64,000 nucleotides of DNA, taken from positions 1,792,001 to 1,856,000 of the forward strand of contig NZ_CP046457.1 of NCBI RefSeq assembly GCF_009734445.1, in the 5' to 3' direction. This document shows, piece by piece, positions 1-64,000 of the stretch; the stretch's first letter is position 1, and each line of letters starts with the position of its first letter. Both the position numbers and the translations under genes were made by a program. The notes under the pieces are model-generated. The model was given only the letters and a program-made list of their open reading frames with translations, was not told the origin of the DNA and did not search any database. The stretch comes from Candidatus Syntrophocurvum alkaliphilum (GTDB taxonomy: Bacteria > Bacillota > Syntrophomonadia > Syntrophomonadales > Syntrophomonadaceae).

Positions 1-61
1 CATTAAAAAACACTATAAACATAATGTTCATAGTGCCATGCTTTGTGCTTTTAAACAATAT

Positions 62-403
62 TTATTGTTCTTTGTAACTATCTACTATTATTTGAATTTT
101 ACTAACAAGTGGTGGTAAATCTATTTCTACTACATTCCAAACTATATTTAAATCGACACCCATGTAATCATGAATTAGCACATCCCTAATTCCGGCCATT
201 TTCTTCCAAGGTATCCCATTGTGCTGTTCACGTATTTTTACTGAAACTTTTTTTGTTGCCTCTCCTATAACTTCTAAATTTCTAATTACAGCATCTTGGA
301 TCATAGTATTGTTCATAAAACTATTTTTTCCATCTTCTGTATAGCTTTGAACTTTTTCAATGCATTCTAATATATGAATTAAGTATAATTTATCACTTTT
401 CAT
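62..403 (-). CDS. hepT: HepT-like toxin (HEPN/DUF86 family) of an MNT/HEPN module
   Basis: A 113-residue helical protein of the HepT/DUF86 family. The HEPN RNase signature R-x4-H-x-Y is visible as RDVLIHDY near residue 74. Family knowledge: HepT is the toxic partner (RNase-type HEPN fold) that is silenced by poly-AMPylation of the Tyr in this motif by its partner MntA. It lies immediately downstream of the nucleotidyltransferase gene and overlaps its stop by four bases (ATGA), which implies translational coupling and a two-gene operon read leftward. Length is normal for the family and the motif is intact, so the toxin looks functional. Downstream, at 11-35, there is an imperfect palindrome without a clear U tract. 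Confidence 0.88.
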   Translation of the reverse strand: MKSDKLYLIHILECIEKVQSYTEDGKNSFMNNTMIQDAVIRNLEVIGEATKKVSVKIREQHNGIPWKKMAGIRDVLIHDYMGVDLNIVWNVVEIDLPPLVSKIQIIVDSYKEQ

Positions 404-693
404 AATTGTATAGCCTCCCTTTTTACTTGGTCAGCTATTAAATTATGTAATGATTTTTCAGTTGCTATATCAACTTTAAATCCTAGCAATTCCTCTAATT
501 CTAATTTTAGACCTACCATATCAAAAAGCGTTCTATCTTTATCAAAGTCAACAAGCAAATCTAAGTCACTGTTTTTATGCTCTTCACCTCTTGAAATTGA
601 TCCAAATATACGAATATTGCTGGCTCCATACTTTTGAGCCAGCTTTAATATTATTTCTTTATTTTGTTTGATAACATTTAATTTTGGTTCCAT
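400..693 (-). CDS. mntA: MntA-like minimal nucleotidyltransferase, antitoxin
   Basis: A 97-residue minimal nucleotidyltransferase. The family signature GS-x10-D-x-D is intact (GSISRG...SDLDLLVDFD, about residues 31-49), so both catalytic aspartates are present. In characterised pairs this enzyme AMPylates the HepT toxin and so acts as antitoxin. The start is placed at ATG 693: AGGTG stands about seven bases upstream of it, whereas an in-frame GTG at 702 overlaps that ribosome binding site. It couples to hepT through an ATGA overlap. The start codon lies only 21 bases after the CCA end of tmRNA with no room for a promoter, so it is probably read from the ssrA transcript. Confidence 0.87.
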   Translation of the reverse strand: MEPKLNVIKQNKEIILKLAQKYGASNIRIFGSISRGEEHKNSDLDLLVDFDKDRTLFDMVGLKLELEELLGFKVDIATEKSLHNLIADQVKREAIQL

Positions 694-714
694 ATGTATC
701 ACCTAAAATTTAAT

Positions 715-1071
715 TGGTGGAGGCGGGGGGAATCGAACCCCCGTCCGAAAGAAAGACCAGCTGAGTCTCTCCGAGCGCAGTCTGTGTACTAAACTTCGCC
801 TTCAGTCGCCCACAGACAGGCTACTTTCTGGCTATCCCCGATTAATTTCCCCTTAAAGCCCCTCGAGGAGAAAGACTTCAGGGTACCCTCACTGTGTGAC
901 GCCCTAAACTAAGCCGTGAGGAAACCTAGCCGGACGAGCTGCTTTAAGCAGCAGCTAGTGAATAATTATCTTCTGCAGTTATTTTAACTGATCCACCTTT
1001 TTAACGAGTCGGTGAAGAACTCGGCTCGCTACTCAACCCACCTTTTCCCTCGTCGAAGCCATTACGCCCCC
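715..1071 (-). ncRNA. ssrA: tmRNA (transfer-messenger RNA)
   Basis: The tRNA-like ends are clear: the 5' end GGGGGCG pairs with CGCCTCC near the 3' end (one G-U pair), followed by discriminator A and an encoded CCA at 717-715. The T-arm GGTTCGATTCC is present, as is the typical 5' text GTAATGGCTTCGACG. The tag reading frame encodes AEDNYSLAAA followed by TAA (about 959-927), a normal hydrophobic degradation tag. It rescues stalled ribosomes together with SmpB, whose gene lies just upstream, and RNase R, one gene further. Length (357 nt) is typical of one-piece tmRNA. Confidence 0.96.
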
Positions 1072-1076
1072 ATGAT

Positions 1077-1082
1077 ATATTA
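1077..1082 (-). promoter_or_regulatory. Candidate -10 box of ssrA
   Basis: TAATAT lies about six bases before the first base of tmRNA. The matching -35 position falls inside the AT-only tandem repeat and shows no TTGACA-like hexamer, so the promoter may be weak, or the RNA may be processed from the smpB transcript. Confidence 0.4.
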
Positions 1083-1090
1083 ATTAATAA

Positions 1091-1170
1091 TTCTTAATTT
1101 TTAATTCTTAATTTTTAATTCTTAATTTTTAATTCTTAATTTTTAATTCTTAATTTTTAATTCTTAATTA
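1091..1170. repeat. Tandem 14-bp repeat, five copies plus a partial
   Basis: The unit TTCTTAATTTTTAA occurs five times in exact tandem (1091-1160) and continues as a partial sixth copy. The same AT-only word flanks many other intergenic repeats in this window (for example around 34890, 38640, 48750 and 50040), so it looks like a locally expanded edge of that repeat family. Confidence 0.9.
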
Positions 1171-1172
1171 AT

Positions 1173-1320
1173 GATGAAAAGCAAAGCTTTTCTTTTTACT
1201 ATCGGCTAATAATTTCGATTATATGGGACTATGGGTTTTTGTTAAGTTTTAGAAATCACCTAAGTTATAATTGAAAATCTATGATTTTCATTCCTTAATT
1301 AAGAATTCATAATTCAAAAT
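1173..1320. repeat. AT-rich element with paired end hairpins (family 2, copy a)
   Basis: Two short perfect hairpins, GAAAAGC-AAA-GCTTTTC (1176-1192) and GAAAATC-TAT-GATTTTC (1273-1289), are bracketed on both sides by AATTAAGAATT-type words. The same design, with different stem sequences, recurs at about 34885, 38460, 48745 and 49960. It fills the smpB-ssrA gap; I see no gene in it. Confidence 0.6.
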
Positions 1321-1376
1321 TATGAATTCAAAACTGCATAATATATATTAATATCTATAAATCACTTTGTACACTG

Positions 1377-1847
1377 TTATTTAAAGGATTTTTCCTTAAA
1401 TGCTCTTTCCATGTCTCTTTGAGCATCACGGGCAGCGATGTCTTGTCGCTTGTCATGTAGCTTTTTACCTACTGCTACTGCTAATTCCATTTTCATAAGA
1501 CCATTTTTGAGATAAACTTGCGTAGGTATTAAGGTAAATCCTTTTTCCTTTTGTAAACCAGTAAGACGGTTTATTTCTCTGCGATTAAGCAGAAGTTTTT
1601 TTGGTCTCTTTGGTTCATGGTTAAATTGGTTCCCTTGTTCGTATGGACTTATGTGAAAATTATTAACCCATACTTCACCTGACTTGACGACAGCATAAGC
1701 ATCTTGAAGGTTTCCCCTACCGTTGCGTAAAGATTTAACTTCAGTACCTACTAAAGCAATTCCAGCTTCATAGGTTTCTTTTATATGATACTCAAATCTT
1801 GCCTTACGGTTTTTTATTACTGTTTTTGTTCTTTGGCTTTTACTCAT
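1377..1847 (-). CDS. smpB: SsrA-binding protein SmpB
   Basis: A 156-residue SmpB of normal length. Recognisable segments are the N-terminal [19 protein letters not shown], the central [19 protein letters not shown] and the basic C-terminal tail [19 protein letters not shown] that enters the mRNA channel. It binds the tRNA-like domain of tmRNA and delivers it to stalled ribosomes. The ATG at 1847 follows AGAGGTG. It sits between rnr and ssrA, all on the same strand, a common Gram-positive arrangement. A strong sigma-A promoter lies in the 174-base gap behind rnr, so smpB can be expressed independently of rnr. Confidence 0.97.
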
Positions 1848-1883
1848 ACTGCACCTCTATTTATTAGTGGTTTAGAAGAAATA

Positions 1884-1925
1884 AACCCTCGCCTCGGTAC
1901 AATTATTAGCGCCAAAGCCAGGGTT
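1884..1925 (-). promoter_or_regulatory. Leader hairpin of smpB
   Basis: Two 14-base arms (1884-1897 and 1912-1925) pair with one mismatch and two G-U pairs around a 14-base loop. It lies between the predicted smpB transcription start (about 1941) and the smpB ribosome binding site and lacks a U tract, so it looks like a leader structure, not a terminator. Confidence 0.45.
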
Positions 1926-1947
1926 GTTTTCATCGTGTTCAATGTTT

Positions 1948-1976
1948 ATTATATATTATCTGAAAACTTCAGTCAA
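1948..1976 (-). promoter_or_regulatory. Sigma-A promoter upstream of smpB
   Basis: Reading leftward, TTGACT (1976-1971) is followed after exactly 17 bases by TATAAT (1953-1948). This is a near-perfect vegetative promoter and predicts a leader of about 90 nt before smpB. Confidence 0.75.
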
Positions 1977-2021
1977 GAATTTTCCATAATATGGTTTAGG
2001 GCAGGAGAAACGCCCCGTGTC

Positions 2022-4133
2022 TTATTCGGATAGTTCGAAGTCTATTTTGGCATCGTCGGCATCTACTTTGACTAGGCGCACTCGTACTTTATCACCTATT
2101 GAAAATTTGCGGCCAGTGTGGCTTCCTATTAGGGAATAGGAGCGGTCAATGAATTCGTAGTAGTCATCTTCAATACTTGATATGTGAACTAATCCTTCAA
2201 TTGTATTATCTAGCTCTACAAATAATCCAAAGGGTTGTACTGAGGAAATTGTAGCTTCGAATTCTTCTCCTATAAACTGCTCCATGTATTGAGCTTTTTT
2301 AATATCTACTAGCTCTCTTTCCGCTTCTTCTGCCTTAATCTCTTTTAGTGATGATTGTTCACCATAGTTAGCCATTCTTTTTTCAAAGCTAGCTCGTTTT
2401 TTACCTGTCATTTTACCATCTAGTGTTGCTGATAGTACGCGATGGACTATTAAATCAGGGTATCTTCTAATTGGACTAGTAAAGTGACAGTAGTATTTTG
2501 AGGCTAGTCCAAAATGACCAAGTGCATCAGGCACGTATTTAGCATGCTTCATTGAGCGCAACAACATTAATGCCATGGTTTTTTCGCCTGCACTTCCCTT
2601 TATATCATTTAACACCTTCTGAAATGTATGTGGTTCTACCTTATTAGAGGTTATTTTTTGGCCAAATACACCTAAAACAGCATTCAGTTTAGTCAATGCT
2701 TCCTCATCTGGCTTTTCATGCACACGATATAGGATAGGTAGCTCTTGCCAATACATATGCTCAGCAACTACTTCATTTGCTTGTATCATAAAATCTTCAA
2801 TTATCATTTCACTTATTCCACGCTCAAAACGTTTTATTTCTATTGGAACATTGTTATCATCTAAAATCACTTTTGATTCTGGAAAATCAAAGTCTAGTGC
2901 CCCCCTGGCCATACGTTGTTCGCGTATAATCTCAGATAATTCTTTCATTAGAAAGAAGTCTTCCACTAAATCAGAATATCTTTTTTCAAGTTCTTTATCC
3001 TCTTTAGCTAGTATTTTATTTACATCAGTATAGGTCATTCTTTCATCAATATTTATTACCGATTTACAAAGGTCATAATTTAAAACCTTACCCTTGTAAT
3101 CTATCTCCATTATACAGCTCATAGCTAGTCTATTATCATTAGCATTAAGACTACAAATATCATTTGATAATTCTTTAGGTAACATAGGAAGAACCTTATT
3201 TATTAAATATACACTAGTTCCTCTTTGAAAAGCCTCCTTATCAAGTTTGCTCCCTTGCCTTACATAATAGGACACATCTGCTATATGCACTCCTAAACGA
3301 TAGCCTTTATCAGTTTTAGCTATTGAAACTGCATCATCTAGATCTTTGGCATCTTCACCATCTATAGTAACCATTTTTATATCTCTTAAATCTGTTCTAT
3401 TAGTTATTTCTTCATCTGTAATTGGTTTAGCTACTTTTTTAGCTTCTTCAATTACTCCTGGTGGAAAGTCTTCTGCTAAGTTATGTTTTTTTATAATTAC
3501 TTGTACATCAAGACCAGGAGTTCCTTTACGTCCAAAAACCTCTACGATTTTGCCCGCTGGAAATTTATATTTGTCAGGCCATTCTGTTATGTTTACAAGT
3601 ACTTTATCACCGTTTTTTACATTTAGTTTTTTAGATGGCTTAACATATATCGGATATATCTGTCTTGAATCATCAGGAATAACCTGCACTGCATGTTTTC
3701 CTTTTTCAAAGGTGCCTACTAATTGGGTATTTGCACGAGTAATTACCCTTATTACTTCTCCCTCAGGTCGTTGATCAGCAGTAGCTTTTTGATGAATTCT
3801 TACCATTACCTTGTCTAGGTGCATAGCGCCATTCAGGTTTTTACCGTAAACAAAAACACTAGGCTGATGGGTTGGGTCATCTGCATCAACAATGCCATAG
3901 CCCCTTTGACTTAGCTTTATTACACCTTTAACTAGGTTCATCATTTCGGGTAAGCCAAATTTTTCTTTGCGGGTTCTTACTATTTCTCCCTCTTTTTCCA
4001 GTTTACCTATTAGCTTACTAAATTTCATTTCATCTTCATATGAATGTACTTTTAAAACCTCCATTAGCTCATTATATGCTAATGGTCTATAGCTTGCATC
4101 TCGCATAAATTCTAGTATTGTTTCTTTATTAAT
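2022..4133 (-). CDS. rnr: Ribonuclease R
   Basis: A 3'-5' exoribonuclease of the RNB family, about 703 residues from the start chosen here. In order it shows a winged-helix-like N-terminus, cold-shock domains, the RNB catalytic core (acidic motif DGEDAKDLDDAVS, then HFTSPIRRYPDLIVHR) and a C-terminal S1 domain. It degrades structured RNA and acts with tmRNA/SmpB, whose genes follow. The first ATG (4106) has no ribosome binding site within range, whereas the frame continues upstream through NKETILEF, which matches the usual N-terminus, to an ATT at 4133 preceded nine bases earlier by GGGAG (4147-4143). ATT is therefore the likely start; ATG 4106 remains the conservative alternative. Confidence 0.93.
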   Translation of the reverse strand: MNKETILEFMRDASYRPLAYNELMEVLKVHSYEDEMKFSKLIGKLEKEGEIVRTRKEKFGLPEMMNLVKGVIKLSQRGYGIVDADDPTHQPSVFVYGKNLNGAMHLDKVMVRIHQKATADQRPEGEVIRVITRANTQLVGTFEKGKHAVQVIPDDSRQIYPIYVKPSKKLNVKNGDKVLVNITEWPDKYKFPAGKIVEVFGRKGTPGLDVQVIIKKHNLAEDFPPGVIEEAKKVAKPITDEEITNRTDLRDIKMVTIDGEDAKDLDDAVSIAKTDKGYRLGVHIADVSYYVRQGSKLDKEAFQRGTSVYLINKVLPMLPKELSNDICSLNANDNRLAMSCIMEIDYKGKVLNYDLCKSVINIDERMTYTDVNKILAKEDKELEKRYSDLVEDFFLMKELSEIIREQRMARGALDFDFPESKVILDDNNVPIEIKRFERGISEMIIEDFMIQANEVVAEHMYWQELPILYRVHEKPDEEALTKLNAVLGVFGQKITSNKVEPHTFQKVLNDIKGSAGEKTMALMLLRSMKHAKYVPDALGHFGLASKYYCHFTSPIRRYPDLIVHRVLSATLDGKMTGKKRASFEKRMANYGEQSSLKEIKAEEAERELVDIKKAQYMEQFIGEEFEATISSVQPFGLFVELDNTIEGLVHISSIEDDYYEFIDRSYSLIGSHTGRKFSIGDKVRVRLVKVDADDAKIDFELSE

Positions 4134-4194
4134 CTTTTATTTCTCCCTTCATCTTGCGGAAACTTAAATACTGTAATGTAGGAGGCATGTGGAC

Positions 4195-4265
4195 AGGGAA
4201 GCAGGGAGGGGTGTTCTTTTGCTTCCTTTAAAGGAAGCAAAAGAACCGTCCCCATGCTTCCTTGC
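4195..4265. repeat. Long GGGACGGTTCT-type hairpin (family 3, copy 1, decayed)
   Basis: The right arm carries GGAAGC, AAAAGAACCGTCCCC and GCTTCC. The left arm is the same in reverse but has GGGGTGTTC where GGGGACGGTTC is expected, so this copy has lost two bases. The variable word is GGAAGC, as in the copy at 43424. It lies between rnr and the HD-domain gene; apart from a weak TATAAT at 4306-4311 I see nothing else in this gap. Confidence 0.8.
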
Positions 4266-4328
4266 TCTCTCCAGTGTTTCCTTGGTTTTTTTAATATTTA
4301 TTTATATTATAGTTTTTTCAATTTTTAC

Positions 4329-4883
4329 CTATTCTAATCCTAAATCTGAAGCTATTTCTTTTAAACTTTCAAGTGATATTTGTAAAAATTCTTCTAGCTC
4401 CATTCCTAGTTCTGTGCAGCTAGACATTTGATTTCTATTTGCTCCTTTGGCAAAAGCTTTTTCTTTAAATCTTTTCTTTAATGATTTTAGTACTACTTTA
4501 TTTAAACTTTTATCAGGTCTTATAAGTGCAGCAGCAATAATAAAGCCACTAGCTGGATCTGCTGCATACAAGGCTTTATCCATATTGCTTTTTCGCTCTA
4601 AGCCATGAGCTTCATTATGAACCTTTACTGCATAAACTATATCTGCAGGTAGTCCATTTTCTTCTAATATTTTAGATCCTATTAAAGAATGTCTTTTAGG
4701 GTCATCATATGTACTATCATAATCTATATCATGAAGGAGTCCTGCTAACCCCCATTTTTGTTCATCTTCATTAAGGTTAATAGCTAAACCTCGCATTATT
4801 GCCTCTACAGCTAAGGAATGACTTATTAGGTTTTCATTTTTTAAGTTTTCTTTCAGTAACACTAATGCTTGTTCTCTTTGCAT
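4329..4883 (-). CDS. HD-domain (HDIG) phosphohydrolase-like protein
   Basis: A 184-residue single-domain HD protein. The metal ligands are visible as HSLAVEA (first His, about residue 22), LLHDIDYD (HD pair, about 51) and further histidines in RHSLIGS and VHNEAHG. This small HDIG group is widespread in Clostridia and is annotated as a hydrolase of unknown substrate. ATG 4883 follows GGGAG. It is 13 bases from the preceding esterase gene, so the two are probably cotranscribed. No signal peptide or membrane segment. I infer a cytosolic phosphohydrolase; the substrate cannot be told. Confidence 0.8.
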   Translation of the reverse strand: MQREQALVLLKENLKNENLISHSLAVEAIMRGLAINLNEDEQKWGLAGLLHDIDYDSTYDDPKRHSLIGSKILEENGLPADIVYAVKVHNEAHGLERKSNMDKALYAADPASGFIIAAALIRPDKSLNKVVLKSLKKRFKEKAFAKGANRNQMSSCTELGMELEEFLQISLESLKEIASDLGLE

Positions 4884-4896
4884 TTAATTCACTCCC

Positions 4897-5649
4897 TTAA
4901 TTGGATATAAATTCTGCTATGTTTTGAGCTAAAGACTCTTTTTCTAACCCCATTGTAGCAATATGACTTGATTTTTTAAGTTTTAAGATCTTAACCTTAG
5001 TTTGCTTTGCTCTTTTTTCTATAATGTTAATACTTCTAGGATTTACCGATTTGTCCTGCATAGATTGAACAGCTAAAACCGGAACATGTATTTTATGTAA
5101 TCTTTTAACTACCTTATTTCTAAGTTTAATCATACTCCTAAATGCCTTTACTGGTGTTACTCTATATGCAAATCTCCCCTGTTTTTGTAATGTTAATACA
5201 TCATCACCTATCTTTTTAGGGAAAAATGGTTTTATAAATTGAAAAATAACTGCTAACCTAGTTAAAATTGGGTAATTGTTAATCAAGGGAGCATTTATAC
5301 TAATAACCCCTTTAATCCCCTTTATTTCACTACCTGCATATAATGCTAATAGTCCTCCCATAGATAATCCTGCAATATAGACTTTGTCATAGTTTTCTAA
5401 TAAGTAATTTATCTCCACTTTAACTGCTCTATACCATTTATTCCAATTTGTTTTATTTAGGTATTCTGGATAAGTGCCATGGCCAGGTAAAAGTGGTGCA
5501 CTTATTGTGCAGTCTAGTATTTCATTTAAAATCAAAGCAGTTGGTTTTAATTCTGATGGTGATGCAGTAAATCCATGAATAAATAAAATAGCAGTATCAG
5601 TAGTTCCTTTTAAAAAAAACGGCTGAGCTTTAGGATATATAGTAACCAT
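4897..5649 (-). CDS. Alpha/beta hydrolase, Est30-like carboxylesterase
   Basis: A 250-residue serine hydrolase. The oxyanion segment HGFTASPSE (about residue 26), nucleophile elbow GLSMGG (about 94), acid residue in QSMQDKSVNP (about 200) and catalytic His in SSHIATMG (about 229) are all present in the order typical of Bacillus Est30/monoacylglycerol-lipase-type enzymes. It probably hydrolyses short to medium acyl esters in the cytosol. The start is put at the second ATG (5649) because GGGGAG stands eight bases before it but only two before ATG 5655. Upstream is the hppA terminator, so it begins a short operon with the HD-domain gene. Confidence 0.88.
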   Translation of the reverse strand: MVTIYPKAQPFFLKGTTDTAILFIHGFTASPSELKPTALILNEILDCTISAPLLPGHGTYPEYLNKTNWNKWYRAVKVEINYLLENYDKVYIAGLSMGGLLALYAGSEIKGIKGVISINAPLINNYPILTRLAVIFQFIKPFFPKKIGDDVLTLQKQGRFAYRVTPVKAFRSMIKLRNKVVKRLHKIHVPVLAVQSMQDKSVNPRSINIIEKRAKQTKVKILKLKKSSHIATMGLEKESLAQNIAEFISN

Positions 5650-5667
5650 AGACATTACTCCCCTAAT

Positions 5668-5708
5668 AAATAGAAAATAGGCAAGTAGCTAGAATCTACT
5701 TGCCTATT
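5668..5708 (-). terminator. Terminator of hppA
   Basis: A perfect 13-bp stem, AATAGGCAAGTAG (5676-5688) with its complement at 5696-5708, is followed on the minus strand by TTCTATTT. It is 20 bases past the hppA stop. Confidence 0.8.
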
Positions 5709-5728
5709 ATTATAGTTTTTAATTTATA

Positions 5729-7717
5729 TTACAGTACAAATAGTGGTACGAAAACTAGTGAAACGATACTCATTAACTTGATTAGGATATTGATTGATGG
5801 TCCAGATGTATCTTTACATGGATCACCAACAGTGTCTCCAACAATACCAGCTTCATGAGCTTCACTACCTTTTCCACCGTGGTTTCCAGCTTCGATAAAT
5901 TTCTTAGCATTGTCCCATGCTCCACCAGCATTAGCAAGCATGATAGCTAAGCATACACCTGATGCTAGAGCTCCAGCAAGCATTCCGGCTAGTGCTTCAG
6001 GTCCAAGTAGAAGTCCTACTGCGATAGGAGCAATTACTGCGATTAGACCTGGGAAAATCATTTCTTTTAGTGAAGAAGCTGTACTGATGTCAACACATCT
6101 TGCATAGTCAGCTTTAGCTTCACCTTCCATAAGGCCTTTAATTTCTCTAAACTGTCTTCTAACTTCTTCCACCATTTCTGCTGCTGCTCTCCCAACTGCA
6201 CCTAATGTTAGAGCACAGAAGAAGAACGGTAACATAGCACCAAATAAAAGAGCTACTATAACAGTTGGCTCAAGCAAGTTTACAGCATCAATACCTGCTA
6301 CTTGGGCAAATGCTGTTAGTAGTGCCAGAGCAGTTAAAGCTGCAGAACCTATAGCAAACCCTTTACCAATAGCGGCTGTAGTATTTCCAACAGAATCTAA
6401 TTTGTCTGTTGTTTCTCTTACTTCAGGAGGTAGTTCAGCCATTTCGGCAATTCCACCAGCATTATCAGCAATTGGACCATAAGCATCAACTGCAACAACC
6501 ATACCAATAGTTGCTAACATACCAACAGCTGCTAAAGCGATACCATAGACTCCACCAACCGCGAATGCAATTATTATTGCAATACAGATAAGTAATATTG
6601 GGAATAGTGTTGATATCATTCCAACACCTAATCCAGCAATTATGTTAGTTGCTGGTCCGGTTTTTGAAGCTTCAGAGATTTGTTGAGTTGGACCATATTC
6701 ATCTGAAGTATAGTATTCAGTAATTTTACCAATAGCAACACCAACAATTAGACCGGCTAACAACGCATAAAATACGTTGCCCATATCAGCTGGTAATAGG
6801 TATCTTACCGCAAAAAATGCAATAGCTACCATTATTACTGCTGCTACACCAGTACCAAGATTAAGTGCTTTCATTGGGTTTGTGTTTTCATCAGTTCTAA
6901 CAAAAAATGTTCCTATTATAGAAGCAACAATTCCACCTGCTGCAATTATAAGTGGTAATAATAATGCACCAATGCCAACTTCAGGCATTGTGCTCATTAA
7001 AACTGCACCTAATGTCATAGCAGCTATAATTGAACCTACATATGATTCAAACAGGTCAGCACCCATTCCAGCTACGTCACCAACATTGTCACCAACGTTA
7101 TCAGCAATAGTGGCTGGGTTTCTTGGATCGTCTTCTGGGATACCTGCTTCGATTTTTCCAACTAAATCAGCTCCAACGTCAGCAGCTTTAGTAAAGATTC
7201 CGCCACCAACACGTGCAAATAGCGCTATTGAACTAGCACCTAGAGCAAAACCATTAACTATAGTTGGATCACCAAATATTAAATAAAGAATTCCTAGTCC
7301 TAATAATCCCATACCTGCAACGGACATTCCCATAACTGCTCCACCTGAAAATGCAATTCCAAGTGCTTCATTTTGGGAGGTACGAGCAGCATGTGCAGTA
7401 CGTACATTCGCTTTAGTAGCAATGTTCATTCCTATGTAACCAGCTAGTGCGGAACATATGGCTCCGACTAGAAAACATATAGCAGTTTGCCATCCGATTG
7501 GTGTTATAACTAATATAATAAAAACTGCTAGTACAAATAGACTTAAGTTTCTGTATTGTCTGTTTAAAAACGCCATTGCTCCTTCGTTAATGGCTTCTGA
7601 GATTTCAAACATGTGGGGTGTACCAGTATCTGCTTTCTTAACCCTACTTGTTAAATAAAGTGCAAACAGAAGCGCGAGAGCTCCACCAGCAGGAGCAAAA
7701 TAAACTAAGCCTTCCAT
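5729..7717 (-). CDS. hppA: Membrane-bound pyrophosphatase, K+-dependent, probably Na+-pumping
   Basis: A 662-residue polytopic membrane protein that couples pyrophosphate hydrolysis to cation export. The catalytic cluster is visible as [21 protein letters not shown] (about 180-200), DNVGDNVGD (about 206-214) and a C-terminal [24 protein letters not shown] (444-453) has Ala where K+-independent enzymes carry Lys, which marks the K+-dependent subfamily. DLFESYVGS places the membrane glutamate (about residue 224) in the position typical of Na+-PPases, not in the later position of plant-type H+-PPases. I infer Na+ transport, though a dual Na+/H+ mode is possible. It follows secG and ends at a strong terminator. 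Confidence 0.95.
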
Positions 7718-7791
7718 TGTAGATTAATCATCTCCTTTTTTATAGTCTATAGAAAGTGAAATTTTACTTGCACTAAATATTATCACCTCTA

Positions 7792-8019
7792 TTAACTTAG
7801 CAATCCTATAGCTAAAGTAACAAGCATGAAGAGTGTAGCTATATAGGCAGTAATTTTTGCTAAGAGTGTATCAACTCCTTTACTCTTACCAAATATAGCT
7901 TCTCCGCCACCAGCTATACTACCAGATAAACCTGCACTTTTACCAGACTGCAATAGAATAGTAGTTATTAGACCGACAGCTAATAGAAATTGTAAAACTA
8001 GCGCTAGAGTATAAAGCAA
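7792..8019 (-). CDS. secG: Protein translocase subunit SecG
   Basis: A 75-residue SecG with two hydrophobic helices separated by the conserved loop QSGKSAGLSGSIAGGGEAIFG. It is the small non-essential partner of SecYE in the plasma membrane. The start is placed at TTG 8019, six bases after GGAGGT; an upstream TTG at 8034 overlaps that site. The gene is behind eno with a 68-base... AT-rich gap (8035-8101 to its right) and in front of hppA. The eno-secG-(rnr-smpB-ssrA) order is common in Gram-positive genomes; here hppA and two other genes separate secG from rnr. Confidence 0.93.
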   Translation of the reverse strand: MLYTLALVLQFLLAVGLITTILLQSGKSAGLSGSIAGGGEAIFGKSKGVDTLLAKITAYIATLFMLVTLAIGLLS

Positions 8020-8101
8020 TATTTCACCTCCCAAATAATAACTTGCCTAGAGCCGGTGTACATTTTAACATAATTTTATACTTTATGACAATAAATTAAC
8101 T

Positions 8102-9433
<1,332 letters not shown>

Positions 9434-9442
9434 TTAACCAAC

Positions 9443-10987
9443 TTAATCATTAGCAATCAAACACTTTCCTGTCATCTCATCAGGAATATCTACTCCTAAC
9501 ATATAAAGCATTGTTGGTGCTATATCCTCTAATGCTCCTTCTTCTAATAGACGGTTTTTTTTGTATTTATTTGATACTAGAACAAATGGTACTTTTTGAG
9601 TAGTATGTGCTGTAAATGGGCTTCCCGTTTCAGGGCAAAGCATAACTTCACAATTTCCATGATCAGAGGTCAATAATACTTGTCCGCTTTTATCTAAAAC
9701 CTTATTTACGACCTTATCTATGCACTCATCTACAACTTCAATTGCTTCAACTGCCGCATCTAGTACTCCGGTATGACCAACCATATCTGGATTGGCGTAG
9801 TTAACCACAATTACATCAAATATATCTTTATCAATTTGTTCTATAATTTTATCAGTAAGCTCATAAGCACTCATTTCAGGCTTTAGGTTGTAGGTTTCTA
9901 CTTCAGGGGAAGGGATTAGAATTCTTTCCTCACCTTCATTTTCCCTTTCTACTCCTCCATTAAAGAAAAATGTTACATGTGCATATTTTTCAGTTTCTGC
10001 AATCCTTAATTGCTTGAATTGGTTTTCAGCTAATACTTCACCTAATGTATTGTTTAAATTCTGAGGTTTATAAGCCACAGGTGCAGGAATAGTAATGTCA
10101 TATTGAGTCATACAAACATAATAAACTTGTGGAAACTTCTTTCTAGTAAAATTGTTAAAATCTTGTTCAACCAAAGCTCTGCTAATTTGGCGCGCTCTAT
10201 CTGCTCTAAAGTTATAAAATATAATACTGTCACCATCATTAATAGTTGCAATAGGTTGACCATTCTCATCTATGATTACATGTGGTTCCACAAATTCATC
10301 AGTTATATCTTTTTCATAACTATCTTGAACTGCAGCATGAGCATTAGCTGCTTTAAGCCCTTCTCCTAAAACCATAGCATTATAGCCTTTTTCTACTCTT
10401 TCCCATCTTTGATCCCGATCCATGGGATAGAATCTGCCAGCAACAGTAGCAATCTTGCCTATACCTAACTCATTTATCTTGTGAGCAAGCATCTCTAAAT
10501 AGGTGATCGCTGTTTTAGGACCGACATCACGACCATCAAGAAAGCAATGCATATACACTTTTTCTAAGCCTTTTCGTTTACATAACTCTAGTAATGCATA
10601 AAGATGTGTTATGTGGCTATGTACACCACCATCTGATAAGAGCCCCATTAAATGAAGAGCTCCATTAGTATTCTGCACATTGCTTATGGCTTTATTTATT
10701 TCTACATTATCAAAAAAAGTTCGATTTTTAATTGATTTAGATATTCGAGTTATATCTTGATATACTACCCTACCAGCACCAATGTTAAGGTGTCCTACTT
10801 CAGAATTACCCATCTGACCTTCTGGTAAACCTACATCTATACCACTGCTTTTTAGTAAAGTATCAGGATAGTCTTCTTGCAATCTATAAAAGTTTTTAGG
10901 ATCTGCTAAGGTTATAGCATTATCCTTTTCTGCAGTTCTTTCACCCCAACCGTCAATAATCATTAGTACTAATGGTTGCTTAGACAT
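9443..10987 (-). CDS. gpmI: 2,3-bisphosphoglycerate-independent phosphoglycerate mutase
   Basis: A 514-residue alkaline-phosphatase-fold mutase interconverting 3- and 2-phosphoglycerate, Mn2+-dependent in this family. Visible are MIIDGWG (metal Asp), GNSEVGHLNIGAGR (the phosphorylated Ser in NSE), MDRDQRWER, VVNYANPDMVGHTG and LLTSDHGNCE. Length is normal. ATG 10987 lies inside the tpiA stop (ATGTCTAA overlap), showing tight coupling to tpiA. It is part of the CggR operon. Confidence 0.98.
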   Translation of the reverse strand: MSKQPLVLMIIDGWGERTAEKDNAITLADPKNFYRLQEDYPDTLLKSSGIDVGLPEGQMGNSEVGHLNIGAGRVVYQDITRISKSIKNRTFFDNVEINKAISNVQNTNGALHLMGLLSDGGVHSHITHLYALLELCKRKGLEKVYMHCFLDGRDVGPKTAITYLEMLAHKINELGIGKIATVAGRFYPMDRDQRWERVEKGYNAMVLGEGLKAANAHAAVQDSYEKDITDEFVEPHVIIDENGQPIATINDGDSIIFYNFRADRARQISRALVEQDFNNFTRKKFPQVYYVCMTQYDITIPAPVAYKPQNLNNTLGEVLAENQFKQLRIAETEKYAHVTFFFNGGVERENEGEERILIPSPEVETYNLKPEMSAYELTDKIIEQIDKDIFDVIVVNYANPDMVGHTGVLDAAVEAIEVVDECIDKVVNKVLDKSGQVLLTSDHGNCEVMLCPETGSPFTAHTTQKVPFVLVSNKYKKNRLLEEGALEDIAPTMLYMLGVDIPDEMTGKCLIAND

Positions 10988-11738
10988 TTTTATCAAACCT
11001 CACAATATCTGCAAAAGTATCTGGAGTTAAGCTAGCTCCTCCAACTAAAGCTCCATCAATGTCTTCCTTATTCATAAATTCTGCTATGTTTTCTGGTTTA
11101 ACACTTCCACCGTATAATATGCGAATTGTTTTGGCAAAATCTTCATTAAATATTTTCCCCAAATACTCACGGATATAACCAATCATTTCCTGTGCATCAG
11201 TACAACTAGCGTTTATTCCAGTTCCTATAGCCCAGACAGGCTCATAAGCTATTACTATACCATTTTGTTTAATATCTAAATCTTTTAGACCATTAGTTAA
11301 TTGCTCTTTCACAACCTCTAGAGCACGATTATTTTCACGCTCTTGTAATGTTTCCCCCACACAAAAAATGGGAATTAATTCTGTGTCTAGAGCTGCTTTA
11401 AGTTTACGATTTATAGTTAAGTCATTCTCAGCAAGAACAGTTCTTCTTTCTGAATGTCCGATTATTACCCAGTTGCACCCTACATCTTTAAGCATTACTG
11501 GAGAAATTTCACCTGTATAAGCACCTTTTTCTTCCCAAAATACATTTTGAGCCCCTAACTCTACATTTGTCCCTTTAAGTTCATTACTTAATACATGTAA
11601 GCTAGTAAATGTTGGACATAATACAATATCCTTTGTAGTTTCATTTGTTACTAATGGTAAAAATTCATTTATAAATTGTTTACCTTCAGCTATTGTTTTA
11701 TGCATTTTCCAATTACCAGCTAACATTGGTTTTCTCAT
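10980..11738 (-). CDS. tpiA: Triosephosphate isomerase
   Basis: A 252-residue TIM barrel interconverting DHAP and glyceraldehyde-3-phosphate. GNWKMH (catalytic Lys), IIGHSERR (catalytic His, about residue 95), AYEPVWAIGTG (catalytic Glu and hinge of loop 6) and ILYGGSVKPEN are present. ATG 11738 is chosen; the frame upstream reads into the pgk stop. It starts two bases after the pgk stop and overlaps gpmI by eight bases, as expected within one operon. Confidence 0.98.
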   Translation of the reverse strand: MRKPMLAGNWKMHKTIAEGKQFINEFLPLVTNETTKDIVLCPTFTSLHVLSNELKGTNVELGAQNVFWEEKGAYTGEISPVMLKDVGCNWVIIGHSERRTVLAENDLTINRKLKAALDTELIPIFCVGETLQERENNRALEVVKEQLTNGLKDLDIKQNGIVIAYEPVWAIGTGINASCTDAQEMIGYIREYLGKIFNEDFAKTIRILYGGSVKPENIAEFMNKEDIDGALVGGASLTPDTFADIVRFDKNV

Positions 11739-11740
11739 AA

Positions 11741-12913
11741 TTACACCCCACAAACTGCAACACCGGGAAGCAATTTTCCTTCTAAAAATTCTAAGGTCGC
11801 ACCTCCACCGGTAGAAATATGAGTTATATTTTTTTCTAATCCTAAATGGTGCACAGCCGCTGCTGAGTCACCACCTCCTATAACGCTAACTGCTGGAGAA
11901 TCAGCTAGTTTTTTAGCTACCTCTTCTGTTCCCTTAGCAAATTGATCATATTCATAAACACCTAAGGGCCCGTTCCAAATTATAGTTCTAGCTTTTAATA
12001 TTTCTTTACTATATTCTTCAATTGTTTTAGGTCCGATATCTAGAATCATCTTATCATCAGGCACTTCTAATACATCAACTACCTGACCTTGCGCTTTCTC
12101 AGAAACTTCATCTGCAATCACAACATCTAGGGGTAAAAGTATACGGGTATCTTTCTTTTCTGCTTCCTTTAGAAGCTCAGTTGCTTCATCAATCCGATCC
12201 TTTTCCAAAATTGATTTACCTACATTTATTCCTTTTGCTTTTAGGAAGGTATTGGCCATACCTCCTCCAATCACAATAACATCCATTTTATCTAATAAGT
12301 TATTTATTAACCCTAATTTATCATAAACCTTTGAACCACCTAAGATAGCCATTCGAGGACTTTCAGGATGTTCTATGACACCTTTTAACATTTTCACTTC
12401 ATTTTCTACTAAAAGCCCAGCATATGAAGGTAAATAATCAGCCACACCAGCAGTAGATGAGTGAGCACGATGGGCTGTTCCAAATGCATCATTAACAAAG
12501 ATATCACCTAGTAAAGCTAATTTTTTTGAAAAATCAGGATTATTTTTTTCTTCTTCCTCGTGATAACGTACATTCTCAAGCATTAAAACTTCACCTGGTT
12601 TCAATTCTTGTGCTTTTTCTTCGACTTCTGAACCAATACAATCATCTGCTATAATAACAGGTCCATTTATAAGTCTGCTAAGATACTGAGCAACTGGCTT
12701 TAAGCTATATTTACTTTCACGCCCCTTGGGCCTACCCAAATGACTCATTAAAATAACTTTAGCATTTTGCTTAACCAAATATTCTATAGTTGGTATTGCA
12801 GATTGTATTCGATTATCATCAAGAATTTCTCCGTCTTTATCCATAGGCACATTAAAATCTACTCGCATTAAAACTCTTTTGCCGCTTAAATCAATATCCC
12901 GTATACTTCTCAC
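11741..12913 (-). CDS. pgk: Phosphoglycerate kinase
   Basis: About 390 residues of a monomeric kinase that makes ATP from 1,3-bisphosphoglycerate. RVDFNVPM, SHLGRPKG, the hinge EVKMLKGV, GGSKVYDKLG and GGGDSAAAVHHLG are all intact. The likely start is GTG 12913, placed ten bases after GGAGG; the frame also opens with TTG at 12931, but that codon overlaps the binding site. It lies 40 bases after gapA and two bases before tpiA. Confidence 0.97.
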   Translation of the reverse strand: MRSIRDIDLSGKRVLMRVDFNVPMDKDGEILDDNRIQSAIPTIEYLVKQNAKVILMSHLGRPKGRESKYSLKPVAQYLSRLINGPVIIADDCIGSEVEEKAQELKPGEVLMLENVRYHEEEEKNNPDFSKKLALLGDIFVNDAFGTAHRAHSSTAGVADYLPSYAGLLVENEVKMLKGVIEHPESPRMAILGGSKVYDKLGLINNLLDKMDVIVIGGGMANTFLKAKGINVGKSILEKDRIDEATELLKEAEKKDTRILLPLDVVIADEVSEKAQGQVVDVLEVPDDKMILDIGPKTIEEYSKEILKARTIIWNGPLGVYEYDQFAKGTEEVAKKLADSPAVSVIGGGDSAAAVHHLGLEKNITHISTGGGATLEFLEGKLLPGVAVCGV

Positions 12914-12953
12914 CTTTGAAAGCACCTCCAAGTAAATCGAATAATACTAAAAA

Positions 12954-13961
12954 CTATTTTAGACCTTTAGAGGCAATATAGGTCACAGTATCTAGCACTC
13001 TTAGTGAATATCCCCATTCATTGTCATACCATGCTATTACTTTTGCCATTTTATTACCCATAACCATTGTTAGTAATCCATCAATTACAGCTGAGTGTTC
13101 TTCGCCATTATAATCACTAGATACTAATGGCTCTTCCGTATATTTAATAATTCCTTTTAAATTAGTTTCACTAGCTTTTTTAAATGACATATTAATTGCT
13201 TCTGCAGAAGCTTCTTTTTCCAACTCCACTGTAAAATCTACTAATGAAACATTTGGAGTTGGTACCCTTATTGCCAAACCATCCAGTTTACCATCTAATT
13301 CAGGGATTATTTTTCCTACCAAACCTGCTGCACCAGTAGTGGTTGGAATCAATGAGATTGCAGCAGCTCTGGCTCTTCTTAAATCATTATGCTCTAAATC
13401 TAAAACCTTCTGATCATTAGTATATGAATGAACGGTATTCATAACACCTTTTACAATACCAAAATCATCATGCAATACCTTAGCAACTGGTGTTAAACAA
13501 TTTGTTGTACAAGATGCATTAGATAAAATATCATGTTCCGGCTTATATTCATCTTCATTTACACCCATTACTATAGTTAAATCCATATTTTTACCCGGTG
13601 CAGTTAAAACAACCTTTGAAGCACCGGCTTTTAAATGTTTTGCAGCACCATCCCTACTACGAAATACGCCTGTTGCTTCAACAATCACTTGCACTCCCAT
13701 ATCTGCCCATGGTAATTGTTCTGGATCCTTTTGGGACAAATACTTAAATTTTTTATTTCCAACAACAATATCTTCACCTTGAACAGACACATCTGCATCA
13801 TAAACACCATGGATAGAGTCGTACTTAAATAGATGGGCACCACCTTTAGGATCTCCTAAATCGTTTACTGCTACTAACTCTATATCATTTCTCTGTAAAG
13901 CTGCCCTAGCTACTAAACGTCCGATTCTGCCAAAGCCATTAATAGCAATTTTCACCGCCAT
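12954..13961 (-). CDS. gapA: Glyceraldehyde-3-phosphate dehydrogenase, type I
   Basis: A 335-residue NAD-dependent enzyme. NGFGRIGR at the N-terminus, the catalytic SNASCTTNCLTP (Cys about 152), HSYTNDQKVLD and WYDNEWGYS are present. The acidic residue region after the second strand (AVNDLGD) fits NAD specificity. ATG directly abuts the cggR stop (TAAATG), with GAAAGG inside the end of cggR as binding site, so the pair is translationally linked. This is the catabolic, CggR-controlled isozyme by context. Confidence 0.98.
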   Translation of the reverse strand: MAVKIAINGFGRIGRLVARAALQRNDIELVAVNDLGDPKGGAHLFKYDSIHGVYDADVSVQGEDIVVGNKKFKYLSQKDPEQLPWADMGVQVIVEATGVFRSRDGAAKHLKAGASKVVLTAPGKNMDLTIVMGVNEDEYKPEHDILSNASCTTNCLTPVAKVLHDDFGIVKGVMNTVHSYTNDQKVLDLEHNDLRRARAAAISLIPTTTGAAGLVGKIIPELDGKLDGLAIRVPTPNVSLVDFTVELEKEASAEAINMSFKKASETNLKGIIKYTEEPLVSSDYNGEEHSAVIDGLLTMVMGNKMAKVIAWYDNEWGYSLRVLDTVTYIASKGLK

Positions 13962-14987
13962 TTAATTCATCCTTTCTAATATTTTTTTTGCTGCACCCTC
14001 ATCAGTAATAAGCACATTAAGCTGTTTACTATTTAAAACCGCTTCTATAGCATCAGTTTTATTACTTCCTCCAGCAACAGCTACGATAGTTTCAACATTT
14101 TCCAAATCTTTCTTTTCTAAACCTATACCAGGAAGTTCATATACTATGTTTCCCACTTTGTCATAATAATATCTAAGTGATTCAGCTAAAGCCTTTTGTT
14201 TTTTCAAAAAATTTATTTCCAGTTCAGATAATCCTCTCCGTTTAGCCATGTCAATTGCTGGGCCAATTCCATGAATGAGGATGTTGCTAAACTTTATGTT
14301 TTTTATAAGCTTGCTTATGTTAGCATCCTTTTTTAATATTTCAGCTGTGTTTTCTTCTAGATAATCAGGTATGTGTAGCAGTTTATATTGAGCTCCAATT
14401 GTTTTTGCTATTTTGGCTGCAATAACACTTGCTTGTTGTTCCATATCTTCACCTAAACCACCACGAGCAGGAACAATCATAGCTCCAGTTCCATCAATGC
14501 TACTATCTACTGCTTCAGCCATTTCAGCAAGTGTTGTTCCACCAGTTACTGCCACAGTACAACCGGGAAAAATAGCTTTTTGTAAAAATCGTGCTGCAGC
14601 TCTACCAATATCTTTTTTGGTAAATGGGTCAGACATCGAATCACCTGGCACAATAATAGCTTCTTTTAGATTAAATATTTCCTTAAATTTTTGCTCTAAT
14701 ATACCAGTGCTAAAAAGATATGGAACTAGTTCATTCATTTCATTTAAAATACCTTCACCAAGAACAGTTAGATTTATACCACTAGGTGTACTATACAGTA
14801 TTCCTCGTTCTTTTAATCTATCAAGCTCTGAACGAACTAGCCTTTCAGAATAACCTAGATTTTTAGCAATCTGACGCCTGCCTATTGGTTGATAGTCAAA
14901 AACTTGTTTTAAGATCTGATATCTATTTTTTAGAGCATCTAATAATTCAGGTGCACATCGTTCTACAATTGTAAATAGTCTTTCCAT
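13962..14987 (-). CDS. cggR: Central glycolytic genes regulator CggR
   Basis: A 341-residue SorC/DeoR-type repressor: an N-terminal winged HTH (about residues 20-65, GRRQIAKNLGYSERLVRSEL) and a C-terminal sugar-phosphate sensing domain with GDSMSDPFTKKDIGR, VTGGTTLAEMAE and VAGGSNKTDAIEAVL. In Bacillus the effector is fructose-1,6-bisphosphate. It is the first gene of the glycolytic operon and should repress itself and gapA-pgk-tpiA-gpmI-eno. A promoter and a probable operator lie upstream. Confidence 0.96.
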   Translation of the reverse strand: MERLFTIVERCAPELLDALKNRYQILKQVFDYQPIGRRQIAKNLGYSERLVRSELDRLKERGILYSTPSGINLTVLGEGILNEMNELVPYLFSTGILEQKFKEIFNLKEAIIVPGDSMSDPFTKKDIGRAAARFLQKAIFPGCTVAVTGGTTLAEMAEAVDSSIDGTGAMIVPARGGLGEDMEQQASVIAAKIAKTIGAQYKLLHIPDYLEENTAEILKKDANISKLIKNIKFSNILIHGIGPAIDMAKRRGLSELEINFLKKQKALAESLRYYYDKVGNIVYELPGIGLEKKDLENVETIVAVAGGSNKTDAIEAVLNSKQLNVLITDEGAAKKILERMN

Positions 14988-15014
14988 TAAGGTAACTCCA
15001 ATATTATTATTTGA

Positions 15015-15051
15015 TGGGACAAGCTTCTAACTCAGGGTCAAATTAGTCCCA
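15015..15051 (-). promoter_or_regulatory. Probable CggR operator
   Basis: TGGGAC (15015-15020) and GTCCCA (15046-15051) face each other across 25 bases; on the minus strand the left site continues as GGGAC-N5-TGACC. Known CggR operators use GGGAC/TGTC half-sites placed after the transcription start, as here (about +40 to +75 from the predicted start). Only the half-site match and position support this. Confidence 0.5.
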
Positions 15052-15096
15052 GTAAATGCAGACAAATTCCTTGATTTTTATTATTTACTACTAAAT

Positions 15097-15102
15097 ATTA
15101 TA
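15097..15102 (-). promoter_or_regulatory. Promoter of the cggR-gapA operon (extended -10)
   Basis: TATAAT preceded by TG one base upstream (TGCTATAAT) gives an extended -10. No good -35 at 17 bases. It predicts a start near 15090 and a leader of about 100 nt holding the operator. Confidence 0.6.
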
Positions 15103-15165
15103 GCATAATCAATTAAAAATGTTGCATATTTCTTGCTTATCGTGACATATTTTCATTTTTCATAA

Positions 15166-15190
15166 TAGAAAAACGGGCTTCCCCCCGTTT
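15166..15190 (-). terminator. Terminator of rpoN
   Basis: AAACGGG (15171-15177) pairs with CCCGTTT (15184-15190); on the minus strand the stem runs into TTTTCT. It lies ten bases after the rpoN stop and separates it from the cggR operon. Confidence 0.75.
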
Positions 15191-15200
15191 GTCTAGTTCC

Positions 15201-16580
15201 TTATTTATATCTTTTCCTAGCTGATGTAGATAATATTCCTAATTCTTGACGATATTTTGATACTGTTCTTCTAGAAATTTTTACCCCTTTTTCTTTAAGT
15301 ATCTTTGTTATATTTTCATCACTTAAAGGTTTAGTTATATCCTCATTGCTAATTATTTCAGAAATAATATTTTTAATACTCTTAGAAGATTTTTGTTCAT
15401 CTCCTTGACAGGATACACCTGTACTAAAAAAGTATTTAAGTTCAAAAAGCCCTTGAGGTGTTTGGATATATTTATTGTTCGTAGCTCTACTTACTGTTGA
15501 TTCATGTACATCAATTAGCTCAGCAACTCTTTTCAAGTTTAATGGCTTCAAATATTTTATTCCTTTATCTAAAAATTCCTTTTGTATATCTACTATACAC
15601 CTAGCAACCTTATACAGTGTCATTCTGCGCTGCTCAATGCTTTTAATCAACCATATAGCAGAACCCATTTTTTCTTCCATATATTTTTTGCAATCACCAG
15701 AAAAGCTTTCTGACTGGCGCATTAAATTTTCATACATATAATTTATGGTTAACCTAGGAAAGTTACTATCATTTACTACTATCATATATTCATCATCGAC
15801 TTTTTCCACTATTACATCTGGAAATATAAATTTAACTTCATCAGAACTATACTGCAAACCTGGTTTTGGATCGAGTGTTCGAATTAAATCACAGGTTTCT
15901 TGGACATTTTTAACTGAAACACCTAAGGATTGGGCAATCTTGTTAATTCGGTTTCTACTTAAATCATCTAGATGGTCTTTTACAATGCTTTTCGTAAGGG
16001 AATCATCTTTACCATAGTGTTTTAATTGAATTAACAAGCACTCCTGTAAATTTCTAGCTCCTACTCCGCTAGGGCTAAATGATTGTATTACTTCTAATAC
16101 CTCTTCTACTTTATCTATTGCTACATTAGCCTTTTCTGCCACTTCTTTAAGTTCAATAGAAAGGTATCCATTGTTATCAATACTACCTATTAGATAATGT
16201 CCAATGGTTAAAGAGTTGGAATCACAGTTAGTTAAATTTAGTTGAAATTCTAAATGCTCATATAAGCTAGGACGTTTAGTGATAAAGTTTTCAAAGGTTT
16301 TTTCTTCTTGCACTTCTTTTTCCCTATATTCAATATCTCTATCATTAAAGTATTCAAGCCAATCTTCTACATCAGCATTATTATCTGTATTCTCTTGAGT
16401 TTCTTCTTCTGTATATTCAATATCTTTTTCTTCTAACAACGGGTTTTCTGCGAGTTCATTTTGAATATACTCACTAAGCTCTAAAGTGGACATTTGCAAT
16501 ATAGCTATAGCTTGCCGCAATTCTGGTGTCATCACTAACTTTTGTTGCTGTTCTAAATAAACATCGTGTGTAAGTCTCAT
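15201..16580 (-). CDS. rpoN: RNA polymerase sigma-54 factor
   Basis: A 459-residue sigma-54. Region I is recognisable (LVMTPELRQAIAILQM, then ELAENPLLEE), followed by an acidic linker rich in Glu, the core-binding and HTH domains, and a C-terminal RpoN box SRRTVSKYRQELGI that reads the -24 element. It needs enhancer-binding ATPases, none of which is in this window. ATG 16580 follows GAGGG at six bases. A promoter matching its -24/-12 consensus is found at 62721-62736. It lies between cggR and whiA on the same strand, ended by its own terminator. Confidence 0.97.
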   Translation of the reverse strand: MRLTHDVYLEQQQKLVMTPELRQAIAILQMSTLELSEYIQNELAENPLLEEKDIEYTEEETQENTDNNADVEDWLEYFNDRDIEYREKEVQEEKTFENFITKRPSLYEHLEFQLNLTNCDSNSLTIGHYLIGSIDNNGYLSIELKEVAEKANVAIDKVEEVLEVIQSFSPSGVGARNLQECLLIQLKHYGKDDSLTKSIVKDHLDDLSRNRINKIAQSLGVSVKNVQETCDLIRTLDPKPGLQYSSDEVKFIFPDVIVEKVDDEYMIVVNDSNFPRLTINYMYENLMRQSESFSGDCKKYMEEKMGSAIWLIKSIEQRRMTLYKVARCIVDIQKEFLDKGIKYLKPLNLKRVAELIDVHESTVSRATNNKYIQTPQGLFELKYFFSTGVSCQGDEQKSSKSIKNIISEIISNEDITKPLSDENITKILKEKGVKISRRTVSKYRQELGILSTSARKRYK

Positions 16581-16647
16581 GCATGTCCCTCTCTTTTAAA
16601 AGTAGCTTCTAGTTATTTATATTCGTGAACTTTCAAGCTATGTCCTG

Positions 16648-17592
16648 CTATAAATAATCATCCTCAAGTAACTGCTCACAAATTCTTTCTAATTTTCTCA
16701 TTCTATAAGCTGTCCCAGACTTAGTTAGAGGTGGACTCATCATATTCCCTAACTCCTTTAATGTACTATCCGGATAGTCAATTCGCAACATAGCCAATTC
16801 TTTTATCCCCAGGGGAAAAATATCTACACCATGTCTGTCTATAACTTTTTTTATGAGTTCAATTTGCCTTAAGGAAGCATCTACAGTCTTAGCTAGATTA
16901 GCGGTTTCACAATTCACCTGACGATTCACATTATTACGCATGGATTTAATAATACGTACATTTTCAAACTCTAATAAAGCCTTATTAGCTCCTATTATTC
17001 TTAATAAATCTACTATTTTTTCACTTTCTTTAAGATAAATTATTATATTACTTTTACGCTCAGTCAATCTAGCTTCTATATCACATTTTGCCAATAATCT
17101 TTTAGAATCATGCGCTAATTTAGTATCATTACATACAATTTCTAAATGATAGCTACCTTCAGGTTTATTCACAAAGCCTCGAACCAAAAAAAGGCCCCTT
17201 ATATAAGCTCTTTTACAACACTTTTTCCCTACTAATCGCCAATTAATTTTATTATTAATTTTACAGTTATCATTAAGTATATTGAAATTTGCTAATACAT
17301 TTATATTTTCTTTATTTAAAATAGTATCTATTATATATACTTTGTTTTTTTTAAATCTTTTTCTGTTATCAATTACTACTGTTGATTTTAAGTCATAACT
17401 TTCTTTAAGTATTTTAAAAACCTTTCTAGCAGCAGCCACATTTTCATTAACTATCCTTAATATTGTTTCATTAGTATTTAAAATATAACCACTAGAATTT
17501 AAAATTGCTGCTGCCTCTGCTTTTTTGCAACAATCCTTCTCTGGCATAATCCGTGCCAATTCATTTTTCACTTCATTAGAAAAATTAATCAT
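16648..17592 (-). CDS. whiA: WhiA, DNA-binding protein with LAGLIDADG-like fold
   Basis: A 314-residue WhiA/YvcL. The N-terminal degenerate homing-endonuclease fold contains CKRAYIRGLFLVRGFV, and the C-terminal HTH contains PLGIKELAMLRIDYPDSTL followed by LGNMMSPPLTKSGTAYRM. In Bacillus it affects cell division and chromosome segregation; in sporulating actinomycetes it is a developmental regulator. It follows yvcK, but a long hairpin repeat (17626-17701) is inserted in the 131-base gap, which may reduce read-through. The ribosome binding site before ATG 17592 is weak (GGATGTGATTTT). Confidence 0.95.
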   Translation of the reverse strand: MINFSNEVKNELARIMPEKDCCKKAEAAAILNSSGYILNTNETILRIVNENVAAARKVFKILKESYDLKSTVVIDNRKRFKKNKVYIIDTILNKENINVLANFNILNDNCKINNKINWRLVGKKCCKRAYIRGLFLVRGFVNKPEGSYHLEIVCNDTKLAHDSKRLLAKCDIEARLTERKSNIIIYLKESEKIVDLLRIIGANKALLEFENVRIIKSMRNNVNRQVNCETANLAKTVDASLRQIELIKKVIDRHGVDIFPLGIKELAMLRIDYPDSTLKELGNMMSPPLTKSGTAYRMRKLERICEQLLEDDYL

Positions 17593-17625
17593 AAAATCAC
17601 ATCCACAAAAATTAAAACACTGACA

Positions 17626-17701
17626 GGGGGGAGTAGAACAGGGGACGGTTCTCTGTTTTGCCCTTGTAGAACAGAGAACCGTCCCCTGTTCTACTCCCCC
17701 C
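17626..17701. repeat. Long GGGACGGTTCT-type hairpin (family 3, copy 2)
   Basis: A perfect 32-bp stem (17626-17657 with 17670-17701) around a 12-base loop. Each arm holds GTAGAACAG, GGGACGGTTCT and CTGTT. The words TGTTCTACTCC and CTGTTCC repeat just outside the right arm (17702-17722). It lies between yvcK and whiA. Confidence 0.9.
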
Positions 17702-17723
17702 TGTTCTACTCCGCCTGTTCCGC

Positions 17724-18683
17724 TTATCTGCCTATGGTTTTCATTATCACCTTAGCTAATTTGTCTGAGTCATGCCAGGCAAAGTCTGCTTGAGAAACAA
17801 GGTCTTCTTCTATTACTTTTACGCCTAAATCATTTATTTCTTGTAAAGCTTTTCTTACAGGTATAGCTTTTTCCTCTTTATAACGTTCTAATCTATATTT
17901 ATCTATGTTTCCTGAATTCATTATAACATAGTTAAAAATTTGCTTATTTATATGCTCTAATATAACCTTTAGGTGATCATATGCTGTAAAATCATCAGTT
18001 TCACCTTGTTCAGTCATTATATTACTTACATACATAGTTACTGCATTAGAATCAGCTATAGCATCTACAACACCATCAACAAGTAGGTTTGGAATAATGC
18101 TAGTATATAGGCTTCCAGGTCCTACAATTATCGCATCAGCATCCCTTATAGCATTTAAGGTTTCTGGAACTGGTCTACAGTATTCTGGTTTTAAAAAAAG
18201 CCTTTCTATTTTATATTTATAATTCCTAATGAGAGTTTCACCAGAAACCATTTTACCATCACTCATTAGAGCCTTTAAGGTAACATGCTCTAATGTAGCC
18301 GGCAAAACATTTCCTCTTACTTTTAATACTTTACTAACTTCTTTAATAGCCGTTATAAAGTCTCCAGTTATTTCGGTCATTGCTACTAATAATAGATTAC
18401 CTAAGCTATGTCCCTTTAGCCCTTCACCTGTTTGAAATCTATGCTGTATAACTTCATCCATTAAAGTTTCAGTATCTGCCAAAGCAACTAAACAGCTACG
18501 AATATCACCAGGTGGCAATACCCCTAACTCAGCCCTTAACCTACCGGAGCTACCTCCATCATCAGATACTGTGACTACTGCAGTTACGTTTGTAGTTAGT
18601 TTTTTTAGTCCTTTCAAAAGAACAGATAAGCCGGTACCTCCTCCAATTACTACAATCCTAGATTCTCTATCTATTCTATTCAT
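17724..18683 (-). CDS. yvcK: Gluconeogenesis factor YvcK/CofD-like
   Basis: A 319-residue protein of the CofD/YvcK superfamily with the N-terminal VIGGGTGLSVLLKGLKK and DDGGSSGRLR motifs. It binds UDP-GlcNAc-type nucleotides in characterised members and links central carbon metabolism to cell-wall synthesis and cell shape. ATG 18683 follows directly after the rapZ stop (TAAATG). The rapZ-yvcK-whiA order is the usual Gram-positive one; crh, present in Bacillus after whiA, is absent and rpoN follows. Confidence 0.95.
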   Translation of the reverse strand: MNRIDRESRIVVIGGGTGLSVLLKGLKKLTTNVTAVVTVSDDGGSSGRLRAELGVLPPGDIRSCLVALADTETLMDEVIQHRFQTGEGLKGHSLGNLLLVAMTEITGDFITAIKEVSKVLKVRGNVLPATLEHVTLKALMSDGKMVSGETLIRNYKYKIERLFLKPEYCRPVPETLNAIRDADAIIVGPGSLYTSIIPNLLVDGVVDAIADSNAVTMYVSNIMTEQGETDDFTAYDHLKVILEHINKQIFNYVIMNSGNIDKYRLERYKEEKAIPVRKALQEINDLGVKVIEEDLVSQADFAWHDSDKLAKVIMKTIGR

Positions 18684-19574
18684 TTAATCCTCCATAGTAT
18701 ATTTAGAAACATCTCGGTGTTTTACAGTTACGTTATATCCCAGTCTATTGAGTTGTTTGCCTATATAATCAGTTATAGCAACTGATCGGTGCTGCCCACC
18801 TGTACATCCTATAGCAATTGAAAGATTAGTTTTTCCTTCAGTAATATAATTAGGTATTAAAAACTTCAACAGATTTAAGAAACGACGAATAAATGATTTT
18901 GTAATTGACGATTCTAAAACATAGTCAATTACCTCAGTATCCTGACCAGTCATATTTTTCATTACTGGATCATAATAAGGATTTGGTATAAACCTTACAT
19001 CCATGATTAAATCAGTATCTAATGGTATACCTGCCTTATATCCAAAAGAGATTAAACTAATTGAAAACCCACCTGAATTTTCATCACTACTATACAGTGT
19101 TAAAAGCTTTTCCTTTAAATCTCTAGGGGAAATATTAGATGTATCTATTATCACATTTGCCTTACCTCTTAGTTCTTCTAACATGCTGCGTTCATTCTGT
19201 ATAGCCTCTAACAATCTTCCTTCCGGAGCTAACGGATGTCTTCTGCGCGTTTCTTTAAACCTGCGAATTAGAACCTCATTAGATGCTTCTAAAAATAAAA
19301 TTTCATACTTTATATTATTTTGTTTTAGCTCAATAAGTGCATTGAAAAGATCGTGAAAAAACTCTCCTCCTCTAACATCCATAACTAAAGCTACTTTGTT
19401 TATTTTTCCCTCTGATTGCATGCTCAATTCTGTAAACTTAGTCAGTAAAGTTGGGGGTAAATTGTCTACACAAAAGTAACCCCAATCTTCTAAGTAGTTT
19501 ACAACCTGGGTTTTTCCTGCACCAGATAAACCTGTAATTATGAGTACTTGAAAGTTATCATTTTTCTTTTCCAC
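18684..19574 (-). CDS. rapZ: RapZ/YvcJ family nucleotide-binding protein
   Basis: A 296-residue P-loop protein. The Walker A GLSGAGKT (about residues 15-22), DVRGGEFF, the RRRHPL segment and the C-terminal GCTGGQHRSV motif identify the RapZ/YvcJ family. In Bacillus YvcJ hydrolyses GTP and affects competence; in E. coli RapZ is an RNA-binding adaptor controlling GlmS. The start is GTG 19574, eight bases after a run of G residues, which overlaps the end of the upstream PHP gene by 37 bases, so the two are probably coupled. Confidence 0.95.
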   Translation of the reverse strand: MEKKNDNFQVLIITGLSGAGKTQVVNYLEDWGYFCVDNLPPTLLTKFTELSMQSEGKINKVALVMDVRGGEFFHDLFNALIELKQNNIKYEILFLEASNEVLIRRFKETRRRHPLAPEGRLLEAIQNERSMLEELRGKANVIIDTSNISPRDLKEKLLTLYSSDENSGGFSISLISFGYKAGIPLDTDLIMDVRFIPNPYYDPVMKNMTGQDTEVIDYVLESSITKSFIRRFLNLLKFLIPNYITEGKTNLSIAIGCTGGQHRSVAITDYIGKQLNRLGYNVTVKHRDVSKYTMED

Positions 19575-20326
19575 TCTATATTCCCCCCCATATGAAGTGA
19601 ATTCACAACTCGTTCAGGCTTTATACCCAAGGATTCAACCAACTTACTTCCATACTTAAGGTCGCCTACGGTTTTTTTAAAGTGAGAATCACTATTCACA
19701 ATAAAGTTTGCTCCAACCCTTTCTGCTTTTATTATATCAGATATTTCAGGATACTCATGACCACAGTTAATCTCAAATAATACCTGATTGTCTCGACATG
19801 CTTCTGCTACTTGCTCAATATCTACATTAAAAAATAATCCTGGGTGGGAAAGAATATCAACCTCGGGGTTTCTTGAAAGCGCTTCTATTATAGCAATTGT
19901 ATTGTTTTTTACTGCTTTAGCCCGCTCTTTTTTCCCCAAATGACGAAGGGAATTTTGCAGAAAAAGGTTTAATCCATCAGCTATTGAAGTTGGCAATGTA
20001 TATGGATGCAGTCCTATTATCAATATGTCCAAGCTTTTCATTACTTCCTTATCTATATCAAGAGTACCTTTAAAGTCCCTAACGTTAGCTTCAGCACCCA
20101 AAAGTATTTTTAAACCTAAATCTCTACTATTTATTTCGTTAATCTTTTTTCTTAATTGTAAATAAACATCACAATTTTTAACTCCAATAACCGCAGCTAA
20201 AGGCCCATGGTCAGTCACCGCCACCTCTTTCAAGCCTTTTTGCAGAGCAACTTCAGCTATTTCTTCAACTGTCTGATTACCATCACTAGCCCTACAATGA
20301 ACATGATAATCTCCATAAAACTCCAA
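19538..20326 (-). CDS. PHP-domain phosphoesterase (YcdX-like)
   Basis: A 262-residue PHP-domain protein. The metal-binding histidine sets DYHVHCRASDG (N-terminal HxH), VTDHGP, ILLGAEANV, DILSHPGLF and NSDSHFKK are all present. The family includes histidinol-phosphate phosphatase and trinuclear-zinc phosphatases such as YcdX; the substrate cannot be assigned. It overlaps rapZ by 37 bases and starts the leftward PHP-rapZ-yvcK-whiA group. Its 5' side is an AT-rich space occupied by repeat copy A. Confidence 0.85.
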   Translation of the reverse strand: MEFYGDYHVHCRASDGNQTVEEIAEVALQKGLKEVAVTDHGPLAAVIGVKNCDVYLQLRKKINEINSRDLGLKILLGAEANVRDFKGTLDIDKEVMKSLDILIIGLHPYTLPTSIADGLNLFLQNSLRHLGKKERAKAVKNNTIAIIEALSRNPEVDILSHPGLFFNVDIEQVAEACRDNQVLFEINCGHEYPEISDIIKAERVGANFIVNSDSHFKKTVGDLKYGSKLVESLGIKPERVVNSLHMGGNIEWKRKMITFKYS

Positions 20327-20374
20327 AAATCACACCTCCACTTATATATAGAGACAAAGGACATTAATAAAAAA

Positions 20375-20604
20375 TTGATACCACTGCAAAGAGTAACTAC
20401 AACAAACTTAAGGCTTAGCAAACATGTTTATCTAAGTCCCGAATAGCAAGGCGTGGTGCATAGATCACGGCTAAGTATAAATAAAAAATCATTTTAGATA
20501 ATAAGTGCTAAGCTAAAATGAAGGTAAAGACCGATGAGTGGCGTGATAAACATGTTTGCTCAGCCGATTCCATACTCTAAGTTTAGCTTTTTGCAGTGGA
20601 ATTA
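20375..20604. repeat. MITE-like element, family 1 copy A
   Basis: About 230 bp with inverted ends close to TTGATTCYRCTGCAAAAAG and internal inverted arms GGCTGAGCAAACATGTTTAT (the outer arm here reads GGCTTAGC). A central palindrome CATTTTAG...CTAAAATG is also present. The same element recurs at 32761, 35075, 38225 and 58264 at full length and at 49815, 54915 and 61583 in reduced form. No open frame of note; mobility is inferred from copy number and inverted ends. Confidence 0.88.
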
Positions 20605-20929
20605 AATTCAAAATTAAGAATTCAAAATTAAAAATTAAAAATTCCATTTAGTGTATTACTAATATTTCCCGAGACCCCTGAGTTAATGTAAGTGATACAA
20701 TTATGCTGTTTATAAAAACATTTAATTTCTAATGATTTAAAATACCATTATTCAAATTTACCCTAAGGGTTGTTGAGCTAATTATATACAGCATAAATAA
20801 TAATTATTTGCATTTTCACTATTCTTTCTTTTTATTATGAAGATATTATTCAAATAACACGTTTTTATGAAAAAAGATGTTGAAAAAACACCAATTATGA
20901 ATTAGGGTACTATATGTATAGTGAAATAA
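20605..20929. other. AT-rich intergenic stretch without a recognised gene
   Basis: Begins with scraps of the AATTAAGAATTCAAAATT word that edges other repeats, then unique AT-rich DNA. Near the end, ACTATA-TG-TATAGT (20909-20922) forms a small palindrome that could be an operator of the opp genes. Nothing else is supported. Confidence 0.6.
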
Positions 20930-20959
20930 TTTTTTCACCAAAAGCATTAGGTGAAAAAA
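20930..20959 (+). promoter_or_regulatory. Inverted repeat upstream of the opp operon
   Basis: TTTTTTCACC (20930-20939) and GGTGAAAAAA (20950-20959) are perfect complements separated by ten bases, 45 bases before oppB; a further TCACC follows at about 20970. It could be an operator, for example for the RpiR regulator at the end of the gene set, or an RNA hairpin. Function is inference. Confidence 0.4.
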
Positions 20960-21004
20960 ATTTATCACCTTAGAAAACAATCTTGTTTGGGGAGAAAGAA
21001 ACAT

Positions 21005-22009
21005 ATGAGAGACTATTTAATAAAGAGGTTATTACTAGCAATACCTACTATTCTGGGTGTTACAATATTAGTATTTTTATTATTACATATGATTCCCGGT
21101 TGCCCAGCACAGGTAATGCTCTACCCTAGAGGTACAGCAGAAGAAATTGAAGCACTTCGAGTACAGTTAGGACTACACCAACCTTTAATTACACAATACA
21201 TTCAATGGCTAGGCAATGCTGTACAGTTTGATTTAGGTAACTCTGTTAGAACAGGTGAAGAGGTTCTAAATATTATAATTAGACATTTTCCCGCTACTAT
21301 AGAATTAGCTCTTGCAGCTTTATTAATTGCTGTAGTATTCGGTATTCCTTTAGGTGTTATTGCCGCTCAAAAACGCAATTCAATAATTGATTATATTACC
21401 ACCACCTTGTCACTAGCAGGTGTATCAATCCCTGTATTCTGGTTAGGTTTGATGTTAATATTTGTTTTTTCAGTAATTCTAGGATGGTTCCCCGTTTCGG
21501 GACGAATGACAATGGGAGCATCCATGCCAATTGTTACTGGGATGTACACAATAGATGCATTAATTGCTGGTAATTATGATGCTTTTCTCACAGCATTAAA
21601 ACATTTAGCACTCCCAGCTATATCCTTAGCAACTATTCCTTTAGCTATTATTGTTAGGATTACGCGCTCAAGTATGCTTGATGTTTTATCTCAGGATTAT
21701 ATTCGTACTGCCAAAGCAAAAGGACTTCCAACGAGACGTATTATATATAAACATGCCCTTAAAAACGCCTTAATTCCCGTTGTTACTGTTATCGGTTTGC
21801 AATTAGGCAGAATGATGGGTGGAGCCATCTTAACTGAAACAGTTTTTTCATGGCCAGGAATAGGAATGGTAGTTGTATCATCTATTGGGGTCAGAGATTA
21901 TCCAATAGTACAAGGTATTATATTAGTTATTGCCTTAGGGTTTGTTTTGATAAATATTTTAGTAGATGTAATCTATGCTTATCTTGATCCAAGAATCAGA
22001 TATAACTAA
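21005..22009 (+). CDS. oppB: Oligopeptide ABC transporter, permease OppB/DppB
   Basis: A 334-residue inner-membrane permease with six predicted helices. The N-terminal MRDYLIKRLLLAIPTILGV and the cytosolic EAA loop (YIRTAKAKGLPTRRIIYKHALKNALIPV, about residue 235) are typical of DppB/OppB. ATG 21005 follows GGAGAAAG at a good distance; a GTG frame to 20951 runs through the inverted repeat and is not favoured. First gene of oppB-C-D-F-A. Confidence 0.94.
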   Translation: MRDYLIKRLLLAIPTILGVTILVFLLLHMIPGCPAQVMLYPRGTAEEIEALRVQLGLHQPLITQYIQWLGNAVQFDLGNSVRTGEEVLNIIIRHFPATIELALAALLIAVVFGIPLGVIAAQKRNSIIDYITTTLSLAGVSIPVFWLGLMLIFVFSVILGWFPVSGRMTMGASMPIVTGMYTIDALIAGNYDAFLTALKHLALPAISLATIPLAIIVRITRSSMLDVLSQDYIRTAKAKGLPTRRIIYKHALKNALIPVVTVIGLQLGRMMGGAILTETVFSWPGIGMVVVSSIGVRDYPIVQGIILVIALGFVLINILVDVIYAYLDPRIRYN

Positions 22010-22030
22010 TAGCTAGGTGGTGAAGATTGA

Positions 22031-22936
22031 ATGGAAGCTAATGTTACAACACAAGAAGTAAAAACTGAAGAATTTACTAAAAGAAGCTTAGTAAAAGAAA
22101 CTACAAAACAATTCAAAAAGCATAAATTAGCTGTTATTAGCTTTTACATAGTAATTTTTATTCTGCTGATGGGTGCTTTTGCTCCAATTATAGCTCCTGA
22201 GGATCCTATTACTCCTCAACCTGAAAACAGGTTACAAGCTGGTTTTTGGGCTGGTAACAATGAGCAAATATTGGGAACAGATGAATTAGGAAGAGATATT
22301 TTTAGTCGCGTTATATATGGTGTGCAAATTTCCTTAAAGGTAGGGTTTATGGTAATTACTATAACTGCTGTGGTTGGAACAGCTATAGGTGTTATAGCTG
22401 GTTATTTTGGGGGTGTAATAGATCTCATTGTAATGAGGATTATAGATATTTTTCTATCTTTCCCACCCCTTTTACTTGCACTAGCAGTAGTTGCTGTATT
22501 AGGAACTGGCTTGGAAAAGGCAATGTTAGCCATCTCCATTGTCTATATCCCCCAAATGGCTAGAATAGTCCGGGGGTCAGTACTAACTGTAAAAGAATTA
22601 CCTTATATAAACGCAAGTAAAGTTATAGGTGCAAAATCTAGTTGGATTATTACCAGACACGTTCTACCTAATGTTTTACCACCTGCTATTGTATTTTTAA
22701 CCTTACTACTAGCAGATGCAATACTTTATACAGCTGCACTTGGTTTTCTAGGTATTGGTATAGATCCTTCTACACCAGAATGGGGTGCAATGTTAAGTAA
22801 TGGTAGAGATTATTTAATATTAGGATACTGGTGGGTAACAGTTTTCCCTGGTCTTATGATTATGATATCAGTACTAGCATTCAACCTATTAGGGGACGGG
22901 TTACGTGAAGCCTTAGATCCTAAAATGGATATATAA
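22031..22936 (+). CDS. oppC: Oligopeptide ABC transporter, permease OppC/DppC
   Basis: A 301-residue second permease. The OppC N-terminal soluble segment, GTDELGRDIFSRVIYG and the EAA loop YINASKVIGAKSSWIITRHVLPNVLPP identify it. Six helices follow the first membrane segment. ATG 22031 follows AGGTGGTG, 22 bases after oppB. It forms the membrane channel with OppB. Confidence 0.94.
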   Translation: MEANVTTQEVKTEEFTKRSLVKETTKQFKKHKLAVISFYIVIFILLMGAFAPIIAPEDPITPQPENRLQAGFWAGNNEQILGTDELGRDIFSRVIYGVQISLKVGFMVITITAVVGTAIGVIAGYFGGVIDLIVMRIIDIFLSFPPLLLALAVVAVLGTGLEKAMLAISIVYIPQMARIVRGSVLTVKELPYINASKVIGAKSSWIITRHVLPNVLPPAIVFLTLLLADAILYTAALGFLGIGIDPSTPEWGAMLSNGRDYLILGYWWVTVFPGLMIMISVLAFNLLGDGLREALDPKMDI

Positions 22937-22951
22937 AGGGGGATTCTTTGG

Positions 22952-23929
22952 ATGGAACCCATTTTAGACATAAGAAATCTTAAAGTTAAATTTAAAAGTG
23001 ATGATAAAATTGTTCGCGCAGTAGATGGTGTGAATCTACAGATAAACAGAGGGGAAACAGTAGGTTTAGTAGGCGAATCAGGATGTGGAAAAAGTGTAAC
23101 ATCTTTAGCCATTATGGGCTTACTTCCGAATAATGGGGATATATCTGATGGTTCTGTCTACTTTAAGGGAAGAGATTTAGTTAAGGCACCAGAAAAAAAA
23201 ATGCAAAAAATTAGAGGTAATGAAATTTCCATGATATTTCAAGACCCCATGACATCACTTAACCCTGTTTTAACTATTGCTGAACAGTTAGAGGAAGTCA
23301 TTCGAATACATGAAGGTGGAAGTAAAAAGGCAATTCGCAATAAAGCTATAGATCTTTTAAATATAGTTAAAATACCAGATGCCAATAGACGTATTTTAGA
23401 ATACCCTCATCAAATGAGTGGGGGTATTAGACAAAGGATTATGATAGCTATTGCCTTAGCTTGTAATCCAACACTGTTAATTGCAGATGAGCCTACAACT
23501 GCTTTAGATGTAACTGTACAAGCCCAAATTTTATCTTTAATAAAAGAGCTTCAGGATGAGCTAGGAACTGCGGTTTTGCTAATATCTCATGATTTAGGAG
23601 TTATTGCCCAAGTTGTAGATAAGGTTTCGGTCATGTATGCAGGACAAATTGTTGAATCTGCTAAAACTCATAACTTTTTTGCATCTCCTAAACATCCATA
23701 TAGTATAGGTTTGCTAGAAACTATACCTAAAATAGATGAATGTCAGGATGAATTAGTTGAGATAAAAGGGATGGTACCAGACTTATCAGAGGAATTTACA
23801 GGGTGTCGCTTTTACTCTCGTTGTCCAAAAGCGATAGATGGTTGCAATACTATTAATCCTAGCTTAATACAAGATAATGAATCTTTAGTAAGATGTTTAC
23901 TTTATTCAGATAAGGTGATGAACCAATGA
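22952..23929 (+). CDS. oppD: Oligopeptide ABC transporter, ATPase OppD/DppD
   Basis: A 325-residue ABC ATPase. Walker A GESGCGKSV (about residues 39-47), Q-loop FQDPMTSLNP, signature MSGGIRQR (an unusual GGI in place of GGM/GGQ), Walker B LLIADEPTTALD and switch LLISHD are present, followed by the C-terminal oligopeptide domain with its Cys motif GCRFYSRCPKA. It overlaps oppF by four bases (ATGA), so the two ATPases are made in step. Confidence 0.95.
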   Translation: MEPILDIRNLKVKFKSDDKIVRAVDGVNLQINRGETVGLVGESGCGKSVTSLAIMGLLPNNGDISDGSVYFKGRDLVKAPEKKMQKIRGNEISMIFQDPMTSLNPVLTIAEQLEEVIRIHEGGSKKAIRNKAIDLLNIVKIPDANRRILEYPHQMSGGIRQRIMIAIALACNPTLLIADEPTTALDVTVQAQILSLIKELQDELGTAVLLISHDLGVIAQVVDKVSVMYAGQIVESAKTHNFFASPKHPYSIGLLETIPKIDECQDELVEIKGMVPDLSEEFTGCRFYSRCPKAIDGCNTINPSLIQDNESLVRCLLYSDKVMNQ

Positions 23930-24894
23930 TGAAAGAAAAAATATTAGAAGTTAAAAACCTAACTAAATATTTTCCTATTAAAAAAGGACTATTTGGGAAA
24001 CAAGTTGATTGGCTTAAAGCAGTAGATGATATTAGCTTTACTGTTTACAAAGGCGAAACTTTTGGGTTGGTTGGTGAAAGCGGATGTGGTAAATCCACAA
24101 CTAGCAACCTTTTATTACAACTAATTGAAGCCGATAGTGGAAGTGTCCATTTTAAAGGCAAAAACATCTTTGAGGGCAACACTAAATCAACACGTGAATT
24201 ACGAAAAAAAATTCAAGTAGTATTCCAAGATCCTTATGCTTCTCTTGATCCTAAATGGCGGGTAGGAAATATTATCGAAGAACCACTAATACTTCATAAA
24301 ATTGGAACTCCAAAAGAACGTCAAAATAGAGCTTTACAGTTAATGGAATATGTAGGCCTAAGACAAGATTATTACTATCGCTACCCGCACGAATTCAGTG
24401 GTGGTCAAAGGCAAAGAATAGGCATTGCGAGAGCTCTTGCCTTAAATCCAGAGATAATAGTAGCCGATGAACCCGTATCCGCTTTAGATGTTTCTATACA
24501 AGCCCAGATAATAAATATGTTTAAAAGGCTACAGGAAGAATTTAACCTAACCTATGTCTTCATAGCCCATGATTTAAGTGTTGTAAAACATATTAGTGAC
24601 CGAGTTGCAGTTATGTATTTAGGAAAAATTGTGGAGTTAGCAACTACACAGCAACTATTCAATAATCCAAAGCATCCTTATACAATAGGTTTGCTCTCAT
24701 CAATTCCTGTAGCTGATCCTTCTAAAAAACAAGAAATGAAGTCAATGGAGGGGGAAGTACCAAGTCCCATTAATCCCCCAGAGGGATGCAGATTTCATCC
24801 AAGGTGCCCACATGCAATAGATAAATGCAGTGAAGAATCACCGACACTAAAAGAAATTGAGAAGGGTCATACGGTAAGTTGTCACTTGTATTAA
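23926..24894 (+). CDS. oppF: Oligopeptide ABC transporter, ATPase OppF/DppF
   Basis: A 322-residue partner ATPase. Walker A GESGCGKSTT, Q-loop FQDPYASLDPKW, signature FSGGQRQRIGIARAL, Walker B IIVADEPVSALD and the C-terminal motif GCRFHPRCPHA are all intact. The N-terminal KNLTKYFPIKKGLFG is typical for OppF. Last gene before a 361-base gap that holds the folded element and then oppA. Confidence 0.95.
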   Translation: MMKEKILEVKNLTKYFPIKKGLFGKQVDWLKAVDDISFTVYKGETFGLVGESGCGKSTTSNLLLQLIEADSGSVHFKGKNIFEGNTKSTRELRKKIQVVFQDPYASLDPKWRVGNIIEEPLILHKIGTPKERQNRALQLMEYVGLRQDYYYRYPHEFSGGQRQRIGIARALALNPEIIVADEPVSALDVSIQAQIINMFKRLQEEFNLTYVFIAHDLSVVKHISDRVAVMYLGKIVELATTQQLFNNPKHPYTIGLLSSIPVADPSKKQEMKSMEGEVPSPINPPEGCRFHPRCPHAIDKCSEESPTLKEIEKGHTVSCHLY

Positions 24895-24906
24895 AGAAAT
24901 TAAATA

Positions 24907-25152
24907 TTGATTCCACTGCAAGAGCCCCTTAGATAGTACGACATCTTGCGTATATAAAGATAAGGAGCACTTGACGGAGCAAGGTAGTATTACCCGGTGA
25001 AAGCGGAGTTAGAAAAGGGGCGCGTCACAGGACGTGACGCGAAGGCTATCGCTCCAAGGACGGAGCGTTAGCCTGGTACCCTTTTATAACGTAGCTTGAA
25101 CCGTAGGTAATACACCTTGTGGAGTCTGGCGACGTTCTTTATATACGCAAGA
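24907..25152 (+). ncRNA. Candidate structured RNA element with two AGGAC-loop hairpins
   Basis: A nested fold is readable by eye: outer 17-bp stem TCTTGCGTATATAAAGA (24944-24960) with 25136-25152; CAAGGT and TATTACC (24980-24994) with GGTAATA and ACCTTG (25106-25119); CGGT (24995-24998) with ACCG (25100-25103); GTTA-AAAAGGG (25008-25019) with CCCTTTT-TAAC (25079-25090). Enclosed are two hairpins, CGCGTCAC-AGGAC-GTGACGCG (25021-25041) and a 12-bp stem with loop AAGGAC (25044-25073). It is clearly more GC-rich than its surroundings. The left edge TTGATTCCACTGCAA matches the end of the family 1 MITEs. It has no useful open frame. It could be an RNA leader of oppA, an independent RNA, or a palindromic mobile element; I do not recognise the family. 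Confidence 0.5.
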
Positions 25153-25255
25153 GGGGTTAGTTTAATTTTTTGTAATAAAATAAATATTTCTAAGCTCTTA
25201 GCTTCGGTAAGAATCCGAAGTTAATATAAAAATTCTTTAGGGAGGGATTTGTTTA

Positions 25256-26821
25256 ATGTCTAAGAAGAAAGTTTTCACTACTCTGTTGTTATTGGTTTTT
25301 GTGTTTAGTTTCACGCTTGCTGGCTGTGGTGGAGAAGGAACCGGAGAAGTAGATGATACAACCATCTTTACAGTAGCAAGAAGTACTGACGCTGACCTAA
25401 TTGATCCAGGCTATGCTTGGGCTGAAGGTGACATTGACCCAGTTTATCACGTTTTTGATGGATTACTTCAGTTTAAAAACGATGACTTAGATGTAGCACC
25501 AGCATTAGCTACCGATTGGGAAATGTCTGAGGATGGTAAAACATGGACTTTTTATCTACGCGATGATGTAAAATTCCATGATGGTACAGATTTCAATGCA
25601 GATGCTGTTGTTTTCTCTTTTGAGAGAGTACTAGATGAAGATCACCCCTACTACGGTGTTGTACAAGGTGGTTACTCATACCTTAATTACCTAATGGGTG
25701 ATGTAATAACAGAAGTACGTGCAATTGATGAATTTACAGTTGAAATAGAGCTAGAACAAAAATTTGCTCCATTCATAACCTATATGGCGCACTACTCTCA
25801 ATTTATAGTTAGCCCAACTGCAGTTGAAAAATATGGCGAGAATTTCCCCCAAAATCCAGTAGGTACTGGTCCATTTGTATTTGAAGATTGGAGACAAGGT
25901 GAGTACATAAGACTTGCGGCTAATGATAACTACTGGGGTGAAAAGCCGGAAATTGACACTTTAATATTTAAGGTAGTTCCAGAAACATCAACCCGTTTAA
26001 TGGAATTACAAACAGGACAAGTAGATGCTATTAAACATATAGACCCAGCACAAATATATGCTGTTCAAAATGATGATAATATAGATTTACTTACAGTTCC
26101 AGGTGCTAATCTCTTCATGGGATTAATTAATGTAACCAAAGAACCTCTTGATGATCCAACATTTAGAAAAGCACTTAACCATGCAATTGATATGGATGCC
26201 CTTGTAGATGTAATTTATGAAGGTACCGGAACAAGAGCTATAAATGCTTTACCTCCTACTGTATTTGCCTTTGATGAAACTGCTGGACCATATGAGTATG
26301 ACCCTGAAAAAGCAAAACAATTACTAGCAGATGCAGGATACCCTGAGGGAACAGAAATAGAACTTGCATCCTTTACTCATGCTCGTTCCTATATATCACA
26401 ACCTGTACAAGTAGCTGAGATTATTAGAGCTGATTTACAAAGAATAGGTCTAGACGTTGACATTAATGTTGTAGAATGGGGTACTCTTACTGAAATGAGA
26501 CAAAGTAGAGAGTTTGACGTAGCCTTATATGGTTGGTATGACGTTCCTTATCCAAGTAACTTCTTAAGAACAATGATGCTTGGTGGAAACCAATCCGGAT
26601 ATGAGCCACAAGAGCTAGTAGACATAGCTGATCAGGCTTTAGCTACTTATGATGAAGCAGAACAAGAAAAGCTATATAAAGAGCTTCAGCAAGAATACTA
26701 TGAACAAGCTCCTATAATACCAATTGCTCACAGTAATTACTCCGCAGCAGTTCGATCAGATATTGAAGGATTTCAATTAGATATTATGGGTAATGTACTA
26801 ATGCATGATGTAATTAAGTAA
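25256..26821 (+). CDS. oppA: Oligopeptide-binding lipoprotein, OppA/DppA family
   Basis: A 521-residue extracellular solute-binding protein (SBP family 5) anchored as a lipoprotein: signal MSKKKVFTTLLLLVFVFSF ending in lipobox LAGC (Cys about residue 24). LATDWEMSEDGKTWTFYLRD and NPVGTGPFVFEDW are family landmarks. It delivers peptides to OppBCDF. ATG 25256 follows GGGAGGG. The leader holds a small hairpin CTTCGG-N7-CCGAAG (25202-25220) and, upstream, the folded element, which may set its expression apart from oppBCDF. Confidence 0.95.
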   Translation: MSKKKVFTTLLLLVFVFSFTLAGCGGEGTGEVDDTTIFTVARSTDADLIDPGYAWAEGDIDPVYHVFDGLLQFKNDDLDVAPALATDWEMSEDGKTWTFYLRDDVKFHDGTDFNADAVVFSFERVLDEDHPYYGVVQGGYSYLNYLMGDVITEVRAIDEFTVEIELEQKFAPFITYMAHYSQFIVSPTAVEKYGENFPQNPVGTGPFVFEDWRQGEYIRLAANDNYWGEKPEIDTLIFKVVPETSTRLMELQTGQVDAIKHIDPAQIYAVQNDDNIDLLTVPGANLFMGLINVTKEPLDDPTFRKALNHAIDMDALVDVIYEGTGTRAINALPPTVFAFDETAGPYEYDPEKAKQLLADAGYPEGTEIELASFTHARSYISQPVQVAEIIRADLQRIGLDVDINVVEWGTLTEMRQSREFDVALYGWYDVPYPSNFLRTMMLGGNQSGYEPQELVDIADQALATYDEAEQEKLYKELQQEYYEQAPIIPIAHSNYSAAVRSDIEGFQLDIMGNVLMHDVIK

Positions 26822-26833
26822 AAATAGGGTATA

Positions 26834-26860
26834 GGCAGGGGGGACACTTTACTCCCTGCC
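26834..26860 (+). terminator. Hairpin between oppA and the amidohydrolase gene
   Basis: GGCAGGG (26834-26840) pairs with CCCTGCC (26854-26860), followed by GTCTCTTATAAT. The U tract is poor, so this is at best a partial terminator, possibly lowering expression of the downstream gene relative to the abundant binding protein. Confidence 0.45.
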
Positions 26861-26891
26861 GTCTCTTATAATAAATAAGGGGAGTTTAAAA

Positions 26892-28178
26892 ATGGCTATA
26901 GTTTTAAAAGGAGCAAAATTATTCGATGGTACAGGCAAGGACATTATTACCGATGGAGTAGTAGTAATAGGTGATGATGGAAAAATTGATCAAGTAGGTA
27001 AAAGACAAGATGTAAGCCCTATAAAGTATGATGAAGTTAGCTATTATGACTTAAATGGCCAGTTTCTAATGCCAGGCTTAATAGATGCACATATACACAT
27101 AGGACTACAAGGTATGCCTGATACATACCAAGAAAATTATATTTGTGAAACTTCACGAGCTGTGCGCTCTGTTAAAGAAATGGAAGCTACATTACAAGCA
27201 GGGTTTACCACCGTTAGAAATTGTGGAACAGCTAATAAAATAGATTTTAGTGTTAAAGAAGGCGTAGAAAATGGCTGGATTAATGGCCCTCGAATTTTAA
27301 CAAGTGGCGAAATTTTATCAACTACTTGTTCAGGAACAGAATACTTTGAAAATCTATATAGAATCGCAGATGGATATGATGAATTTAAAAAGGCTAGCAG
27401 AGAACAGCTAAAATTTGGAGCTGATTTTCTAAAGGTTATGGCTACTGGTGCTATTATGAATCCGGGAGGAATACCAGGAGCAGAACAAACAGATATAAAA
27501 GAGCTTAAAGCTATTGTAGAAGAAGCAACTAAATTAGAAAAAAAGGTTGCGGCACATGCTCACGGAGCACAAGGTATAAAAAATGCTGTACAAGCAGGAG
27601 CATATACCATTGAACATGCTTCTTTAGTAGATGATGAAGCTTTATCTATGATGGTAGACCACAATATATACGTAGTCCCAACTTTAACTGTGGGTTACCT
27701 AGTGTTAAAATATGCTAATGAAATTAATGTTCCAAGGTTTATGATTGATAAAACAAGACAAATACGAACTGTTAGAGTTAATTCTATAAAAAGAGCTCTT
27801 GAATCAGGAGTTAGAATAGCAATGGGCTCTGATGCAGGTGTATCACCCTATAATTATCACGGAAACAATGCTTTGGAACTTGTAATATATGTTAATGAAG
27901 GGTTAATGTCACCTACAGAAGCTATACTTAGTGCAACTAAAGTAGCTGCCGAAGCTTGTGACATTGCTTCAGAAGTTGGAACTATAGAAAAAGGTAAAAT
28001 AGCTGATATGATAGTAGTTGATGGTAATCCTTTAGAAGACATTGAGGTTCTTTTAAATAAAGACAATATTAGAAAAGTAATTAAGGATGGAAAGATAGTA
28101 AAAAATCTAGATAAAGAGTCTCCATGTTCGATACCTCAGCTTACCCCTTACATGGAAGAAGACTTTCCTAAGGTCTAA
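26892..28178 (+). CDS. Metal-dependent amidohydrolase, dipeptidase/imidazolonepropionase-like
   Basis: A 428-residue amidohydrolase-superfamily enzyme. The metal ligands are visible: DAHIHIG (HxH, about residue 65), the probable carboxylated Lys in DFLKVMATGA (about 180), AAHAHG, IEHASL and the catalytic Asp in GSDAGVSPYN (about 317). This group includes Xaa-Pro and Xaa-Arg/Lys dipeptidases, which fits its place behind an oligopeptide importer. Cytosolic, no signal peptide. ATG 26892 follows AAGGGGAG. Substrate is inferred from context only. Confidence 0.85.
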   Translation: MAIVLKGAKLFDGTGKDIITDGVVVIGDDGKIDQVGKRQDVSPIKYDEVSYYDLNGQFLMPGLIDAHIHIGLQGMPDTYQENYICETSRAVRSVKEMEATLQAGFTTVRNCGTANKIDFSVKEGVENGWINGPRILTSGEILSTTCSGTEYFENLYRIADGYDEFKKASREQLKFGADFLKVMATGAIMNPGGIPGAEQTDIKELKAIVEEATKLEKKVAAHAHGAQGIKNAVQAGAYTIEHASLVDDEALSMMVDHNIYVVPTLTVGYLVLKYANEINVPRFMIDKTRQIRTVRVNSIKRALESGVRIAMGSDAGVSPYNYHGNNALELVIYVNEGLMSPTEAILSATKVAAEACDIASEVGTIEKGKIADMIVVDGNPLEDIEVLLNKDNIRKVIKDGKIVKNLDKESPCSIPQLTPYMEEDFPKV

Positions 28179-28195
28179 TACCACTTGAATTTTAT

Positions 28196-29113
28196 ATGCT
28201 ATTTGGCTATTATTGGGTAGAAATAATATTTAAAAGAAGAAAGCAGGTTTATACATTGAAAAACGGTAATACCTTCTTTGAAAAAATTAAACAAAAAAGC
28301 GATAAATTATCCCCCAAGCAAGCACAATTAGCAAAATATATTATGGATAATTATAAAAAAGCTGCTTTTCAAAACCTAACTCAAATAGCAAAAGAAGCTG
28401 ATGTTAGTGAATCAACTGTTGTTAGACTATCTACAACCTTGGACTATTCTGGTTTTATAGAAATGTCTAACGATTTACAGGATATTGTTCAACATGAATT
28501 AAAAGCATATGATAGCATCAGAAACACACTAAAGGGAGAAAACCTAAAAGAACTTAACATTTTGTTAACTGTTATTAATAATGATCAAAAAAATATGGAT
28601 ACACTTGTTGATAGTGTTTCTATGCAAGAAATTGAAGAAGTAGTAGCTAGAATTGAAGAGTCTAATAAGGTAATAGTTGTAGGCTTATATTCTTCTAGTT
28701 ATATGGCAGAATACCTAGGATACACTTTAGGAAAAGTTAAAACAGATGTAGTTGTTATAAATAAAGACAGCATGGATGCCCATAATCTTATCTTAGCTTG
28801 TGATGAAAAAACTACAGTCATAATGTTATCTTTCCCCAGATACCCTAAACACTTAAAAAACCTTGGGGAAGCCTTTAGAAACAAAGGTGCTACAATTATA
28901 GGTATTACAGACAGCGTGTTTTCTCCTCTAAAAGTATTTACTGATAAACTTTTGATTGTACCTCTCAAATACATGTCCTTTTCAGATCCTTGTGGACCTA
29001 TATTACTATTGTTGCAAGCAATCATTGTTGAATACGTAGCAAGAAACCCCGAGGATACTGAACACAAATTAAAACAATTCGACGAATATGCCAATCAAAT
29101 AAACTTATTCTAG
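28196..29113 (+). CDS. RpiR/MurR family transcriptional regulator
   Basis: A regulator with an N-terminal RpiR helix-turn-helix (LSPKQAQLAKYIMDNYKKA, then NLTQIAKEADVSESTVVRL) and a C-terminal SIS domain (about residues 140-260). RpiR proteins usually sense phosphosugars or muropeptide sugars. Two starts are possible: ATG 28196, or TTG 28256 (giving 285 residues) whose product begins right at the family N-terminus and which follows AGCAGG. It closes the plus-strand peptide gene set and is its likely regulator by position. Confidence 0.88.
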   Translation: MLFGYYWVEIIFKRRKQVYTLKNGNTFFEKIKQKSDKLSPKQAQLAKYIMDNYKKAAFQNLTQIAKEADVSESTVVRLSTTLDYSGFIEMSNDLQDIVQHELKAYDSIRNTLKGENLKELNILLTVINNDQKNMDTLVDSVSMQEIEEVVARIEESNKVIVVGLYSSSYMAEYLGYTLGKVKTDVVVINKDSMDAHNLILACDEKTTVIMLSFPRYPKHLKNLGEAFRNKGATIIGITDSVFSPLKVFTDKLLIVPLKYMSFSDPCGPILLLLQAIIVEYVARNPEDTEHKLKQFDEYANQINLF

Positions 29114-29130
29114 TCAAAAAAGGCCGCGGC

Positions 29131-29184
29131 GTAGAACAGGGGACGGTTCTTTGTTCCATTTTGTGAAACAAAAAACCGTCCCCG
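29131..29184. repeat. Long GGGACGGTTCT-type hairpin (family 3, copy 3)
   Basis: GGGGACGGTTCTTTGTT (from 29139) pairs with AACAAAAAACCGTCCCC (ending 29183) with a few mismatches. The outer left word is GTAGAACAG as in copy 2, but the inner word is GTTTCA-like as in copies 4 and 5, and the outer right word is missing; this copy looks like a chimera or a decayed copy. It lies between the convergent rpiR and pgi/pmi genes. Confidence 0.8.
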
Positions 29185-29191
29185 TGATTAC

Positions 29192-30223
29192 CTAAGCTTT
29201 GGCTAGGGCTAATTCGCCTTTTAAATAATCTATAACCTTAACTGGAGTAGGATTAACATTATATTCTAAGGCTAAATAATAGCTAGCATAATCCCCTATA
29301 TAAATTAGTGAGTATATCCGTGCTAGGTAGGACTGCCCTTCACTCTGTACTTCAATAACACTTCCCACCTTATCTTTTATTATATCTTTACTGGTATCCA
29401 TGCGTAATTTGTTGCGTTCATTATCATTATCATCGCGTAGTAAAATAACTGCTATTTTATCTAGTATTTCTTCAGGCAACTCAAATCCAACTATTTCATT
29501 ATGATTTAACTCTGGAATAACATTAAAATATGCTGGACATTTTGCGTTTTCGTTTATCTGGCCTTTCCACCTCATTGCAGCTACTTCAGATGTTCCTGCA
29601 CAACCCCATATAACAGGTATATGACCTTTTACAAGTTGGGCAATAGTTTTAGCTTTATTATCATCACTATCAATATCTGGATTTAGTGAATCTCTTAGGT
29701 CAAGTAAAACATTATAAGTTTCATCTATCTCTTCTTTAACATTACTTAAAACCCCTATTTTTTCCATTGCTAGTGCCACTGGTGCAAAAAGATATCCTGT
29801 TGCTGCTCTTGGCACTAATCCTCCTGGTATATTAACAACTGGGAAACCATCAGCATTAGCCATTTCCCCTAGCTTTCCTCCCGTTGTAAATGCAATGATA
29901 GTTGCACCTTTGTTTTTAGCCTTTTCATATGAACTTAATGTTTCTTCAGTATTTCCTGAATAACTTACTGCTAAAACTAAGCTTTCATTATCAACAAACT
30001 CAGGAATATCATAATCGCGATTAATTATAATAGGGCTTGAAGCTTTTTTCAAAGCATAGGTTCTTAAAATATCGCCACCTATGGCTGATCCTCCAAGCCC
30101 ACTAACTACAATGTTTTTATAGGATTTTTTATACTGTGCTAAAAAATTTAAATCAATATCCATACTTTCTTTAAACTGATTAGGTAGATTAAACAGATAT
30201 TCCATCATTTTTTCTGGTGTCAC
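29192..30223 (-). CDS. Bifunctional phosphoglucose/phosphomannose isomerase
   Basis: A 343-residue SIS-domain isomerase of the archaeal/Gram-positive bifunctional PGI/PMI type, which interconverts fructose-6-P with glucose-6-P and mannose-6-P. VSGLGGSAIGGD (about residue 40), AVSYSGNTEETLS, the PRAATGYLF segment and ELNHNEIVGFE are present. The start is GTG 30223, six bases after GGAGGG; the frame to 30274 reads back into the kinase gene. It follows the ROK kinase by 23 bases, forming a sugar-phosphate entry pair for the glycolytic operon. Confidence 0.9.
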   Translation of the reverse strand: MTPEKMMEYLFNLPNQFKESMDIDLNFLAQYKKSYKNIVVSGLGGSAIGGDILRTYALKKASSPIIINRDYDIPEFVDNESLVLAVSYSGNTEETLSSYEKAKNKGATIIAFTTGGKLGEMANADGFPVVNIPGGLVPRAATGYLFAPVALAMEKIGVLSNVKEEIDETYNVLLDLRDSLNPDIDSDDNKAKTIAQLVKGHIPVIWGCAGTSEVAAMRWKGQINENAKCPAYFNVIPELNHNEIVGFELPEEILDKIAVILLRDDNDNERNKLRMDTSKDIIKDKVGSVIEVQSEGQSYLARIYSLIYIGDYASYYLALEYNVNPTPVKVIDYLKGELALAKA

Positions 30224-30246
30224 AACGTTCCCTCCAAAATGTTTAT

Positions 30247-31194
30247 TTACTGCTCTAAAGCCATAGCAGCACAACCAAGTAAACCTATATCTTCACCTAG
30301 TTCAGAAGCCTTAATTACCAAATTTTTGCGATGAAGTGCATATACATTATTATGAACATATTTAGATATAGATTCTAAAAGTAAATCTTCTAACCCAAAA
30401 ATAACACCTCCACCTAAAATAAATATTTCTGGATTGAAGATATTAATTATATTACTAGTTCCAGACCCAAGATAATAAGCTGTTTCATTTATTAAATTAA
30501 TGGCTTCAGGATCACCATTACGTGCTGCTAGTCCAACTTCATAGGCAGTAATATTAGCTTTTTCTTTTTTATAGGTTTTAATTCCTAAACCTTCACCATT
30601 TTCTATAAGTTTTTTTGCCTTAACAGCTATTGCTGTACCTGATGCACAAGCCTCTAAACATCCATGTCGGCCACAACCACAAATTCGCCCTTTGGGTTCA
30701 ACAACCATATGACCAAATTCACCTGCACCACCATTAATACCACGGTATGGCTTGCCATCAATAATTATTCCACCACCAATACCACTACTTACAGTCATAT
30801 ATAGCAGGTGTTTATATTGTTTTTTTTGCCCAAAAAAATACTCTCCTAGTGCTGCAGTAGTAGCATCATGTTCTACTTGCACCTCTTTTTGAAGCCTTTT
30901 TTCTAGTTCCTCTTTTAAAGGAAAATACCCCCACTTAAGATTGGGAGTATCATATATAACACCATCAGGATAACTAAGTGGTCCCGGTGCCGCAACAACT
31001 ATTTTCTCAATTTTATGTGCTTCTAAAGATTTGTCTTTAAGTAGGTCATTTATAGCCATTACTATCCTATTAACTATATCTTTAGGACTTCTTTCTTTTA
31101 TAGTAGGCTGCTTAACACGCTTAACAATAGCTCCATCCTTGGCAACAATTCCACTTAATATTTTAGTAGCACCTAAGTCAACCCCTATAATCAC
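30247..31194 (-). CDS. ROK family sugar kinase (glucokinase-like)
   Basis: A 315-residue ROK kinase. The N-terminal phosphate-binding GVDLGATK, EHDATTAALGE (catalytic Asp), SSGIGGGIIIDGK and the zinc motif CGCGRHGCLEACASG (about residues 165-180) are all intact. Most likely it makes glucose-6-phosphate. The start is GTG 31194, ten bases after AAGGAG; the frame upstream to 31245 runs through that site. It is paired with the PGI/PMI gene. Confidence 0.9.
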   Translation of the reverse strand: MIIGVDLGATKILSGIVAKDGAIVKRVKQPTIKERSPKDIVNRIVMAINDLLKDKSLEAHKIEKIVVAAPGPLSYPDGVIYDTPNLKWGYFPLKEELEKRLQKEVQVEHDATTAALGEYFFGQKKQYKHLLYMTVSSGIGGGIIIDGKPYRGINGGAGEFGHMVVEPKGRICGCGRHGCLEACASGTAIAVKAKKLIENGEGLGIKTYKKEKANITAYEVGLAARNGDPEAINLINETAYYLGSGTSNIINIFNPEIFILGGGVIFGLEDLLLESISKYVHNNVYALHRKNLVIKASELGEDIGLLGCAAMALEQ

Positions 31195-31342
31195 GAATAC
31201 AACGCTCCTTTTAGAAATAGACACACTCTGCGAGCACACTGACAATTTGATTTTATTGTGAAACCTATTTGTGAATAAAGTTAATAAATAATAATAATAA
31301 AAAGTCTGTAGAATCGGTATTTGTATGTGTTTATTTATTATT

Positions 31343-32146
31343 TTAGGCTAACACAAACCTATGTATTGCCTCTGCTACGCCTTTTTCGTCATTAGATGTA
31401 GTAATAAAATCTGCTACTTCTTTAACTGATGTGCGGGCATTCCACATGGCTACTCCTAAGCCGGCCCATTCTATCATTGCAAGGTCATTATAACTGTCAC
31501 CTACAGCCATAACTTCTTTTCTATCAATATTGTAATGGTCAGTTATTACTTTTAAAGCATCTGCTTTATTGGCTTTTTTATTCATAACTTCTAAAAAAAA
31601 TGGTTTAGAACGAGTAATATGTAAATTATCACCATAATTATTCTTTAACTCTAACTCCATATCTAATAACATTCTTTCATTATCGGTTACTGCCATAATT
31701 TTAAAGGGGTCATAAGTATCTAATGCATCAATTAAACTATCCATTATAACTGGCTCAACACCAGCCAATTTCACATAAAACTTTCCTTCTTCAGTTAGAT
31801 TTTCTAAGCATAATCTATCATCATAATAAGTATGATAATGAACTCCGCACTTTTTAAAATACTCCATTATTTCTATTGACTCTTTTTTAGGGACAGGCTC
31901 ATAATACAAAACTTCTTCTGATAAAGAGTTTTTAACCCATGCTCCTTGATAAGTTATCAATGGTACATCAATATTTAACTGACGAGCATATGGTAATGCA
32001 GAGCTATACATTCTACCCGTTGCAATAGTAACCATTACTCCTTTTTCCCTCGCTGCAGTTATAGCTTTAGCACATTCATCAGATATTCTTAGACCAGAAT
32101 CTAATAAGGTATCATCTAAATCTATTGCGATTAATTTAACGGACAT
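31343..32146 (-). CDS. HAD-superfamily Cof-type phosphatase
   Basis: A 267-residue Cof/YidA-type HAD hydrolase. Motif I DLDDTLLDS (about residue 9), motif II TIATGR, motif III Lys near KANKADALK and motif IV AVGDSYNDLAMIEWAG are present. The family dephosphorylates sugar phosphates or FMN-like compounds; the substrate cannot be told. ATG 32146 follows AAGGAGGGAG. Upstream is a stem-loop that terminates the preceding gene, and a 148-base AT-rich gap leads to the ROK kinase gene. Confidence 0.9.
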   Translation of the reverse strand: MSVKLIAIDLDDTLLDSGLRISDECAKAITAAREKGVMVTIATGRMYSSALPYARQLNIDVPLITYQGAWVKNSLSEEVLYYEPVPKKESIEIMEYFKKCGVHYHTYYDDRLCLENLTEEGKFYVKLAGVEPVIMDSLIDALDTYDPFKIMAVTDNERMLLDMELELKNNYGDNLHITRSKPFFLEVMNKKANKADALKVITDHYNIDRKEVMAVGDSYNDLAMIEWAGLGVAMWNARTSVKEVADFITTSNDEKGVAEAIHRFVLA

Positions 32147-32167
32147 AGTCTCCCTCCTTAAAATGAG

Positions 32168-32204
32168 TTTATAATAAAGCCGAGCTTATTGCCCGGCTTT
32201 TTTA
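32168..32204. terminator. Terminator-like stem-loop
   Basis: AAGCCGAGC (32177-32185) pairs with GCCCGGCTT (32191-32199) with one mismatch. The U tract is strong on the plus strand (TTTTTT) and weaker on the minus strand (TTTATTATAA). It lies after the leftward holin-like gene. Confidence 0.6.
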
Positions 32205-32240
32205 AACATAATTTATAAATAATGTATAATGATTATATTA

Positions 32241-32600
32241 TTATCTAAACCTAAAGAATTTATCATCAACTAAATAACTAATTATAAAACTAATTATACT
32301 TAACACTATAGCACTTAATATAGCCCAACCAAAACCATGTATATAAAAGCCTTGAATGGTTATTGAAGTAAGCCACAGCATTAAGCCATTTATAACAAAT
32401 GTAAATAAACCAAGAGTTAGTATAGTAAATGGTAGTGTTAGTATAAATAATATTGGACGTATAAAGGCATTAATTATTCCTAAAAAAATTGATCCAACAA
32501 TAGCACCCCAAAAAGTTACTTCAAAACCAGAAATCAGAGCAGCAGTAAAAATTATTGCACAAATATTTAAAATCCATCGTAAAACCCAACCTTGTAACAA
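32241..32600 (-). CDS. Small membrane protein of the phage-holin 4 TMS (superfamily IV) type
   Basis: A 119-residue very hydrophobic protein with four predicted helices. The pattern FWGAIVGSIFLGIINAFIRP followed by LTLPFTILTLGLF and VINGLMLWL is typical of the chromosomal YvlD/holin_4_2 family, which is unrelated to lysis in most bacteria. The start is TTG 32600, eight bases after AAAGGGG. Function unknown; probably envelope-linked. Confidence 0.82.
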   Translation of the reverse strand: MLQGWVLRWILNICAIIFTAALISGFEVTFWGAIVGSIFLGIINAFIRPILFILTLPFTILTLGLFTFVINGLMLWLTSITIQGFYIHGFGWAILSAIVLSIISFIISYLVDDKFFRFR

Positions 32601-32760
32601 AACCCTAACCCCTTTCGAGTTTAAACTACTAATGATAACCCCTTATAAATTTTATTGTAACATAATATAGCTGTTTTCGATTTATTTCCCGGGAAATTAA
32701 AAATATGATTTCTTTTTGTCAAATAAGTATGTTTTAAAACAAGTAATAATTCAAAATTAT

Positions 32761-32988
32761 GCTTTTACTGCAAAAAGCTAAACTTAGAGTATGGAATCGG
32801 CTGAGCAAACATGTTTATCACGCCACTCATCGGTCTTTACCTCCATTTTAGCTTAGCACTTATTATCTAAAATGATTTTTCATTTATACTTAGCCGTAAT
32901 CATTCACCACGCCTTGCTATTCGGGACTTAGATAAACATGTTTGCTCAGCCTTAAGTTTGTTGTAGTTACTTTTTGCAGCAGAATCAA
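32761..32988. repeat. MITE-like element, family 1 copy B
   Basis: Full-length copy in opposite orientation to copy A. The left end is degraded (CTTTTACTGCAAAAAG), the right end intact (TTTTTGCAGCAGAATCAA). It fills most of the 460-base gap between uvrC and the holin-like gene; the rest (32601-32760) is AT-rich with no supported feature. Confidence 0.88.
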
Positions 32989-33062
32989 TTATTAGAAATT
33001 ATGTTTTTTTCTCCTTCCGAATAAATGACTAACCTAGGCTATGTGAATTAGAGTAGTTCATA

Positions 33063-34844
33063 TTATTTAAAATATTCTTCGATATTTTTAGCTACATTTT
33101 TATTTATGCCAGGCACCTCTAATAATTGTTCAACACTAGCCTCCCTTATCTTAGCTACTGATCCAAAGTGCTTTAATAGGTTCTTTTTTCTTTTCTCCCC
33201 AATACCCTCTATCTCATCTAAAGCTGATTTTGTTACCTTTTTACTTCTTAACTTGCGATTATATTCTATTGCAAATCGATGGGCTTCATCTCTTGCTCTT
33301 TGCAATACCATTAAAGCTTCATCTCTGCGAGGTAAAACAATCGGCTTAGAAATACCCGGTTTAAAAATTTCTTCATTTTTTTTCGCCAAACCAAAAACGG
33401 GTATGTCGACACCAAGTTCATTTATGACATTTTGAACTGCATTAACCTGACCTAATCCACCATCTATTAATATAAGGTCTGGCTCAGGTAAAAAGCTTTC
33501 ATTGCCTTCACGTGCCTGGGTAAATCTACGCTTTAGGGCTTCACTCATTGCAGCAAAATCATCATTTTTATCAATTTTTATCTTAAACCTTCGATAAGCC
33601 ATTTTGTCAGGTACAGCTTTAGTAAGTACTACCATAGACGCTACCGTTTCTTCTCCTGCTAGGTGAGATATGTCAAAACACTCTATCCTTTCGGGAACCA
33701 CTTCAATATTCAACACTTTACTTAGGTGTTGTAAAACCTTTTCATTCTTTAGGTCTTGGTTCATCTTTTCATCCCATAATAACTTAGCATTATCTAATAC
33801 CATATCTAGCAACTGTTTTTTCTCACCTTTTTTAGGAACCTTAATTTTAACACTTCTTTGAGTTTTTTCTTTTAGCCATGATTCAATTAATTCTAATTCC
33901 TCAAAAGTTAAGTTTATTATAATCTCACCAGGTATATCAGGATTTTCATCATAATATTGCTTTATTAAAAACCCTAAAATTTCTTCTTCTTTTTCATCTA
34001 TAGCCTTTTTCAGCCAAAAGGTATCTTTGCCTATTATTTTTCCTGCACGCAGTTTCAAGACTAGAACTAGGTTGTTTTTCTCATCATTTACCATGCCTAT
34101 TACATCCATTTTATATTGAGCATCAAAACTAATCTTTTGCTTAGCACTAACTTTATTAATGGCATTAATCTGATCTCTTATCCTCGCTGCTTTTTCAAAC
34201 TCAAGGTTATTAGCTGCTATTTGCATTTCTTCTTCTTTTTGTTTAAGTAAGTCTTTATAGTTTCCTTCTAAAAAATCAATCAGTCCTACCACTACTTTGT
34301 TATATTCCTCATGGGATAATTTGCCACTACAAGGAGCAAGGCATTTGTCTATATCTTTATTCAAGCAGGGCCTGGTTTTATTCTTAAAATTTTTGCAGGT
34401 CCTCACAGGAAATATAGATGTAAGAAGTCGTAGGGTTTCACGCAGTGAAGTTACATCAGTATATGGACCAAAGTATCTAGAAGCCCTATCCTTTTCTTCT
34501 CTAACCACACTTATTCGTGGGAATTTTTCTCCCGTAGTAATTTTAAGGTAAGGATAAGTTTTATCATCGCGAAGGTTAATATTATAGCGAGGTTGGTATG
34601 ATTTAATTAGGTTGTTTTCAAGTATTAGGGCTTCGACTTCGGAGTTAGTAACTATATAGTCAAAATCAGCCACTCTGCTCATCATCACACGAACTTTAGG
34701 ATCAAGACCTTCAGGAGATTGGAAATAAGAGCGCAAGCGATTACGCAGAGCCTTAGCTTTCCCTACATAAATCACTCGACTCTCCTCATCTTTAAACATA
34801 TAAACCCCTGGATTTAAAGGCACATTTTTAAGACGATCTTTCAT
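33063..34844 (-). CDS. uvrC: Excinuclease ABC subunit C
   Basis: A 593-residue nucleotide-excision-repair nuclease. In order: GIY-YIG nuclease (GVYMFKDEESRVIYVGKA, residues 13-30), Cys cluster CKNFKNKTRPCL, UVR motif (about 200-235), RNase H-like second nuclease domain (ECFDISHLAGE, LILIDGGLGQVNA) and C-terminal helix-hairpin-helix (EIEGIGEKRKKNLLKHFG). It makes both incisions at UvrB-marked damage. uvrC, uvrA and uvrB are neighbours here but are separated by repeats. Confidence 0.97.
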   Translation of the reverse strand: MKDRLKNVPLNPGVYMFKDEESRVIYVGKAKALRNRLRSYFQSPEGLDPKVRVMMSRVADFDYIVTNSEVEALILENNLIKSYQPRYNINLRDDKTYPYLKITTGEKFPRISVVREEKDRASRYFGPYTDVTSLRETLRLLTSIFPVRTCKNFKNKTRPCLNKDIDKCLAPCSGKLSHEEYNKVVVGLIDFLEGNYKDLLKQKEEEMQIAANNLEFEKAARIRDQINAINKVSAKQKISFDAQYKMDVIGMVNDEKNNLVLVLKLRAGKIIGKDTFWLKKAIDEKEEEILGFLIKQYYDENPDIPGEIIINLTFEELELIESWLKEKTQRSVKIKVPKKGEKKQLLDMVLDNAKLLWDEKMNQDLKNEKVLQHLSKVLNIEVVPERIECFDISHLAGEETVASMVVLTKAVPDKMAYRRFKIKIDKNDDFAAMSEALKRRFTQAREGNESFLPEPDLILIDGGLGQVNAVQNVINELGVDIPVFGLAKKNEEIFKPGISKPIVLPRRDEALMVLQRARDEAHRFAIEYNRKLRSKKVTKSALDEIEGIGEKRKKNLLKHFGSVAKIREASVEQLLEVPGINKNVAKNIEEYFK

Positions 34845-34879
34845 GTACTTTCACCCTTTATATAGTAGACACGGCTGGT

Positions 34880-35074
34880 TCTAATTCTTAATTTTTAATT
34901 TTAAATTTTTAATTAAGGTGAGGAAACTATCGTTTCCTTTGATATTATTTGAAGCATAGAATGCATTCTCTGCGTTTCAACGCGATATTTTTACAAGGCT
35001 CGCAGATCACTTATCTTATATATAATAAGGAAAACGTAGTTTTCCAACCACAATTAAGAATTAAGAATTCAAAA
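34880..35074. repeat. AT-rich element with paired end hairpins (family 2, copy b)
   Basis: End hairpins AGGAAAC-TATC-GTTTCCT (34921-34938) and GGAAAAC-GTA-GTTTTCC (35029-35045), each next to AATTAAGAATT-like words. Directly followed by MITE copy C. No gene. Confidence 0.6.
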
Positions 35075-35306
35075 TTGATTCTGCTGCAAAAAGTAACTAC
35101 AACAAACTTAAGGCTGAGCAAACATGTTTATCTAAGTCCTTAAATAGCAAGGCGTGGTGCATAGATCACGGCTAAGTATAAATAAAAAATCATTTTAGAT
35201 AATAAGTGCTAAGCTAAAATGAAGGTAAAGACCGATGAGTGGCGTGATAAACATGTTTGCTCAGCCGATTCCATACTCTAAGTTTAGCTTTTTGCAGTGG
35301 AATCAA
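35075..35306. repeat. MITE-like element, family 1 copy C
   Basis: Full length, same orientation as copy A, with the best-preserved ends: TTGATTCTGCTGCAAAAAG on the left and CTTTTTGCAGTGGAATCAA on the right. It ends 27 bases before the uvrA stop codon. Confidence 0.9.
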
Positions 35307-35332
35307 AATTCAAAATTAATCAGTAAAAACAT

Positions 35333-38155
35333 CTATGTTAGCAATTCCTTCAAATATTTCCCTGTATATGACTTTTTATAATTGGCTACTTCTTCAGGTG
35401 TGCCGGTTGTTACTATTTGACCACCTTTTTCTCCACCTTCTGGCCCTAGGTCAATTAAATAGTCTGCACTTTTTATTACATCTAAGTTATGCTCTATAAC
35501 TACCACGGTATTTCCTGACTCCACCAACCTGTTTAGCACACCCAACAAATGTTTAACATCATGTTTGTGCAAGCCGGTTGTTGGCTCATCTAGTATATAA
35601 AAGGTTTTACCAGTTGATCTTTTAGATAACTCAGTAGCTAATTTTACTCTTTGGGCTTCTCCACCTGATAAAGTTGGTGCAGGCTGACCAAGCCTGATAT
35701 ATCCTAAGCCTACATCCTGCAAAACCTTAAGCTTTCTAAATACCTTAGGAATGTTTTCGAAAAAGTCAACACCTTCATCAACAGTCATAGCTAATATATC
35801 AGCTATAGTTTTACCTTTATATTTAACTTCTAAAGTTTCACGATTATATCTTTTACCTTTACATATCTCACACGGAATATATACATCGGGTAAAAAATGC
35901 ATTTCTATTTTTATTATGCCATCACCAGAACAAGATTCACATCTACCTCCTCGAACATTGAAGCTGAATCTTCCCGGTTTATATCCTCTCATTTTTGCCT
36001 CTGGAGTATTAGAAAACAACTCTCTAATCCCATCAAATGCACCAGTATAAGTAGCCGGATTAGATCGTGGAGTTCTGCCAATGGGTGATTGATCTATGTT
36101 TATTACTTTATCCACATTTTCTAGCCCCTCTATAGAATCAAAATCACCCGGACGCCTTCTTCCACCTACTAATTCCTTAACCATGGCAGGATACAAGATG
36201 TCCTGGACTAAGGTACTTTTACCCGAGCCTGAAACTCCGGTTATAACTATCATTTTGCTTAAAGGTATTTCTACATTTATATTCTTTAAATTATGCTCTC
36301 TAGCTCCCTTAACAGTTAAGGTATTACCATTCCCATTTCTTCTTTCTGCGGGAATATCTATATCTAACTCCTTGGTAATATACTTACCAGTCAAAGATTT
36401 TTCACATTTGCTTATTTGTTCAACTGTTCCATGAGCAACTACCTCTCCACCATGAATTCCTGCCCCTGGACCTATATCTATTATATAGTCTGCTTCATAC
36501 ATAGTGTCCTCATCATGTTCTACCACTACTACTGTATTACCAAGGTCACGTAATCTCTTAAGTGTTGCTAATAACCTATCATTATCCCGAGGGTGAAGCC
36601 CTATACTTGGTTCATCAAGTACATAAAGAACCCCTACTAGACTTGAACCCACTTGTGTAGCTAAGCGTATTCGTTGTGCTTCTCCACCTGACAAAGTTCC
36701 AGCAGAACGCTCTAGGTTTAGATAATCAAGCCCAACATCTATTAAAAAGGTCAAGCGTTCCTTAATCTCTTTTACTACCTGGTTAGCTATAAAAGCTTCT
36801 CTTTCGGTAAATTCTAAGGAATCAAAAAATTCCTTGGCTGCGCGAACTGACATATAGGTTACTTCTGCTATAGATTTTTCACCTATCAGCACCCATAGTA
36901 TTTCATCTTTTAATCGCTTGCCTTTACATTTAGGACATAGGCTAGTAGTCATATATTTTTCAATTTCTTCTCGAGAAGAATCTGATTTTGTTTCATGATA
37001 ACGCCTAATTAAGTTATTAATTACTCCTTCATAAGTAGACCTAAAGTGGCCTGTCTCACCATAAGAGTTAGTGTACTTAACTAAAAATGATTCTCCTCCA
37101 TTACCATACAAAATTAAGTCTATTTGCTCCCCAGTTAATTCTTTTAGTGGTTTGTCCATTGACACCTGGTATTGCTTAGACATACCTGCCACTATTTGAT
37201 TATAGTAGGTATGGAAGTTATTAGACCAAGGTATAATGGCACCATTATCAAGTGATTTATTCATATCAAGAACTAAGGCCGGGTCTATCTCGCGTTTTTC
37301 TCCAAGTCCATCACACTCACCACATGCCCCAAAGGGACTGTTAAAGGAAAACATCCGAGGGGAGAGCTCAGGCAGACTAAAACCACATTCTGGACAAGCA
37401 AAATCACGACTAAAGAGCATTTCCTCATCTTCTTCATCTTTTAGCACCTGAACAATTACACTTCCTTCACTTAGTTCAAAGGCTAGTTCTAATGATTCTG
37501 CTAGTCTACTGCGAATTCCATCTTTTATAACTAATCTATCAACAACAGCACTTATAGTATGCTTTTTGTTCTTCTCAAGGGTTATTTCTTCATCTGATGT
37601 GTATTCATAGTCATCTACAATTAAGCGCACAAAACCATCTCTAAACAAATTGTCTATTAGTTTTTTGTGCTCACCTTTTTGCCCCTTTATTATTGGAGCT
37701 AAAACTTTTATTTTTGTTCGCTCTTCGAGGTTTAAAACCGTATCAACTACCTGATCAACAGTTTGACGTTGAATTGGTAAGTGGCATTTTGGGCAATGGG
37801 GTCTACCTACCCTTGCAAATAGTAATCGTAAGTAATCATATATTTCGGTTACTGTCCCCACAGTAGAACGGGGATTATTAGATGTGGATTTTTGGTCAAT
37901 TGATATAGAAGGGGAAAGTCCCTCAATATAATCAACATCTGGCTTGTCCATTTGTCCTAAAAACTGGCGCGCATAAGTAGACAGAGATTCTACATATCGC
38001 CTTTGCCCTTCACTATATATGGTATCAAAAGCTAAACTAGATTTCCCCGACCCCGAAACACCAGTAAAAACCACCAGCTTATCCCGTGGTATTTTTACAT
38101 CTATATTCTTTAAATTATGCTCTCTAGCACCTTTAACAATAATAAAATCCTTCAC
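35333..38155 (-). CDS. uvrA: Excinuclease ABC subunit A
   Basis: A 940-residue dual ABC ATPase that finds DNA damage and loads UvrB. Two Walker A motifs ([14 protein letters not shown] near residue 32, [11 protein letters not shown] near 640), two signature motifs ([20 protein letters not shown]) and zinc sites ([26 protein letters not shown] with CEICKGKR) are present. The start is GTG 38155 after GAGGAG. Normal length; none of the motifs is damaged. No Gram-positive LexA box was found upstream. Confidence 0.98.
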
Positions 38156-38224
38156 AATAAATATCTCCTCTATGGTTGTAATAATTATTAATAGACACTG
38201 ACTTGCACAGACGCTTTATATTTT

Positions 38225-38457
38225 TTGACTTCACTGCAAAAAGCACAACTTAGACTATGGAATCGGCTGAGCAAACATGTTTATCACGCCACTCATCGGT
38301 CTTTATCTCCATTTTGGCTTAAGCACTTATTATCTAAGATGATTTTTTATTTATACTTAGCCGTGATCTATGCACCACGCCTTGCTATTCGGGACTTAGA
38401 TAAACATGTTTGCTCAGCCTTAAGCTTGTTTGTAGTTACTTTTTGCAGCAGTATCAA
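38225..38457. repeat. MITE-like element, family 1 copy D
   Basis: Full length, orientation as copy B. Ends TTGACTTCACTGCAAAAAG and CTTTTTGCAGCAGTATCAA. It sits immediately upstream of uvrA, so its insertion lies between any distal promoter and the gene. Confidence 0.9.
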
Positions 38458-38665
38458 TTTAATTTTGAATTCTTAATTTTTAATTGAGGTTGGAAAACTT
38501 ACGTTTTCCTTATTATATATAAGATATGTGCTCTGCAAGCCCTTGTAAAACTAAATCATATTGAAGCGCAGGGAATTAATTCTATGATACATATAATATT
38601 AAAGGAAACAATAGTTTCCTTACCTTAATTAAGAATTAAAAATTAAAAATTAAGAATTAAGAATA
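38458..38665. repeat. AT-rich element with paired end hairpins (family 2, copy c)
   Basis: End hairpins GGAAAAC-TTAC-GTTTTCC (38492-38509) and AGGAAAC-AATA-GTTTCCT (38603-38620), edged by AATTAAGAATT words. It abuts MITE copy D, in the mirror arrangement of copies b and C. Confidence 0.6.
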
Positions 38666-38722
38666 AGTCAGTGTAAGTCTGTCCCGTCTGTGTTTGTCAG
38701 TGTCTATTTTAAGTGTCTGCGT

Positions 38723-40723
38723 CTATTTCTTTTTCCGCTTGCGCGTTTTTTTCTTCGGTGGATTTTGGAGTTCTTTTATCACATCTCTTAACTGGGCAGC
38801 TCTTTCAAAATCCAAGTCTTCTGCCGCTTTGCGCATTTCTTGTTCTATCTCCTGTACTAGACGGTCTCTTTCTTCCTTGCCTAGCTCACCAAAATTAGAA
38901 ATATCATACTCTCCAGGTTCTTCGGCTACAGTGGCTTCAATTGCCTCATGAACAGCTTTTTTAATACTCTCAGGAGTAATGTTGTTTTCTTCATTATATT
39001 TAATTTGCTTTTCCCTACGCCTATTAGTCTCATCTATAGCTACACGCATTGAATTAGTTATATTATCGGCATACATAATAACTTTCCCCTCAACATTACG
39101 TGCAGCTCGTCCTATTGTTTGTATTAGTGATCGTTCTGAGCGTAAAAAACCTTCCTTGTCAGCATCAAGTATAGCTACTAAGGCTACCTCGGGTAAATCA
39201 AGACCTTCTCTAAGTAAATTGATTCCTACTAAAACATCAAATACTCCAGATCTTAACTCTCTTAATATCTCCATTCTCTCCAGTGCATCTATATCAGAAT
39301 GCATATACCTTACCTTTATATTAGCATTAGAAAAATAATCACATAAATCCTCAGCCATTTTCTTAGTAAGTGTTGTTACTAACACTCTAAAGCCTTGGTT
39401 TACTGTATCATGTATTTCATTAATTAAATCATCTATCTGGTCTACTGTTGGCCTTACATCCACCTCTGGATCGATTAACCCGGTGGGGCGAATAATTTGT
39501 TCTACCACCTGTAAACTTTTTTCCAGTTCATAATCCCCCGGTGTTGCACTTACATATATTGCTTGATTAATCTTTTCATCAAACTCATCAAACTGTAGTG
39601 GACGGTTATCTAAAGCTGAGGGTAATCTAAAACCAAAATCTACTAGGTTTTGCTTCCTAGACCTGTCCCCACCATACATACCTCTAACTTGAGGTACAGC
39701 TATATGAGATTCATCCATAAATAATAAAAAGTCCTCTGGGAAAAAGTCTATCAAAGTATACGGAGGTTCTCCGGGAGCACGTCCTGTTATATACCGTGAA
39801 TAGTTCTCAATACCTTTGCAAAAACCTACTTCCTTAATCATTTCTAAATCATATCTAGTTCGTTGCTCTATCCTTTGTAGTTCTAAGAGTTTATCTTCCT
39901 CTTTAAACTTTTTCATTTGCATTTGGAGTTCTTCTTCAATTTCATCAGCTGCTAATAGCATTCGGTCACGTGTTGTTACAAAGTGAGATGCCGGAAATAT
40001 AGTAACATGCATTCTACGTCCAAAAACCTCACCAGTTAAGTAGTTAAACTCGATAATTCTATCTATCTCATCTCCGAAAAATTCTACTCGTATGGCATTT
40101 TCTGATGTTGAAGCCGGAAATATTTCTACAACATCTCCCCTTACCCTAAAATTGCCTCTATCAAAAGCCAAATCATTACGTTCGTATTGGTTTTCTACTA
40201 ATCGTTTTAAAAGATCATCTCTAGCTATCTCCATTCCGGGGCGAAGAGAAATCATCATTTCAAAATAATCTTTAGGTGAACCTAATCCATATATACATGA
40301 AACACTGGCCACAATAATTACATCCCTTCTTTCAAGTAAAGATGCTGTAGCCGAGTGTCTTAGCTTGTCTATCTCATCATTAATAGAAGAGTCCTTTTCT
40401 ATGTAAGTATCGGTATGGGGTACATAAGCTTCTGGCTGATAATAGTCATAATAGCTAATAAAATACTCCACCGCATTATCTGGAAAAAAACCCTTGAATT
40501 CAGAATATAACTGTCCTGCTAAAGTCTTATTTGGTGCCATAATTAAAGTAGGCCTTTGCAATTCCTGAATAATTTGCGCCATGGTAAAAGTCTTCCCTGA
40601 ACCAGTTACCCCTAAAAGCGTCTGATCCCGATTACCATTTCTTAACCCCTTTACTAATTTCTCAATAGCCTGTGGTTGATCACCAGTAGGTTTGTATTCA
40701 GACCATAATTTAAATTCAGCCAT
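38723..40723 (-). CDS. uvrB: Excinuclease ABC subunit B
   Basis: A 666-residue helicase-like repair protein. Walker A GVTGSGKT (about residue 39), the beta-hairpin region [21 protein letters not shown], helicase motifs [13 protein letters not shown] and QTIGRAARN, and a C-terminal UVR motif that contacts UvrC. The start is ATG 40723 ([18 protein letters not shown]), eight bases after GGAGG. The frame stays open to 40876 but those 51 residues are a translation of hairpin repeat copy 4 and should not be annotated. Confidence 0.98.
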
Positions 40724-40771
40724 AATCTCTACCTCCTTTTCAAGGCTGGACCAAGGTGAAGCAGGGCGGCT

Positions 40772-40835
40772 GGTGAAACAGGGGACGGTTCTTTGTTTCA
40801 TTTTGATGAAACAAAGAACCGTCCCCTGTTTCACC
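40772..40835. repeat. Long GGGACGGTTCT-type hairpin (family 3, copy 4)
   Basis: Perfect 30-bp stem with loop TTTG. Each arm holds GGTGAAACA, GGGGACGGTTCT and TTGTTTCAT. Variable word GTGAAAC. A further CACCTGTTTCACT follows at 40839-40850. It lies just upstream of uvrB. Confidence 0.92.
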
Positions 40836-40875
40836 CCCACCTGTTTCACTCGCTGCACCGTGTCCTGCGCCTGCA

Positions 40876-41967
40876 TTAGAATTTTTCTGGTTTAGTTTCT
40901 GCAACAAGCTCTTCTCTTATTTTGTTTCTCTTTTTATCTAGTCTTTCAAAGTCCATAGCAACTGAGTATATCTTTTTGAGCTCTTTAAGTGCATTATTAG
41001 CACCTTCAAGTTTTATTTGACCATTTTTTATTTGGGCTTCATAGTTACGTAATGCTTCACTAGTTTGAGTTTCTACAACAAATGGATCATAATCATCATC
41101 TAAATACTCCGACATATCTATTATTGAATCCCATGGATTAATAGAAATCTCTATATCGCCAGCATCTATTAATGCAATTTGCATATCTCTTAAAATTAAC
41201 ATTACTATACTTTCTACTTGAAATCCACAATGATAGTATTCCAGTAAACAACCTCTTTTTTTAGCTTCTTGTGCTAATTCATTAATGATTGTAGATTTGC
41301 AACTACCAGGAGGGCCTTTGAAAATAAAACGCTTCTTACAATAAGCACTTATTTCATCTACATAGTTTACCACTCCTTCAGCAGTAACAGCACTAGCAAA
41401 ATAATGCTTTTCCTTAGATCTATTGCTAAATATTTTATCATTTAACTGCTTTAGTAAAACCTCTATTTTCTCTAGATTTAAAGAGTTAGATGTAGCTCTT
41501 TTTATTTCCTCCTTAATTTCCCCTGCCTTTTTCATTAATACAGCTGCTTCATTGTTTAAATTAATCATTGAATCAACTAATTCTGTAATAGCTTTTTTGT
41601 TATGTTTAATAGCATCCCTATCCCAATAATCTCCTAAATAAATCATTTCTTCTTTTGCCCCTGGGTACTTTGGATCTATAGGTACTGGCAAGCTACCGTT
41701 TATTACTGCCACCTCCAGTTGCGGAATATAAACTCCATCTGGACTCAAAGGATCTACTGCTGAAATCCAGAATTCGATTTCATACCCCTGTTCTGCCAAA
41801 GACTCGCCTAGTAACCTAATAAAGGTTGATTTACCTGATCCTGCTGGACCTTTTAAAATATACACTTTTGTTAACTCAGCAATTAGTTCTGGTATAAATG
41901 TATAATAACCTTGGATTGTATTACTACTTGTAAATACATATCCAATTCTACCCCTATTATTGCTCAC
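40876..41967 (-). CDS. Two-P-loop ATPase of unknown function (PRK06851-like)
   Basis: A 363-residue protein built as two similar halves, each with a Walker A motif: [13 protein letters not shown] (about residue 38) and [13 protein letters not shown] (about 216, with an unusual Cys). Between them is a coiled helical segment (about 125-180). The second half includes [15 protein letters not shown]. Proteins of this kind are found in Clostridia and Bacilli as conserved hypotheticals. GTG 41967 follows AGGGGG. It lies upstream of uvrB, but long hairpins on both sides make cotranscription doubtful. I cannot assign a role. Confidence 0.75.
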
Positions 41968-42069
41968 CTTATTTCCCCCTTTTTAAACTCACAATCTCTT
42001 AATTAATATATTCAGAATATGAGTAAAAGGTTAATGCTTTTGTTAAGCAAATTATAATAAAATAGGGTA

Positions 42070-42129
42070 AAACAGGGGACGGTTCTTTGTTTCACTTTGC
42101 AAAGTGAAACAAAGAACCGTCCCCTGTTT
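42070..42129. repeat. Long GGGACGGTTCT-type hairpin (family 3, copy 5)
   Basis: A perfect 60-base palindrome with no spacer: arms of 30 bp meet at CTTTGCAAAG. Each arm holds AAACA, GGGGACGGTTCT and TTGTTTCAC. It lies between the PDZ protein gene and the two-P-loop ATPase gene. Confidence 0.92.
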
Positions 42130-42145
42130 CATCTAATTCATTTTC

Positions 42146-43387
42146 TTACTTTTTTAATTTTCTCCAATACTTTCTCACGGTTTTAAAAATACTATCATCT
42201 TGTAGAACCATATAGCGTTCAGCATGGTATTCGGGGACTGGTATAATACCTAGTTTTTCGCGGGCAGATCTGTAGATTGATACTTGTTTATATTTATTAT
42301 CTCTTAATAACTCAATATTAATATTAGTATAGCTTCTCTCTAGTAAGGCCTCTAAAATATATCTATTTTCTACAAGTTCACCATTTAACTTAACTATAAC
42401 ATCTCCACTTCTAACACCTGCATTATAAGCTAAACTATTAGGAAGTACATCTAGTAATTTTACTCCATAAGGTGATTTTACATAAATAGGCTTGCGATTT
42501 ACTTCTTCTCTCATTCCAAGCCAAATTATAAATTCGTGTCCTAAGGGTCCAAATAATGCAGCTAATAAAATAAATGGTGCATAATCAGAGGCTATTATAG
42601 CTAGCAACAATAATATGAGACTATAGCCAAATAAATTTAACGCAGACTTTCTAGCCGCTTGGCGCGGTGTTCTAGTAGTAGCTATTTCTCCATAGCCCAA
42701 AACTGCAACAACAGGTATAAGGGTAAAAACTTGATTTTTTATTGTACTAGGTCCTTCTAATAATGGCCACCAATCTGGCATAGCTAAACCACCTGCGGCC
42801 CCAGGCTCAACAACTCCTCCCATTCCAATAAGAGCTATTAAAGGTAGTGGCCAAAACTTTTGCAGGTTAAAACCACCTCTAAACTCATCATTTTTTTTCG
42901 CATATACCGGTACTGGGTTTAAATGTCCATTAAGCAAAATCAACAAGCTTTCAACCATATGAAGTACTGCTATAAGTCCCATGAGTTGAGGTACATTAAC
43001 CTCTGGAAAACCAAATAAAATATTAGAAATTGCTAATATACCACCTGCATAAGCAAAGCATAAAAACCTAGGATTTATACTCATTAATAAAAGAGCAATA
43101 ACCCACAAATATAATATTCCTATGCCAGTTAAATCTATACCTAGTAAAACTAGCAGTATACTACCAAATATTCCACCTAATAATCCAAATAATGTTGAAA
43201 CAAATGCAGAACGCACATAAATATTATACTCTACATTAAGTATTCTATCGGAAATCTGATATATTTTTCGGTATTGCCACAAAACAAGAATAAAGATGAG
43301 AAAATAAATAGAAAGATAAAGAGGTGATTTGAAAGTTTCTAGCATGCTTTGTGCCATCATTGTTAATACTGCAGCAAAAAATTCCAA
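42146..43387 (-). CDS. Polytopic membrane protein with C-terminal PDZ domain, MinJ-like
   Basis: About 413 residues: seven to eight hydrophobic segments in the first 290 residues, then a PDZ domain (SPYGVKLLDVLPNSLAYNAG, RSGDVIVKLNGELV, about 310-370) and a short basic tail. In Bacillus the gene beside ctpB is minJ (DivIVA-MinD bridge), and this protein has the same architecture and neighbour, so MinJ-like is a reasonable but unproved name. The start is probably TTG 43387 after GGGGGTG; ATG 43411 overlaps no binding site and is less likely. Same strand as ctpA/B, the hydrolase and ftsEX. Confidence 0.8.
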   Translation of the reverse strand: MEFFAAVLTMMAQSMLETFKSPLYLSIYFLIFILVLWQYRKIYQISDRILNVEYNIYVRSAFVSTLFGLLGGIFGSILLVLLGIDLTGIGILYLWVIALLLMSINPRFLCFAYAGGILAISNILFGFPEVNVPQLMGLIAVLHMVESLLILLNGHLNPVPVYAKKNDEFRGGFNLQKFWPLPLIALIGMGGVVEPGAAGGLAMPDWWPLLEGPSTIKNQVFTLIPVVAVLGYGEIATTRTPRQAARKSALNLFGYSLILLLLAIIASDYAPFILLAALFGPLGHEFIIWLGMREEVNRKPIYVKSPYGVKLLDVLPNSLAYNAGVRSGDVIVKLNGELVENRYILEALLERSYTNINIELLRDNKYKQVSIYRSAREKLGIIPVPEYHAERYMVLQDDSIFKTVRKYWRKLKK

Positions 43388-43423
43388 CTTTTCACCCCCG
43401 CTAATTTGCATGTGAATTAAATG

Positions 43424-43491
43424 AAGGAAGCATAGGGACGGTTCTTTTGCTTCCTAAAAAGGAAGCAAAAGAACCGTCCCTATGCTTCCTT
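43424..43491. repeat. Long GGGACGGTTCT-type hairpin (family 3, copy 6)
   Basis: Perfect stem of about 30 bp around TAAAAA. Each arm holds AAGGAAGCAT, AGGGACGGTTCT and TTTGCTTCC. Variable word GGAAGC. GCGCTTCC follows outside the right arm. It lies between the CtpA/B protease gene and the MinJ-like gene. Confidence 0.92.
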
Positions 43492-43548
43492 CGCGCTTCC
43501 TGCCTCCGTGCACTATGTCACTATGCACTATGTCACTATATAGCTTTA

Positions 43549-44709
43549 TTATAAAAGTTGTTGTTTTAGAACTTCTTTAGCTCTTTTTAGTTGTAGATCT
43601 TCTTCAGCAGTATTTTCTACTTGATAATCTGGGTTTATACCAATTTCATGTATGTCAGTTCCTTTAGGAGTATAGTATTTTTGAGTAGTTAGCTTTAAAG
43701 CACCACCATCATTTAAAGGATAAACTTTTTGAACCAATCCTTTGCCAAATGTATTTTCTCCAACTAACACTGCACGTCCATTATCCTGTAATGCTCCTGC
43801 TAAAATCTCTGATGCACTAGCACTATTTTGATTAACTAAAACAACCATTGGAATATCAGTATTATTACCTGGTGCAGCACGAAAAACTTCTTTTTGACCA
43901 GTTGCACCTGCTACACTAACGACCTCATCTCCATCAAGAAAATAATCACTTATATAAATAGCAGAATCAAAATCTCCCCCACCATTATTTCTTAAATCTA
44001 GGATCAAACCATCTATTTGATCTTCACCTAATCCATTAATACTCTCTGCCATTTCTTGGGGTGACCTTGAATGAAATTGATTAAGATGTATATAGCCTAT
44101 TTTAGGCACATCATGTATAATATCATCCTCTACAGAAGGTACATTTATAATTTCTCGCACTATCTTAAATGTATATTCTTCCGAATCTTCTGGGCGGAAA
44201 ATCTCAATTTCCACCTGAGTACCCGGATCTCCTCTCATTAAAGCTACTGCCTGATCTTGAGTCATGTTTTGAGTAGTTTCCCCATTAATACCAATTATAA
44301 TATCCCCATTTTGTATACCTGCTTCAGCTGCAGGGGTACCTTTAATAGGTGAAACAACTGTTAAGTGCCCTTCATCTGGATCTTGCAGTAAATAAATCCC
44401 GATACCGCCAAACTTAGCATCAAGCTTTATATTCAGTTCTTCCCACTTTTCTTGACTTAGATATTGAGAGTACGGATCTTCTAAGGATTCTACAATCCCT
44501 ATTGTAGAGCCTTGAATCATTTGACTAAACTCAATATCATAAAGTGACTGGGTTTTAATTAATCCCACAACACTTAATAAAGTTCCAAACCCCACTAGAT
44601 TGGTTATTAATAATAAAATCAATCCAAAAAAACTAAGAACTCCAAATGCTGAGAAAAATATATTTACACCTTTTAAAAATTTGTTATCTTTCAATATACG
44701 CACCACCAT
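43549..44709 (-). CDS. Carboxy-terminal processing protease, S41 family (CtpA/CtpB)
   Basis: A 386-residue membrane-anchored serine protease facing outward. N-terminal transmembrane helix (about 12-38), PDZ domain (VVSPIKGTPAAEAGIQNGDIII split at about 120-145) and the S41 catalytic core: LDLRNNGGGDF, NQNSASASEIL with the nucleophile Ser, and the Lys of GENTFGKGLVQ. Such proteases process periplasmic or cell-wall proteins. The ATG 44709 start has only GGTGG nearby; an internal TTG (44694) is possible. Same strand and close to the FtsEX cluster, as in Bacillus. Confidence 0.93.
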   Translation of the reverse strand: MVVRILKDNKFLKGVNIFFSAFGVLSFFGLILLLITNLVGFGTLLSVVGLIKTQSLYDIEFSQMIQGSTIGIVESLEDPYSQYLSQEKWEELNIKLDAKFGGIGIYLLQDPDEGHLTVVSPIKGTPAAEAGIQNGDIIIGINGETTQNMTQDQAVALMRGDPGTQVEIEIFRPEDSEEYTFKIVREIINVPSVEDDIIHDVPKIGYIHLNQFHSRSPQEMAESINGLGEDQIDGLILDLRNNGGGDFDSAIYISDYFLDGDEVVSVAGATGQKEVFRAAPGNNTDIPMVVLVNQNSASASEILAGALQDNGRAVLVGENTFGKGLVQKVYPLNDGGALKLTTQKYYTPKGTDIHEIGINPDYQVENTAEEDLQLKRAKEVLKQQLL

Positions 44710-44816
44710 AATTTATTGTATTATCTATGCATACTTAATATGTTACCGTAATCGCAGTATTAACACAAAGAATTTTTTTATACTTTTCTTTTTCTACTCT
44801 TTTATTATTTGTTTGT

Positions 44817-44862
44817 ATTAAAAAAAGAACTGGAACTAATTCAAATATTATCTCCAGCTCTT
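44817..44862 (-). terminator. Terminator of the peptidase M23 gene
   Basis: AAGAGCTGGA pairs with TCCAGTTCTT on the minus strand around an 18-22 base loop and is followed by TTTTTT. It separates the hydrolase from the downstream ctp gene. Confidence 0.7.
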
Positions 44863-44882
44863 TTAATTTTTAGTAATATTTT

Positions 44883-46013
44883 TTAGTACAAATAAGGAAT
44901 TGGGTCAACATGACTTCCGTTTTGCCTAACTTCAAAGTGTAAATGAGGCCCTGTAGACATTCCGGTTGATCCTACTTTTCCTATAAGCTGTCCCTTAGAA
45001 ACTAGCTGGCCATCACTCACTAATAACTGGCTTTGATGAGCATATAATGTTGAAATTCCACCACCATGGTCTATAATAATTGTTTGACCATAACCACCTT
45101 GCCAACCAGAGTAAATAACTCTTCCATCATCTGCTGCAACTATATCAACACCTTGTGGTGCACCTATATCTATTCCTGTATGCATCCTATTAGTACCTAA
45201 TACCGGATGAAATCTTTGACCATATGGTGAAGTAATATGAGTCCATCCTGGGGTAGGCCAAGTCATTATTCCTGTCCCTAGTACATCGTCCCCCTGTACA
45301 CTTCTTATCATTTGCTCTAACTGGCGTGATGTTGCTTCTAATTCTTCTATTACTTTTTCATAATTTTCTCTCTCACTTTGAACACTACCCAAAAGGTTTT
45401 TCTTTTCATCAGCCTGAATAGCTAACATCTCTTTTCTCGCTTCTTGTTCATTTTGTATTCGCACTAACTCATTACGCTGGACTTCCATATCTGCTTTACG
45501 CATATTAAGTTCATTTTGCTTTTTGTTTATAGTTTCAATAAGTTTAGAATCCTGTTCAATTATTCTATTTAACATATCATAGCGAGTTAAAAAATCCTTT
45601 AAATCACTAGCATTTAATAAAACCTCTAAATAAGAAATATCTCCACGTTCATAAAGAAACACCAAACGTTCGTTTAGATACTCTGTTTGTTCCTCTAATT
45701 CCTCTTCAAGCAGTTCTATTTCTTCCTCAGTTTTAACAATACTTTCTTTAATGTGTTCTATTCTACTTTCAACTCTGCGCAATTCATTTTCAGTACTCAT
45801 AATTTCCTGCTCAATTCTTTGAATCTGCCCAGTAATAGTGCTTTCCTCTTGTAAAATAGATTCTAATTGACTCTGCTGCTGTTGTATCTGTCGGCTGACG
45901 TCACGGAGCTCTCGTTGTTTTTGTTCTATATCATCAGCATAAACCGGCAATATAACAGTCATCATGAAACAAACCATTAACAATATTGAAAATATCTTTT
46001 TCGTTCTCTCCAC
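44883..46013 (-). CDS. EnvC/PcsB-like murein hydrolase (M23 peptidase with coiled coil)
   Basis: A 376-residue exported protein: signal peptide (MERTKKIFSILLMVCFMM, cleavage near VYA, about 26), long coiled coil rich in Glu/Gln (about 28-240), then an M23/LytM domain with HTGIDIGAP (zinc His and Asp) and HLHFEVRQNG. The metal site is complete, so it is an active endopeptidase, not only an activator. The start is GTG 46013, nine bases after GGGAGG. It lies directly after ftsX; FtsEX activates such coiled-coil hydrolases (PcsB, CwlO, EnvC), so these three form a division or elongation hydrolase module. Confidence 0.93.
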   Translation of the reverse strand: MERTKKIFSILLMVCFMMTVILPVYADDIEQKQRELRDVSRQIQQQQSQLESILQEESTITGQIQRIEQEIMSTENELRRVESRIEHIKESIVKTEEEIELLEEELEEQTEYLNERLVFLYERGDISYLEVLLNASDLKDFLTRYDMLNRIIEQDSKLIETINKKQNELNMRKADMEVQRNELVRIQNEQEARKEMLAIQADEKKNLLGSVQSERENYEKVIEELEATSRQLEQMIRSVQGDDVLGTGIMTWPTPGWTHITSPYGQRFHPVLGTNRMHTGIDIGAPQGVDIVAADDGRVIYSGWQGGYGQTIIIDHGGGISTLYAHQSQLLVSDGQLVSKGQLIGKVGSTGMSTGPHLHFEVRQNGSHVDPIPYLY

Positions 46014-46131
46014 TCCTACTTTCCTCCCATAAATTGATTCATCATGTAACGATTACCAATAAATTAATTCATAATTGATTATGCTTCCTAAACAACCATA
46101 TTAGAATAATCGACAATATCTAATTTATTCT

Positions 46132-47022
46132 TTAGACATCCATGAAACGATTTATAGAAATTGTCGTTCCTAAAATACCTAATAAGACTCCAGCGCCTAC
46201 TAGAGCAGCATACATAGCCAATAACTCACTAGGATCTGTCATTAATGGAATAAAGAGCATAGCTGTATTTACATTGCTAATTAAAGCTCCATATCCTGTT
46301 GCTAATATAGCTATAGCTAATAAAGATCCAAAAAGCCCTAGTAGTATGCCCTCTATAAAGAAAGGCCAACGTATAAACCAATCGGTAGCACCAATTAATT
46401 TCATTAAATATATTTCTTTACGCCTTGCATATATTGCCAACCTTATAGTTGTAGCTATTAAAAATACCGCACCAAAAGCAAGTAGTATAATAATGGCTGT
46501 ACTAATCGTTCTAACCCAGTTGGTTACACTAAATAATCTCTCTACAACACCTTGACCATAATTAACCTTTTCAATAGCAGTCATAGAAGATATCTTTATA
46601 GCTAAATCTGGAACCCCATGTGGATCCTTAGCTTGAATATGAAAAGAATCTGGCAAAGGGTTCTCTTGAAGTGTGCCTACTAAATCAAAACCGTCTCTAC
46701 CCACTCTTTCCTGCAGATAATCTAAGCCTTCATCTTTAGATACAAAAACAACTTCTTTTATTCCATCTATTCTTTCAAGTTGTGAACTCACCCTTGAGAT
46801 TTCTGTTGAAGTTGATATAGAATTCTCCAAATAAGCAATAATTTCAACATCAGACTCAAGTTGTCCCATAAATTTATTAGCATTAACACTTAATAGTACA
46901 GCTACACCTAAAATAAGTATGCATATAGCTACTGTTGATACAGTTGCCAAGCTTAAAATACGATTTTTAAAAAGTGACTTTAAAGCTTCACGAAAAAAAT
47001 AAGTTAAATTTCTTAATCTCAT
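46132..47022 (-). CDS. ftsX: Cell division ABC transporter-like permease FtsX
   Basis: A 296-residue membrane protein: N-terminal helix (about 22-45), large extracellular loop (about 50-165, contact site for the hydrolase), then three helices (about 170-290) of the FtsX/MacB type. ATIRLAIYARRKEIYLMKLIGATDWFIRWPF split over 188-220 is the conserved cytosolic coupling region. Its start overlaps the ftsE stop (TAATG), so the two are translationally coupled. Followed by the coiled-coil M23 hydrolase. Confidence 0.95.
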   Translation of the reverse strand: MRLRNLTYFFREALKSLFKNRILSLATVSTVAICILILGVAVLLSVNANKFMGQLESDVEIIAYLENSISTSTEISRVSSQLERIDGIKEVVFVSKDEGLDYLQERVGRDGFDLVGTLQENPLPDSFHIQAKDPHGVPDLAIKISSMTAIEKVNYGQGVVERLFSVTNWVRTISTAIIILLAFGAVFLIATTIRLAIYARRKEIYLMKLIGATDWFIRWPFFIEGILLGLFGSLLAIAILATGYGALISNVNTAMLFIPLMTDPSELLAMYAALVGAGVLLGILGTTISINRFMDV

Positions 47023-47702
47023 TAGATAAACTCCCCAGTCGGTCTATCTTCAACCACCCGACCGTCCTCTAGCATTACTACACGTTTCCGTGCGCTCTTG
47101 ACCAGCTCCCTAGCATGTGTAGCCATAATTATTGTCGTTCCTTTGCTATTAATATCATATAATAGATCCATAATTTCATTAGATGTATTAAAATCTAAAT
47201 TGCCAGTTGGCTCATCAGCTATAATAATCAAGGGACGATTAACAATAGCTCTAGCTATACCAACCCTTTGCTGTTCTCCACCTGATAATTCGTCAGGTAA
47301 AGAAGTCTCCTTACCTTTTAAGCCTACCTGTTTTATAACCTCTGGAACTCTATTCTTAATATCATTTTTGCTTGAACCAATTACTTCCATTGCAAAAGCA
47401 ATATTTTCAGCTACAGTTTTACTTTCTAGAAGCTTAAAATCTTGAAATACGACTCCCATATTTCTCCTTAAGTTAGGGATCTCGCTTTTTTTCATTCTTA
47501 CAATACTTTGTGAAGCTATAAATATCTGTCCTCTAGTTGGCATTTCTTCTCTAAACAGCAACTTTGTGAGAGTTGATTTACCGGCACCACTTGAGCCCAT
47601 AAGGAAAATGAATTCTCCACGATCTATCTTTAAGGAAATATCATTCAATGCTTTTACACCATTAGGATATATCTTGGAGACATTGTAAAACTGAACTAAC
47701 AT
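47022..47702 (-). CDS. ftsE: Cell division ATP-binding protein FtsE
   Basis: A 226-residue ABC ATPase. Walker A GSSGAGKST (about 36-44), Q-loop VFQDFKLL (typical FtsE text), signature LSGGEQQRVGIARA, Walker B LIIADEPTGNLD and MATHAREL are intact. It powers FtsX-controlled hydrolase activation at the septum or side wall. The binding site GGAGGG follows a complete terminator hairpin by only three bases, so the gene must be read through or started upstream of that hairpin. Confidence 0.96.
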   Translation of the reverse strand: MLVQFYNVSKIYPNGVKALNDISLKIDRGEFIFLMGSSGAGKSTLTKLLFREEMPTRGQIFIASQSIVRMKKSEIPNLRRNMGVVFQDFKLLESKTVAENIAFAMEVIGSSKNDIKNRVPEVIKQVGLKGKETSLPDELSGGEQQRVGIARAIVNRPLIIIADEPTGNLDFNTSNEIMDLLYDINSKGTTIIMATHARELVKSARKRVVMLEDGRVVEDRPTGEFI

Positions 47703-47715
47703 TTATCTCCCTCCA

Positions 47716-47742
47716 ATAAAAAAAACCACCATATAGGTGGTT
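47716..47742 (-). terminator. Terminator immediately upstream of ftsE
   Basis: AACCACC-TATAT-GGTGGTT followed by TTTTTT on the minus strand, 33 bases after the transketolase C-subunit stop. Its U tract ends just before the ftsE ribosome binding site, which suggests an attenuator or partial terminator. Confidence 0.8.
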
Positions 47743-47774
47743 CTACAAATATATTGCTTTTTCCTTTTAAATTT

Positions 47775-48710
47775 CTATATATTTTTTAGTAAATTAAGGG
47801 TATTTTCAACTATTTTATCAGTTGAGAGACCATAATGTTTTAAGAGCTCATCTGGAGTACCTGATTGTCCAAAAATGTCCTTTATGCCCATTCTATGTAC
47901 TAAAACCGGACATTTTTCACTAACTACTTCACATACTGCACTTCCTAATCCTCCAATTACACTATGCTCTTCAACAGTTAAAATAGCTTTTGTTTCCTGA
48001 GCTTTTTTAATTATTAAGTCTTGATCAATAGGCTTTATGGTATGCATATCTATAACCGAGGCTTCTATCCCCTGTTGTTTTAAAATATCGGCAGCCTCTA
48101 AGCATTTTGCCACCATTATTCCACAGGAAATTAGTGTTACATCTTTTCCACTCCGTATTTCAATACCTTTTCCAATCTTAAAATCTACATTCTCGTCATG
48201 TATTACTGGAACCGAAGGCCTGCCAAGGCGTAGATAAACTGGACCTTGGTGGTCATATACGGAAAAAACAGCTTTTTCTGCAGTAACTCCATCTGCAGGA
48301 ACAACCACAGACAAGTTTGGTACACTTCGCATGATAGCTATATCTTCAACTGATTGATGGGAGCCTCCATCTTCTCCTACAGTTATTCCTGAATGAGTTG
48401 CACTAATTTTTACATTTAAATCTGCATAGGCTATTGAGTTGCGCACTTGTTCAAAGGCTCGTCCTACAGCAAAAATAGCAAAAGAACTAGCAAAAACCAC
48501 TTTGCCTGTTGTAGCTAAACCCGCTGCCATGCCTATCATGTTTTGTTCTGCAATACCAGCATTTATAAATCTCTCTGGAAAAGCTTTAGAAAATTCTGCT
48601 GTTTTTGTAGATTTAGACAAATCTGCATCTAAAACTACAACATTATCATGCTTTTCACCTAGTTTAACCAAAGCCTTACCATAAGCCTCTCTCGTTGCTT
48701 GTTTCGCCAC
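47775..48710 (-). CDS. Transketolase, C-terminal (pyrimidine-binding) subunit
   Basis: A 311-residue subunit carrying the pyrimidine-binding and C-terminal domains of transketolase. ATREAYGKALVKLG, the catalytic Glu in NAGIAEQNMIGMA, HSGITVGEDGGSHQSVED and RLGRPSVPV are visible. Split transketolases are common in anaerobes and archaea and make the same pentose-phosphate transfers as the one-chain enzyme. GTG 48710 has GGGGG seven bases upstream; TTG 48713 is too close. The two subunit genes are separated by a 233-base gap filled with a repeat. Confidence 0.94.
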   Translation of the reverse strand: MAKQATREAYGKALVKLGEKHDNVVVLDADLSKSTKTAEFSKAFPERFINAGIAEQNMIGMAAGLATTGKVVFASSFAIFAVGRAFEQVRNSIAYADLNVKISATHSGITVGEDGGSHQSVEDIAIMRSVPNLSVVVPADGVTAEKAVFSVYDHQGPVYLRLGRPSVPVIHDENVDFKIGKGIEIRSGKDVTLISCGIMVAKCLEAADILKQQGIEASVIDMHTIKPIDQDLIIKKAQETKAILTVEEHSVIGGLGSAVCEVVSEKCPVLVHRMGIKDIFGQSGTPDELLKHYGLSTDKIVENTLNLLKNI

Positions 48711-48740
48711 CAAATATCCCCCTTACTTACTGCGTAATAA

Positions 48741-48940
48741 TTTTTAATTTTGAATTTTTAATTCTTAATTATTGTAAGAAAAGCTTTCGCTTTTCTTTTG
48801 ATCACATTAAATGCGATTTCTTTTGCTAGTTATGTCGTTAGCCTGAAGTCGATGCAAAGCACCGACAAAGTAATATATTAAAAGAAACGGCAGTTTCTTA
48901 ACCTTAATTAAAAATTAAAAATTAAGAATTAAGAATTGAT
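48741..48940. repeat. AT-rich element with paired end hairpins (family 2, copy d)
   Basis: End hairpins AAGAAAAGC-TTTC-GCTTTTCTT (48777-48798) and AAGAAAC-GGCA-GTTTCTT (48882-48899), plus a third GTCGATGC-AAA-GCACCGAC (48848-48866). AATTAAAAATT words border it. It separates the two transketolase subunit genes. Confidence 0.6.
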
Positions 48941-48943
48941 AAG

Positions 48944-49774
48944 TTATGCCATTAACTCTTCAAGTGCTTTTTCCACTTCTTCTTTTTTAGGTGCTACACC
49001 ATGCCAGTCGGCTTTGTTTTCCATGAAGGAGCACCCTTTGCCTTTAATAGTATTTGCAATTATTGCTGTGGGTTTTCCTTTGTTATCACGGCTAGTATTT
49101 AAAGCCTCCATAATACGCTCATATTTATGCCCATCAATTCCTATTACATGCCATCCAAATGCTCTGAATTTTTCAGCTATTGGTTCAGGTGACATTACTT
49201 CGTTTATGGGACCATCTATTTGCAATCCATTATAATCCACGAAAGCTGTTAAGTTTTCTAATTTGTAATGAGAGGCTGCCATACAGGCTTCCCATACCAT
49301 TCCTTCCTGTATTTCACCATCACCTAAAAGAGTATAAACTCTATAGTCTTTTTTATCTATTTTTCCAGCTAAAGCCATACCAACAGCCCAAGATATACCT
49401 TGTCCTAATGACCCAGTAGAAGCTTCAACACCAGGTAGCTTTTTCATATCAGGATGACCCTGTAGTGGGCTACCTAACTTTCTTAAGTTTTTTAATTGTT
49501 CACTAGGAAAGAAGCCTTTTTGAGCTAAAACAGAATAAAGAACAGGAGCAGCATGCCCTTTGCTTAAAATAAAACGATCTCTATTTTCCCACATAGGGTT
49601 TTTGGCATCTATGTTCATTTCCCAAAAATACAAACAGGACACTATGTCAGCAGCTGACAATGAGCCACCAGTATGACCAGAACCAGCCTGTCCCAACATC
49701 TCAATTATATCCCGCCTTATCAAACGAGCTTTTTCTTTAACTAATGAAATCGAAGTATCATTTATTTCTCTCAA
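48944..49774 (-). CDS. Transketolase, N-terminal (TPP-binding) subunit
   Basis: A 276-residue thiamine-diphosphate-binding subunit: RRDIIEMLGQAGSGHTGGSLSAADI split over 18-45 with the TPP-contacting His, SKGHAAPVLY, GSLGQGISWAVGMA and the GDGEIQEGMVWEA metal motif (GDG...N-type). TTG 49774 is chosen, eight bases after GGGAGG; the frame to 49864 runs into MITE copy E and is an artefact. It partners the subunit encoded downstream. Confidence 0.94.
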   Translation of the reverse strand: MREINDTSISLVKEKARLIRRDIIEMLGQAGSGHTGGSLSAADIVSCLYFWEMNIDAKNPMWENRDRFILSKGHAAPVLYSVLAQKGFFPSEQLKNLRKLGSPLQGHPDMKKLPGVEASTGSLGQGISWAVGMALAGKIDKKDYRVYTLLGDGEIQEGMVWEACMAASHYKLENLTAFVDYNGLQIDGPINEVMSPEPIAEKFRAFGWHVIGIDGHKYERIMEALNTSRDNKGKPTAIIANTIKGKGCSFMENKADWHGVAPKKEEVEKALEELMA

Positions 49775-49814
49775 GACAATAGCCTCCCTAATTATTAATT
49801 TTGAATTTTGAATT

Positions 49815-49942
49815 ATGATTCCACTGCAAAAAGCTAAACTTAGAGTATGGAATCGGCTGAGCAAACATGTTTATCACGCCACTCATCGGTCTTTACCTTC
49901 ATTTTAGCTTAGCACTTATTATCTAAAATGATTTTTTATTTT
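49815..49942. repeat. MITE-like element, family 1 copy E (truncated)
   Basis: Left half only: it begins GATTCCACTGCAAAAAG and follows the consensus to about 49942, then stops in the middle of the element and continues as a piece of family 2. Confidence 0.85.
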
Positions 49943-49959
49943 AACAACAGAAAAAATTG

Positions 49960-50070
49960 TGCCAGCTATAAGTAAGCCTGAAGTCGGTGCAAAGCACCGA
50001 CAAATAAAATATAATAAAAGAAACGGCAGTTTCTTAACCTTAATTAAAAATTAAAAATTAAAAATTAAAA
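49960..50070. repeat. Family 2 element fragment (copy e)
   Basis: Nearly identical to the right half of copy d: GTCGGTGC-AAA-GCACCGAC (about 49986-50004) and AAGAAAC-GGCA-GTTTCTT (about 50020-50037), then an AATTAAAAATT run ending at the prfB stop. Its left half is missing where it meets MITE copy E. Confidence 0.65.
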
Positions 50071-51169
50071 TTAAGAATTCCTACTCATAAGTTGAGCATT
50101 TATAAATTCGTCTATATCTCCATCTAGAACAGCTTGGGCATTGCCTATTTCGACATTGTTTCTATGATCTTTTATTAGTGTAAACGGGTGTAGGGTATAG
50201 GTTCTGATTTGACTTCCCCATGCTATTTCTTTATATTCTCCCTTAAATTTCTGGAGATTATCCTCTAATTCCTGTTGTTTTAGTTCATATAGTTTAGCAC
50301 TTAAAATCTTCATTGCACTGAGGCGATTAGAATGTTGGGAACGTTCGTTTTGACATTGAACAACTATACCGGTTGGAATATGGGTTATTCTAACTGCAGA
50401 ATCAGTTTTATTAACGTGTTGACCACCTGCTCCGCCAGAACGATAAGTATCTACTCGTATTTCATCAGGATTAATTTTTACTTCAACTTCTTCACTGATT
50501 TCAGGCAATACTGCTACTGACGCAAAAGAAGTATGTCTTCTACCAGATGAGTCAAATGGAGAAATTCGTATTAACCTATGTACTCCTTCTTCACATTTTA
50601 GCTTACCATAAGCATACATTCCTTTTACTAAGAAGGTAACACTTTTAGTACCTGCCTCATCCCCGGCAAGATAGTCTAATATTTCTACATCATAGCCAGA
50701 ACGTTCAGCCCATCTAGTATACATACGTAAAAGCATTTCCACCCAATCCTGAGCTTCAGTTCCACCGGCACCAGCATGTAAGGATACAATTGCATCTGCT
50801 TTATCATGTTGGCCTGAAAAAAGCATTATTAGCTCAAAATCACGGAACCTCTTATAAAAGTTTTCTAAATCTTTTACTGTTTCTTTATAAATCTCCCTTT
50901 CTTCCTCAAACTCAGACATTTCCAGCATGTCTTTTATATAATTAGCCTCATCCCATAGGCCCTCATATTTATTAACAATTTCTTTCAGTTCACTTATCCT
51001 TTTTAAAACCTTTTGCGCTTGTTGAGTATCATTCCAAAAGTCTTCTTTAAATGTTAGCTGTTCGTTTTTCTCTATTTCCTGTTTTCGTGTTTCGATGTCA
51101 AAGAGACACCCTCATTTCTTTCAAGGTTTCAATTATTTGGGAAATGATTCCCTTAGGTTCTTCAAGCAT
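50071..51169 (-). CDS. prfB: Peptide chain release factor 2 (programmed +1 frameshift)
   Basis: RF2 recognises UGA and UAA. The main frame (50928-50071 and upstream) carries the tripeptide-type recognition region and the catalytic GGQ loop YRSGGAGGQHVNKTDSAVR (conserved GGQ). The N-terminal part is in another frame: ATG 51169, preceded by GGAGG, encodes 23 codons ending in CTT, then TGA at 51100-51098. A +1 shift on CTTTGAC continues as DIETRKQEIEKN, giving 365 residues in all. This is the classic autoregulated RF2 shift, not a broken gene. pstSCAB, on the other strand, separates it from secA. Confidence 0.96.
51097..51114 (-). promoter_or_regulatory. RF2 programmed frameshift site
   Basis: AGGG (51112-51109) followed after five bases by CTTTGAC (51103-51097). 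The slippery CTT, in-frame TGA and internal Shine-Dalgarno match the known RF2 site; the internal Shine-Dalgarno reads AGGGTGT, a slightly weakened form of the usual AGGGGGT. Confidence 0.92.
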
Positions 51170-51399
51170 AGCCTCATCCTCCAAAATCTTAAAAGTTACT
51201 AAATATTCTATCACACAAGAAACATAGCATATATTTTTTGAAAATGGCAAGTTTTTATATGCAAACAACCATAACATTTTTTCATACTAATTTTTCTATT
51301 ATTGTGCTTACTCTTAATTAAACACTAATAAATAGCAAATTCACAAGACTTAATCCCAGCTTTTTATTTTTTACTCTTTTTATTATAACTTAAAGTTAT

Positions 51400-51429
51400 T
51401 TGACTTATAACACTCCACTATTGTAAACT
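51400..51429 (+). promoter_or_regulatory. Candidate promoter of pstSCAB
   Basis: TTGACT (51400-51405) and TAAACT (51424-51429) with 18-base spacing. The -10 is poor, as in many activator-dependent Pho promoters, but I cannot point to convincing PhoP boxes. The rest of the 293-base prfB-pstS gap is AT-rich without other features. Confidence 0.35.
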
Positions 51430-51462
51430 AACAAAAATTTTGTCTTAAAGGGGAGAGGAAAA

Positions 51463-52341
51463 ATGAAGAAAAAAAGTTTTGTAGTCCTACTCATTATTAC
51501 ATTTCTTGCATCTACATTATTAATAGGATGTGGATCTGACAGAGCAACCACTATTGATGCTGGTGGTTCTAGTACATTAGCACCTATTGTTACTGAATGT
51601 GCGGAAAATTTTAAGGAAGAATTTGTTACTTGGAATAATGTTGATCCTAGCTTTCCAGAAGAACCAATCTCTGTTTTAGTTCATACTGGTGGCTCAGGCT
51701 TTGGTATTAGTTCGACTTTAGACAGTACTTTTGATATTGGAATGGTTGCTAGAGATTTAAGAGAGGAAGAAGAAGAAGGCTTAGCTGATGGTAATGTTGT
51801 ACAAATAGGTGCAGATGTATTAACAATAGCTGTTAATCCAAATAACCCCATTGTTGATGTAAAGCCTGATTTAACTAAAGAAGAAATCAGAAGCATATTT
51901 GCTGGAGAAATTAAAACCTGGAATGAATTAGATTCAAATTTACCAGATACCAATATAATTTTAGGAGTAAGGGATTTAGGTGGAGGAGCTAGCCAGATTT
52001 TTGATGATGCTATTATGCATGGAACTCCTATATCTGATGAAGCATTACAAATAGGTTCAATGCCTGCTCTGGCATCTAAAGTAAAAGAAAATGAAAATAC
52101 TATTGCTTATGTTTCTTCAGGCTTAGTAAATCAAAATCCAGATGAAATAACAGCATTAAGTGTTGATGGAGTTGCTCCTACTATTGAAAACATTAATGAT
52201 GGATTATACACAATAGGTCGTCCTTTATTATTAGTAACTAAATCTGAACCAAGTGCTAAGCAACAAGCTTTCATAGATTATTTGCAAACTGAAAGTGCAC
52301 ATGAAGTTATAACAGATTTAGGATATATACCATCTAATTAA
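51463..52341 (+). CDS. pstS: Phosphate ABC transporter, phosphate-binding lipoprotein PstS
   Basis: A 292-residue lipoprotein: signal ending in lipobox LIGC (Cys about residue 23). The phosphate-binding loops GGSSTLAPIV, HTGGSGFGI and RDLGGGASQIF are typical of PstS. Catches phosphate outside the membrane. ATG 51463 follows GGGGAGAGG. First gene of pstSCAB; neither phoU nor a PhoR/PhoP pair follows in this window. Confidence 0.93.
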   Translation: MKKKSFVVLLIITFLASTLLIGCGSDRATTIDAGGSSTLAPIVTECAENFKEEFVTWNNVDPSFPEEPISVLVHTGGSGFGISSTLDSTFDIGMVARDLREEEEEGLADGNVVQIGADVLTIAVNPNNPIVDVKPDLTKEEIRSIFAGEIKTWNELDSNLPDTNIILGVRDLGGGASQIFDDAIMHGTPISDEALQIGSMPALASKVKENENTIAYVSSGLVNQNPDEITALSVDGVAPTIENINDGLYTIGRPLLLVTKSEPSAKQQAFIDYLQTESAHEVITDLGYIPSN

Positions 52342-52413
52342 CCAGTGTTAAATGTGGTAGAGAGTATAATGATATACTCTCTCCACTTATTTTTGTAAAG
52401 AGTGTGGGGATAA

Positions 52414-53304
52414 ATGCTACTGAATAAACGTTTTTTTGATAAATCATTCAAAATAACCTCTACTATAATTGCATTATTATCAAGCTTAATATTAGTCGGT
52501 GTACTAGTATATATATTTCGTGAAAGCTTGCCAATATGGCAAATAGTTGGCCCAATTTCTTTTATAACTGGCACTGTTTGGAGTCCAGTCTCTGACCCAC
52601 CTAGTTTTGGAATTGCTTCAATGGTTGTCGGTACTTTATGGGTAGCCTTTGGTGCACTACTTATTGCTGTACCACTTGGCTTTAGCTGTGCTATTTTTCT
52701 AGCGGAATTTGCCCCTAATTGGATTGCAAACATATTGCGCCCAGTATTAAATATTCTAACAGGTATACCCTCCGTAGTTTATGGCTTTTTAGGGGCAGCA
52801 ATTTTGGTAAGGTTTTTTGAAAATGCCTTTGATTTAGCTAGCGGTGAATCGCTTTTTTGTGCTTCCCTAGTACTAGCTATAATGGTAATACCATATATTG
52901 TAGGTATTTCAGAAGCAGCTATAAGATCTGTTCCTGATGAATATCGACTTGCAGGTAGGGCATTAGGAGTATCAAAACCTTATACAACTATTAAGATTCT
53001 ATTACCTATGGCTAAAAAGGGCATGTTAGGCTCTGTTGTTTTAGCATTTGGTCGTGCAGCTGGTGAAACCATGGCTGTTTTAATGCTAGCAGGAAATGTA
53101 CTTAAATTTCCTTCATCTTGGTTTAGCATGGGAGAGCCTTTACCTGCTCTAATTGCTTTAGAACTAGGGAGTAGCGCACCGGGCACTATGCACTATCAAG
53201 CATTGTTTGCAGCAGGCTTAGTTTTAATAACATTTGTTACTTTAGTAAATATACTTATTAATCGTATGATTAAAAATAATATGAGTCAGGTGAATAACTC
53301 TTGA
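52414..53304 (+). CDS. pstC: Phosphate ABC transporter, permease PstC
   Basis: A 296-residue permease with six helices. GTLWVAFGALLIAVPLG, the segment EFAPNWIANILRPVLNILTG split at about 92-110, and the EAA loop EYRLAGRALGVSKPYTTIKILLP identify PstC. ATG 52414 follows GTGGGG. It overlaps pstA by four bases. Confidence 0.94.
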   Translation: MLLNKRFFDKSFKITSTIIALLSSLILVGVLVYIFRESLPIWQIVGPISFITGTVWSPVSDPPSFGIASMVVGTLWVAFGALLIAVPLGFSCAIFLAEFAPNWIANILRPVLNILTGIPSVVYGFLGAAILVRFFENAFDLASGESLFCASLVLAIMVIPYIVGISEAAIRSVPDEYRLAGRALGVSKPYTTIKILLPMAKKGMLGSVVLAFGRAAGETMAVLMLAGNVLKFPSSWFSMGEPLPALIALELGSSAPGTMHYQALFAAGLVLITFVTLVNILINRMIKNNMSQVNNS

Positions 53305-54143
53305 GAGTAAGAAAAAGTTTAGACCGATTATTAATATTAGCATTCTGGGCATCAGGTTTACTATTACTTGCTGTTTTAGCAGGTATGCTTGCCTATCTAT
53401 TTATTAGAGGTGGCTCTAGCTTAACCCTAGACTTTATTAGAATGACTCCTGCTGGTTCACCTGTGGGGTCAGAAGGCGGAGTATACCCAGCTATAATGGG
53501 AACTATATATTTAGTTATTATTGCTCTAATTACATCATCTATTCCCGGAATTATAACCGCAATATATTTAACTGAGTATAGTAAACCTTCTCGCCTACGT
53601 GATAATATTGAAATATTAATTCAATCTATGGCAGGGGTCCCCTCAATTATAATAGGTCTTTTTGTATATGCTCTATTTGTTGTACAAATGGGTTGGGGAA
53701 TGTCTTTGTTTGCTGGTGGTATTGCATTAGGAATAATGATAATTCCAGTTATAGTAGTAAGCACCCGTGATGCTCTGTTAGCTGTAAATATTGAATATCG
53801 TTTGGTAGGTTTGGCAATGGGGGTTTCATCTGCATATCTACTATTTCGAATTATAATTCCTCAAGCATGGCCGGGAATTCTAAGTGGAATTTTATTAGCA
53901 ATGGGGTATGCCGCTGGTGCAACAGCTCCCATTATGGTAACAGCAGCTGCTGTTTCTGCCCCAGTTCCAGGTAGCTTATTTGAACCAGTAATGGCTCTGC
54001 CATATCATTTATATATATTATTTAGTGAAAGTATATCTATGGATAATGCTTTTGCAACTGCTTTACTATTAGTTATTATTCTGTTAATTATTAATGCTTT
54101 AGCAATGTTTTTAAACTCCTACCAAAGAAAGCTGAGGGAATAA
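53301..54143 (+). CDS. pstA: Phosphate ABC transporter, permease PstA
   Basis: A 280-residue second permease. GTIYLVIIALITSSIPG, YLTEYSKPSRL, QSMAGVPSIIIGLF and the EAA loop EYRLVGLAMGVSSAYLLFRII are present. The start is TTG 53301, overlapping the pstC stop (TTGA), with AGGTG upstream; no better start exists nearby. Confidence 0.94.
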   Translation: MRVRKSLDRLLILAFWASGLLLLAVLAGMLAYLFIRGGSSLTLDFIRMTPAGSPVGSEGGVYPAIMGTIYLVIIALITSSIPGIITAIYLTEYSKPSRLRDNIEILIQSMAGVPSIIIGLFVYALFVVQMGWGMSLFAGGIALGIMIIPVIVVSTRDALLAVNIEYRLVGLAMGVSSAYLLFRIIIPQAWPGILSGILLAMGYAAGATAPIMVTAAAVSAPVPGSLFEPVMALPYHLYILFSESISMDNAFATALLLVIILLIINALAMFLNSYQRKLRE

Positions 54144-54146
54144 AAA

Positions 54147-54896
54147 GTGAAAGCTATCGAAATTAAAGATTGGAACAGCTGGTATGGACATCACCATGTA
54201 TTAAAAGATGTCTGCCTTGAGTTTGACAATAATGCCATTACTGCTATTGTTGGTCCATCTGGTTGTGGGAAAACAACTCTTTTAAGAAGCCTAAACCGAA
54301 CAGCCGAGATTGGAACTACCTTTAAATGCAAAGGAGAAATATTAGTTGCGGGAGAAAATATTTATAGTTCAACTAATGTTGAAAAAGTACGCAGAAAAAT
54401 TGGATTGGTTTATCAAACTCCCATAGCTTTACCTTTATCAATTAAAGAAAATGTCCTATTTGGTCCGCGTTATTATGAAGAAAGAAATAAAAAGAAGCTA
54501 AACGAAATATTAGAATCCTGTTTAATACAAGCAGCATTATGGGATGAAGTAAAAGACAATCTTAATAAGCCAGCTTCCCATTTATCTGGAGGCCAGAAGC
54601 AACGCTTATCTATTGCACGTGCTTTAGCTGTAAATCCTAAAGTTTTGTTATTAGATGAACCTTGTTCTAGTCTAGACCCTAATTCAACCCATCTGATAGA
54701 ACAACTAATTATTGAGCTTTCTAATAATCTTCCCATAGTTATTGTAACTCATAATTTATTTCAGGCCCGTAGGGTAGCAAATGAAACTGTTTTTATGCTT
54801 GATGGAAAGATAGTTGAAAAAAATAAAACTGAAGCGATGTTTACTAGCCCACATGAGGCTGAAACCAAAAAATTCTTTTCTGGTTTAGTAGGATAG
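54147..54896 (+). CDS. pstB: Phosphate ABC transporter, ATPase PstB
   Basis: A 249-residue ABC ATPase. Walker A GPSGCGKTTLLRSLNR is the typical PstB text; signature LSGGQKQRLSIARAL, Walker B LLLDEPCSSLDP and IVTHN follow. GTG 54147 with GAGGGA upstream, three bases after pstA. The usual Q-loop FQxPNPFPMSI reads YQTPIALPLSI here, a small departure from the PstB norm. Followed directly by reduced MITE copy F and convergent secA. Confidence 0.92.
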   Translation: MKAIEIKDWNSWYGHHHVLKDVCLEFDNNAITAIVGPSGCGKTTLLRSLNRTAEIGTTFKCKGEILVAGENIYSSTNVEKVRRKIGLVYQTPIALPLSIKENVLFGPRYYEERNKKKLNEILESCLIQAALWDEVKDNLNKPASHLSGGQKQRLSIARALAVNPKVLLLDEPCSSLDPNSTHLIEQLIIELSNNLPIVIVTHNLFQARRVANETVFMLDGKIVEKNKTEAMFTSPHEAETKKFFSGLVG

Positions 54897-54914
54897 TAAT
54901 TTTAAATAGTAATT

Positions 54915-54976
54915 GGCTGAGCAAACATGTTTGCTCAGCCTTAAGTTTGTTATAGTTACTTTTTGCAGCAGAATCA
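54915..54976. repeat. MITE-like element, family 1 copy F (internal deletion)
   Basis: Only the two inverted arms remain, joined as the perfect palindrome GGCTGAGCAAACATG plus TTTGCTCAGCC, followed by the right end TTTTTGCAGCAGAATCA. The left outer end is missing. It stands between convergent pstB and secA and could act as a bidirectional stem-loop. Confidence 0.85.
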
Positions 54977-54994
54977 TATTTAAATTTTTATATT

Positions 54995-57502
54995 CTACTC
55001 ATTTCGCCCACAGCATTTTTTATATTTCTTACCACTTTCACAAGGGCAGGGGTCATTGCGGCCTATTTTAGGACCTTTTTTAACTGGTTTATTTTCGGTA
55101 GCACCTTCACCTTGGTTTTCAAATGTTTTGCGCTCTTGTTGTTGTTCTACTACTTTAACTCTGAGGATAAAGCGTACTACATCCTCTTTTAAACTGTAAA
55201 TCATATCTTGAAATGCTTCAAATGCTTCATATTTATATTCAACTAATGGATCTCTTTGAGCATAGGCTCTTAGCGAAATACCTCCACGCAATTGGTCCAT
55301 CGCATCAATATGATCCATCCATTTATTATCTATCATTCTTAGCATTATAGCTTTTTCTATTTCTTTCATGGCTTCTTGCCCGAGTTCTTCCTCGCGCGCT
55401 TCATATAAAGCATAGGTTTTTTCCTTCAAAAGGTTCTTTACTTCTGTTTGATTCAATCCCAAAATATCTTCTTTAGTAAAGTCAACAACAGGAAGAACAT
55501 GCTGCTCTACATAAGTAAGAAGTCCGTCTAAGTCCCACTCATCAGCATATCTTTCCTCCCCAGCAAAATTATCAACCACTTGGTTAATAACGTCCTCTAT
55601 CATTTCTTTTATAGTATCCTTTAAATCATCACCATAAAGCACCTTATTGCGCTCGCCATAAATTACTTCACGCTGTTGATTTATAACATCATCATACTCT
55701 AAAACCATCTTACGAATACTAAAGTTGCGACTCTCAACTTTTTTCTGGGCATTTTCTATGGCTCTTGAAATCATATTGTTTTCAATTGGCATATCATCAT
55801 CCATACCTAGTTTATCCATTACACCTTCTATATTAGATGAGCCAAACAAACGCATTAAATCATCTTCTAATGATACATAAAATCGTGATTCCCCTGGATC
55901 TCCCTGACGACCAGAACGTCCTCTAAGCTGGTTATCTATACGTCTAGATTCATGTCTTTCAGTTCCTAGTACATATAGTCCACCTAATTCTTCTACTCCT
56001 TCACCTAAAACAATATCTGTACCTCTACCAGCCATGTTAGTAGCAATGGTTACTGCCTTAGGCTGTCCAGCATCAGCTATTATCTGTGCTTCTTTTTCAT
56101 GATGCTTAGCATTTAGCACCTCATGCTTAATACCTTTTTTAGTTAACATCTGACTTAATAATTCCGAGTTCTCTATAGATATAGTACCAACAAGAACTGG
56201 TTGACCTTTTTTAGATCTTTCTTCTATATCCTCTATTACTGCATTAAATTTACCCTTTACAGATCTATAAATATAGTCAGACTTATCCTTCCTAACCATA
56301 GGCCTATGGGTTGGTATTGCTAAAACTGTCATACTGTAAATATTAGTGAACTCTTCTTCCTCAGTTTTGGCTGTACCAGTCATGCCGGATAGTTTATCAT
56401 ACATTCTAAAAAAATTCTGGAAGGTAATAGTAGCTAGGGTTTGGGATTCTTTTTCAATTTTAACCCCTTCTTTAGCCTCAATAGCCTGGTGCAAACCATC
56501 ACTATATCTTCTACCAAACATAAGGCGACCTGTAAACTCATCTACTATTACAATCTGCTCTTCTTTAACCACATAATCTCGGTCTTTTCTCATTAAAAAG
56601 TGAGCCTTTAACCCTTGGTTTATGTGGTGGGCTAACTCCATATTTTCCGATAAATTTTCTACATCAAAAAATTCTTCCGCCTTTTTTACCCCTTCTTCAG
56701 TAAGTGTTACCACATTAGTTTTTTCATCCATTATAAAATCTTCTTCCATTTCTAATCGGGGCATAAATTTGGCTATTTGATAATAAAGAGTTGTAGGTTT
56801 ATCTCCTTCACCAGATATAATTAAAGGTGTTCTAGCTTCATCTATTAAGATAGAATCAACCTCATCTATAATGGCATAATTCAGATTTCTCTGAACCCTA
56901 TTCTCAGGATTTATGACCATATTATCACGCAGATAATCAAAACCTAGTTCATTATTAGTAGCATAGGTAATATCACAATTATAAATTTCTCTTCTAGTAG
57001 TGTTATCAAGCCCATGCACTAATGCTCCAACAGTTAGTCCACAAAACTCATACACTGGACGCATCCAGTCCGCGTCCCTTTGAGCTAAATAATCATTAAC
57101 AGTTACTATGTGAACCCCTTCGCCTGTTAGTGCATTAAGGTATGCTGGTAGTGTAGCAACTAAGGTTTTACCTTCACCGGTTTTCATTTCAGCAATCCTA
57201 CCACTATTAAGCACCATTCCCCCTATTAGCTGTACATCAAAATGGCGCATTTCAAGAGTTCTTTTAGATGCTTCCCTTACTATTGCAAAAGCCTCTGGTA
57301 AAATGTCATCTAGGTTTTCACCTTCATCTATCCTTTGGCGAAACTCTTCCGTTTTTTTAGGAAAGTCTTCATCCTTTAAAGACTCAAACTTAGATTCAAG
57401 AGCATTTATTTCATCTACCCTTTTCCTAAGTCTATTAACTTGTTTTTCATTATCATCTAATAAATTTTGCAAAAAATTTCTTATCATATTTCTTTTTGAC
57501 AT
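54995..57502 (-). CDS. secA: Preprotein translocase ATPase SecA
   Basis: An 835-residue motor protein of normal length. [17 protein letters not shown] (Walker A), [15 protein letters not shown] (DEAD-like), [11 protein letters not shown] and [10 protein letters not shown] (helicase motif VI) are intact, and the C-terminal zinc motif [13 protein letters not shown] is present. It drives export through SecYEG. ATG 57502 is 93 bases behind hpf; a terminator lies between them. In many Gram-positives the order is hpf-secA-prfB; here pstSCAB separates secA from prfB. Confidence 0.98.
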
Positions 57503-57518
57503 AGCCTAACCTCTCTCC

Positions 57519-57546
57519 AAAAAAAGAGGAACCTATAGGCCCCTCT
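57519..57546 (-). terminator. Terminator between hpf and secA
   Basis: AGAGGGGCC-TATA-GGTTCCTCT (nine pairs, two of them G-U) followed by TTTTTT on the minus strand. It lies 17 bases before the secA start codon, so secA would need read-through or a promoter inside hpf. Confidence 0.75.
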
Positions 57547-57595
57547 AGTTTTTTCTACTTTTTTTATTTTATCATTTTTTGTAAGAAGTGTTCAA

Positions 57596-58141
57596 CTAAT
57601 CAAAATTTGGTTCAATTAAACCATAATTACCGTCAACTCTTTTATATACAACATTTACCTCTTCTGTTTCGGCATTGAAAAATACAAAGAAACTATGTCC
57701 TAATAGGTTCATCTGCATTATAGCTTCCTCTTCATCCATTGGTTTCATGGCAAATCGCTTGGTTCTTACAACTTTAAACTTTTCTGTTTTGTCTTCTTTG
57801 TTTAACTCTTTTTGAATTTCTTCTTGGATTCCTTGTTTAAGCCCTACTCCTCGATGTCTTTTGTAAAGCTTCGTCTTGTGTTTTTCAATTTGTTTTTCGA
57901 GCTTATCAATAACCTTATCTATAGAAGAATACATATCATCTGTGGCTTCTTCTCCACGAAGAATTACACCATTAAGAGGGATAGTTACTTCCACCTTATG
58001 TCCTTCCCCTTCTACCGATAGAGCTACCTGCGCCTCCTTTACATCATCAATATATCTTTCTAATTTGGAAAGCCTTTTAGTGGTATAGTCCTTCAAAGCG
58101 TCTGTGAGGTCAATATTCTTTCCTCTGATATCTAATTTCAT
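57596..58141 (-). CDS. hpf: Ribosome hibernation promoting factor, long form
   Basis: A 181-residue long HPF: N-terminal S30AE domain (MKLDIRGKNIDLTDALKDY through about residue 100) and the C-terminal dimerisation domain (RTKRFAMKPMDEEEAIMQMNLLGHSFFVF). Long HPF forms 100S ribosome dimers in non-growing cells. ATG 58141 follows AAAGGAGTGG. A sigma-H-type promoter is found 30-60 bases upstream, matching the stationary-phase control known for Bacillus hpf. A terminator follows the gene. Confidence 0.96.
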   Translation of the reverse strand: MKLDIRGKNIDLTDALKDYTTKRLSKLERYIDDVKEAQVALSVEGEGHKVEVTIPLNGVILRGEEATDDMYSSIDKVIDKLEKQIEKHKTKLYKRHRGVGLKQGIQEEIQKELNKEDKTEKFKVVRTKRFAMKPMDEEEAIMQMNLLGHSFFVFFNAETEEVNVVYKRVDGNYGLIEPNFD

Positions 58142-58172
58142 ATAACCACTCCTTTCCGATATTATTTATTAT

Positions 58173-58200
58173 ATTCTACTTTATATATTTTAAATCCTTC
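58173..58200 (-). promoter_or_regulatory. Sigma-H-type promoter of hpf
   Basis: Reading leftward: GAAGGATTT (58200-58192), 12 bases, GTAGAAT (58179-58173). This fits the Bacillus sigma-H consensus RNAGGAWWW-N11-12-RNNGAAT at every defined position. Confidence 0.65.
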
Positions 58201-58263
58201 TACCCAAAAAGTAGTTAATTTATAATTTATCAAATTGTAATTATATTATACAAAATTTAGTAA

Positions 58264-58493
58264 TGATTCCACTGCAAAAAGCTAAACTTAGAGTATGGAA
58301 TCAGCTGAGCAAACATGTTTATCACGCCACTCATCGGTCTTTACCTTCATTTTAGCTTAGCACTTATTATCTAAAATGATTTTTTATTTATACTTAGCCG
58401 TGATCTGTGCACCACGCCTTGCTACTTAAGGACTTAGATAAACATGTTTGCTCAGCCTTAAGTTTGTTGTAGTTACTTTTTGCAGCAGAATCA
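58264..58493. repeat. MITE-like element, family 1 copy G
   Basis: Full length, orientation as copies B and D. Ends TGATTCCACTGCAAAAAG and CTTTTTGCAGCAGAATCA. It lies upstream of the hpf promoter. Confidence 0.9.
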
Positions 58494-58508
58494 GTAATAA
58501 CTTTTCAC

Positions 58509-58541
58509 CAAAAAAATAAAACCGGGCTTAAAAAGCCCGGT
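58509..58541 (-). terminator. Terminator of the zinc-ribbon gene
   Basis: ACCGGGCTT and AAGCCCGGT (58521-58529, 58533-58541) form a perfect nine-pair stem; the minus strand continues TTTATTTTTTT. Confidence 0.88.
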
Positions 58542-58559
58542 ATATATATTCCTTATAAC

Positions 58560-58856
58560 CTAATACGATGCTTGTCTTTGCTGTTGGAAACAGTCCAAAC
58601 AGAAAACAGGTCTACCTTCTACAGGTCTAAAAGGAACTTGGGTTTCGGCTCCACACTCAGCACAAACTGCATCATGCATTTCACGAGGAGCTCTGTTGCC
58701 GCCACCACCGCGGTTGTTACGGCGATTGGATCTGCAATCCTTACAACGCTTAGGTTCATTTTCGAAACCTTTTTCATGATAAAATTCTTGTTCACCTTCA
58801 GTAAAAGTAAACTCTTCTCCACAGTCTTGGCAAATTAATGTTTTGTCTTCGAACAT
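58560..58856 (-). CDS. Small double zinc-ribbon protein
   Basis: A 98-residue protein with an N-terminal CQDC...CKDC ribbon (about residues 9-41), a Gly/Arg/Asn-rich linker (SNRRNNRGGGGNRAPRE) and a C-terminal CAEC...CLDC ribbon (about 66-89). This CxxC-x17-CxxC type is widespread in Clostridia and related phyla, sometimes called zinc-binding or cold-shock-associated, but has no proven role; the RGG-like linker suggests nucleic acid binding. ATG 58856 follows GTGAGGG. It has its own promoter, a hairpin at the very 5' end of its transcript, and a strong terminator. Confidence 0.82.
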   Translation of the reverse strand: MFEDKTLICQDCGEEFTFTEGEQEFYHEKGFENEPKRCKDCRSNRRNNRGGGGNRAPREMHDAVCAECGAETQVPFRPVEGRPVFCLDCFQQQRQASY

Positions 58857-58887
58857 CTAAAAAAATCCCTCACTTTAGTAGTTTTTT

Positions 58888-58905
58888 TGCCGGTACTTAC
58901 CGGCA
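58888..58905 (-). promoter_or_regulatory. 5'-end hairpin of the zinc-ribbon mRNA
   Basis: TGCCGGTA and TACCGGCA form an 18-base palindrome a few bases after the predicted transcription start (about 58909). On the minus strand it is followed by AAAAAAA, so it is not a terminator. It may protect the 5' end or regulate translation. Confidence 0.5.
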
Positions 58906-58915
58906 CTCTAAGTTT

Positions 58916-58944
58916 ATTATATACCCTTAAATGAAAAATAGCAA
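58916..58944 (-). promoter_or_regulatory. Sigma-A promoter of the zinc-ribbon gene
   Basis: TTGCTA (58944-58939), exactly 17 bases, TATAAT (58921-58916), read leftward. Confidence 0.7.
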
Positions 58945-59001
58945 GGAACAACCAAAATTATCCCTGCTTTTCTTAATTTCACTACGAAAAGGTGAAACTT
59001 A

Positions 59002-59499
59002 TTAGTTCTTTTCTTTATTTTGATTCATTGATTTATTATAGGCACTTTTTGCCTGTTTATTACTAGCTTTGGGGGCATTTGATGCACCTGTACCTAAACC
59101 ACTTCTAATAAATTTTTCATTTTCCTTATCAACAATACTTATCTCTCTTAAAATATCTCCAGTTTGCGCTATAATATTTTTTAATTCTTCATACTGATTA
59201 CTATCTAGCTTTTCATGTAACTGACTAAGAATAAAGCTTGACATGTTAAGCTCATCAACTATTTCATCCTGTAAAATTTTATTATGCTGATTTAAAACAA
59301 TAATCTCATCTAGACATTCAGTACGCTTTAGCAATAATGCTTCTACTTCCTTAACATCCGTAGCTTCTGTTTGTTCAAGCTGCATTTTAGCATAATAAAG
59401 CATCTTAGCATATAAGTTTTGCTGATTTCTAAAGTTTTCTATACACTTGTTAACCATATCTTTTATTTGTTGATTACTTTTTGCACCCAAACCATTCAT
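59002..59499 (-). CDS. Probable flagellar chaperone, FlgN/FliT-like
   Basis: A 165-residue all-helical protein, rich in heptad-like patterns (LYAKMLYYAKMQLEQTE, about 35-50; LLLKRTECLDEIIVLNQ, about 60-76), with a polar, disordered C-terminus (Ser/Asn/Lys from about 140). This layout and the place after fliS and the FliT-like gene suggest an FlgN-type export chaperone for hook-associated proteins. ATG 59499 abuts AAGGA, so TTG 59490 may be the real start. Assignment rests on fold pattern and context. Confidence 0.6.
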   Translation of the reverse strand: MNGLGAKSNQQIKDMVNKCIENFRNQQNLYAKMLYYAKMQLEQTEATDVKEVEALLLKRTECLDEIIVLNQHNKILQDEIVDELNMSSFILSQLHEKLDSNQYEELKNIIAQTGDILREISIVDKENEKFIRSGLGTGASNAPKASNKQAKSAYNKSMNQNKEKN

Positions 59500-59508
59500 T
59501 CCTTAAAT

Positions 59509-59991
59509 TTATTTTTTTTGATCAAAAAACCATCCATCTGTTGAGAGATTTTCATAAGTATAAGCTTTATGTGCTTTTTTGTTTTCTCTCACATTTGTAA
59601 GTTTGTCTTTTAATTTTAAGAATATTTCCTGCATCAGTGCATTAGCCTTTTCATCTACAACCTTTATATCCATCATAATATCTTTTATAGCATTATTATT
59701 AGCTATTATTTCATCATATAAATCAGCAGAAGAGTTGTCCTTCAATTTGCTATCAGCAAAACTTGAAATATCATATTTTTCTTGTAAATAATCCCGTGAT
59801 TTTTCAATCTTTCTAATTACTTCCTGACGATCAGCTAGGATCTTAGTTATTTTTTCACTTAACTTTTCATCAAGATTATCTTTTTGTTTTTCTTCTTTTA
59901 ATAATTTATAGAGCTCCATAGTCAAATCACATAATTGATTATAGAGCTCTATTTCATTTTTTTGGACATTAGTAATTTCTAAAATATCCAT
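59509..59991 (-). CDS. Probable flagellar protein FliT-like
   Basis: A 160-residue helical protein. The C-terminal KAYTYENLSTDGWFFDQKK resembles the tail shared by clostridial FliT/FlgN proteins, which end in a Tyr-rich segment and FFDxKK. Placed six bases after fliS, the usual fliS-fliT order. Likely a chaperone for the filament cap FliD. ATG 59991 has AAGGGA upstream inside the fliS stop region. Confidence 0.68.
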   Translation of the reverse strand: MDILEITNVQKNEIELYNQLCDLTMELYKLLKEEKQKDNLDEKLSEKITKILADRQEVIRKIEKSRDYLQEKYDISSFADSKLKDNSSADLYDEIIANNNAIKDIMMDIKVVDEKANALMQEIFLKLKDKLTNVRENKKAHKAYTYENLSTDGWFFDQKK

Positions 59992-59997
59992 GATTAA

Positions 59998-60423
59998 TTA
60001 TCCCTTTATACTCAGATTAGAAGGCTGGGCATTATTTGAAGCAGATGCACTATTGGTTGCATTTATTGCTTCCTGCCAAGCCCCCCTAAGCTCAGACAGC
60101 AACCCCTTAACCTCTTCTAATGGCTTGACATCCTTGTTTATATTAGCTTCTACTAACTGATTACGCATATATTCATAAAGACTAAATAAGTTATTTGATA
60201 TCTCATAATCCATATTTAATGTAGACATTAATTCTACTATTATATCTTGAGTTTTAATAATCGATTGATGAGCTTTATTATAATCTTTATCTTCAATCTC
60301 TTTTTGAGCATTAATTATATTTTTCACCGCACCATCATAAAGCATAAGCAATAATTTTCCAGGAGCAACTGTCTCGACCTTTGCTTTTTTATAAGTATTA
60401 TATGCTTGAAGACTAGCATTCAT
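59998..60423 (-). CDS. fliS: Flagellar export chaperone FliS
   Basis: A 141-residue four-helix bundle chaperone for flagellin. AYNTYKKAKVETVAPGKLLLMLYDGAVK split over 7-34 is the family hallmark (QxxxxPxxLixmLydgai). It holds flagellin unfolded before export. ATG 60423 follows AAGGAGG. Preceded by a sigma-D-type promoter at 60474-60500, so fliS and the two chaperone genes after it form a late flagellar operon. fliD, normally just upstream, is absent. Confidence 0.93.
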   Translation of the reverse strand: MNASLQAYNTYKKAKVETVAPGKLLLMLYDGAVKNIINAQKEIEDKDYNKAHQSIIKTQDIIVELMSTLNMDYEISNNLFSLYEYMRNQLVEANINKDVKPLEEVKGLLSELRGAWQEAINATNSASASNNAQPSNLSIKG

Positions 60424-60473
60424 AGTCGCTATTCCTCCTTAGTTCTAAAGAGTTGATTATGTGTATACATATT

Positions 60474-60500
60474 ATATCGTATAATTATATAAAAAGTTTA
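60474..60500 (-). promoter_or_regulatory. Sigma-D (flagellar) type promoter of fliS
   Basis: TAAA (60500-60497), 15 bases, TACGATAT (60481-60474), against the consensus TAAA-N15-GCCGATAT: six of eight in the -10 and exact spacing. Confidence 0.65.
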
Positions 60501-60579
60501 GCACTTCTTAGGACTTTTTGGGTTAATTTGCTAGGACTATAATGAGATAAAAAAAGACTATTAGTATTATATTATGTAG

Positions 60580-60942
60580 CTACACAATTTCATCTACCAA
60601 AAAGCCTACTGCATCATCTAGTATTTCCTGTATATGTGCCGCAAAATCAAGTAGCTTTTCTGGTGGAATTTCTCTTATTATCTCTTCTGTCATAGAATCA
60701 ATCATTTTTACATGAATACGCTCACTTTCTTCATGTACATTAAACTTAATATTATAATCAGAAATCTTAAATGCTTTATTAAGTTTATCCGTAGCTTTAG
60801 TCAAATTATCTAATGTAGGTTCTAACTTACTTGTGCTATCTTTTGTTTTATCAGCTATTGATTTGTTTTCAGATTTGTTATTCATCTTAACTTCCTTTTT
60901 AATAGGATTATCAAAGGCCTTCCCTTGCCCTTCAACACGCAT
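60580..60942 (-). CDS. flaG: Flagellar protein FlaG
   Basis: A 120-residue FlaG-family protein. The conserved C-terminal half NIKFNVHEESERIHVKMID followed by REIPPEKLLDFAAHI is intact; the N-terminal half is Lys/Asn/Ser-rich and poorly conserved, as usual. FlaG influences filament length. ATG 60942 follows AGGGGG. A sigma-D-like promoter lies upstream. The 156-base gap to fliS lacks fliD. Confidence 0.9.
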   Translation of the reverse strand: MRVEGQGKAFDNPIKKEVKMNNKSENKSIADKTKDSTSKLEPTLDNLTKATDKLNKAFKISDYNIKFNVHEESERIHVKMIDSMTEEIIREIPPEKLLDFAAHIQEILDDAVGFLVDEIV

Positions 60943-60974
60943 TCCCTTTCCCCCTAATATTTTATTTGTATTTA

Positions 60975-61002
60975 TTATCGTAATTTTATAAACATATCTT
61001 TA
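60975..61002 (-). promoter_or_regulatory. Sigma-D-like promoter of flaG
   Basis: TAAA (61002-60999), 16 bases, TACGATAA (60982-60975). The -10 is the same TACGATAW as at fliS; spacing is one longer than optimal. Confidence 0.5.
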
Positions 61003-61090
61003 ATAATCTAAACTCAAAAAACATTACTGGATATTTTTACAACTTTAATGAAAAAATAAAATATATAGTTAATTTAAATCTCCTTAGGAG

Positions 61091-61582
61091 GTGATCTTTT
61101 TCGATGTAATTTCTCATGGTCTTTGGGGTGGGGCTTTATTTGGATGGAGAAAAAACTATTGGTGGGCCTTTGGTTTTGGGGTAATGCCTGATATCCTTAC
61201 ATTTGGCCCCTATGCAATCTATCGTTTATTATCTGGTGATTTAGCCTATGGTAGACCTGCTATCGGTGACTATCCACCGTGGCTATTTACCATGTACGAT
61301 ATAACTCATAGCCTAATAATCGCAGGAATAATAGTATTTATCCTTTTTAAACTAGTTCCACCTATAGGCTATGCTTCATTAGCATGGATATTACATATAC
61401 TTATGGATATCCCATCTCATAGTCATGACTATTTTCCTACTCCATTTTTATATCCTATAAGTGACTTTACTGTTGATGGGTTCTATTCAATATACATGTG
61501 GGGAGTTAACTGGTTTTTACTTATAATAGTTTATACCTTCTTTTTCTTACAAAAACGATCACAAAAATCCAAAGCCAAGTAG
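61091..61582 (+). CDS. Membrane metal-dependent hydrolase-like protein (YdjM/DUF457-like), start unclear
   Basis: About 160 residues with four to five hydrophobic segments. His/Asp motifs in the membrane-hydrolase pattern are present: SHGLWGG near the N-terminus, MPDILTFGPY, YDITHSLIIAG and LHILMDIPSHSHDYFP. The start is a puzzle: AGGAGGTGATC at 61086-61096 is a perfect ribosome binding site, but the GTG at 61091 overlaps it, the frame has no other start before the conserved DVISH, and the codon at the ideal distance is TTC (61100-61102). The gene stops directly at the left edge of MITE copy H. It may be silent or use an odd start. Confidence 0.62.
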   Translation: MIFFDVISHGLWGGALFGWRKNYWWAFGFGVMPDILTFGPYAIYRLLSGDLAYGRPAIGDYPPWLFTMYDITHSLIIAGIIVFILFKLVPPIGYASLAWILHILMDIPSHSHDYFPTPFLYPISDFTVDGFYSIYMWGVNWFLLIIVYTFFFLQKRSQKSKAK

Positions 61583-61661
61583 TTGGTTTCACTGCGAAAA
61601 ACTAAACTTAGAATCGGCTGAGCAAACATGTTTTTTGTAGTTACTTTTTGCAGCAGAATCA
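61583..61661. repeat. MITE-like element, family 1 copy H (internal deletion)
   Basis: Left end TTTCACTGCGAAAAACTAAACTT and right end TTACTTTTTGCAGCAGAATCA are joined near AAACATGTTT; about 150 internal bases are missing. It begins right after the stop codon of the preceding gene. Confidence 0.85.
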
Positions 61662-61776
61662 GTAGTTTTAAAATACCCTATTGTCTTGTTAAGAAGGTGA
61701 CAGGCATAATAATAAAATGTTAACATTATAATATTATGGCTTTGTTTTTCAATAAAAAGCAGGAGGTTGATTTTTT

Positions 61777-62541
61777 ATGAATAGTGATTTACAACGAATA
61801 ATAGACCTCATGAAAAACTCGAATAACACTGTGGTAGTAACCGGTGCTGGTATCAGTACCGAAGCAGGCATACCCGATTTCAGAGGGGAAAATGGGATAT
61901 ACCGTCAATTAGGCGAAGACCAAGTAATGGAGATAATTAATATTGATTATTTTCGTAATTTCCCAGATAAATTTTATTCCTTCTATCGTGAACATTTCAA
62001 CTACCCAGAAGTAGCTCCTTCTGATGCTCGTTATGCTTTAGCGGATTTAGAGCAACATGGATATGTGAAAAATATTGTAACACAAAACATTGATAACCTT
62101 CACCAAAAAGCAGGAAGTAAAAATGTAATTCCTATACATGGAAATGCTGAAAGATTCAAATGCCTGGGTAGAAGGTGTGGCAAATTATATGATAAGCAGT
62201 ACTTTTTAGATAGTGTTGAACAAGTACCTAAGTGCTCTGAATGTGGCTCTATTCTAAAACCTGATGTAATTTTATTTGGCGAAAATATATATAGCTATAT
62301 GGATGCAGCTGATTCTATAATGTCAGCTCAATTACTAATAGTTATAGGATCATCATTAACTGTTTATCCATTAGCAGGCTTTGTCAATCATTTTTGTATC
62401 CTTACTCAAGACTTAGTGATAATAAACAGAGGATCAACTGCATTAGATCACTCAGCTCAGGTAAAGCTAGACACCACTGGCACTACTACTAGTGAAATAT
62501 TAACTGAAATTTGTAATCAATTAGGAATAGATTCATTTTAA
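61777..62541 (+). CDS. cobB: NAD-dependent protein deacetylase, sirtuin
   Basis: A 254-residue SIR2 family enzyme. VVTGAGISTEAGIPDFRG (NAD loop, about 19-36), TQNIDNLHQKAG with IHGN (catalytic His, about 121), a zinc site formed by CLGRRC and CSECGS, and GSSLTVYP are intact. It removes acyl groups from lysines, for example on acetyl-CoA synthetase. ATG 61777 follows AGGAGG. It stands alone, after MITE copy H, and is convergent with the small RNA unit at 62596-62736. Confidence 0.93.
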   Translation: MNSDLQRIIDLMKNSNNTVVVTGAGISTEAGIPDFRGENGIYRQLGEDQVMEIINIDYFRNFPDKFYSFYREHFNYPEVAPSDARYALADLEQHGYVKNIVTQNIDNLHQKAGSKNVIPIHGNAERFKCLGRRCGKLYDKQYFLDSVEQVPKCSECGSILKPDVILFGENIYSYMDAADSIMSAQLLIVIGSSLTVYPLAGFVNHFCILTQDLVIINRGSTALDHSAQVKLDTTGTTTSEILTEICNQLGIDSF

Positions 62542-62595
62542 AATTAACTTATAACAAAGCAGCTTTTTGCATCAGAGTCCTTTCGTACTTATTAC

Positions 62596-62631
62596 AAAAA
62601 AAGAGCGAACAGAGAGTGTACTTCTGTTCGC
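62596..62631 (-). terminator. Terminator of the small RNA unit
   Basis: GCGAACAGA and TCTGTTCGC (62623-62631 with 62605-62613) form a perfect nine-pair stem; the minus strand continues TCTTTTTTT. Confidence 0.85.
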
Positions 62632-62710
62632 CCCGGAGAAGTCTCCTAAAACAGGGGGAATAACTGAATAATAGATTTTTTGGAGATCTGTGATAAGTTT
62701 TACTTCCAAC
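62596..62710 (-). ncRNA. Probable sigma-54-dependent small RNA of about 115 nt
   Basis: It is bounded by a sigma-54 promoter (62736-62721, predicted start 62710) and a strong terminator. Inside, CCCC...GGGG encloses a small GGAG-ACTT-CTCC hairpin (about 62632-62660), just before the terminator stem. The only frame through it opens with TTG inside the promoter itself and has no ribosome binding site, so I take the RNA as non-coding. Target unknown. It lies downstream of the yjfB-type motility genes but has its own control region. Confidence 0.5.
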
Positions 62711-62720
62711 ATAATAAATA

Positions 62721-62736
62721 TGCAAATAATATGCCA
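62721..62736 (-). promoter_or_regulatory. Sigma-54 (-24/-12) promoter
   Basis: TGGCATATTATTTGCA matches TGGCAYR-N4-TTGCW at every defined base, with the invariant GG and GC ten bases apart. The sigma-54 gene is in this window (15201-16580). Confidence 0.75.
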
Positions 62737-62809
62737 AATATGCATTTATAAAAAACCGCAGTCAATAGGCATTTTAGCTATAATAACACTTTAATGTTGG
62801 TGCAAAGTC

Positions 62810-62901
62810 GCAACGCCTTGTTGCATTTTTGTAAATTAAGCACACTTAATTTGCTGTTAAACAAAGAAAATAAAGGGAAATATTGTGTTGCATAAATGCA
62901 A
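62810..62901 (-). promoter_or_regulatory. Palindrome cluster, candidate enhancer sites for a sigma-54 activator
   Basis: Three palindromes stand 75-165 bases upstream of the sigma-54 promoter: GCAAC-N5-GTTGC (62810-62824), AAATTAAG-CACA-CTTAATTT (62833-62852) and TTGCAT-AA-ATGCAA (62888-62901); TTGCATTTTTGTAA (62821-62834) is a degenerate version of the last. This is the usual distance for enhancer-binding activators. No activator gene is in the window. Confidence 0.45.
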
Positions 62902-62906
62902 TGAAG

Positions 62907-62930
62907 AAGCGGTGCTAAACACCGCTTTTT
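62907..62930. terminator. Stem-loop after yjfB, probably a terminator
   Basis: AAGCGGTG-CTAAA-CACCGCTT; TTTATT follows on the plus strand, CTTC on the minus strand. It lies nine bases past the yjfB stop and isolates the sigma-54 unit. Confidence 0.6.
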
Positions 62931-62938
62931 ATTATCCT

Positions 62939-63133
62939 CTATCCTCGAACATCAATCTTACCACCAATATGTGGGTGTACTGATTGCTCCATAGCCTTTA
63001 CATTATCCATAAGCTCAGTCAACATTTCACAATTTTGAGTAGCAGTATCCATAGCCATTTTTAATACAGAAACACTAGCAGACTGCTTAAGTTTTGACTC
63101 ATTTAGCGATATAGATAAAGCCGCTACATCCAT
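62939..63133 (-). CDS. YjfB-like putative motility protein
   Basis: A 64-residue helical protein with MDVAALSISLNESKLKQ at the N-terminus, AVSVLKMAMDTA-like text (SVSVLKMAMDTATQN) and a C-terminal VHPHIGGKIDVRG, matching the short YjfB family (putative motility protein, often sigma-D controlled). Molecular role unknown. ATG 63133 follows AAGGAGTGGG, 12 bases after the preceding gene, so the two are cotranscribed. Confidence 0.8.
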   Translation of the reverse strand: MDVAALSISLNESKLKQSASVSVLKMAMDTATQNCEMLTELMDNVKAMEQSVHPHIGGKIDVRG

Positions 63134-63145
63134 TATCCCACTCCT

Positions 63146-63514
63146 TTATGACAAAATATATGGCTTTATAGTTTTCTCAATCTCCTTTTTCCATTCCTGA
63201 AATGCAGGTAATAAACTTGACTTCATAAGTTCTAAACCCTTTGCAGGTTCCTTATTCTCATAGGTTGCTACCATTTGGTCAACTGAATCACGCATTTTTT
63301 GGCTTTTATTTTCCAAATTGTTCTCTGGAAGTTTTTCTAGCATAGGTTGCATTGCACTTTCTATGGAAGAATATCCTACAACAAGATCATTAAACATCAT
63401 AAGGGTTTCTTCAAATTTTCCTTCTTCAGTCTTTAGTTTTACTTGCTCTAAACCACTGTCCATGGTTTCTAATAATTCTAAGATTCTTACTATTACTTCA
63501 TAATACTTTTCCAT
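63146..63514 (-). CDS. Conserved helical protein of a motility neighbourhood, unknown function
   Basis: A 122-residue acidic, all-helical protein without signal peptide or membrane segment. Motif-like features are EKYYEVIVRILELLETMDSGL at 2-22, a central FNDLVVGYSSIESAM and WKKEIEKTIKPYI near the end. I do not recognise a named family with confidence. It sits 12 bases before yjfB and near flagellar genes, so a motility-linked or chaperone-like role is possible. ATG 63514 follows GTGAGG. Confidence 0.65.
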   Translation of the reverse strand: MEKYYEVIVRILELLETMDSGLEQVKLKTEEGKFEETLMMFNDLVVGYSSIESAMQPMLEKLPENNLENKSQKMRDSVDQMVATYENKEPAKGLELMKSSLLPAFQEWKKEIEKTIKPYILS

Positions 63515-63583
63515 AATAAATATACCTCACACACCTTGTAAAAATATTCTAAATAGATAGTTCTTATTTTTCTATAAAATTAA

Positions 63584-63997
63584 TTATCTCCTATAGTATG
63601 TATCATCGTTTTTGATGCTTTCTCCAAATTGTTTAGCTAATTTATTAAATGATTTAATTAATCCTAACATACTAAATAATAGTCCTAAAACTGTTATAGC
63701 TAATAAACTTAATAAAAATGCAAATCCATATTCTTTATCAAGTAAAAAATAAACTGTCCCTGCTATACCAATTATTATTATAAAAGACATCAATATTTTT
63801 ATTACTAGTATTATCTTTTTATCAATAGCAACATCAGGCTCTTCCTGTGACGGTTCTCTTTTATCATCAAGGGGTTCATCTTCTAGGTGCGAATTTAGCC
63901 TGAGCTGATTCTGATTATTATCATCATCTTGCTTGACTTCTTTTTTTCCATTCTGCTTAATGCTAGTATGTGCATTAACCTTAGCCATCATAAACAT
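63584..63997 (-). CDS. Hypothetical membrane protein with two helices
   Basis: Up to 137 residues: a polar, charged N-terminal half (Lys/Asn/Asp/Glu-rich, about 1-58) and two transmembrane helices (about 62-84 and 90-112), then a short amphipathic tail KSFNKLAKQFGESIKNDD. Not recognised. The start lies three bases from the window end, so no ribosome binding site can be seen and the gene may begin further upstream or at the internal ATG 63988. Confidence 0.55.
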   Translation of the reverse strand: MFMMAKVNAHTSIKQNGKKEVKQDDDNNQNQLRLNSHLEDEPLDDKREPSQEEPDVAIDKKIILVIKILMSFIIIIGIAGTVYFLLDKEYGFAFLLSLLAITVLGLLFSMLGLIKSFNKLAKQFGESIKNDDTYYRR

Positions 63998-64000
63998 AAT

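Follow-up and report, generated by a model that had tools for sequence, protein, structure and literature searches.

The element between oppF and oppA

In the 64,000-nucleotide stretch of the Candidatus Syntrophocurvum alkaliphilum genome analysed here (the window), a folded element occupies part of the 361 bp that separate oppF from oppA in an oppBCDFA operon. Its position raises the question of what the element is, and whether it serves oppA or only happens to lie beside it. The identities of oppB, oppC, oppD, oppF and oppA are backed by Pfam. The features of the locus, in window positions, are as follows.

23926..24894, + strand: oppF (ABC_tran and oligo_HPY, Pfam), upstream neighbour
24908..24921, + strand: TGATTCCACTGCAA, a 14-bp sequence shared exactly with the ends of a MITE family of the window
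24944..25152, + strand: complete palindromic TwoAYGGAY element, 209 bp (~207-211 bp in the relatives G007 and G010)
24944..24960, + strand: outer stem, left arm (17 bp, perfect)
24972..25127, + strand: match to Rfam RF01731, TwoAYGGAY (cmscan, 54.5 bits, full model 1-168)
24979..24998, + strand: middle helices (7+8+4 bp), left arm, with partner 25100-25120
25013..25019, + strand: 7-bp helix below the twin hairpins, left arm, with partner 25079-25085
25021..25041, + strand: hairpin 1, CGCGTCAC-AGGAC-GTGACGCG, 8 bp, with a CsrA-type loop C-A-GGA-C-G
25043..25074, + strand: hairpin 2, 6+6 bp, loop AAGGAC with a C-G closing pair, second CsrA-type site
25136..25152, + strand: outer stem, right arm
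25256..26821, + strand: oppA (SBP_bac_5, Pfam), downstream neighbour

The compact folded unit comprises 209 bp (24944-25152, plus strand), and its outer inverted repeat (24944-24960 / 25136-25152) is 100% complementary over 17 bp. The folding energy of the plus strand between 24880 and 25180 was -127.4 kcal/mol, against -75.8 +/- 5.4 for dinucleotide shuffles (z = -9.6), and none of the 100 shuffles matched the native energy. From the outside inward, the concentric helices consist of the 17 bp stem, a ragged segment of 1+2+3 bp, and then helices of 7, 8, 4, 4, 4 and 7 bp that lead to the twin hairpins, whose loop motifs start 27 nt apart. The G+C content is 0.49 in the element, compared with 0.37 in the left flank and 0.27 in the right flank. 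The nested fold with twin GGA-loop hairpins and the contrast in base content had both been pointed out in a first-pass annotation, and both proved to be real. That annotation placed the element at 24907-25152 with helices of 17, 13, 4 and 11 pairs; the fold and its concentric nesting stand, although the grouping of the helices is only approximate and the compact unit starts at 24944, the extra sequence on the left holding a MITE-like end.

Family identity

A covariance search of Rfam returned TwoAYGGAY (RF01731) with a score above the gathering cut-off of 43 bits. Membership in this family is nearly certain. A new RNA class is ruled out by the match, and the earlier remark that the fold belonged to no recognizable class does not hold. 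On the minus strand, cmscan gave a match to Bacillaceae-1 (RF01690) of 25.2 bits, under the gathering cut-off of 35.

The family dates from 2010, when Weinberg et al. (PMC2864571) reported it in gut, gammaproteobacterial and Clostridiales sequence, rating it probably RNA and "probably not" cis-regulatory. Gardner and Eldai gave both TwoAYGGAY and Bacillaceae-1, the latter as its reverse complement, a predicted role as CsrA-binding sRNAs (PMC4333381). The element agrees with the family in its whole-model score above the cut-off and in the adjacent pair of GGA-loop hairpins on one strand, but its loops are AGGAC and AAGGAC instead of AYGGAY, the first being shorter by one base, and its 17 bp outer stem is not part of the Rfam model. 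It shares twin hairpins with Bacillaceae-1 RNA, which has CsrA-type loops on its reverse complement (PMC4333381), but the match to that family is on the minus strand and sub-threshold. A high-copy dispersed repeat is not described in the cited literature on TwoAYGGAY; the behaviour of the family as a dispersed palindromic repeat is what is new in this analysis, while the link to CsrA had already been published.

Copies in the genome and in relatives

The Ca. S. alkaliphilum genome contains a single full-length copy along with three decayed pieces, and gave one match in the RF01731 search. A 68 bp piece of the left arm, 99% identical, lies between deoB and pdp; among the decayed pieces, L004 keeps the right part and L005 the left end. 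G007 and G010, two genomes that belong to the bacterial family of Ca. S. alkaliphilum, each contain at least 40 copies, on both strands, a minimum fixed by how many candidates were scored. Alignment of 68 of their copies showed that identity falls sharply at CAGGAG...CTCCTG, which delimits a unit of ~208 bp. Target-site duplication was absent from 67 copies of these two genomes, since flank identity equalled that of shuffled pairing for k = 2-11. In G007/G010, a degenerate version of the element's end (CCGGCTAAC..TCCTGC) recurs in the flanks. In a phylum sample, with six candidates scored per genome, RF01731 was found in 49 of 398 genomes, many of them with several copies. No plasmid-borne relatives were found by DNA similarity.

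Outer-stem sequences vary between genomes, and even among the copies of one genome, with complementarity kept. In G260 (L174, L242, L248, L256, L259 and L260) the copies form groups whose outer stems have different but internally complementary sequences, a hint that some process acting on DNA generates or mends the arms. In G271 (L195, L285, L289 and L290) and G161 (L180, L250, L253, L254, L257 and L276) the copies apparently lie within longer repeats with other ends (TAGACAAAGTCAT in G271, for instance), as though one core rode in different carriers. At L177, a second element seemingly begins directly after the first.

The element is similar to MITEs and REP/BIME sequences in that it is short and non-coding, with terminal inverted repeats (17 bp here) and many dispersed intergenic copies in relatives. 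It differs from them in the absence of target-site duplication, and in its RNA-like covariation and constrained loops. The element family is very probably a dispersed, formerly mobile repeat.

The stretch TGATTCCACTGCAA to the left of the compact unit is probably the left end of a longer mobile unit. At L005 a MITE-type left end, followed by CTTAGATAGTA..ACATCTTGC, survives alone, and at L040 (relative G017) the element is enclosed by ATTCTACTGCA...TGCAGTGGAAT ends that resemble the window MITE family. Together with the dispersed copies, these two loci bear out the link to mobile DNA suspected at first reading.

The MITE family with TGATTCYRCTGCAA ends is found at window positions 20376, 24908, 35076, 35292, 49816, 54963, 58264 and 58480; several window copies are 160-230 bp long and 96-99% alike, and dozens of matches to the end exist genome-wide. 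Another group of palindromic repeats, possibly REP-like hairpins, has GGGGACGGTTCTTTG or a near variant of it as its basis and occurs at 4213, 17637, 29135, 40777, 42071 and 43424. A 14-bp AT-rich tandem repeat (AATTCTTAATTTTT, 1082-1181) adjoins the tmRNA gene (715-1071, minus strand).

Insertion in the opp locus

The closest OppA relative (61% identity) is found at L092, assigned to an "uncultured Peptococcaceae bacterium", where the gene order oppD-oppF-oppA-amidohydrolase is the same. Since this nearest matching operon lacks the element and its oppF and oppA overlap, the element was most likely inserted between oppF and oppA in the window lineage, although it may instead have been lost in L092. 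A search of viral contigs with OppF gave no match.

Separate control of oppA had been proposed from the position of the element, which is on the plus strand with its 3' end 103 bp before the oppA start codon, as a leader would be. Among carriers, however, copies of both orientations occur, in gene contexts that are unrelated and with different neighbours. With one copy per genome, judged by eye, tandem contexts were divided about evenly between orientations and only divergent gaps were rare; the gene 3' of the element was antisense at least as often as sense. A dedicated oppA switch is unlikely because neighbouring genes and orientation vary among carriers, and the idea of a dedicated oppA regulator is rejected on orientation and on the element-free L092 operon. 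The published rating of the motif (Weinberg et al. 2010, PMC2864571) also speaks against a cis-regulatory leader, which we regard as very improbable. Side effects of the folded sequence on opp mRNA folding or stability are possible.

Covariation and constraint

Double compensatory changes were found in 9 of the 14 consensus pairs of an 11-sequence alignment, in agreement with the selected fold that the first reading had suggested. In 43 genomes, each represented by one element, the pairs beside both loops are 98-100% Watson-Crick and use AT, CG and GC types. In ~35-40% of these 43 genomes, hairpin 2 has tandem A-G/G-A as the third and fourth pairs below the loop; in other genomes these pairs are often Watson-Crick. 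In most copies C-A-(N)-GGA-Y-G is kept in both loops, and 168 distinct copies have 25-31 nt between motif starts; this collection was pre-selected on a related pattern, and the motif pair was missing at 19 of the 209 loci examined. In the G007/G010 copies, a set that includes copies without the motif, the twelve loop positions diverge by 1.35% against 7.2% in the rest of the element, about five times less (P < 0.001 versus the rest of the element; P = 0.004 versus the hairpin stems).

According to the first-pass annotation, variation without compensatory changes, or many identical copies in unrelated contexts with no transcription, would point to a plain palindromic insertion. Near-identical copies in unrelated places were indeed seen in relatives, but compensatory changes are present, and these, together with the constrained loops, indicate that the element is not a plain palindromic insertion.

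A palindrome under RNA selection is expected to tolerate G-U pairs, but not A-C pairs. For the outer stems of all copies outside G007/G010, 57 G-U and 26 A-C were counted; with one copy per genome the counts were 25 and 16, and G-U made up 3% of standard pairs. The outer stems of G007/G010 gave 22 G-U versus 22 A-C, and the hairpins 10 versus 13. SRP RNA, the control, contained ~13-19% G-U, a noisy value because the method aligned the SRP rod badly. The outer arms resemble an inverted repeat of DNA, and the hairpin heads a single-strand ligand under selection. Given this division between arms and heads, the element is called here a mobile repeat with a CsrA-type ligand, and neither a plain sRNA gene nor a plain MITE.

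Connection with CsrA

The SELEX consensus for CsrA is RUACARGGAUGU, and a CsrA dimer can span two sites separated by 10-63 nt (PMC7652899). The loop motif fits this consensus and the 25-31 nt spacing is inside the bridging range. The resemblance to CsrA sites noticed in the first-pass annotation, a pair of loop-exposed GGA motifs, is thus well founded and is the same as the published prediction (PMC4333381). Like CsrB and RsmX/Y/Z, the element presents at least two GGA sites in hairpin loops at a distance fitting the CsrA dimer, in a genome that contains csrA (adjacent to fliW). Unlike them, it is a dispersed repeat with up to 40 or more copies and only two sites per unit, and is known here from sequence alone.

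In the phylum sample (398 genomes; 296 with csrA, 196 with group II introns and 49 with the element), csrA was found in 47/49 carriers versus 249/349 non-carriers (P = 7e-5), and, by family, in 25/25 carrier families versus 87/122 (P = 0.0007). Genome type explains part of this association, because group II introns, the control, also associate with csrA, although more weakly (165/196 genomes with introns, 84%, versus 131/202 without, 65%). Within the intron-bearing genomes, csrA was present in 29/30 carriers and 136/166 non-carriers (P = 0.054), and in a class sample in 5/7 carriers. Neither csrA nor fliW was detected in the carriers G003, G004 and G426, all of them fragmentary assemblies, despite which most of their copies have intact loops. 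The association between csrA and carriers is supportive, not proof; the odds that the element binds a CsrA-type protein are put slightly above even.

Discussion

The preferred reading, to which we give a probability of about 0.55, is that the element is a palindromic repeat, mobile or relic, and that its RNA strand would offer a predicted two-site CsrA ligand. A TwoAYGGAY copy, belonging to a dispersed palindromic repeat of ~208 bp, would have been inserted between oppF and oppA, and its long complementary arms, unconserved in sequence, would hold up, side by side on one strand, two hairpins whose C-A-(N)-GGA-Y-G loops are ~27 nt apart. The strand with the loops would be transcribed, here most simply within the opp operon mRNA, and the loop pair would most likely serve a CsrA dimer as a ligand with two sites, such that a transcribed copy would either titrate CsrA or anchor it on the host transcript. 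The data themselves show the family identity, the dispersal, a likely insertion at this locus, the added constraint on the loops and csrA-fliW in the genome; action at the RNA level, the choice of CsrA as partner and any effect on opp expression are what we infer. More than 40 copies per genome is unusual for a regulatory RNA, which counts against this reading.

The hairpins of REP and IS200/IS605 elements are folded single-stranded DNA that a mobilising enzyme recognises, and the element could be a palindrome of purely DNA-level mobility, its hairpins and GGA loops being recognised in this way with no involvement of RNA or CsrA. Such a palindrome would account for dispersed copies with sharp ends and no target-site duplication, for stems poor in G-U in which G-U is about as frequent as A-C, for outer stems that differ among one genome's copies while remaining complementary, and for carriers without detectable csrA. 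However, the loop consensus coincides with a known RNA-binding site, down to the closing C-G pair and the dimer spacing, and csrA is commoner in carriers than in non-carriers, which leaves this explanation unlikely, though to be taken seriously. An independent CsrA-sequestering sRNA like CsrB/RsmZ, transcribed from a promoter of its own and with copy number setting the sponge dose, would agree with the two CsrA-type hairpins per element, with the presence of csrA in nearly all carriers and with copies that are independent of gene orientation. Nevertheless, the sole promoter-like site in the window is at chance level, no terminator was found in the window at the plus-strand 3' end of the element, and the high copy number and decayed copies resemble a repeat more than a maintained gene; we consider such an sRNA improbable.

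When TwoAYGGAY was predicted to bind CsrA, the known CsrA-sequestering RNAs all came from Gammaproteobacteria (PMC4333381). If the element is a mobile repeat with a CsrA ligand, as we favour, a tentative extension is that a mobile palindrome spreads ready-made two-site CsrA ligands in Clostridia-like genomes, where transposition alone might rewire or titrate the CsrA network. Should TwoAYGGAY copies bind CsrA, the predicted Clostridial CsrA ligand would be a testable one that multiplies as a repeat; should they not, a catalogued RNA family would be due for re-description as a mobile DNA palindrome.

Follow-up and report, generated by a model that had tools for sequence, protein, structure and literature searches.

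A family of hairpins in the 64,000-nt stretch of DNA analyzed here (the window, meaning this whole stretch) raises the question of why a short variable word should be repeated four times around a nearly fixed core. The original prediction had placed such hairpins at six loci (4195, 17626, 29131, 40772, 42070, and 43424), and all six were found in the window. As argued below, we consider the hairpins to be most probably gene-less (miniature) copies of elements that encode a REP-associated Y1 transposase (RAYT), in which the word, X, would be a specificity word read by the HTH recognition helix of the cognate enzyme.

Hairpin anatomy and the RAYT genes of the same genome

With X taken to be the four nucleotides that precede a nearly invariant CA, the six hairpins were resolved as follows (no strand is assigned to them).

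43424..43491, full family A hairpin with GAAG-CA at all four word places; its halves are identical to the two ends of the L003 RAYT element
4197..4261, family A hairpin with the word GAAG and a degenerate left core (GGGAGGGGTGTTCT)
17633..17694, family C hairpin with the words AGAA, AAAA, AGAA, AGAA and more CTGTTCTAC pieces to its right
29132..29190, decayed family C hairpin with the discordant words AGAA, GGAA, GAAA, TAAT
40773..40834, family C hairpin with GAAA four times and one more CTGTTTCAC piece to its right
42067..42132, family C hairpin with the words AAAA, GAAA, GAAA, GAAA

The predicted four-fold repetition of the word was therefore exact in three of the six copies, namely 43424 (GAAG), 40772 (GAAA), and 4195 (GAAG, despite the degenerate left core). 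Hairpins 17626 and 42070 had one deviant word each, and in 29131 the repetition clearly failed. With up to two mismatches allowed, GGGACGGTTCT occurred at 17 sites in the window compared to 4.8 expected, a number reached in none of 100 shuffles. No Rfam family covered the hairpins at gathering thresholds. Elsewhere in the window, Rfam detected a TwoAYGGAY RNA at 24972-25127 on the plus strand (54.5 bits, gathering threshold 43), downstream of which lies a frame (25256-26821) resembling a peptide-transport binding protein. The mechanically called uvrB frame (38723-40876, minus strand) crosses a hairpin (window positions 40773-40876); its true start is likely MAEFKLW..., downstream of the hairpin.

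The genome to which the window belongs contains three Y1_Tnp genes that encode RAYTs (L001, L002, and L003). The three proteins comprise 253 to 265 amino acids and carry an HUH motif (NHVH, NHLH, or NHIH) and a Y-x-x-x-NP motif (YIHQNP or YVHNNP). The Y1_Tnp profile scored above its cut-off in all three and the NCBIfam RAYT model in one, with the other two just below; weak matches to HTH profiles, under the Pfam cut-offs, were obtained for two of the three. Each gene sits between ends of the design X-GGGGACGGTTC-X' and has its own class of X, the classes being GAAG, GAGT, and AGAA/GAAA, each followed by CA. The gene of L003 is flanked by GGAAGCATAGGGACGGTTCTTTTGCTTCC and GGAAGCAAAAGAACCGTCCCTATGCTTCC, which are the two halves of window hairpin 43424, and that of L001 by GAGTCAAAGGGGACGGTTC ends, while the gene of L002 lies between a TAGAACAGGGGACGGTTC end and an entire hairpin with outer TAAAACAGGGGACGGTTC. 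Because the RAYT genes are flanked by single X-GGGGACGGTTC-X' ends, the window hairpins can be described as two RAYT-element ends joined without the gene; hairpin 43424 carries the termini of the L003 element but lacks the gene.

The original prediction had suggested a REP-associated Y1 transposase as a possible source and had proposed asking whether X correlates with a particular transposase. Both suggestions were borne out by the three word classes beside the three transposases, and the second also by a comparison of ten genomes, in which the word of 39 of 58 full hairpins also stood at a RAYT end of their own genome. When genome labels were permuted, the matching fraction was 0.11 (standard deviation, 0.06; maximum, 0.37 in 2000 permutations). 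The 58 hairpins consisted of 46, among those listed up to genome G023, from nine relatives with RAYT loci (one of two in G003) and 12 from the genome of the window, the latter chosen by hand from 32 so that each distinct type was represented once. The listed hairpins of G002, G006, G012, and G023, genomes from which no RAYT was included, were left out of the test. The words of the other 19 hairpins, two of them in the genome of the window (GAAA words), were absent from the RAYT ends of their genome.

These results led us to the following model. The full element consists of a left end (LE), the rayt gene, and a right end (RE), with LE being X-GGGGACGGTTC-X' and RE its inverted copy, so that X occurs four times; in a window hairpin, a short loop links LE directly to RE. 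With about 4 to 5 bases followed by CA, X would serve as an address for the recognition helix in the C-terminal HTH of the cognate RAYT, and the GGGGAC core, common to elements of different specificity, would presumably be recognized by the HUH catalytic part that the enzymes share. Each end would offer two inverted HTH sites around the core and both ends together four, and for this reason all four words would follow the transposase when its recognition helix changes. The anatomy, the tie to RAYTs, and the transposase-specific X are computational results, as is the covariation of X with HTH residues described below; from these sequence relationships we infer that the enzyme physically binds the ends and mobilizes the element.

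In the 2.36-Mb genome, 32 exact core...core' hairpins were present, compared to none for the reversed pattern, and single cores with at most one mismatch numbered at least 149 versus 12 for the control. The analyzed parts of the genome contained 42 full hairpins, and many copies were solo ends. Among 123 two-word arms from these parts, the words were GAAG/GAAG in 32 and GAGT/GAGT in 31; most of the remaining arms had mixtures of AGAA, GAAA, AAAA, and GGAA. These mixtures reflect a third family, in which the inner word is mostly AGAA and the outer word GAAA (19 arms), AGAA (10 arms), AAAA (6 arms), or GGAA (4 arms). The claim that four positions change in concert thus held for two of the three families but not for the third, where the agreeing pairs are left and right rather than inner and outer words.

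Several further features of the genomic copies were observed. Outside many ends there are arrays of terminal pieces that begin or stop exactly at the terminus and have a variable inner cut point, and some full hairpins have mirror-image tails on their two sides; examples of such arrays or mirrored tails are found at 1969068, 1862765, 1903373, and 1322662 of this genome and in the flanks of L030, L034, and L036. The family A hairpins at 1107023, 1522662, and 2047121 have about 36 nt of the right flank in common (TTCCTCTTCCTTCTG...), but not the left flank. On C1 of the same genome, seven LE..RE pairs of single ends with the same word class were noted (10731/12374, 13490/14499, 32812/33110, 35683/36707, 137048/138149, 190087/191339, and 225661/226891; L177, L178, L181, L182, L185). 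The paired ends are 0.3 to 1.6 kb apart, none of the pairs encloses a RAYT, and six of the seven enclose ordinary genes, judged by reading frames, such as acetyltransferase-like, methyltransferase-like, and carbamate-kinase-like frames. These pairs might be cassettes or due to chance; the cassette claim was dropped, as neighbors of opposite orientation within 2 kb occurred 7 times as LE..RE and twice in reverse, too few for a conclusion.

Words at RAYT ends and residues of the C-terminal HTH

The RAYT sample combined 80 loci from named genomes with loci whose genomes belong to the same family and phylum. From 241 RAYT frames, 13 duplicates, 8 with short flanks, and 4 with N runs were removed, leaving 216 distinct RAYTs with usable flanks. 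GGGAC was present on both sides of 184 of these, and 32 lacked the both-sided pattern. Of the 184, 9 without a CA-anchored word were dropped from the analysis of CA-anchored words, and 31 without a register-consistent word from that of the second word register (see below). A search around G445 that was meant to reach another phylum apparently returned already-sampled genomes, as indicated by matching contig coordinates, and was kept out of the independent data; a search around a Bacteroidales record gave mostly partial matches and was left out of the analysis.

The ends were located by the GGGAC nearest to the gene, blind to any stem, and one RAYT was used per lineage of less than 60% identity (n = 107). 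The constancy of GGGAC at the ends is a consequence of this choice. The longest exact X/X' stem within an arm averaged 6.1 nt for both LE and RE, compared to 4.1 and 4.0 nt after shuffling (standard deviation, 0.09), and the outer words of LE and RE shared 6.2 nt versus 3.5 nt (standard deviation, 0.10); the observed values were reached in none of 300 shuffles. Of 368 arms, 319 had CA among the 6 nt preceding the G run, compared to 134 in a control stretch, and 333 had TG directly after the core, compared to 125. The six nucleotides following GGGAC were GGTTCT in 58 of 117 left ends and variable elsewhere. RAYT pairs of less than 60% identity rarely had the 6-nt outer word in common, whereas pairs above 70% mostly did, showing that the words change fast.

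Four loci of one RAYT in relatives (L124, L148, L149, and L152) had the stretch between GTGACAAGGGGAC (left) and GTCCCCATGACAC (right), inclusive, in common, and their flanks were unrelated except for terminal pieces to the right of two of them. As the outer word is common to four insertion sites with differing flanks, it lies inside the element and is not target DNA. This observation bears on the idea that X pairs with the target as a guide or cleavage word, in the manner of the tetranucleotide guides of IS200/IS605. A Y1 element with a short variable word at either end would fit such a role, and, judging from the arrays of terminal pieces found outside many elements, insertion may favor the terminus itself. 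In view of the constant outer word, and because the best protein predictors of X are located in the HTH and not in the catalytic part (see below), we regard a guide function as very improbable.

Across 252 protein columns, mutual information with the five positions of the word was highest in the C-terminal HTH. The top pairings (numbering of the L003 protein) were residue 251 with X-2, 240 with X-1, 256 with X-4, and 252 with X-3; residues 255 and 250 also ranked near the top, with Y87 between them. Residue 251 was the top column with each of the four word copies used alone. A second word register was chosen solely so that the four copies agreed (153 RAYTs; 90 lineages). Eleven column-position pairs exceeded z = 5 in this register, of which 10 belonged to the HTH and one to D25.

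The pairings corresponded to preferences for particular bases among 100 lineages. Arg or Lys at position 251 was accompanied by G at X-2 in 59 of 73 lineages, compared to 0 of 27 with other residues (p = 1.8e-14). Gln240 went with G at X-1 (9/10 versus 9/90), and Ile, Val, or Leu at this position with A or T (62/70 versus 9/30). At X-3, Gly252 was associated with T (14/22 versus 10/78) and Asn252 with A (13/16 versus 35/84), and Arg256 was associated with G at X-4 (32/46 versus 18/54). Arg/Lys-G and Asn-A are pairings familiar from direct readout by recognition helices. The three RAYT proteins of the genome of the window fit these rules. L003 (Q240, E251, N252, K256) has GAAG, and L001 (I, R, N, and R at these positions) has GAGT. 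By the same reasoning L002, with L, V, N, and R, would be expected to favor GAAA, which is the most frequent outer word in its family, over the inner AGAA. In the AlphaFold2 model of the L019 protein, which is 64% identical to L003 (mean pLDDT, 92.7), the HTH-like helices span residues 222-233, 240-247, and 251-256, so that residue 240 starts the second helix and residues 251-256 form the third. The best fold match of the whole model was E. coli TnpA-REP with its REP hairpin.

When X was predicted from six HTH residues (240, 250, 251, 252, 255, and 256) with relatives of at least 60% identity left out, the accuracies for X-5 to X-1 were 0.47, 0.59, 0.67, 0.83, and 0.77, compared to 0.32, 0.47, 0.49, 0.62, and 0.55 for the majority base; the six residues had been picked on the same data that were predicted. 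At each position this prediction was better than each of 50 random column sets. With columns chosen inside the training folds, the accuracies were 0.38, 0.48, 0.56, 0.79, and 0.70, so that X-4 (0.48 versus 0.47) was predicted no better than by the majority base; the first word register gave no gain at X-4 either. In all five folds, residue 251 was picked for X-2 and X-1, 240 for X-1, and 252 for X-3. Among 182 pairs of close RAYTs (at least 62% identity) with different words, 46 were identical at 240, 251, 252, and 256, which is partly due to noisy word extraction.

An association of this kind could merely reflect shared ancestry, with X and HTH diverging along one tree. Close RAYTs do have words in common, and some columns outside the HTH scored as well. 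In a test stratified by identity over residues 1-200, the values for HTH pairs included E251/X-2 (z = 39), Q240/X-2 (z = 34), Q240/X-1 (z = 30), and N252/X-3 (z = 23); the best non-HTH column was E180 (z = 25), and 14 of the top 25 pairs were outside residues 211-257. Among 87 independent nearest pairs (1008 tests; Bonferroni limit, 5e-5), E251/X-3 (p = 1.5e-6) and N252/X-3 (p = 2.9e-5) came first, followed by the non-HTH pair Y43/X-2 (p = 9e-5) and by K256/X-4 (p = 1.9e-4).

Additional data came from the Coriobacteriia, which we take to be the class of the Adlercreutzia record, where GGGAC was present on both sides of 52 of 68 RAYTs. In 26 lineages that were less than 60% identical to the first set, G again accompanied Arg or Lys at 251 (18/19 versus 2/7; p = 0.002). 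The rules for 252 and 256 were not significant in these 26 lineages, and at X-2 and X-1 a first prediction from the six residues was no better than the majority base in the Coriobacteriia set. Since the association holds among 100 lineages of less than 60% identity, under stratification, in independent pairs, with relatives left out, and partly in another class, and since matched random columns fail to predict X, ancestry alone is a highly implausible explanation.

We therefore favor reading of X by the HTH. The covariation probably represents a code of nearly one residue to one base (251 to X-2, 240 to X-1, 252 to X-3, and 256 to X-4) in a separate, evolvable HTH, with the fixed GGGGAC core serving the catalytic part. 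If this code is true, several families with the same core and private addresses could coexist in one genome, and a new family would arise by altering a few recognition-helix residues together with the four words.

Repetition of the word within and between arms

The original prediction had offered selection for a two-state structure, in which each arm folds alone or both arms form one stem, as one explanation of the repeated word. Positions at which the four words split 2:2 speak against it. In 40 four-word hairpins of the genome of the window, 21 split positions had left equal to right with the outer word differing from the inner, and a single one showed agreement within the arm. At the ends of RAYT genes (128 of the 184 RAYTs had four words), 7 splits were within-arm, 23 outer/inner, and 14 cross. 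Agreement within an arm was thus the rarest class (7 of 44 and 1 of 22). In the Coriobacteriia, the very few 2:2 splits were 3 within-arm and 2 cross. Because the words differ in pairs across the long stem rather than within the arm, the two-state fold is unsupported, and compensatory pairing within an arm was set aside for want of support from these splits.

The same counts weigh on a related possibility, that each end folds alone and that the HTH or the HUH part of the transposase recognizes a single-stranded X/X' stem, as in the hairpins of REP and IS200/IS605. X/X' complementarity per arm is far above that of shuffled arms, and structurally solved relatives bind single-strand hairpins, according to the available text of PMC8266576 and the titles of structures. 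An HTH could also read a folded stem, which would be compatible with the residue-base code. The rarity of within-arm agreement argues against recognition of a lone folded end, as does the CA-TG spacing, which has a mode but varies by 2 nt and more, and we consider this alternative possible but rather doubtful. The main reason why X' repeats X is, we infer, that each copy of the word matches the HTH of one and the same transposase; two inverted sites for this HTH account better for a word that recurs within an arm.

In full hairpins of the genome of the window, the left and right arms agreed at 155 and 156 of 160 positions and the inner and outer words at 135. This symmetry, together with the mirrored tails of some copies, would be expected if the concerted words were due not to selection but to a hairpin being copied along its own length, with fold-back or template switching correcting the long stem. 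As the sole cause such copying is unlikely, since it leaves unexplained both the similarity of X and X' in single RAYT ends and the tie between X and the HTH. Copying along the hairpin is likely as a second process beside HTH recognition. The left/right symmetry of the long stem would then be an additional effect, probably due to how full hairpins are copied, perhaps by this separate fold-back process.

Relation to known elements

The elements fit the description of TIRYTs and of TnpA-REP subclass 2.1, to which we assign them. In a TIRYT or TIRtron (Di Nocera et al. 2013, PMC3733652), a RAYT-like gene is enclosed by long terminal inverted repeats, some of which are self-complementary or form repeat families, and most but not all of which have the motif GGGGWSAS (PMC3733652, PMC6006769, in the available parts of both). 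All three RAYT genes of the genome of the window are likewise located between terminal inverted repeats. Their core GGGGACGG differs in agreeing with GGGGWSAS at 7 of 8 letters; some other lineages carry GGGGACAG, which fits the motif. The transposase-specific word, its four-fold repetition, and the link to the HTH are absent from the description in the accessible text of PMC3733652.

Quentin et al. (2018, PMC6006769) likened subclass 2.1 to the TIRYTs and equated it with group 1 of Bertels as cited there. According to the available text, this subclass occurs in 14.9% of the surveyed strains and has a C-terminal HTH extension and a median length of about 238; no REP-like sequences were found for it, and the authors suggested that its HTH perhaps does not read the target or has acquired a new one, possibly aiming at the replication fork. 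The RAYTs studied here resemble subclass 2.1 in the HUH and Y-x-x-x-N-P motifs, the length of about 250 residues, and the C-terminal HTH. They differ in having repeats and a likely reading by the HTH, contrary to that survey as far as its available text goes.

Other known elements are more distant. GTAG REPs and REPINs (groups 2 and 3, the groups covered by Corneloup et al. 2021, PMC8266576, in its available parts) share a RAYT beside its own palindromic family and paired inverted ends that spread as miniature units, but here a self-complementary word surrounds the GGGGAC core and the enzyme has an extra HTH. The GT[AG]G hairpin foot was not found; families A and B end in GGAAGC and GAGTC, and GTAG occurs only where a G chances to precede TAGAAC. 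The gene-less and putatively mobile copies resemble MITEs in that their terminal inverted repeats are those of an autonomous element in their genome, but the transposase here is a Y1 HUH enzyme. CGTC REPs have an unpaired CGTC end tag and no linked transposase gene in the available description (PMC3733652). The complement of the core here contains CGTC, but within the core, and the ends flank RAYT genes. IS200/IS605 elements (subclass 1.1) have a Y-x-x-x-Q motif and the core domain only, whereas the Y motif found here ends in NP and is followed by a 100-residue C-terminal extension.

In our literature searches, whose coverage was incomplete (e.g., for Bertels et al. 2017), no transposase-specific word or HTH code was described for such elements, and a search with the letters of the core returned, by their titles, unrelated papers only. 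Within the literature searched, three observations are new, namely the miniature form with joined ends in these bacteria, a word that occurs four times and is tied to its transposase, and the covariation of residues with bases. For subclass 2.1, neither a repeat partner nor a role of the HTH is established in the available parts of PMC6006769 and PMC3733652. The covariation suggests the X-GGGGAC-X' end, together with its joined miniature form, as the repeat partner, and the HTH as the likely reader of X. The code would also explain the coexistence of several families with one core in one genome, and its explicit residue-to-base predictions make the coevolution of RAYTs and repeats testable.

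The left end may have a further role. In 38 of the 184 RAYTs from relatives, a -35-like and then a -10-like box cover the region of the left-end inner word, and such a promoter was found within 120 nt in 48 of the 184, compared to 2 in the same scan of the right end. Because these promoter-like boxes overlie the left inner word, a RAYT bound to its left end could shut down its own gene and thus control itself.
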